Virus record (IMG/VR): IMGVR_UViG_3300007512_000185
Span: 1-25,348 of that record
Length of the DNA: 25,348 nucleotides
Direction: 5' to 3' (one strand)
From: a virus
Positions 1 to 25,348 of the stretch are shown piece by piece. Under the pieces are notes generated by a model. It did no database searches and was not told the origin of the DNA. It saw only the letters and a program-made list of their open reading frames with translations. The translations under genes and the position numbers were made by a program. How positions within the stretch are numbered: position 1 is the first letter of the stretch; each line of letters starts with the position of its first letter.

Positions 1-412
1 ATCCTGAAGTTCCACTTGTTCCTGAAGTGCCACTTGTTCCTGAAGTTCCACTTGAACCATAAAATACACCTGCAAGACCACTAGATCCACTTGTACCACT
101 CGTACCACTTGTTCCGGAAGTCCCACTAGTACCTGATGTGCCACTTGTTCCGGAAGTACCACTAGTACCTGATGTGCCACTTGTCCCGCTTGTTCCTGAT
201 GTACCAGAGGTACCGCTAGTACCACTTGATCCATAAAATATACCTGCAAGACCACTTGATCCACTTGATCCGTCGGTTCCACTTGTTCCGCTTGTTCCTG
301 AAGTTACTCCCCAGAAAGTAACACCAGAAGTTCCACTGGTTCCACTTGTCCCAGATGTTCCACTTGTCCCAGATGTTCCACTTGTTCCACTGGTTCCAGA
401 TGTTGTTAATGC
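1..412 (-). repeat. Thr-Ser-Gly coding repeat block
   Basis: Degenerate 9-nt units encode Gly-Thr-Ser or Gly-Ser-Ser triplets, interrupted by segments such as VFYGSSG and VTFWGVTSG. There is also a higher-order 36-nt direct repeat: a stretch starting at 111 recurs at 147 with nearly every base identical. The units stay in frame with the protein, so this is protein-level repetition rather than a non-coding array. Confidence 0.85.
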
Positions 413-1636
413 ACTATGAGTTAGTGTTAATATGTTTATTTTACCACCAAAATGTCTTTGATCGTCTGTCCCAGAGGCCCATTTAGTAGATGTATCTGTA
501 CCATCTATTCTAATAAAACTAGGATTATATGTAGATCTTGTTCGACCATTATAAGAATAAATTGTATCAGGAGCATCATGAGGTACTTCAAAATCAACAT
601 AAAATGCAGTATATGGCCAACCTGCAACTTGTGTAGTTATACCATTAATTGCTCCATCTTCCCCACTATATTTGTATCCATCATGTATTTGAGTACCATT
701 GCCTGTTGCACTAGGATAGTTTGAATGTTCACCATCTCTTGTAGTAGAAAAAGCTAAATGGTTCCAATCTGAAACTGTTGTACCATTATAAAGCTGACCA
801 TCATCTGACCATGGTTGAGTGCCCATAATTACTTTACAATTAAATCGATACTTCATTCCTCTAAATAACGTAGGAATCCACAAATCTGTTCCAGAACTAT
901 CACTTAATTGATTCCCATCAAAGTACATGTTTCCATTTAATAAAGTAACCTCAAATTCATGAGCTATTGCCTCTTCGCCATCTGCACCACTAGAACCTGA
1001 CGAGCCACTTGATCCTGAAGTTACCCCCCAAAAGGTTTGACCTGAAGTACCGCTTGTTCCGGATGTTACGCCATAATAAGATGTACCACTTGTTCCTGAT
1101 GTACCACCTGTACCACTTGTACCATCAGTACCACTCGATCCATAAAATACACCTGAGATACCACTAGATCCACTAGTTGCAGCAACATTAACTATTTCTA
1201 TGCCTTTTTCTCCGGAAGTTGTTGCAAGTATTTCTATTAAATTTCCGGCTTTGATGTTAATTTCATCAACAGCAACAGCAACTATATCCTCATATCCTGA
1301 ATGACCAGCAGTACCGTAAATATGCCACGTTTTAAACGTGCTTTCCATTTTTACAGTAACTACACCTGCTGAATTGCTACTTAATGCGAATCCTGAATCA
1401 ACATCAAATTGTATAGTGGTAATACTTGAGTTAGAAAAATTAGTAACAGGGTCATTTATTTCTTCTACCGTTATTGCCGCACCCGAAGAACCAAGAATTA
1501 ACTTACCTCCAGGTGTAGTCCCGTCACCTAGTCGTAATTCACCAGTTACAGTATCATGAACTAAATATGTATCTTCAATAACATGAGAGGCTCCGTCTAC
1601 ATTTTTATAGGAGCCTCTAAGTTTCCTGACCGCCAA
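1..1636 (-). CDS. Gly-X-Y repeat fibre/virion protein, 3' end outside window
   Basis: A reading frame on the minus strand stays open from a TTG start at 1636 to the window edge (545 residues visible, no stop). TTG is chosen because a stop lies directly upstream in frame and a GGAG motif sits 7 nt before it; no upstream ATG is possible. The N-terminus (MAVRKLRG...) carries a fibre-type segment with LRLGDGTTPGG (residues ~35-44). Next come a beta-rich module (~54-150), a Gly-Ser/Thr-rich Gly-X-Y block (~155-220), a globular part (~222-405) rich in Trp, Tyr and Asp, and a second long Thr-Ser-Gly block running off the edge. Collagen-like Gly-X-Y stretches are known in phage fibres as trimeric stalks; here prolines are nearly absent. 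It overlaps the 78-aa gene by 20 bp, suggesting coupled translation. Role inferred: virion fibre or head/tail appendage, late gene. Confidence 0.75.
   Translation of the reverse strand, partial: MAVRKLRGSYKNVDGASHVIEDTYLVHDTVTGELRLGDGTTPGGKLILGSSGAAITVEEINDPVTNFSNSSITTIQFDVDSGFALSSNSAGVVTVKMESTFKTWHIYGTAGHSGYEDIVAVAVDEINIKAGNLIEILATTSGEKGIEIVNVAATSGSSGISGVFYGSSGTDGTSGTGGTSGTSGTSYYGVTSGTSGTSGQTFWGVTSGSSGSSGSSGADGEEAIAHEFEVTLLNGNMYFDGNQLSDSSGTDLWIPTLFRGMKYRFNCKVIMGTQPWSDDGQLYNGTTVSDWNHLAFSTTRDGEHSNYPSATGNGTQIHDGYKYSGEDGAINGITTQVAGWPYTAFYVDFEVPHDAPDTIYSYNGRTRSTYNPSFIRIDGTDTSTKWASGTDDQRHFGGKINILTLTHSALTTSGTSGTSGTSGTSGTSGTSGTSGTSGVTFWGVTSGTSGTSGTDGSSGSSGLAGIFYGSSGTSGTSGTSGTSGTSGTSGTSGTSGTSGTSGTSGTSGTSGTSGTSGSSGLAGVFYGSSGTSGTSGTSGTSGTSG
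1586..1618. repeat. 9-bp perfect inverted repeat at a gene junction
   Basis: AGAGGCTCC (1586-1594) and GGAGCCTCT (1610-1618) are exact reverse complements around a 15-nt loop. The structure lies in codons 7-17 of the fibre gene and covers the stop codon of the 78-aa gene. No T-tract follows on the minus strand, so a translation-level effect is more likely than termination. Confidence 0.6.
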
Positions 1637-1853
1637 TCATATTCTCCGATGCATTTTTAATCTGTTGAATACCTGGGCTATCGATTCCTACTTTTGCTTT
1701 TTCTATTTCTATTTCTTGTTGAAGTGGAGAAATTGGGGTATATTGACCTGAGTTGCTAGATTCGTCTTCGTTTCCCATTTCTATTGATGGGTCATCATCA
1801 CCATTGATGTTTATTTTTATTGGTACATTAATGACAAATTCTCTAGCTCTCAT
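1617..1853 (-). CDS. 78-aa hypothetical protein
   Basis: The reading frame could be extended to a TTG at 1913, but the ATG at 1853 (MRAREFVINV...) is preferred: the extension is basic and low in sense, and promoter-like motifs lie in it. The protein begins with an amphipathic strand-like stretch (VINVPIKININ, residues 7-17), then turns acidic (DDDPSIEMGNEDE, ~19-31), and ends with a helix-like segment (~44-70). No family recognised. It sits between a conserved virion gene and the fibre gene, with its stop inside the fibre gene's first codons, so co-expression and a virion or assembly role are plausible but unproven. No strong Shine-Dalgarno sequence: only AGGA 11 nt upstream, overlapping a late-promoter-like GATAAATA. 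Confidence 0.6.
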   Translation of the reverse strand: MRAREFVINVPIKININGDDDPSIEMGNEDESSNSGQYTPISPLQQEIEIEKAKVGIDSPGIQQIKNASENMIGGQET

Positions 1854-1858
1854 AATAA

Positions 1859-1866
1859 TATTTATC
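1859..1866 (-). promoter_or_regulatory. late-promoter-like GATAAATA 5 nt before ATG
   Basis: GATAAATA on the minus strand matches the NATAAATA late-promoter form of T4-like marine phages. The spacing to the 78-aa gene ATG (TTATT) would put the transcription start at or next to the A of the ATG. The same arrangement occurs at 17986-18001. Confidence 0.4.
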
Positions 1867-1940
1867 CTAACTAGCCTAAGGTTAACCCGCAAAAAATATT
1901 TGTTAGATCGCAAGATCTCGGGGGCCTAGTATTCTTTAAA

Positions 1941-1948
1941 TATTTATC
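1941..1948 (-). promoter_or_regulatory. late promoter, GATAAATA
   Basis: GATAAATA followed by TTTAAAG on the minus strand, 88 nt upstream of the 78-aa gene ATG and downstream of the 134-aa gene. It matches the gp55-dependent late-promoter element (T4: TATAAATA). It would drive the 78-aa gene and the fibre gene. Confidence 0.6.
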
Positions 1949-1981
1949 GAAAATTGAAGGGTTGGTTAAATTAAGAGAAAT

Positions 1982-2006
1982 GGGGCAAAGTATGCCCCTT
2001 TTTTTT
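1982..2006 (+). terminator. hairpin plus T8, plus-strand orientation
   Basis: GGGGCA (1982-1987) pairs with TGCCCC (1993-1998) around a 5-nt loop and is followed by eight T on the plus strand. On the minus strand only ATTTCTC follows, a weak tract. It lies just past the stop of the minus-strand 134-aa gene, so it may work weakly for that gene or block antisense transcription. Confidence 0.5.
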
Positions 2007-2017
2007 AGAATAGATTA

Positions 2018-2422
2018 TCAATCGGCTTCGAAGTCGTCTGCACCTGTAAATGAAGTATCTGTTCCTGCTTCTTCCATTTCTACGGTTGCGGCTACACCTT
2101 CGGTAAAATCCCACGCCATAGAAGTTCCACCTGTTACTGTTATTTTTCTACCTGAAATTTTTGTAACTTGCTTAATAGCATCTGAATCTTCACTATCTTT
2201 AATACTGATAGTCATATCACCTACTGCTAGAGTTCCCTGATCTTTATCTGCTAATGTACAAACTTCAGTATTTGCTCCGTCTGTACACTTAAACCGTTTT
2301 GAACCAACTTGCTTAACAATCCAGCCGTTAGCTTCTGCTTGACCTGATGCTCTAAATCTTACTTTAATTTCGTTACCAGCAGCTGGTGGTCCGAAATATC
2401 TTTTATTAATAGGTCTTCCCAT
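2018..2422 (-). CDS. 134-aa virion-type protein, head-gene neighbour
   Basis: The ATG at 2422 is preceded by AAAGGAG with good spacing. The protein starts MGRPINKRYFG and is Gly/Thr/Val-rich with alternating polar and hydrophobic residues, predicting a beta-rich fold. It has two Cys (in FKCTDG and EVCTLAD, ~45-57) and an acidic C-terminus (EEAGTDTSFTGADDFEAD). I recall MGRP-N-K-type proteins of unknown function beside capsid or fibre genes in marine T4-like phages, from memory and not checked. It follows gp23 after a terminator and has its own structured leader, which points to separate, probably late and strong expression. A capsid decoration or tail appendage role is possible, but no function can be assigned. 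Confidence 0.75.
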   Translation of the reverse strand: MGRPINKRYFGPPAAGNEIKVRFRASGQAEANGWIVKQVGSKRFKCTDGANTEVCTLADKDQGTLAVGDMTISIKDSEDSDAIKQVTKISGRKITVTGGTSMAWDFTEGVAATVEMEEAGTDTSFTGADDFEAD

Positions 2423-2436
2423 TTGTTTTCTCCTTT

Positions 2437-2485
2437 AAGGTTCTAACCTTATACGGGGTTGGTTCCCCATAAACCCTAACTAGGG
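2437..2485 (-). promoter_or_regulatory. leader with three consecutive small inverted repeats
   Basis: Between the gp23 terminator and the 134-aa gene lie AAGGTTCTAACCTT (2437-2450), GGGG/CCCC around GGTTTT-type sequence (2455-2468), and CCCTAACTAGGG (2474-2485), given as plus-strand sequence. On the minus transcript the first hairpin abuts the ribosome binding site AAAGGAG (2430-2436). No late-promoter octamer was seen here, so this may be an mRNA leader structure or a processing or operator site. Confidence 0.4.
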
Positions 2486-2492
2486 CAATAAA

Positions 2493-2524
2493 AAAAAGGT
2501 GCATTTATTACAATGCACCTTTTT
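2493..2524 (-). terminator. rho-independent terminator after gp23
   Basis: AAAAAGGTGCATT (2493-2505) and AATGCACCTTTTT (2512-2524) form a perfect 13-bp inverted repeat with a 6-nt loop, and on the minus strand a T-rich tract continues. It begins 31 nt after the gp23 stop. The A/T symmetry would also let it act in both directions. Confidence 0.9.
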
Positions 2525-2555
2525 AAAAAATAGTTACTTTTGTTTAATTTAAAAA

Positions 2556-3743
2556 TTAAACAAAGACTGCATTTGAAATAGCTATATTTTCAATGTAATC
2601 TGCAGCGTTACCTAAGGACGATGCTTGGTTCGACAATTCAACATATCCATATCGTGTCATAAAGGAAACGACTGGTTCCATTGTCGTTGGATTAAGCACA
2701 ACACCGGAGCTCATTAACGGAACGTATGGGCAGTAATAAGCTGCGGCATCCATTTCGCCTGAACCTTTATAACCAACCAATACAGAGGTAGCATCTGCTG
2801 CATAATGATCGGCATAAACTCTCATAGAACTATTTAGTGTACCAACAAATTTTGTATTTGTAGGTGCTTCAAATGTACCTTCTGTGCTTCTTGCGAAAGC
2901 AGAAGTTGTTGCACTTTGAAGAATAGTTAATGCTTCAGGGCTAACTACGCACCAGTTACCTGCGCCTCTGCGAGTTCTTGCGGCAATTTTATTTGCTGCT
3001 CTATTAATTACAATAGCTAAAGCGGCATGCTCATCACCAACAAAAGTAGCAGTACCCGAAACCGCTGCCTGATCATACGTAAAATTGGATCCTGCCAATG
3101 AACGCAATGAACCAAGAATTTCTTGGTCAATCTCAACAGTAATTTCTTGTGCTAAAGCAGCCATAAGTTCTGCTTCAATATCTAAACCGTGCTGGCTTTG
3201 AGCATCTTGTGCTGCTTCAAAAGTCCAGTTTGCTGACAATTTACGTGATTTGGCTTCTACTGTCTGCTTTAAGATCTGTACAGACATTTTATGCCCTGGT
3301 TCGCCTTCTAATGTACCTACTTGGGCTCCTGAATCACTTGCGATAGTAGCAGCGGCGTTATTTGAATATGCTGCTGCAATACTAAATGGGCTAAGTGCTT
3401 CGTCGCCAGCTACTGTTGCTTGGCCACCACCAGTATGGGTCATTGTTTCGGCATATCTCACACGTAATGTATGAATTTGACCTACTGGGCCTGTCATAGG
3501 CTGAACACCAATAATTTCATTAGCGATAACAGTAGGCATAACCCTTCGTATTACTGGAAGGATAACTTTATTTAATGTAGCAACATTACCTGCAGATGTC
3601 GAACCTGCAGAAGCTGCTTCCATTAAATGCTTTTTTGAATTTTCTAAAACAGTTTCCATAACTGCTTTTCTATTGCCTTCTAGTCCTTCACACAGAGCGT
3701 CCTTAGTCGGTTGCCAGTTGGACTCAAAAAGTGCGTCTGCCAT
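2556..3743 (-). CDS. 23: major capsid protein gp23
   Basis: HK97-fold major head protein of the T4 family, forming the capsid hexamers. The order scaffold-protease-capsid and sequence features such as LNKVILPVIRRVMPTVIANE (~57-76) and the Gly/Ala-rich central part match T4-like gp23. At 395 residues it is shorter than T4 gp23 (521), as is common in marine relatives. The N-terminal ~42 residues are a probable propeptide: HLMEA around residues 39-43 fits the gp21 cleavage rule (L/I-x-E, then A), giving cleavage after E42. The start has AAGGAG 8 nt upstream, 17 bp after the gp22 stop. A strong terminator follows. No separate gp24 vertex gene follows within this window. Confidence 0.95.
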   Translation of the reverse strand: MADALFESNWQPTKDALCEGLEGNRKAVMETVLENSKKHLMEAASAGSTSAGNVATLNKVILPVIRRVMPTVIANEIIGVQPMTGPVGQIHTLRVRYAETMTHTGGGQATVAGDEALSPFSIAAAYSNNAAATIASDSGAQVGTLEGEPGHKMSVQILKQTVEAKSRKLSANWTFEAAQDAQSQHGLDIEAELMAALAQEITVEIDQEILGSLRSLAGSNFTYDQAAVSGTATFVGDEHAALAIVINRAANKIAARTRRGAGNWCVVSPEALTILQSATTSAFARSTEGTFEAPTNTKFVGTLNSSMRVYADHYAADATSVLVGYKGSGEMDAAAYYCPYVPLMSSGVVLNPTTMEPVVSFMTRYGYVELSNQASSLGNAADYIENIAISNAVFV

Positions 3744-3760
3744 AATTAATTCTCCTTAAA

Positions 3761-4897
3761 TTATAATCCTGCTAGTTTTTTAAGGTTAATAATCTCAGCA
3801 CCCGGATCCGATGTTTCAGGACCAATGTGGACTGTTTTATTACCTGTTACCACAGTTTTCTGTGTTCTAGCTGTTGGCTCTACGTTCTCTTTTAATGTTT
3901 CTTTAGACTCTGTTTTTTTAGATTCTTTTTTAACATTTTCATTAAGAACTGTTGGTAAATATTTCTCATATTGCTTTTTAAGATTGTCAGTCTGTACTGA
4001 TTCTAACAAATCTTGCATAATTTCTCTCTTATCTTTCGAAAGAGGATTTAACAATTCTGATAAAACTTTATCTCGCTTTGCAGTACCTTCTGCTATGCGA
4101 GCTTTCTTTTCTGCTTCAGAAATAGCAACTTGTTTTTCAGTAATTTGTTTATTAGCGTCTTCAAGTTGTTCTTCCATTTCTTTAATTTTACCGGACAGTT
4201 TTTTAACTTCTGTCCCTTCAGCTAAATGACTTGTCATAAACTCTGCTGCAAATGTTTCAAACATTTTTCTACCAAAAGCATTTTCTCGTGCTGATTTGAT
4301 GTCTTCTTTCAAAGCACCAATCTCTCCTCTAAGTGTATTTTCTACAATGCTTTCTACTTTTTCTGCAGCCTTTCTAACAAAATTAGCTTTTGTGTTACGT
4401 AAGAGTTCTTTTCCTTCCTTAACAAGTTTTACCTTTTGTTCTACAACGGCTTGCTTGTCACTATGGAATTCGTTGAGCTCTTTTGTTAATTGTTTCAAGA
4501 CAAAACCTTCTAATTTTTTAAAGTTTTCGCCTTGGGTGTTTCTGTCTTCTCGAAGTTCTGTTATTTCCTTTTTAAGAGCGTTCATTAAGAACTGATCCAA
4601 TACTTGTGCATGTTCTTGCATTTTTTGTTTGTATTGAACTCGTGCCTCAATTAATGCACTCTTATCATGAGCAAATTCTTCAACTTCTTGCTTAATAGCA
4701 TCAGTTAACATGTTATCCATTGCTTCAACAATTTGCGTCTTATCGTTATTATAACGCTCTGCAAATTCTTCACGGATTTCATTTGTAATCTGCTCTCGAG
4801 CCTCAGTCATTTTTGATTCCCAAGCCTCTGTTAAAGAAGTTTTAACATCTTCCGACAGGACGTCACCACCTAATAGTTCTTCAAAAGCGTCTGCCAT
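3761..4897 (-). CDS. 22: prohead core scaffold protein gp22
   Basis: Main scaffold of the T4-type prohead core, normally digested to peptides by gp21 during head maturation. The protein is almost wholly charged and helical, with long coiled-coil stretches from ~15 to ~325 rich in Glu, Lys, Gln and Ala. It has a low-complexity Lys/Glu/Thr linker (~325-350) and a short conserved-looking tail ending LKKLAGL. It is longer than T4 gp22 (269 aa) but sits exactly between gp21 and gp23. AGGAGAATTTAAT precedes the ATG. Its first residues (MADAFEELL) resemble the first residues of gp23 (MADALFES), perhaps reflecting a shared core-binding peptide. Confidence 0.9.
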   Translation of the reverse strand: MADAFEELLGGDVLSEDVKTSLTEAWESKMTEAREQITNEIREEFAERYNNDKTQIVEAMDNMLTDAIKQEVEEFAHDKSALIEARVQYKQKMQEHAQVLDQFLMNALKKEITELREDRNTQGENFKKLEGFVLKQLTKELNEFHSDKQAVVEQKVKLVKEGKELLRNTKANFVRKAAEKVESIVENTLRGEIGALKEDIKSARENAFGRKMFETFAAEFMTSHLAEGTEVKKLSGKIKEMEEQLEDANKQITEKQVAISEAEKKARIAEGTAKRDKVLSELLNPLSKDKREIMQDLLESVQTDNLKKQYEKYLPTVLNENVKKESKKTESKETLKENVEPTARTQKTVVTGNKTVHIGPETSDPGAEIINLKKLAGL

Positions 4898-4908
4898 ATT
4901 AAATTCTC

Positions 4909-5538
4909 CTAAATTTTGAGACTGTCAATAAAACTGACAATCCCTTTAGTAAGGTGTTTTTGCGCCTTTTTATCGTGCCTTACTGCCTCTGCTAATTCCA
5001 TTAACGATCCGCCTTTTTTGTAATGCTGAAGCTTCTCGTAAATGGGGTCTGGGTATGCATTTGGGGCACTTGGCTGTGCGACAATATCAACTGTCACAAT
5101 CTCAAAATCGGAGACCTTTCCACCCTCACTTACGTTTCCGGATCCCCGTGAACTAACACCTAGTTTAACACCACTCTCTAATAGAGTCTTAACTAGGTTA
5201 CCCATAGGTGTCGGCAAAATTTTAAGTTTTCCGATTCCATCCGCACCATGCATATCCATTTCTGTAATAACATGCGAAACACGATCTAAATTAACAGTTA
5301 GATCTTCTGGATGGTCGGCTTCTCCTAGTACCGAGAACCCTGAGTTAATTTTCTCTCTAAGCGATTTAACCGCTTTAGTAATTTCATTAATTGGGTAAAC
5401 TCGTTGATTTTGATTTTTAACATCACCTTGGATAAAAATACCTCGCATAAAGAGGTTTTTTTGCCCACCATCATCAACGGATTCTACTTGTATATTAGCT
5501 TGATCGAAACTTAATTTTTCTACTAATGCTACGCCCAT
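4909..5538 (-). CDS. 21: prohead maturation protease gp21
   Basis: Serine protease of the T4 gp21 family (herpes-assemblin-like fold) that sits in the prohead core, cleaves scaffold and capsid propeptides, and digests itself. Catalytic regions are visible: GEADHPED with H76, and GVSSRGSG with the nucleophile Ser at 129 or 130. The segment DRVSHVITEMDM (~85-96) between them is typical. Its 209 aa match T4 gp21 (212 aa), so it appears complete. AAGGA precedes the ATG; 11 bp separate it from gp22 and 13 bp from the acidic gene upstream. Confidence 0.93.
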   Translation of the reverse strand: MGVALVEKLSFDQANIQVESVDDGGQKNLFMRGIFIQGDVKNQNQRVYPINEITKAVKSLREKINSGFSVLGEADHPEDLTVNLDRVSHVITEMDMHGADGIGKLKILPTPMGNLVKTLLESGVKLGVSSRGSGNVSEGGKVSDFEIVTVDIVAQPSAPNAYPDPIYEKLQHYKKGGSLMELAEAVRHDKKAQKHLTKGIVSFIDSLKI

Positions 5539-5551
5539 TTATTTTTCCTTT

Positions 5552-6349
5552 TTAAACAGTAACCAATTTTGCTTTACCAGGTACTGTATTAACATTTCCA
5601 CCATCGTCAACTTTCGGTTTTTCAGGAGTAATATCATCTCCGTCTCCGCCTTCTGACATATTAACTGCCGAAGCTCCTGTGTCTGGCTTATCACCGCCAC
5701 CGACAGGGGAAGCTGATTTTTCTGATGTAGAGGTAACATGTTTTTCGCCGTCGTCTAATTTAACAGCTTCACCAATTTCTTCATAGTCGAGTTCTTCTTC
5801 TACTGGTTCTTTATCATTACCGCCCATCATTAATGGATCTTCTTCTTCTGCATCTACCATATCGGACATATCATCTGCTGACATCTCGTCGTCCATGGGC
5901 TCCTCGTCACCCATTAACTTAGCAAATTCAGATTTTAATTCGTCTAAAGCATCTTCTACATTCATAAAAGCATCATCTACTGAATCATCACCGGCATCTT
6001 CCATACCATCTTCTTCTGGCATTTCATCTTCCATATCATCTTCTGATACTTCTTCTTGATCAATTTGCTCTGCATCGGCTTCGATATCGTCTGCAAATTC
6101 ATCTTGAATGTCTGCCTCGTCGACTTGCTCTTTGTCTTCGTCTACTTTTTCTTTATCGTCGTCATCGGCTTTTGCCTCTTCGACTTCTTCTTCTACTGCC
6201 TCTGCTACTTCTTCTGTATCAGTTGCAATTTCTTCGTAAATGCCACGAGCCTTTTCCACAAATACATCATGAAGGAGGTCGCTGGCCTTTTCATTTTCCT
6301 CGTTTATGATAAATTCGAGGACCTTTTCAAGTTTTTCTCGCGTGGACAT
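5552..6349 (-). CDS. highly acidic prohead core-like protein
   Basis: The 265-aa protein is extremely rich in Asp and Glu, especially ~42-195, with many DDE, EEVEE and MEDEMPEED-type runs. The N-terminus (STREKLEKVLEFIINEENEKASDLLHDVF, split here by its helix breaks) is a plausible helical domain. The C-terminal ~70 residues are Gly/Lys/Val-rich with PVGGGDKPDTG and VPGKAKLVTV. It occupies the place of T4 gp67/gp68, small core proteins cleaved by gp21, but is much longer and I see no clear sequence match. Such acidic proteins fit a core that is degraded or neutralised during DNA packaging. TAGGAG precedes the ATG. Function is inferred from position and composition. Confidence 0.7.
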   Translation of the reverse strand: MSTREKLEKVLEFIINEENEKASDLLHDVFVEKARGIYEEIATDTEEVAEAVEEEVEEAKADDDDKEKVDEDKEQVDEADIQDEFADDIEADAEQIDQEEVSEDDMEDEMPEEDGMEDAGDDSVDDAFMNVEDALDELKSEFAKLMGDEEPMDDEMSADDMSDMVDAEEEDPLMMGGNDKEPVEEELDYEEIGEAVKLDDGEKHVTSTSEKSASPVGGGDKPDTGASAVNMSEGGDGDDITPEKPKVDDGGNVNTVPGKAKLVTV

Positions 6350-6386
6350 ATAATTACTCCTAAAGAAAGCGTTTTGAAACTAGTAT

Positions 6387-6394
6387 TATTTACA
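6387..6394 (-). promoter_or_regulatory. late-promoter variant TGTAAATA
   Basis: On the minus strand TGTAAATA matches 7 of 8 bases of TATAAATA, 37 nt before the acidic core gene. It could start a shorter head-gene transcript inside the gp20-gp23 block. Confidence 0.3.
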
Positions 6395-6419
6395 ATTTAA
6401 TAAGAAAAAATACCTAAAT

Positions 6420-6438
6420 AAGGCCTAAAAATCGCCTT
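6420..6438 (-). terminator. short hairpin, possible weak terminator or attenuator
   Basis: AAGGC (6420-6424) pairs with GCCTT (6434-6438) around a 9-nt loop, with A/T-rich flanks on both sides. It lies between the 85-aa gene and the acidic core gene. Five T follow on the plus strand; on the minus strand the run is ATTTAGG. A partial stop within the head operon is possible. Confidence 0.3.
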
Positions 6439-6454
6439 TTTATAGGAAAAATTA

Positions 6455-6712
6455 CTAAACTGGAGGCATTGCTGGTGGGTTTCCGTAAATATCTTTGAAG
6501 AAATTATATCGTTTTTCTAAATCTAATTTCTTTAATTTACGCATTTTTTTAAGTTTGTTTAAGTGTAAAAGTGATAATCGAGGACGCCGGCTGTCATCAT
6601 ATTGATAAGCAGATTGATCATCTATTGCTTCATATTGAGAACCTACATTCTCCGGAGCCGGAGCTTCTGATAATTGCCTAAATTCTTTCATCATGTCTAT
6701 ATAATTTTTCAT
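6455..6712 (-). CDS. 85-aa protein in the gp67 position
   Basis: Its ATG overlaps the gp20 stop (ATGA), and TTAGGAG lies upstream, so translation is coupled to the portal gene. The N-terminal half is polar and acidic (APAPENVGSQYEAIDDQ, ~17-33). The C-terminal half is very basic and helical (LSLLHLNKLKKMRKLKKLDL, ~46-65) and ends in a Pro-rich tail (GNPPAMPPV). T4 gp67 is a core protein of similar length (80 aa) at the same place, but T4 gp67 is acidic and this one is basic in the middle, so homology is uncertain. A head assembly role is inferred from location and coupling. Confidence 0.65.
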   Translation of the reverse strand: MKNYIDMMKEFRQLSEAPAPENVGSQYEAIDDQSAYQYDDSRRPRLSLLHLNKLKKMRKLKKLDLEKRYNFFKDIYGNPPAMPPV

Positions 6713-8424
6713 GTTTCTGCTCCTAACAGAGTTGGTGCTCCGCCTGTTTCGTTACCTGTAATTGGGGATATATCTCCTCCTTCGGGCATATCTCCCTCAC
6801 CTTGTATAGGTGCTTCGTCAGGTGCCATAGGTTCCATCATGGTTGTATCCATAGGTTTAACTCCTATTGCTCCTAAACCATCTAGGTCTTCTGCTTGTTG
6901 ATCTGACCTTGTATTTTGTTTACCATTTTCTTGTTTCCACATTTGCTCATTTTCTACTATTTCATCTTCTGTAAGTCCTAAGTATTTTTTCATTGCAAAA
7001 CGCTTAGAGATAAACGGTGCGTCAGCTAAACCACCAAAAACATTAGCTCTTGCTTGATCTACTTCTATTTCTCTATATTGACTAAAATTTTGAGGATTAA
7101 TGAATTTAAGTTCAAAAGTACTAGCATCAATATTAATACCTTTCCATTTTAAAAACATTTTAAATTCATTATCAAAAGTAGGTCCTACTAATGCTTGTAT
7201 ACGCTGACAATATTTTGTAAATCTAAATTCTTGAATAAATGCTGTACCTACTCGCCCATCAACATATGTAGAAGTACCATCATCAGGGCCGGTAGGCAGG
7301 TAAGAACTAGGTATTCGTAATGCTCTTAACATTTTATTATTAAAATACCTTAAATCATCAATTTGTCCTAAATTTTCGCCTCCTGGTAAAACTTCTACTT
7401 TGCTACCTCGACCTTCAGCAGTTTGGGCAAAGAAATAATCTTCCATAATAGAAAGAGGATTATAACTAGAATCCATAATAGATGCTCCGCCACCTGTCTT
7501 ATTAGGTATACGTTTTTGATGAATTTCGTTTTTAACTCGCTCAACAAACCCCATTGCTTTATGTGCAGGCATATTTCCTGTATCAATATAAAATACTCTA
7601 CGTTCAGGAGCTCTTTGTACTCTGTAAATGATAATAGAATCTTCAAGTAATTCTTTTTGTTTATAAGTTTTAAAAATAGGATCTAAAATACTTTGACCAA
7701 AAGGCCAATTAATATCCATACCTTCTGTCATACCTATATGAATTACATGATTAGCATCGACTCCAAATTCTTCAGATTCGCCTGCATATTGGCCTCCATG
7801 ACTTGCTCCGCCTGTTCCATACATCCCTCTATCTATAACACCACCTCGTTGCATAGAAGTAACTGTCGAAAATTGGTCATTATGAGACATAATAGCACTT
7901 GCTGTTTTATCTTGTAAATTTAATGCTAAATTACGAATAATATATTGCTCTGGTTCTTTTCCTTTTGATTCATTAATAACTACTTTTGTAACATCCATTG
8001 GATTAACCCAATACCATTTATATGTCTCAGGATCTCTAACAAAAAATTGATCACCATATTTACAAGTATTTCTAAAAATACGAAATACTCGTTTATCCCA
8101 ATCATTTAAATTATTCCATTGCTCTAGTGCTTTTTCTAATAATGCTACTTCTGTTGCAGTTGAGTCTTCTTTCCAATATACCTCAAAAGGTATATTGGAA
8201 TCATTATTAAACTGAGTAGAGAATTCTGCAATAGTATCTAATGCTGCATTAATTTCAGAATCAATATCCATTTGGTCGTATTGAATATAACGCTCGATTC
8301 TGTTTGGTTGTCCTGTGTAAACTTCAGGTAACCAAGAACCAAATTTACTTGCACTTGTATGTGATTGTCCTACTTTTTTAGTGTTACCAAATTGGTAAAC
8401 AGTAAAATGTTTTTTCCAACTCAT
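6709..8424 (-). CDS. 20: portal protein gp20
   Basis: Portal vertex protein, a dodecameric ring through which DNA enters and to which neck and tail attach; it also starts prohead assembly. The sequence carries typical gp20 stretches: RNTCKYGDQFFVRDPETY (~114-131), the YRVQRAPERRVFYIDTGN block (~266-283), and GGENLGQIDDLRYFNNK plus LRIPSSYLPT (~349-377). Its 571 aa is close to T4 gp20 (524 aa). The C-terminal ~80 residues are acidic, Met/Pro/Gly-rich and probably disordered. Upstream are a perfect sigma70-type promoter and an overlapping late element; AGGAT precedes the ATG. It is the first gene of the head block. Confidence 0.95.
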   Translation of the reverse strand: MSWKKHFTVYQFGNTKKVGQSHTSASKFGSWLPEVYTGQPNRIERYIQYDQMDIDSEINAALDTIAEFSTQFNNDSNIPFEVYWKEDSTATEVALLEKALEQWNNLNDWDKRVFRIFRNTCKYGDQFFVRDPETYKWYWVNPMDVTKVVINESKGKEPEQYIIRNLALNLQDKTASAIMSHNDQFSTVTSMQRGGVIDRGMYGTGGASHGGQYAGESEEFGVDANHVIHIGMTEGMDINWPFGQSILDPIFKTYKQKELLEDSIIIYRVQRAPERRVFYIDTGNMPAHKAMGFVERVKNEIHQKRIPNKTGGGASIMDSSYNPLSIMEDYFFAQTAEGRGSKVEVLPGGENLGQIDDLRYFNNKMLRALRIPSSYLPTGPDDGTSTYVDGRVGTAFIQEFRFTKYCQRIQALVGPTFDNEFKMFLKWKGINIDASTFELKFINPQNFSQYREIEVDQARANVFGGLADAPFISKRFAMKKYLGLTEDEIVENEQMWKQENGKQNTRSDQQAEDLDGLGAIGVKPMDTTMMEPMAPDEAPIQGEGDMPEGGDISPITGNETGGAPTLLGAET

Positions 8425-8442
8425 ATATTATCCTATTGTTAA

Positions 8443-8450
8443 TATTTATT
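8443..8450 (-). promoter_or_regulatory. late promoter, AATAAATA
   Basis: AATAAATATTAAC on the minus strand, 19 nt before the gp20 ATG, matches NATAAATA. It overlaps the -10 box of the sigma70-like promoter, making a composite early/late control site for the head genes. Confidence 0.65.
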
Positions 8451-8476
8451 ATAATATCTAATTATATAATTGTCAA
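8448..8476 (-). promoter_or_regulatory. perfect sigma70-type promoter before gp20
   Basis: On the minus strand TTGACA (8476-8471), a 17-bp spacer and TATAAT (8453-8448) match the bacterial consensus at all 12 positions with ideal spacing. The -35 box overlaps the stop codon of the tape-measure gene. Confidence 0.7.
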
Positions 8477-10944
8477 GCGATTGCCGATTCTACAATTCTG
8501 GTACTAGGTTTATTAAGTTTAGATAAGTATCCTTCTTCAGTATTTCCTAGCTTTCTATCTATTTTTTCTAATAGACGTTTCATTTCTGTCATTGGATTAT
8601 TTAATTCTGCTTGTTTTTGTGCTTCTACTTCTTTTTCTATTTGAATTCGTTTTCTAATACCTTCGGTATCTACCTGAGTTCCCGGAGGGCCTCCTGCAGT
8701 GGTTGTAATCCCCAATGTTTCTAGTAAAGATTTTATAGGTCTAAGACCTGATTCATATGCTGCATCTCCTAGTTGATGCCCGGTAACTCCTCCAACTATA
8801 CTAGCTCCTGGCAGAGGTGCTACTGCGCCTAATAAGGCCCCAATGGCACCCCCACCGTATTCTAATACCAATCTATCTATTAAATCTATTTGTGCTGATT
8901 TTTTTTGAGCTTGTATTTTACTTAACTTGTTTTCTATAATTCCTTTTTCAGGTCCTGATGCTCCTTCTAACATAGATTTTAAATCAGTTTCTCTTTGTTT
9001 AAAACTATCATCTATATTCTGAAACCCAAAATAAGCATCTGTTGCTGCAACTCCGGCACCTAAAATTCCTGTACCTTTTGCGGTTTTTGATGCAAGACCT
9101 GAAGCAAACGATTTTATAGAACTCTTAGTAGGCACTAATTCTGTACCTACTTTCTTAAATTGGATAGCAGTTTTTCCATCAAGTGTAGTAGCAGAATATA
9201 TACCTTTTGTAGGTGTTATTTCTTTTCCGCCTTGCATTACTTTGTCACCTACAATTGATATACCTGAATTACTAAAAACCTTTTGTAATTGTTGACTTGC
9301 ATACATTCCTTGCCCGCCACCCATTTCAAAACCTGCTCGGTTTGCTGCACTAAGTCCTTTTATTCCTTTATAAGTTGAATAGGCGCCGGCGCCTATTGCT
9401 GCACCTCCAAGAACATTCCCTGCACCTAAAGAACGAAGGGCAGATCCTGCACCTTGAATAAATTCAGTTAACCCGTCAGTTACAAATTTTAAAGTATTAG
9501 AAAGAGTATTGGGGTCTAACCCTCCGACAATGTCTCTAACAAATCCTGCAACTTGTCCTTGGGCAGTTGTCATGACTTTATTAAATGCTTCTTCTGTCTG
9601 TAATAATGCAGTTGTACCTTCATCAAATGCTTCTGCGGCATTTTTTATTGTTTCTGCTGGATTTCCTGTCAGCTCTTTAAAATTAATACTCATTTTTCTT
9701 AACAAATCATAACCTTCGCCATCAATACCTGAGGCCAAATTTCCTATATTTTCAAAATCTCCTAATCGTTCTTCTATTGCTTTACCTGCTTTATTTAATG
9801 CTTTAGTTGTTATTAATTGATTTGATATAGACAATGACATGTCACGTAATTGATCAGTTCCTTCGCCGCCGACACTTAATAATTTAGCAACAATAGGATC
9901 TGCTTCAATTCCTCGGCCTGTTTCAATTGATCTAACAAATGCTTCTAATAACATTCCGCCTGTTTCAGTACCAAACATAGCCGGTAGGTCAGTAGATAAT
10001 CTTTTTAAATTTTGTCGTATAATATTTGCTTCTTCTTCTCTACCTTGCAATTCTAACTGTTTTATTTTTCCTAATACTCTTTCATCTTTCTGAGCATCTA
10101 ATGCAGTTTTAATTAAATCTTTTCTTTGTCTACCAGTTTCGAATGCTAATCCTGTAGCTTCGGCAACTAAATTATCAAAAGTTTTAGTTAACCTATTAGT
10201 TGCTTCTTGTCTCGTTGCACCACTTCGCATTTCTGCATCTAAATTATCTGCTAAAAAATCATTTATTTGAGAAATAGTAAGGCCATAATTACCATGAACA
10301 GACATAGATTCTCTAACTTTTTTTGATAAGTCCGAAAATTCTAAGGCTGCTCCTCTACCACCTTTACCTAGAAAATTTAACGCTGCTCCATTTCTTGTAA
10401 TAACTCTTTCAAATTCATTTAATGTCATTTGGTTAGTAGTTAAAGTTTCTTGAGTCTCGAGAATAGATTTACCATATCCATATCCTACTTCTGTTAAATC
10501 TCTAATCGACTTTCTATATTCTCCTAATAATTTTACAGTTCCTTGAAGGGCAGTTGCTAACGGGCCCATATAGTTTAGCACTTGACTCATGTCACCTGCT
10601 CTTAATGCTGCAGTACCACCCTGGAATCCTTTTTTAAGAAAATTTCCTGAAAAATCTCTAAATCCTGCTAATAGCCGAGAAGATAATCTTTGATTATTTC
10701 TATTGGCAATTTGTTGCATTTTATTTTGATTGTTTAAAAGAACATTTCCTCGTTTTTGTTCATTAATAGATTTTTTACCTACATGTTCTACATCTTGTAT
10801 ATTTGAAGCAGTTATTTTACCTATACCTGCCATTCTTTGTATAGCATCAACGGTATCTGATTGCTGAGCAATTAACGCCTGAAGAGTCGAATCTAATGCA
10901 AAATCAGGTATTTGCGGATTTGTTATGTCTACTGAATATGGCAC
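8473..10944 (-). CDS. tail tape-measure-like protein (gp29 analogue)
   Basis: The 823-aa protein is mostly long helices, with Gln/Asn-rich early segments (~65-90) and two hydrophobic Gly/Ala-rich stretches that could insert in membrane: around 505-525 (GNVLGGAAIGAGAY) and around 685-715 (GGGAIGALLGAVAPLPGASI). This design is typical of tape-measure proteins, which fill the tail tube, set its length and reach the host membrane at infection. T4 gp29 is 590 aa. Translation starts at GTG (10944) with AGGT upstream; no better ATG exists near the N-terminus. The divergent neighbour is a gp26-like assembly gene with a frameshift signal, the classic partner of a tape measure. No direct sequence match was confirmed; the call rests on composition and context. 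Confidence 0.7.
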   Translation of the reverse strand: MPYSVDITNPQIPDFALDSTLQALIAQQSDTVDAIQRMAGIGKITASNIQDVEHVGKKSINEQKRGNVLLNNQNKMQQIANRNNQRLSSRLLAGFRDFSGNFLKKGFQGGTAALRAGDMSQVLNYMGPLATALQGTVKLLGEYRKSIRDLTEVGYGYGKSILETQETLTTNQMTLNEFERVITRNGAALNFLGKGGRGAALEFSDLSKKVRESMSVHGNYGLTISQINDFLADNLDAEMRSGATRQEATNRLTKTFDNLVAEATGLAFETGRQRKDLIKTALDAQKDERVLGKIKQLELQGREEEANIIRQNLKRLSTDLPAMFGTETGGMLLEAFVRSIETGRGIEADPIVAKLLSVGGEGTDQLRDMSLSISNQLITTKALNKAGKAIEERLGDFENIGNLASGIDGEGYDLLRKMSINFKELTGNPAETIKNAAEAFDEGTTALLQTEEAFNKVMTTAQGQVAGFVRDIVGGLDPNTLSNTLKFVTDGLTEFIQGAGSALRSLGAGNVLGGAAIGAGAYSTYKGIKGLSAANRAGFEMGGGQGMYASQQLQKVFSNSGISIVGDKVMQGGKEITPTKGIYSATTLDGKTAIQFKKVGTELVPTKSSIKSFASGLASKTAKGTGILGAGVAATDAYFGFQNIDDSFKQRETDLKSMLEGASGPEKGIIENKLSKIQAQKKSAQIDLIDRLVLEYGGGAIGALLGAVAPLPGASIVGGVTGHQLGDAAYESGLRPIKSLLETLGITTTAGGPPGTQVDTEGIRKRIQIEKEVEAQKQAELNNPMTEMKRLLEKIDRKLGNTEEGYLSKLNKPSTRIVESAIA

Positions 10945-10954
10945 TTTTTTTACC

Positions 10955-10962
10955 TATAAATA
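10955..10962 (+). promoter_or_regulatory. late promoter, TATAAATA
   Basis: Exact T4 late-promoter octamer, followed by an AT-rich start region and AGGAGG at 10981-10986, 4 nt before the ATG at 10990. It lies in the 45-bp divergent gap, so the assembly-chaperone gene is a late gene. Confidence 0.75.
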
Positions 10963-10989
10963 GAGTTATATATATTTAGTAGGAGGAAA

Positions 10990-12027
10990 ATGCCTGAACC
11001 AACAGAAATTCTGAATGAATTTTATGATGCAAAAGAGAGCGACGAAACATTAAAAACATTTATAGAAAAATATAAAGATGTTCCTGAAGCTGAACCAATT
11101 TTAAATACTGCAAAACAAGCCCTTAATAATACTTCAAAACCAGTTACAGATAAAAAAATATCTAATGTAAAATATCGGACTGCTGAAATTCCTAATAATA
11201 CCTCAAATCCGTTATTTCAATATTTTAAACCACCTGGTATTTATGTTAATTTACCTAGTCAAGGTAAATTTTATACAAATAAACCTAAATTAACAGATCA
11301 AAATGAAATATTAGTTAAGGCTATGACTGCAAAAGACGAATTATCATTTAAAGCACCTGATTTATTAATGAATGGTGAATCTTTAATCGAAGTTATTAAT
11401 TCGTGTGTTCCTGATATTGAAGATCCTAACGAAATGCCTAATTGCGATTTTAATATTATTATGTTAGCTATTAGATTAGCAACATATGGTAGCGAACTGT
11501 CGTATTCTGCATTTTGCGAAAAATGTGAGGAATCAAATGATTTTGGAGTTGATATAGAAAGACTATTAGATAGAATAGAACCTATTTCCGATTCTTATTA
11601 TGTTCAACTAGATCAATTAAAAGTATACCTAAAACAATATACACTTAAATCTCAAATTAAATCAGCACTAGCAAGATTTGAACAAGCAACTATAACAAAT
11701 AGTATTTTATCTAACGAAGAACTGTCTCAAGCAGAAAAAACACTAGAATTCAATAAATCTTTTAATGTTCTTGCTAAAATGACTTATGAAGTAGTTCTTG
11801 ATTCTATAATCAAAATCGAAACACCTACAAATGAGATCATAGATAATCGAGAATATATTACCGAATGGCTATATCAAATAGGTAAAAAACATTATGATGT
11901 AATTAGTAATAAATTAGAAGAAATTACAAAAGACGGTTTTGATAACCTAGTAGAATTTAATTGTAATAAATGTAACGAATCTAATAAAGTACCAATAGTT
12001 TTTGATCCTACATCTTTTTTCGGCTAA
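10990..12027 (+). CDS. gp26-like baseplate/tail assembly protein, frameshift donor
   Basis: The 345-aa protein has a T4 gp26/gp51-type core: YVNLPSQGKFY (~86-96), then helical segments with NIIMLAIRLATYG. Two CxxC pairs (CEKCEE ~177-182 and CNKCNE ~331-336) flank a helical region and may bind one zinc. In T4 these proteins help assemble the baseplate hub and act with the tape measure; they are not major structural parts. The N-terminal ~75 residues are a polar, poorly conserved-looking extension. A strong AGGAGG and a perfect late promoter precede it. Near the 3' end is the slippery sequence T TTT TTC (12015-12021), two codons before the TAA, so a fraction of ribosomes should continue into the next frame. 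Confidence 0.8.
   Translation: MPEPTEILNEFYDAKESDETLKTFIEKYKDVPEAEPILNTAKQALNNTSKPVTDKKISNVKYRTAEIPNNTSNPLFQYFKPPGIYVNLPSQGKFYTNKPKLTDQNEILVKAMTAKDELSFKAPDLLMNGESLIEVINSCVPDIEDPNEMPNCDFNIIMLAIRLATYGSELSYSAFCEKCEESNDFGVDIERLLDRIEPISDSYYVQLDQLKVYLKQYTLKSQIKSALARFEQATITNSILSNEELSQAEKTLEFNKSFNVLAKMTYEVVLDSIIKIETPTNEIIDNREYITEWLYQIGKKHYDVISNKLEEITKDGFDNLVEFNCNKCNESNKVPIVFDPTSFFG
12015..12021 (+). other. -1 ribosomal frameshift slippery heptamer T TTT TTC
   Basis: The zero-frame codons are TCT TTT TTC GGC TAA, so the heptamer T TTT TTC is in the correct X XXY YYZ register. A tandem -1 slip leaves both tRNAs on TTT TTT and opens a frame of 76 further codons. This is the classic -1 signal type. Confidence 0.75.
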
Positions 12028-12251
12028 GGCTCTTACGTACACCTCCTGAAAAAATTTATGAGGTTTTAGACGAATTTAAAAAGGATGTAAGGGCCTTTAT
12101 AAAAAGTATAGCAGATATTGTAATTTATAGTGAAGGTTTATCTTATAATGAGGTATGGAATATGAGTTACGAAGAACGAAAAATATTTGTTGAGGTAATT
12201 GAGGAAAAGTTATCTGCCCAATCAGGTAAAAACCAAAATCAATTACTTTAA
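12021..12251 (+). CDS. trans-frame extension (T-like part) of the assembly protein
   Basis: This reading frame (-1 relative to the upstream gene) is open from ~12006 to a TAA at 12249-12251 but has no ATG, GTG or TTG near its beginning. It encodes 76 residues that look real: LRTPPEKIYEVLDEF (~5-19), an IADIVIYSEG stretch (~30-39), and MSYEERKIFVEVIEEKL (~48-64), a helical pattern with codon use like its neighbours. A -1 slip at 12015-12021 would give a 420-aa fusion (344 + 76), as in lambda G/GT tail chaperones, where the longer form recruits the tape measure. An internal ATG (in NMSYEER) would leave only ~29 aa. Its stop overlaps the stop of the convergent HAD gene by 2 bp. Confidence 0.7.
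   Translation, partial: RLRLLRTPPEKIYEVLDEFKKDVRAFIKSIADIVIYSEGLSYNEVWNMSYEERKIFVEVIEEKLSAQSGKNQNQLL
12026..12097 (+). other. stem-loop downstream of slippery site
   Basis: AAGGCTCTTAC (12026-12036) pairs with GTAAGGGCCTT (12087-12097): 11 pairs including one G-U, extendable by G37-U86 and U38-A85. The 50-nt loop contains a second small stem, ACCTC (12041-12045) with GAGGT (12060-12064). Four nt separate it from the heptamer, or six if the terminal A-U pairs open. It fits a stimulator of -1 frameshifting. Confidence 0.65.
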
Positions 12252-12769
12252 AAACCTATTTTTTCTAATTGAGCAATAGTATCACTTGCCGAAGTATGGT
12301 GTACTGCAATACCTCCAGCACTTTTAAATTCTTGTATATTGTTTTGATGATCATCTATTAATACATTAGGTCGTCCGTCACTAGACTTAGCAAAATGTTT
12401 TTTATCTCTACGCTGAACTGCATATACTCTATCTCTACTAATACCTAAGTTTTTTTCACACCACATCGCTTTTTGAATACCTGCAGGAGGATCCCATACT
12501 AAACGAACTGCTGGTACTGCGGTTAGTATGTTAGGTTGGAAGGTTGATATAAATCCCCATAGTTGTTTCATATCAGGCATAGGAGGTAACTCGGCCCAAA
12601 ACATTTTTTCTTCTGCTAATTTATCCCATAGCTCGTGTTTACCAGAAACGTATCCATAGCGTTTGCTAAAATCATAACCTAAAATTTTAGTAGCACCAGC
12701 AATAAGATCTACTAAAACACCATCCATATCACAATAGATTTGGGGATAATCAAATTCTGTAAGTTTCAT
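12248..12769 (-). CDS. HAD-family phosphatase/nucleotidase-like
   Basis: A haloacid-dehalogenase-fold hydrolase. Motif I is CDMDGVLVD with nucleophile D14 and acid/base D16. Motif II is the Thr in ILTAVP (T83). A Lys in the RRDKKHFAK stretch (~121-128) can serve as motif III, and motif IV is VLIDDHQNN with D139/D140. The 173-aa length suits a small 5'(3')-deoxyribonucleotidase or polynucleotide-phosphatase-like protein; the substrate cannot be told from sequence. In phages such enzymes recycle nucleotides or repair DNA ends. AAGGAT precedes the ATG, after a leader with two hairpins. Its stop overlaps the stop of the convergent frameshift gene; no terminator separates them. Confidence 0.82.
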   Translation of the reverse strand: MKLTEFDYPQIYCDMDGVLVDLIAGATKILGYDFSKRYGYVSGKHELWDKLAEEKMFWAELPPMPDMKQLWGFISTFQPNILTAVPAVRLVWDPPAGIQKAMWCEKNLGISRDRVYAVQRRDKKHFAKSSDGRPNVLIDDHQNNIQEFKSAGGIAVHHTSASDTIAQLEKIGF

Positions 12770-13100
12770 ATATCATCCTTAACTAATGAGCTTACGCTCA
12801 TTACGATATTTCATTACTTCGTAATTCATATCGATTTATTATTAGTATTTAACTATTTCCTGAGAGTCAAGTCACACTTAGCCTGTTTAAGGCTAAGATA
12901 GCTATTTCCATCGGACATAGCACATTCTAATAGAACAACCTATATAGGTTAAGGCGGTTGGGCTGTACCTCTTTACGTTCTGCTTATACCAACGCAAGCC
13001 TAAGTGAAGCAATTAGAACTACCTCACATGCTTTGCAGGTTCTAATAGTCAAGATTGCCTGCTCATTTTTTCTGCTTTTGCCACGGAGATCCGAACGAGC
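12770..13100. other. 331-bp gap with many hairpins, no gene
   Basis: No credible reading frame on either strand. Inverted repeats: AATGAGC/GCTCATT (12785-12802, loop GTAA on the minus strand), CGATAT...ATATCG enclosing ATTAC/GTAAT (12804-12833), CTTAGCC/GGCTAAG (12877-12897), the perfect palindrome AACCTATATAGGTT (12937-12950), and ATTAGAAC/GTTCTAAT (13012-13046). On the plus strand a GCAGG/CCTGC stem (13035-13063) is followed by a T-rich run at 13066-13071. The stop codon of the nuclease gene at the right edge is also in a hairpin (13093-13110). It may be a structured intercistronic RNA, a small RNA or a degraded gene; no tRNA fold was found. Confidence 0.5.
12842..12870 (-). promoter_or_regulatory. 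possible weak sigma70-type promoter for HAD gene
   Basis: TTGACT (12870-12865), the same -35 as the gp55 promoter, is followed after 17-18 bp by TACTAAT, a poor -10. AATAAATC, one base off a late promoter, lies just downstream. Either could supply the HAD gene. Confidence 0.3.
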
Positions 13101-13652
13101 TTACTCGTTCTCAACCGGTCTTTCGACAATAGGGGCTATCGGTATACCTTGTATTGAAAGGTGTTTCACGGAGCCTTGATTTAGTTTAAAAAAGTCTTTG
13201 TAGCCTGTAATTATCCAATTTTTGTAATTTACATGCCTATGTGTGAACATTGAAATGTTTATGAGTCTTTCTTGGAAGCCTATGTACTTGCCTTTGCGAT
13301 TAAATTTTAGTATCAATAAGTTTAAGTCGTTGTCTTCTGCCACATCTAGTAATTGTTCTATCCATTCGTCTAATAGCCTAACATTGCCTTGGTACAGTAG
13401 TTGATGAAACGGAAAGTCAGCATATGACTTACATTCCACGTTAAAATATTTCCAATCATCGGGTGGTATAATGTCGCCTCTAAAAGATTGAATTTGTCCT
13501 TCAGACAAACGTTCTTTTCTTATTACATTAGTACCGCCTACATATGCTCCCGACGACGGAGTCCTTACGAAACTATCTTCATATAATTCTGAAAGATCTT
13601 TTGCAACTTCTCTTTCAAACGAACTGCCTTTTGTTTTGCTTTTACTCGGCAT
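13101..13652 (-). CDS. PD-(D/E)XK nuclease, Holliday-resolvase-like
   Basis: The 183-aa protein has a resolvase/restriction-type nuclease core: GSSFEREVAKDL (E13 or E15 as first acid, ~9-20), RGD with D60, and NVECKSY with E73 and K75, giving the D...ExK metal site. A basic start (MPSKSKTKG) and aromatic C-terminal half could bind DNA. With gp46 and gp47 in the same operon, a job in recombination or branch resolution (the role of T4 endonuclease VII) is reasonable, but the exact substrate is unknown. Its ATG overlaps the end of the dihydroorotate dehydrogenase gene by 11 bp, implying coupling. The stop codon lies in a GAACGAG/CTCGTTC hairpin. Confidence 0.75.
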   Translation of the reverse strand: MPSKSKTKGSSFEREVAKDLSELYEDSFVRTPSSGAYVGGTNVIRKERLSEGQIQSFRGDIIPPDDWKYFNVECKSYADFPFHQLLYQGNVRLLDEWIEQLLDVAEDNDLNLLILKFNRKGKYIGFQERLINISMFTHRHVNYKNWIITGYKDFFKLNQGSVKHLSIQGIPIAPIVERPVENE

Positions 13653-14370
13653 TCAATATCTTTAATAATTTCCAAGGTGTAAAACATACGGTGCCTAAAC
13701 TAAAATAATCAGCACCCTTGCCTTTGTAATAATTCACAATATCAATGTGATTAATCCCGCCTCCTGCGATAATCTTCACTGAGGGATAATTTGTCTTTAT
13801 GTAATCTATGTGCTTCGTTGTGTAGTTTATCAATTCCTTTCCGCTCAATCCTCCGCCAGTAACTGGCAGGGTGTTGGAGCAGTGGATCTGACCAAACCCA
13901 ATGTCTATTAACCGCTTGATTTCGTCCTCTGTAGATAGGGGCGATATTTTGGCTATACACCATTGTCGTTTGTTATTCCAAAAAGCATCATAAAATTTAG
14001 AAAGTGTTTTATAGTCTACTCCTACTTTATCTACATTAGGGCAACTTAAATTAATTTCTAAATTAACATAATCTGGAATGAGTCCTAAAAATACATTCCA
14101 GTCGTGTTTTTCTATAGCCGCAATACTTATTATTTCACGACCATTATCATTGTACTTATTTAGCCCGTTAACTATGCCTGGATTTCTTAAGCCTAATTTG
14201 TTTACCCAGCCTTTTTTAGTAAAGTCATATCGTAGTGTTTTTATTATTTGCCTTATTAAGCCTTTTCTATATTTTGGTGTAAATGAGCCTCGTACACTAA
14301 TTGCGTTTTTGTGCCTTAAATAATTTCCAAACGGTGCCGCTATAAAAAATTTATTTTGAGCATTATACAT
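13642..14370 (-). CDS. short dihydroorotate dehydrogenase-like flavoprotein
   Basis: A TIM-barrel flavoenzyme of the dihydroorotate dehydrogenase family (dihydroorotate to orotate, pyrimidine synthesis). Visible signatures: AAPFGNYL (~11-18), WVNKLGLRNPGI (~55-66), NLSCPNV with N107 and the class-1-type catalytic base C110, KISPL with K141, CSNT with N166, GGGLSG (172-177), and the FMN phosphate site IIAGGGI (200-206) followed by SLGT (224-227). At 242 aa it is shorter than cellular enzymes (~300-340), lacking N-terminal extensions and some loops; the active-site residues seem kept. It overlaps gp46 by 8 bp (coupled) and is co-transcribed with recombination genes. Likely an auxiliary metabolic gene feeding pyrimidine nucleotides to phage DNA synthesis. 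A relative such as tRNA-dihydrouridine synthase is less likely given NLSCPNV plus GGGLSG. Confidence 0.82.
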   Translation of the reverse strand: MYNAQNKFFIAAPFGNYLRHKNAISVRGSFTPKYRKGLIRQIIKTLRYDFTKKGWVNKLGLRNPGIVNGLNKYNDNGREIISIAAIEKHDWNVFLGLIPDYVNLEINLSCPNVDKVGVDYKTLSKFYDAFWNNKRQWCIAKISPLSTEDEIKRLIDIGFGQIHCSNTLPVTGGGLSGKELINYTTKHIDYIKTNYPSVKIIAGGGINHIDIVNYYKGKGADYFSLGTVCFTPWKLLKILNAE

Positions 14371-16096
14371 GCTCTATTACCTCCTTATCACAACTAAATG
14401 ATGTAAAGCCATCTTCTTTAACCACATTTAATATATCGTTAACTCGCCCTACCAGCTCGTCTTTATGTGATATTAAAAAAACATTTTTGTTTCTTTCTCT
14501 TGTTATTTTTTTAAGCTCAGCAAGGGCAGACTCTACTCCGTTTGTATCCATACCGGAATCAATTAATTCGTCAATAAACATTAAATTAATTGGAGTATTC
14601 ATAGATTCAAATATATCTCTAAACGAAAAACTTAAACCTAATATAAGCCTGTTACGCTCTCCTCTAGACAAGTTATCAAAATCCAAGTCTCTACCATGCT
14701 CTGTAATTTCTACTGTCATATCATTAAGAAATTTAACATAGTGAGGTAAACCTAGTTTTTGTAAGTAATATTTAAGTCTTGTGTTTAAATATGCTAGGTT
14801 TTGGTCTATAATTTTCTTTCTTATAAATGAATCCTTATTTGTAAGTAGTTTTAATAAAAACTCTTGGTGCTCTTTAAGATCGTTTAAATGATTAATTGTA
14901 TTCCATTTAATTTCCTGTAAACCTTCACTTTTTAATGAATCTATTTGATCTATGTATGTATTCGTTTCTATTAATTTACTTTCTAATTGATTAGATAATG
15001 TATCTAATGTTGTTTTGTGATTGTATGCATCACTAATTTTATCATAGTGAGTTGTAGGTTGTTTTCCTAATTCTCCTAAAGTTTCTCGCTCACGTTTATA
15101 CTCTGACTGTTCTTCTATTTGTTGTGTTAATGTTTGTTCTTTGTCTTTTAATAAATCGTTATGCACATCATCTGCTAATGGCTGATCACATGTATAGCAT
15201 GTAGCATTACGCAATGTTTCTAAATCTTTATTTAACTTAGTTATTTTGGTGTCTAATTGTGCAATATTCGCGTCTAGTTGCGACGTTTTTCTTTGTAGTT
15301 CACTATATGTTTCTAAATCTTTATGAGCTTGTAATTCTACATCTATGTCAACTTCGGATAATTTTAGTAATTTAGACTTTAATTCCTCAATTTGTTCGTT
15401 GTGTTTTCTGTCCCATAAATCGCTACGCCTTTGCAAATCTTTTATAGTATTTTCTATTTGCTCGTTTGCTTGTTGTATACCGCCTATTCTATATTCTTCT
15501 TCTTTATGTTTTTCTTTAGTTTCTCTAACCAAGTCTTTTAATAAACTTGCTTTTTCAGATAGTAATGTAATACCTAATAGTTCTTCAATTAAGTTACGTT
15601 GATCATTTTGCTTTAATGCAAGAAACGGTTCTGTGTATGTATTAAGTGCCATAATATGCTTAAACATATTATGCGACATACCTAATATTTTATCTATTTG
15701 TATTTGTGTAAGTTTACCCTCTCCCTGACCTTCATCTGTCTCATTTGTTTTATCAACATCGTTAACATAAAATTTAAATATATTAGGCTTTCGTCCACGC
15801 TCGATTCTATAATGTCTTCTGTTAAGTATAAAATCGATAGTAACTAACATATGCTTGCCGTTAGTCTTATTGATTAAGTTGTCACGCTTAATATTAGTTA
15901 ACGGCAAGCCAAATAAACCATAAGACAAAGCATTGACCAGGGTTGTTTTACCTGTGCCATTGCGTGACCCATCTCCTCCCAAATCTAGATTGTTACCTAA
16001 GACTAAAGTTAGTTTTGTATCGTTGAGAAGAACTCCTTGTGTTACATTGCCAATACTCATGAAGTTCTTTATTGTGATTTCTTTTATTATGAGCAT
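14363..16096 (-). CDS. 46: recombination endonuclease subunit gp46 (SbcC/Rad50-like)
   Basis: SMC-like ATPase partner of gp47; together they resect DNA ends for recombination-dependent replication. The P-loop ends in NGTGKTTL (46-53). A coiled-coil arm (~185-420) is broken at its tip by the zinc-hook C300-x-x-C303 (CYTC). The ABC signature is LSRGERNR (477-484), and Walker B is INLMFIDE with D510/E511. Its 577 aa is close to T4 gp46 (560 aa), so it is complete. The P-loop is preceded by a Gly/Asp-rich insert (NNLDLGGDGS, 35-44). It lies 9 bp after gp47 and overlaps the dehydrogenase gene by 8 bp. Confidence 0.95.
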   Translation of the reverse strand: MLIIKEITIKNFMSIGNVTQGVLLNDTKLTLVLGNNLDLGGDGSRNGTGKTTLVNALSYGLFGLPLTNIKRDNLINKTNGKHMLVTIDFILNRRHYRIERGRKPNIFKFYVNDVDKTNETDEGQGEGKLTQIQIDKILGMSHNMFKHIMALNTYTEPFLALKQNDQRNLIEELLGITLLSEKASLLKDLVRETKEKHKEEEYRIGGIQQANEQIENTIKDLQRRSDLWDRKHNEQIEELKSKLLKLSEVDIDVELQAHKDLETYSELQRKTSQLDANIAQLDTKITKLNKDLETLRNATCYTCDQPLADDVHNDLLKDKEQTLTQQIEEQSEYKRERETLGELGKQPTTHYDKISDAYNHKTTLDTLSNQLESKLIETNTYIDQIDSLKSEGLQEIKWNTINHLNDLKEHQEFLLKLLTNKDSFIRKKIIDQNLAYLNTRLKYYLQKLGLPHYVKFLNDMTVEITEHGRDLDFDNLSRGERNRLILGLSFSFRDIFESMNTPINLMFIDELIDSGMDTNGVESALAELKKITRERNKNVFLISHKDELVGRVNDILNVVKEDGFTSFSCDKEVIEHV

Positions 16097-16105
16097 AAGT
16101 TATCA

Positions 16106-17134
16106 TTATACATTCAATTGGTTGTAAATGTCAACCAATTTTTGATTGTTTATATGATTAGATTGAATTGCAGACAGCTCGCTTAAAACTATCTGGTCTA
16201 CGGATTCGAACACAACAGATTCTCCTTCTGTCCAATTTATTTCGTGTTCATCTTCACGTTTAGGAATTAAAACAATTTCTCGCAAATCATATTCGTCTGT
16301 GAATACTTGCTTAATATGAGTTGCTTCTTCATAAGAAATATCTATGTCTAAATTTACTCTTATATATGTTTTAGACTTTAAGTATTTTTTAGGCTTATCT
16401 ATAAGTTTACTTAAATCTAAAGTTTTAAACGACGGTGCATTAGGCCATTTAATGTATTGTGGTTCGCCTCCCCATTCTAATATCATCATTCCTCGCTCAT
16501 CTTGCCATGAGTCTGAATAGTTATGAGGGAAAGCATTACCTATGTATGTTACATTTTTTTGATGTTGTCTATTATGGAAATGTCCGCTAAAAACTATATC
16601 TTGATTAACAAAATGTTGTTTGCCTAATCCGTCTGTTTCGGGCATTTTAATTAATTGGTTCATTTGAAACCCACCTAATTCAAAATGACCAAACATATAT
16701 TTAGATTTTATTTTACGCATTTCCTTCCACTCGTTTTGTACAAGCCAAGGGATAATAGCAACATCGCCCTCATTAAATATATTGTTTATAATATGTACAT
16801 TATCGTATAAATTCCCAAATGATACACTATTAATTTCACGTTTATCTCTGTAAAATAAATCATGGTTTCCCATTATAAGAAATACATTTGTAAACGCCTT
16901 TGATAAAAAACCTATATTAGATAATGTATAATTTAATGTGCTAACATTAATAGATGCTCTATGATGATGCCAGTCACCTAAAAATATGCAAGTTTCACAT
17001 TCTGCTTTTTTAGCCTCTTCAATAAACCACTTTACAAATTCTTCACAATCTGTATTATGTGTTCTACTGTTATTTCGTAAACCAAAATGTATGTCAGTAA
17101 AACATGCAACTTTTTTAAATAGATTATTTGTCAT
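16106..17134 (-). CDS. 47: recombination endonuclease subunit gp47 (SbcD/Mre11-like)
   Basis: Metallophosphoesterase nuclease subunit of the gp46/gp47 complex. All family motifs are present: DIH (D14, H16), GDWHHH (D54), GNHD (N90, H91), FGH (H150) and GHFHNR (H185, H187), together forming the two-metal site. The C-terminal ~100 residues would bind the gp46 coiled-coil base. Its 342 aa matches T4 gp47 (339 aa). The ATG overlaps the gp55 stop (ATGA), indicating coupled translation with the sigma factor gene upstream. Confidence 0.95.
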   Translation of the reverse strand: MTNNLFKKVACFTDIHFGLRNNSRTHNTDCEEFVKWFIEEAKKAECETCIFLGDWHHHRASINVSTLNYTLSNIGFLSKAFTNVFLIMGNHDLFYRDKREINSVSFGNLYDNVHIINNIFNEGDVAIIPWLVQNEWKEMRKIKSKYMFGHFELGGFQMNQLIKMPETDGLGKQHFVNQDIVFSGHFHNRQHQKNVTYIGNAFPHNYSDSWQDERGMMILEWGGEPQYIKWPNAPSFKTLDLSKLIDKPKKYLKSKTYIRVNLDIDISYEEATHIKQVFTDEYDLREIVLIPKREDEHEINWTEGESVVFESVDQIVLSELSAIQSNHINNQKLVDIYNQLNV

Positions 17135-17925
17135 GACTTATTTAGTTTTTCTTGGTATTCTTTTTCTGCTTTTTCTGCTATTGCAATTTGATAGGACGCC
17201 TGTCTTGTAAAACTAGGATTATGACCTGCTTTTTCTAATAGGTCGTCTCGTATATTTTGGCTACGTTTTTCTATATTTAATATTCTAGTAAAAGAATTAG
17301 TAATTGCGGCGGTATAATATGCAAATGGGTTTTGGGATTTGCTCTCGTCGAATTGTAAAGCAATCTGTGATAGTTGTAATAATGCTTGTGATCGCATTTC
17401 ATCGACATATGTATATCCTCGCCAATTAGATCTTGTAGCATACCTTTCGGTTAGTTTCATAAACATTTTAGCAAGTTCGTCTGTTATATTTCCATGATCG
17501 ACACTAAATTTACCTGTAGAAATTGTACCTTGCCAATGTGACCGTGCTACTTCTTTATACCTATTTTTATTTTTATTCCATACATAATGTTTAAAAGGAG
17601 GAAAGTTTACTTTAGCATGATGATCTGCTATTGTTTTAGGTTTATTTCTACGACCTGGTTCTAAAGGTATGTGAGTAAAATCATATACTCTATATATTAT
17701 ATCGTCAGGATTAATTTCTTCTACTTCTAATCGTTTTTTACGATTAGTAATTGCCTCTTCTTTGTTCTCATCAGTTAATTCTTCAATATCAATACAATTA
17801 ACATGTTCTGCTACAATCAAATCATAATCTTTATATTTGTCATGTGTATATGCACAATATGTCTGCTTTGATAAATGTATTTGTTTTAATAAATCTTTGT
17901 TGTTTAAATAATTTTTTTTAGCCAT
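17131..17925 (-). CDS. 55: late-transcription sigma factor gp55, with large insert
   Basis: Sigma70-family late factor that directs host RNA polymerase to TATAAATA-type promoters. The start KKNYLNNKDLLKQI (3-16) and the region-2-like segment (~148-225: ITDELAKMFMKL, YTYVDEMRSQALL, NPFAYYTAAITNSFTRILN) match T4-like gp55. Between them lie ~120 extra residues (25-147), charged and containing HIPLEPGRR and FKHYVWNKNK, so the protein is 264 aa against 185 in T4. GGAG precedes the ATG. It heads the gp55-gp47-gp46-dehydrogenase-nuclease operon under a sigma70-type promoter, fitting early or middle expression before late genes start. Confidence 0.88.
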   Translation of the reverse strand: MAKKNYLNNKDLLKQIHLSKQTYCAYTHDKYKDYDLIVAEHVNCIDIEELTDENKEEAITNRKKRLEVEEINPDDIIYRVYDFTHIPLEPGRRNKPKTIADHHAKVNFPPFKHYVWNKNKNRYKEVARSHWQGTISTGKFSVDHGNITDELAKMFMKLTERYATRSNWRGYTYVDEMRSQALLQLSQIALQFDESKSQNPFAYYTAAITNSFTRILNIEKRSQNIRDDLLEKAGHNPSFTRQASYQIAIAEKAEKEYQEKLNKS

Positions 17926-17945
17926 AGCTCTCCATTGATAAAAAT

Positions 17946-17974
17946 ATTATATAATCTAAATTAAAAAAAGTCAA
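17946..17974 (-). promoter_or_regulatory. near-perfect sigma70-type promoter for gp55 operon
   Basis: TTGACT (17974-17969), 17-bp spacer, TATAAT (17951-17946) on the minus strand: 11 of 12 consensus bases with ideal spacing, 20 nt before the gp55 ATG. It should be read by host RNA polymerase at once after infection. Confidence 0.75.
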
Positions 17975-17985
17975 GATTTTTTAAC

Positions 17986-17993
17986 GATAAATA
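17986..17993 (+). promoter_or_regulatory. late promoter, GATAAATA, abutting start codon
   Basis: GATAAATA then TTAGT then ATG (17999). It is the only promoter-like element for the plus-strand cluster in the 73-bp divergent gap. The expected start point (~6 nt after the octamer) is the A of the ATG, and no Shine-Dalgarno sequence is present. Confidence 0.6.
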
Positions 17994-17998
17994 TTAGT

Positions 17999-18640
17999 AT
18001 GAGAATTCTTGAACTTTTTGAATCGATAGCTAAAACACCCGTTGTATTTTATGGTGGTAGATTTCAACCAATGCATAAGGGTCATTTTGGCGTTTATAAA
18101 CACCTTGTTTCCAAGTTTGGAGTGGATAACGTATTTATCGCTACAATGTTTGGTAAAAAACAACAACAGGCACATGCGGCTGGCGACTACTCTACTGATC
18201 CGTTTACATTTCAGGAGAAGGCAGATATAATTGCAACAATGTATGGAGTACCTAAAGATCATGTTGTAGAAACTATGCCATATAGGCCTGACATTAGCAA
18301 AATAGGCAGAGACCCTGCCACAAATTATTTGGTATTAGCATTAGGTGCGAAAGATGCACAACGGTTAGGGTCAGGTAATGTTATACAAGATTACAAAGAA
18401 AATATATTACCAGAGCCTAATAAAGATCCTGAAACAGGACAAGAGAGAGCATACAAATATACAGTACCTAGCATGGAAGGCGGAATAAATGCATCACAAT
18501 TTAGATCTGACATAAAAGGTACAGATAACGAAGGAACATTAAGAGATTTATTTAATAATTATTTTGGTGATTCTCAATCAAATCCAGATGCAAGAAATAG
18601 AATATTTGGAGTAGTAATCAGAGGAATTAAAAGAATATGA
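17999..18640 (+). CDS. nucleotidyltransferase (NMNAT/cytidylyltransferase-like)
   Basis: A Rossmann-fold nucleotidyltransferase of the HxGH superfamily: VVFYGGRFQPMHKGH (15-29) has the GRFQP turn and H26-K-G-H29, and GINASQFR (162-169) is the second nucleotide-binding motif (ISxTxxR-like). Family members join NMN, FMN, pantetheine phosphate or choline phosphate to a nucleotide; the GRFQPMHKGH form is closest to NadM/NadR-type NMN adenylyltransferases, though the substrate is not proven. The only sensible start is ATG 17999, since the next Met is inside the HxGH motif. The stop overlaps the next ATG (ATGA). Oddly, it leads a baseplate gene cluster, so it would be expressed late. Confidence 0.78.
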   Translation: MRILELFESIAKTPVVFYGGRFQPMHKGHFGVYKHLVSKFGVDNVFIATMFGKKQQQAHAAGDYSTDPFTFQEKADIIATMYGVPKDHVVETMPYRPDISKIGRDPATNYLVLALGAKDAQRLGSGNVIQDYKENILPEPNKDPETGQERAYKYTVPSMEGGINASQFRSDIKGTDNEGTLRDLFNNYFGDSQSNPDARNRIFGVVIRGIKRI

Positions 18641-19272
18641 AAGACATAAGAGCTAAATTAAGATTACCTCTAGGAAATACTTTATTAAAAGATGATAGCG
18701 GGACTACTCATTCTGTTTTGCTACCATTGGAAAAGTTCCAAGGAATGGTTTTTCCATATTCTCCAAATATACAAGTTCAACATTCAGCAAATTATGGAGA
18801 ATATGATTTAACCCATACCAATTATACTTCGAACTATTTTATGAATAGTAGACCTCCTGAAATTGCAATAGATGGTATGTTGACAGCCCAAACAGATGCA
18901 GAAGCAAGATATATGTTAGCAGTTATTCATTTTTTTAGAATTGTTACAAAAATGAGAACAGGTTTTAATGATCCAAATAGAGGTGTTCCTCCTCCTGTAT
19001 TAAGATTTAGTGCATATGGAGATTTAGTTTTTAGCAATATACCAGTAGTAGTAAGATCGTTTTCACACAATTTTCAAAACGATGTAGATTATGTAGATGT
19101 GTTTACTAGTACTTCGGCTACAGAAACGTCGAAAGATTTTGTGAATAAAATGCCATCGGCAATGAATATTTTTGTTTCGCTGGCAGTTCAACCTACGCCT
19201 AGTAAGATAAGATCTGAATTTACATTATCAAAATTTTCTTCAGGGGAATTGGTTAAAAAAGGATATATTTAA
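18637..19272 (+). CDS. baseplate tube cap/initiator-like protein (gp48/gp54 type)
   Basis: The 211-aa protein resembles tail-tube-associated baseplate proteins of T4-like phages. Features: FQGMVFPYSPNIQVQHSANY (~34-53), a helix with DAEARYMLAVIHFFRIVTKM (~87-106), VPPPVLRFSAYG (~117-128), SFSHNFQNDVDYVDVFT (~141-157), and a C-terminal FTLSKFSSGELVKKGYI. Such proteins cap the hub and seed tube polymerisation. It is shorter than T4 gp48 (364 aa) and gp54 (320 aa), so it may do the job of one or both. It overlaps the genes on both sides by 1-4 bp, so the baseplate genes are translated together. Confidence 0.6.
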   Translation: MKDIRAKLRLPLGNTLLKDDSGTTHSVLLPLEKFQGMVFPYSPNIQVQHSANYGEYDLTHTNYTSNYFMNSRPPEIAIDGMLTAQTDAEARYMLAVIHFFRIVTKMRTGFNDPNRGVPPPVLRFSAYGDLVFSNIPVVVRSFSHNFQNDVDYVDVFTSTSATETSKDFVNKMPSAMNIFVSLAVQPTPSKIRSEFTLSKFSSGELVKKGYI

Positions 19273-19568
19273 TGGCAAATTATAAACAAACAAGTGTATA
19301 TGCAAATACACCTATAAATGATGTTGCTTTGGGAATATATAATCCTCCAGAAATTAATGTTACAGGAAACGAAAAAACAATAGTATTAAGTAGAAAATAC
19401 CAATACAGACCAGATTTATTAAGTTTTGATTTGTATGGTACACCAAGATTATGGTGGATTTTTAAAATGTTAAATTCTGATAAATTAAATGATCCTATTT
19501 GGGATTTTAAAGATGGTGTAGAATTGTTAGTTCCGATTAAAGCAGAATTAGGGAGTTATATATCGTAA
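19272..19568 (+). CDS. 53: baseplate wedge protein gp53-like
   Basis: The 98-aa protein contains the gp53 core: KYQYRPDLLSFDLYGTPRLW (~44-63) followed by WIFKMLN and DPIWDF, and a short tail (GVELLVPIK) that resembles a LysM-type end. In T4, gp53 links baseplate wedges to the hub. It is about half the length of T4 gp53 (196 aa), keeping just the conserved part, as in other marine relatives. Start and stop each share bases with neighbours (stop/ATG overlaps at 19272 and 19568). Confidence 0.8.
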   Translation: MANYKQTSVYANTPINDVALGIYNPPEINVTGNEKTIVLSRKYQYRPDLLSFDLYGTPRLWWIFKMLNSDKLNDPIWDFKDGVELLVPIKAELGSYIS

Positions 19569-21652
19569 TGGATCCTATTTACGAAGAAGTCGGTGAACCT
19601 AAAAAACCGTTCGAAGCATCTACTAATAATGAAGGATATAAAGGAAAATTTTTAACAAATCCTTTAAGTGATGATCCTACAGTAACATATTATGCAAGAT
19701 TATCTTTGGTTCATCCTAATGCAACTAAAACATTAACTCCTGCAAATAATGAAAAATTAATAGTTGCTGAAACAGCAACTACTTCTAGATTTTATATTGA
19801 AGATATACAAATTGCACAAACGGTGAGTTGGAACGGAGAAACTAGAAGCACCCCAGGAGCAATCATAAACTTTACAATTAAAGAAACCTTAGGTGTCAGT
19901 TTAATGGATTATTTAATTAGAGGTTGTCAAGATCTTGATATTAAAAATCATCTTCAAGCTCCGTATTTGTTAGAAATAGAATTTAAGCATAGTGCTAAAG
20001 ATCAACCAATTGATTATGCTCCGTATTATTTTGTATATCCTATTATATTTGATAATGGTATGCAGATTAGTATAAATGAATCAGGAGCTACATATCAAAT
20101 TAGAGCAAACATGTTACCTACGCTGGCCTTAAAACATTTGAGTGGAGATATTACAAATAATTTTGAATTACAAGCAAAAAATTTAGGTGAAGCATTAAAA
20201 GAGTTAGAAGCAGCATTAAATAATACCGCATTAGATGAAAAAAATTCGGATAATGCAGAAATTAAAGATCAATATAAAATTATATTAATGAATAAAAAAT
20301 GGGAATCTTTTAAATTTGATAATTTATTTGATCCCCTAGTAAATCAACAATACGGGCAAGGGTTGGCACCCGGAGATAGATTATTTTTAACTTTTGCTAA
20401 AGGTTCATCAATACCTGACATGATAAATGCTATTCTAGCAAAATGTGTTGAAATAGAAAAATTACCTACATTAAACGGAAAATCTGCAATAGAAAGCCAC
20501 GAAGACGGTAAAGCAGAAAGTAATTTAGGAGAATTAAAAACTTTTTATACTATCAAAACTTTTACAGAATATTTAGGCTTTGACAATAAAAGAAATGATT
20601 ATGCAAAAAAATATACATATGCAATTAATACAGGAACAATTCAACCTGAATTATATGATTTAGAAGAACTTCAAGGGTTAAACGACAAAACTGCGGTTTC
20701 AACTCGAGTTCGTGCATTAATAAATGAACAATTATTAAAAAAGAGATATGATTATTTTTATACAGGTGTTAATACCGAAGTATTAAGATTTGATGTTACA
20801 TTGAATACAACATGGCATCAAATTACACCAATTAGAGGAGGAGCCCAAGATAGTAGACTTTCAATTAAAGGAAGTAAGTTCTCCGGAGATCCGACAAAAA
20901 ACACAGAAGCAGGAGAAGATTTTTTACAAAAAGGTAAAGGTAAAATATTTGATAATACTTTTGGTACTATACCAGAACAAATTAGTGGTCCTGAGCTTCT
21001 TTCTGCATTAGATTCTGAGACTAGTCCTAATCTTAGATCACAAAATAATATTTTTCTAGAATGGTATGGAACTGCAAAACAAAAAGAAGATTTAAACTAT
21101 TATCCTATTAGAAGACACAGAGATGCAATACCTAATGAAGTTATGTTTGGTGCTTCACCTGGAAAATCTAGTGGTATAGCTAAATTTGGTGCGGTATATG
21201 CAAATTTAACAAACACAACTGATTTATTAAACATAGATATAGAAATAAAAGGTGATCCTTTTTGGTTGGGTCTTTCTAACTTGAGTAAAAGATATCGGCA
21301 AACTGCTGCAAAAGGAATTATAAAATTTGCTGCATATGATAAAGGTTCTAATATGTTTTGGTTAAACATTAATACACCCAACGAACCAAACGAAATAACC
21401 GGGGAAATGTCATTTGAAGATGTTCCTTCTATAAGCGGAATTTATGTGGTAGACAAGGTTATTAGTTCTTTTAGAGGAGGTATGTTTACTCAAAGTTTAT
21501 CGGCTAGACGAGATACAGGCACAAATTATAGATTAGTTAAAGAAGAATTACAAAAATCAACAGGTGTAGATAGAAAAGAACAGCCGGCTAAAGAAAAAGT
21601 CGAGTATACAGATAACGAATTAACCGATGAAGGTTTTGGAAATATTTATTAA
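19568..21652 (+). CDS. large baseplate hub-like structural protein
   Basis: The 694-aa protein lies directly before gp5, the place of its hub partner (gp27 in T4). The first ~200 residues are beta-rich and contain YYARLSLVHPNATKTL (~41-56), SRFYIEDIQIAQTVSWNG (~74-91), and an IEFKHSAKDQPIDYAPYYFV stretch (~137-156), similar to hub first-domain sequences of marine T4-like phages. The middle is helical and charged; the C-terminal third (~560-650) is again beta-rich (IEIKGDPFWLGLSN, SFEDVPSISGIYVVDKV, FRGGMFTQSLSARRDT), like tail-tube or hub domains. T4 gp27 is 391 aa, so this is far longer. Hub role inferred from position and fold pattern. Confidence 0.6.
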   Translation: MDPIYEEVGEPKKPFEASTNNEGYKGKFLTNPLSDDPTVTYYARLSLVHPNATKTLTPANNEKLIVAETATTSRFYIEDIQIAQTVSWNGETRSTPGAIINFTIKETLGVSLMDYLIRGCQDLDIKNHLQAPYLLEIEFKHSAKDQPIDYAPYYFVYPIIFDNGMQISINESGATYQIRANMLPTLALKHLSGDITNNFELQAKNLGEALKELEAALNNTALDEKNSDNAEIKDQYKIILMNKKWESFKFDNLFDPLVNQQYGQGLAPGDRLFLTFAKGSSIPDMINAILAKCVEIEKLPTLNGKSAIESHEDGKAESNLGELKTFYTIKTFTEYLGFDNKRNDYAKKYTYAINTGTIQPELYDLEELQGLNDKTAVSTRVRALINEQLLKKRYDYFYTGVNTEVLRFDVTLNTTWHQITPIRGGAQDSRLSIKGSKFSGDPTKNTEAGEDFLQKGKGKIFDNTFGTIPEQISGPELLSALDSETSPNLRSQNNIFLEWYGTAKQKEDLNYYPIRRHRDAIPNEVMFGASPGKSSGIAKFGAVYANLTNTTDLLNIDIEIKGDPFWLGLSNLSKRYRQTAAKGIIKFAAYDKGSNMFWLNINTPNEPNEITGEMSFEDVPSISGIYVVDKVISSFRGGMFTQSLSARRDTGTNYRLVKEELQKSTGVDRKEQPAKEKVEYTDNELTDEGFGNIY

Positions 21653-21660
21653 GGTAAAAT

Positions 21661-22905
21661 ATGCTAGATAAAATTACGGGTGCAGAATTACATCCTTCTA
21701 ATACACAAACTCCTAGGTCAAAACTAGCAGTAATGCCTTATATCTATAGGGCAATAGTTAAAGAAAATAGCGATGTCCAAATGATGGGGAGATTGCGAGT
21801 GTTCATTCCTGGACACGGCCATCCTGGGCGTTCAGAAACTTGGATCCATGTGCAATGGTTATCACCTTTTGCAGGTGCAACTAGGGCCCAAAATGTAGAA
21901 AGAAATTTTACTTTATATGAACAAACACAAAAAGCATATGGTTTGTGGATGATTCCACCTGATGTAGAAAATGAAGTATTAGTTTCTTTTATCGATGGGG
22001 ATATAAATCAAGGAGTATGCTTAGGGTGTTTCTTTCAACAAGATATGAATTTTACAGTACCAGGTATTCCGGCCGCAATGACATATAGTACTGTAGCTCC
22101 AGGTGCAGAAAAAAACAAATATGACAAAACTCCTGCTGGAAAAAGACCTGCCCATGATCCTCTTTTTAATGGATTACAAGAACAGGGATTAGTTCAACCT
22201 CCTATATATGATTGTATTAGAGGATTAACAACCAGCGGAGCCCAACGAGAAACACCAAGTAGAGTTTATGGTTTTTTATCTCCTGAACAACATCAAATAG
22301 TAATTGACGATGGTATAAAAGAAGCAGTTCCTGGTGGAACAGGTAAAGGATTAAAGGACGCAGGTATAAGATTTAGAACCGCCGGCGGAGCTCAAATATT
22401 AATAAATGACGAATTTGGATTGATTTATCTTATTACTAAAAGTGGTAATACTTGGATAGAAATGACTAATGAAGGCAAAATTGATGTTTATGCCAAAGAT
22501 GATATTTCTTATCACACGGAAAAAGATTTTAATATACATACAGGTGGTAATTTTAACATACATTCTAGGGGAAATATAAACATTAGAAGCGAAGGTAGCG
22601 ATGGTATGAATGTTAATGTTAGCACCGGAAAACTTCAAATGAAATCAACAGGTAACATGATACTTCAATCTGATGCTGACGGAAATATAATTACTGCTGG
22701 TCAAGCAGTAGTTAAATCTTCGAGATTAGATTTAAATGGAGGTAGTGCTACAGATGCGGTACCTATTGAACCAGGACCTCTAACAATGAATACTAGCGTT
22801 TTACAAAGTATATGTACAAGAGTGCCTGAACATGAACCTTGGAAAGATCACGAAAGCCAAAAAATAGTGCCTAAAGGCGAAGGCCTAACACCAGCATGGA
22901 CATAA
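21661..22905 (+). CDS. 5: baseplate hub spike gp5-like, without lysozyme domain
   Basis: The N-terminal OB-fold domain is clear (IYRAIVKENSDVQMMGRLRV ~28-47, WIHVQWLSPFAGA ~61-73, GLWMIPPDVENEVLVSFIDG ~95-114). After a linker with a TGKGLKDAGIRFRTAGGAQI-type segment, a repetitive beta-helix follows (~265-355; units such as FNIHTGGNFNIHSRGNINI), which makes the trimeric needle. T4 gp5 has a lysozyme domain between these parts (575 aa); here it is missing (414 aa). The puncturing device is thus kept but wall cutting must come from elsewhere; the next gene has a lysozyme-like domain. AAGGT precedes the ATG, 8 bp after the hub gene. Confidence 0.85.
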   Translation: MLDKITGAELHPSNTQTPRSKLAVMPYIYRAIVKENSDVQMMGRLRVFIPGHGHPGRSETWIHVQWLSPFAGATRAQNVERNFTLYEQTQKAYGLWMIPPDVENEVLVSFIDGDINQGVCLGCFFQQDMNFTVPGIPAAMTYSTVAPGAEKNKYDKTPAGKRPAHDPLFNGLQEQGLVQPPIYDCIRGLTTSGAQRETPSRVYGFLSPEQHQIVIDDGIKEAVPGGTGKGLKDAGIRFRTAGGAQILINDEFGLIYLITKSGNTWIEMTNEGKIDVYAKDDISYHTEKDFNIHTGGNFNIHSRGNINIRSEGSDGMNVNVSTGKLQMKSTGNMILQSDADGNIITAGQAVVKSSRLDLNGGSATDAVPIEPGPLTMNTSVLQSICTRVPEHEPWKDHESQKIVPKGEGLTPAWT

Positions 22906-22908
22906 AAT

Positions 22909-25348
22909 ATGCCAATATACAATGCAGTACCAGTACCATTAACATTTACAGATCATACTAGGGCTTCGACTTATAGTGACGTTCCTATATTAATAGAAAA
23001 TTGTCAAGTCAGCGATAACTGCATATCTTTTATGTTAGGTTTGGAGAGATATAGAGGACATAGATATTGGAACGGAACAAAATATGTTAAAGGTTATAAT
23101 TATGATGGCCCAGCATTTGATAATGGTATAACCGAAACAAATGCATATAGATTATTCATAGATCAAATAAAACAAATCCAAATTAAATTAAAAAAGAAAT
23201 TAGCTAAAAATCCTGCAACATTATTGCAACACGAATTTGATGCTTTGGTTAGTTTCTTTTATAGTAACGGTTCTATAGAGTATACAGAAACAGACGAAAA
23301 TCAATTTAATTTATTGAAACAAATAAGAGATGGTAATAAAGATAATGTTGCATCTTTATTAATAACAGATTCTAGAAATCCTAGAAGAAGTTCGTTAGAA
23401 GCAAATTTATATCGACTAGGAAGTTATCCTCCAGTTCGATCTCGTCAGTGGCTTAGAAATGAAGGTATACAGTATATAAGACAGAATTATTCTAATTTAA
23501 GAGATAAAAACAATAATATCGATACTATTGCACAAAAACAAGCAAGATATTCTTATTATAAAGAGGTAAAGAAATTTATAACAGGTACTTCAGAATTAGA
23601 ACAACGAGAGGTAATGCGATTAATTGCTTTAGAAGGTGATACAACTATAGATTCTAGTTCACCTGTAGGACAATATATAGTTCAAACAACAACAGACGCA
23701 GAATATGCTAGTCAGACTACATCGCCTACTATTTCTACTACAACACCATTAACGACAAGTCAGATTGCAACCTCTACCTTTCAAGCAACAACAACTACAA
23801 CTGGTTCTTCGACATCAACAAGTAGGGCATTTAGTTCATTGACAGGATTACCGACAACAATTAGTGGTTACGGAATTACAGATCTAAATAATTCTATTGA
23901 TTTACACTTAAATCAGTCAAATCCAATTAGTGGTTATGTATTAACTTGGAACGGAACTGACTATACATGGACAGTGAACGGTACAGGTAGTGGTCTTGGA
24001 AATGTAGTAGATGACATAACTCCGCAACTTGGCGGTAATTTAGATTTAAACAACAAAAATATTACAGGAACAGGTAATATTAATATAGCAGGTACTTTGC
24101 AAGTATCAAGTACAACAACTGTAGGCGGAGATATTTTACCAGATACGGATGATACATATGATTTAGGTTCTACTACACATAAATTTAAAGATTTACATTT
24201 ATCAGGTAGTACAATCTATTTAGGTGGTACTGCTCTAACAAGAACAACATCAGGTCAATTAAAATTTGGTACATCTATTATCGCAGATACATCTAATTTA
24301 GCAACTGTCGCAACTACAGGAGCATATAGTGATATTACAGGTACACCTTCTTTAGCAACTGTCGCAACTACAGGAGCATATAGTGATTTGTCGGGCACGC
24401 CATCTATACCTTCAGCATTGACTGTATCAGAAATAAATGATCCTAGTAATAATGTTTCGGTTTCGACTGTATCGGAAATTAAATTTGATGTTAATGGAGG
24501 CTTTGCATTAACAGATAATAGTGACGGGAGTGTTACAGTAGCATTAGAAAGTACATTTAAAACATGGAAAATTTATGATAATCCTACCGACACAACTGCA
24601 ACAGATATAATCGCTTCCGGTGTTGATACAATATCATTAAAAGGAGGAACAGGAGTCGGTTTAGCTGGTGTAGCAACTGCCGGTTCTAAATCATTAACAT
24701 TTTCGATAGGGCAAGATGTATCTACAACAAGTGATGTGACATTTAATGATTTAAACTTAACTGGAGATCTTACAGTAAGCGGAACAACTACTACCGTCGA
24801 TACTGCAACATTAGACGTAACAGATCTTAACATTACTATTGCTAAAAATGCTACAAATTCAGCAACTGCTGATGGTGCTGGGTTAACCGTAGCAGGTGCA
24901 AATGCTACAATGATATACACGTCTTCTGGGGACAAATGGGTTTTTAATAAACCATTATATCATTCTGCTAATAAAATTTTAACTACAGCAGACGAAGGTA
25001 CGGGCAACGGACTTGATGCTGATACTCTTGATGGACAAGAGGGAACACACTACCTTGACTATGGAAACTTTACCAATACTCCTACGATACCTACTGCCAC
25101 ATCTCTTGATGTAGATGACCTGCAGACCTTATCAGGCGTTGCTGGAGGTTCAACTCACTTAGGTACTTTTACTGGTTCAACTATCGCAGACAATCTAACT
25201 GTTAAGGCATCACTACAAGCACTTGAGACTGCTGTCGAAAATGCAGAAGAGTCCACAAATATCTCAGGTATCTATACAGGGATTCTGGGTGTAAGTGATG
25301 GAGATGCGAATCTTTGTACTTTTACTGGTGCAACGATATCATACAACA
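22909..25348 (+). CDS. fibre-like protein with N-terminal GH24-like lysozyme domain, 3' end outside window
   Basis: Open from ATG 22909, 3 bp after the gp5 stop, to the window end (813 codons). Residues ~35-175 resemble phage GH24 lysozymes: LGLERYRGHRY with E46 at the catalytic Glu position, GITETNAYRLFIDQ (~74-87), LQHEFDALVSFFYSNGS (~107-123), and NPRRSSLEANLYRLG (~154-168). The Asp nine residues after Glu is N55 and the catalytic Thr is not evident. A Thr/Ser linker (~235-285) leads to fibre modules: LTGLPTTISGYGITDL (~296-311), HKFKDLHLSGSTIYLGG (~423-439), an 18-aa tandem repeat, and an EINDP/STFKTWKIY module (~504-600). Combines a possible wall-degrading or wall-binding head with a long fibre shaft. 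Weak ribosome site, so likely coupled to gp5. Confidence 0.8.
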   Translation, partial: MPIYNAVPVPLTFTDHTRASTYSDVPILIENCQVSDNCISFMLGLERYRGHRYWNGTKYVKGYNYDGPAFDNGITETNAYRLFIDQIKQIQIKLKKKLAKNPATLLQHEFDALVSFFYSNGSIEYTETDENQFNLLKQIRDGNKDNVASLLITDSRNPRRSSLEANLYRLGSYPPVRSRQWLRNEGIQYIRQNYSNLRDKNNNIDTIAQKQARYSYYKEVKKFITGTSELEQREVMRLIALEGDTTIDSSSPVGQYIVQTTTDAEYASQTTSPTISTTTPLTTSQIATSTFQATTTTTGSSTSTSRAFSSLTGLPTTISGYGITDLNNSIDLHLNQSNPISGYVLTWNGTDYTWTVNGTGSGLGNVVDDITPQLGGNLDLNNKNITGTGNINIAGTLQVSSTTTVGGDILPDTDDTYDLGSTTHKFKDLHLSGSTIYLGGTALTRTTSGQLKFGTSIIADTSNLATVATTGAYSDITGTPSLATVATTGAYSDLSGTPSIPSALTVSEINDPSNNVSVSTVSEIKFDVNGGFALTDNSDGSVTVALESTFKTWKIYDNPTDTTATDIIASGVDTISLKGGTGVGLAGVATAGSKSLTFSIGQDVSTTSDVTFNDLNLTGDLTVSGTTTTVDTATLDVTDLNITIAKNATNSATADGAGLTVAGANATMIYTSSGDKWVFNKPLYHSANKILTTADEGTGNGLDADTLDGQEGTHYLDYGNFTNTPTIPTATSLDVDDLQTLSGVAGGSTHLGTFTGSTIADNLTVKASLQALETAVENAEESTNISGIYTGILGVSDGDANLCTFTGATISYN
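24298..24405 (+). repeat. 54-bp tandem repeat (two copies)
   Basis: A 54-bp unit starting at 24298 and 24352 encodes SLATVATTGAYSDITGTP-type 18-mers. The first 36 bp of each copy are identical at nucleotide level, pointing to recent duplication inside the fibre shaft. Confidence 0.85.

Follow-up and report, generated by a model that had tools for sequence, protein, structure and literature searches.

A putative -1 frameshift site at the 3' end of a gp26-like tail assembly chaperone gene and its conservation among T4-like phages

Background

Does the gp26-like gene of this viral DNA make only the protein that ends at its stop codon, or do some ribosomes pass into the -1 frame and make a longer tail assembly chaperone as well? 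In lambda, the short form of the chaperone associates with the tape measure protein and the long form, the minor one, delivers the tail tube subunits, and this G-T frameshifting was reviewed as widely conserved "except T4" (PMC5009743). The chaperones listed for assembly of the T4 hub include gp26 and gp51 (PMC3004832). A first-pass annotation of the window (the whole stretch of 25,348 nucleotides analysed here) proposed that the gp26-like gene produces a G/GT-like fusion, on the basis of a slippery heptamer, a -1 frame without a usable start codon and a downstream stem. In the present study, we compared this locus with its homologues in viral contigs and phage genomes.

Results

Gene, slip site and -1 frame in the window

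The gp26-like protein matched PF12322 (T4_baseplate) in Pfam (E 2.6e-15, 57.1 bits, cut-off 24.5) and phrog_150 ("baseplate hub") in PHROG (E 5.7e-16), and the AlphaFold model of its 345 residues had a pLDDT of 88. The match of this model to the HK97 tail assembly chaperone 2ob9 was weak (Z 6.1, rmsd 5.0, 99/107 residues), at background level and tied with unrelated entries. The 3' end of the gene reads TCT TTT TTC GGC TAA in the 0-frame; the heptamer T TTT TTC is thus present in register just before the stop codon (12025-12027), as the first-pass annotation had it. The positions of all features are given in Table 1.

Table 1. Positions of the features at and around the putative frameshift site in the window
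Feature	Position	Strand	Evidence
Divergent 823-aa structural protein gene adjoining gp26	8473..10944	-	same neighbour in PA5oct, 121Q, RaK2 and GAP32
gp26-like gene, short tail assembly chaperone (G / TAC-N), 345 aa, C-terminus ...FDPTSFFG*	10990..12027	+	PF12322, phrog_150, AlphaFold model
Slippery heptamer T TTT TTC, in register with the 0-frame	12015..12021	+	sequence; kept in 200/203 homologous loci
-1 frame extension (T / TAC-C domain), 76 sense codons + stop	12021..12251	+	homologous extensions, pN/pS, helical model
4-nt spacer, heptamer to stem	12022..12025	+	
5' arm of 13-bp downstream stem	12026..12038	+	predicted fold; same register with covariation in relatives
Inner hairpin 1 in stem loop	12041..12064	+	predicted fold
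Inner hairpin 2 in stem loop	12065..12080	+	predicted fold
3' arm of downstream stem	12085..12097	+	predicted fold; covariation in relatives

The -1 frame is open from 12006. After a slip at the heptamer, its 76 sense codons (12021-12248) would be read up to the TAA at 12249-12251, and the predicted fusion has 420 aa. The first ATG, GTG or TTG in this frame is the ATG at 12162, 52 codons into the open frame, which has GAGG 8 nt upstream. Translation from this ATG would yield only 29 aa, starting inside the conserved part; thus the earlier description of the frame as lacking a usable start is true of the whole domain. Helices were predicted for the extension (model pLDDT 90). A Pfam search with the extension found no family, and a fold search with its model gave no convincing match (best Z 3.5). 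As a separate observation on the gp26-like protein, it has two CxxC pairs, C176/C179 and C325/C328 (11515-11526 and 11962-11973), which are kept in nearly all jumbo relatives and for which weak zinc-ribbon profile matches were obtained.

Conservation of the heptamer

By tblastn of each half against phage genomes, the same junction was matched in jumbo T4-like phages, and in 17 of the 17 records examined first, including that of SCTP-2, the homologous Phe-Phe is T TTT TTC or T TTT TTT. Viral contigs were searched with gp26 alignments or with one cyanophage gp26. The search patterns were N-terminal or covered the whole protein and the heptamer was not used, so that the collection of loci is blind to it. 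A broad first alignment of gp26 was too divergent as a query, and clade-wise alignments succeeded; the gp26 protein of the window alone gave no matches in the viral contigs, and gp51 proteins as direct queries recovered few loci.

The heptamer was found at the homologous Phe-Phe of gp26 in 200 of 203 loci (195 TTTTTTC and 5 TTTTTTT), which span jumbo T4-like phages, cyanophages, and Vibrio, Aeromonas and Xanthomonas phages. All 81 loci of the cyanophage set have it, as do Vibrio phages Bakedbeans and K571, Aeromonas phage P19 and Xanthomonas phage X1. Because part of the 203 loci are duplicate copies of the same isolate genome, clusters were counted as well, the extensions being grouped at 70% identity into 60 clusters. 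From the codon usage of the same genes, T TTT TTY is predicted in about 14 of the 60 clusters, or 24% per lineage, and among the other Phe-Phe pairs of the same gp26 genes it occurs in 1 of 20. The count of 200 among 203 loci against this expectation agrees with the opinion of the first-pass annotation that the arrangement goes beyond chance. At the gp26 loci, anything between 1 and 11 codons follows Phe-Phe in the 0-frame, while the -1 frame remains open. Close and distant homologues alike keep the heptamer, and the absence from close relatives that had been named as an objection was not observed. As judged from this comparison, the slip site is a real feature: with the T4 group excepted, almost all relatives share it.

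Kamild and Cygsa01 (Ackermannvirus) are without the heptamer and have a TAATG stop-start overlap instead; in Vibrio phage K571, both the heptamer and TAATG are present (TAATG sites, including that of K571: L202 3301-3310, L024 4303-4312 and L203 3334-3343). VPALA has CTT TTC only and not the full heptamer. In S-SCSM1 (L020, 5670-5712), TTTTTTC is kept and about 11 nt inserted behind the stop shift the extension to the +1 frame, which may be either a real change or a sequencing error.

RNA structure downstream of the heptamer

A stem 4 nt past the heptamer was found at the place given by the first-pass annotation; its full length is 13 bp and its loop contains two inner hairpins. The stem region of the window has a minimum free energy of -23.4 kcal/mol (z -3.27), and 1 of 200 shuffled sequences folds equally well. 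For 60 representatives, the mean folding z of the 80 nt downstream of the heptamer was -2.46, versus -0.09 at a control site within the gene. The position of the 3' arm varies by clade. Four clade alignments were picked by the distance to the 0-frame stop and the extension length, or by phage group. The alignment of homologues, proposed earlier as a check, revealed covariation above shuffled and slid controls in four clade-specific stems, the slid control being biased in their favour because the stems were proposed from the same sequences as were tested. The stem of the window type (A6) had a covariation score of 0.250 versus 0.149 for shuffled alignments (0/500), and the cyanophage hairpin (A7) had two-sided changes in 5 of 5 pairs (42 cells, 0/500). 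For the 10-bp (A10) and 8-bp (A11) stem types, the controls gave 0/500 and 1/500, respectively. An Rfam search found no family over the slip site. These predicted stems are candidates for a stimulatory RNA structure behind the heptamer.

Relationship to T4 gp26 and gp51

T4 gp26 and T4 gp51 both match PF12322 and have a weak BLAST match to each other. On the shared family match they are paralogues. The architecture of gp51 is a gp26-like domain followed by the same C-terminal extension, joined in frame. In hhalign comparisons with the C-terminus of T4 gp51, the extensions of cyanophages and other phages gave 97% (E 1e-10) and the jumbo-type extension gave 76%; the jumbo-type extension, to which that of the window belongs, aligned moderately (79%) with the cyanophage and small-phage set. 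In PHROGs, cyanophage extensions matched phrog_634 ("baseplate hub assembly catalyst") and the end of phrog_150, a region likewise matched by T4 gp51. By these profile matches, the -1 extension and the C-terminal part of T4 gp51 are homologues. Since gp51 is a listed hub assembly chaperone, this homology supports the G/GT-like interpretation first put forward. A sequence search of the PDB found no gp51 structure.

The whole genomes of T4, RB43 and Aeromonas phage 31 have two copies of PF12322, and those of S-PM2, 121Q, Atu_ph07, RaK2, K571, P19, X1 and Kamild have one (8 of 8). The window, which is a 25-kb fragment of its genome, contains one copy. T4 gp26 retains the Phe-Phe as TTC TTT, and the heptamer is absent in T4, RB43 and Aeromonas phage 31; the window differs from the T4-type two-gene chaperone in having it at the end of gp26. 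The in-frame fusion occurs only in the T4/RB43/Aeromonas phage 31 lineage, as the second gene copy (gp51), and thus does not expose the frame change in the window as a sequencing error, a point that had been raised against the frameshift. In the tree, T4-type gp26 and gp51 group together in a single clade (95/92), next to which lineages with the frameshift occupy several branches; the deep branches are long. According to this topology, frameshifting probably came first and gave way to duplication in the T4-type phages.

Coding signal in the extension and other explanations of the overlap

In 70 independent pairs, pN/pS for the -1, 0 and +1 frames was 0.23, 1.1 and 1.7, respectively, and in the same order there were 0, 10.1 and 9.1 stops per 100 codons. 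As measured by these substitution patterns, the -1 frame is under purifying selection.

In another explanation, the -1 ORF would be a small gene in its own right, with stop-start coupling or its own start for translation and with no fusion made. The records annotate a separate ORF ("gp51" in cyanophages, "hypothetical protein" in many jumbo phages), Kamild and Cygsa01 have the TAATG overlap and no heptamer, and all cyanophage loci have some start codon within the first 25 codons of the extension. However, among the non-cyanophage loci, 68 of 117 have no ATG and 29 of 117 have no ATG, GTG or TTG in these codons, and a start with a Shine-Dalgarno match was found there in only 11 of 195 loci. The second frame of the homologues is thus generally without a ribosome site, the presence of which had been considered an argument against the fusion. 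The late first start in the window and the two domains of T4 gp51, fused in frame, speak against a separate gene as well, and such a gene leaves the invariant heptamer and the covarying stems unexplained. We therefore consider it improbable that the extension is expressed only in this way. An ATG lies near the junction in many cyanophage extensions and in some others; thus a separate product is possible in such loci, for example in cyanophages.

It is still less probable that RNA polymerase slips on the T6 run (T7 in 5 of 200) and that a mixture of mRNAs gives the fusion. A run of T6 is short for transcriptional slippage. Moreover, C closes the run in 195 of the 200 heptamers, the phase of heptamer and codons is preserved in every case, and this mechanism does not need downstream RNA stems, yet the stems covary. 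A stop two codons past a homopolymer run in an uncultivated assembly might suggest a sequencing error, or the decay of a gene broken by a frame shift, but isolate genomes and about 200 loci show this arrangement too and their -1 frame is under purifying selection, which leaves this a negligible chance, and the conservation of the heptamer refutes it.

Discussion

From the slip site, its conservation, the selection on the extension, the covarying stems and the homology to the C-terminus of gp51, we infer that the gene encodes a short and a long tail assembly chaperone through -1 frameshifting, as does lambda G/GT, with a probability of about 0.93. Most ribosomes would terminate after FFG and produce the short form (gp26, TAC-N). 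A minority would pause at the stem just 3' of T TTT TTC and slip back by one base, with both Phe-tRNAs re-pairing, and reading on in the -1 frame would give the long form (TAC-NC) with the helical C-terminal domain. The slip rate would determine the ratio of the short to the long form. By analogy with lambda G/GT, the short form may coat the tape measure protein and the long form may recruit tail tube subunits. The likeness to lambda is one of analogy; in the present loci, the heptamer is T TTT TTC/T and the stems differ by clade. In T4, RB43 and Aeromonas phage 31, the same two forms would come from two gene copies, gp26 and gp51. The T4 pair (PF12322, phrog_150/phrog_634) shares with the window the homologous short form and C-terminal domain, but consists of two genes and has no heptamer.

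The first-pass annotation knew of no described case for T4-type gp26/gp51 genes. In this respect it has to be corrected, as far as can be told from the papers that cite Vladimirov, Gautam and Davidson (Virology 2022;566:9-15). Their study treats the same subject, the T4-like TAC-N/TAC-NC proteins (gp26/gp51) as short and long copies, and its title stresses a mechanism other than frameshifting. According to the PRFect paper (PMC10885494), which cites it, some T4-like phages have short and long fused chaperone genes in place of frameshifting; according to PMC12846349, which also cites it, poly-T -1 signals are known in T4-like TAC-N genes. Going by these citations, the frameshift principle in T4-like chaperone genes is already published (2022). 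We also dropped the idea that T4 gp26/gp51 as short and long forms is new, in view of these citing papers. A related case is the chaperone of Vandenendeviridae and Andersonviridae (PMC12846349), with a poly-T -1 frameshift at the 3' end of the gene and an invariant GTTTTT, where the downstream ORF is likewise misannotated as a separate gene; the phage families differ. In a full-text literature search, at the level of titles and opening lines, no article describing frameshifting at gp26/gp51 in jumbo phages or cyanophages was found. With the core idea in print since 2022, the present study adds breadth, RNA evidence and re-annotation, not a new principle; the breadth of the heptamer and the covarying stems may be new.

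Tentatively, and with slightly less than even confidence in the whole, we suggest that -1 frameshifting at gp26 is both the original mechanism of the T4 superfamily and the one used by most of its members, among them the jumbo phages and the cyanophages in which gp51 is annotated separately, that each clade has its own covarying stem behind a nearly invariant T TTT TTC G, that T4 is the exception in which duplication replaced recoding, and that this breadth and the clade-specific stems have not yet been described.

The "-1 ORF" is more than a junk overlap, and what is annotated as "gp51" in cyanophages probably does not stand as a gene of its own. The examined phage records list gp26 and the extension as separate genes or miss the extension; the long chaperone form is likely missed or misnamed in hundreds of deposited phage genomes. 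The heptamer with a stem, the TAATG overlap and the two genes of T4 make a natural series for studying how phages set the ratio of the chaperone forms. Furthermore, this set of loci offers a testable role for the essential, poorly understood T4 gp51.

Neighbourhood of the gene in the window

The 823-aa protein encoded next to gp26 had no Pfam match and no significant PHROG match. In the record of RaK2, the corresponding neighbour of gp26 is likened to a tape measure protein; by its position, the 823-aa protein is a candidate for the tape measure. Elsewhere on the minus strand, a gene for a structural or fibre-like protein with long SGTSGTSG repeats lies at 1-1636, and a second frame of the same strand is open across the repeat. 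About 330 nt at 12775-13100 (minus strand), flanked by the genes of a PDDEXK-type endonuclease (13104-13652) and a nucleotidase-like protein, appear non-coding; they fold better than shuffled sequences (z -3.26), with no tRNA and no Rfam match. At 13645-14370 (minus strand), a dihydroorotate dehydrogenase-like gene (PF01180, E 1.2e-11) lies in the phage structural region and is possibly a metabolic gene.
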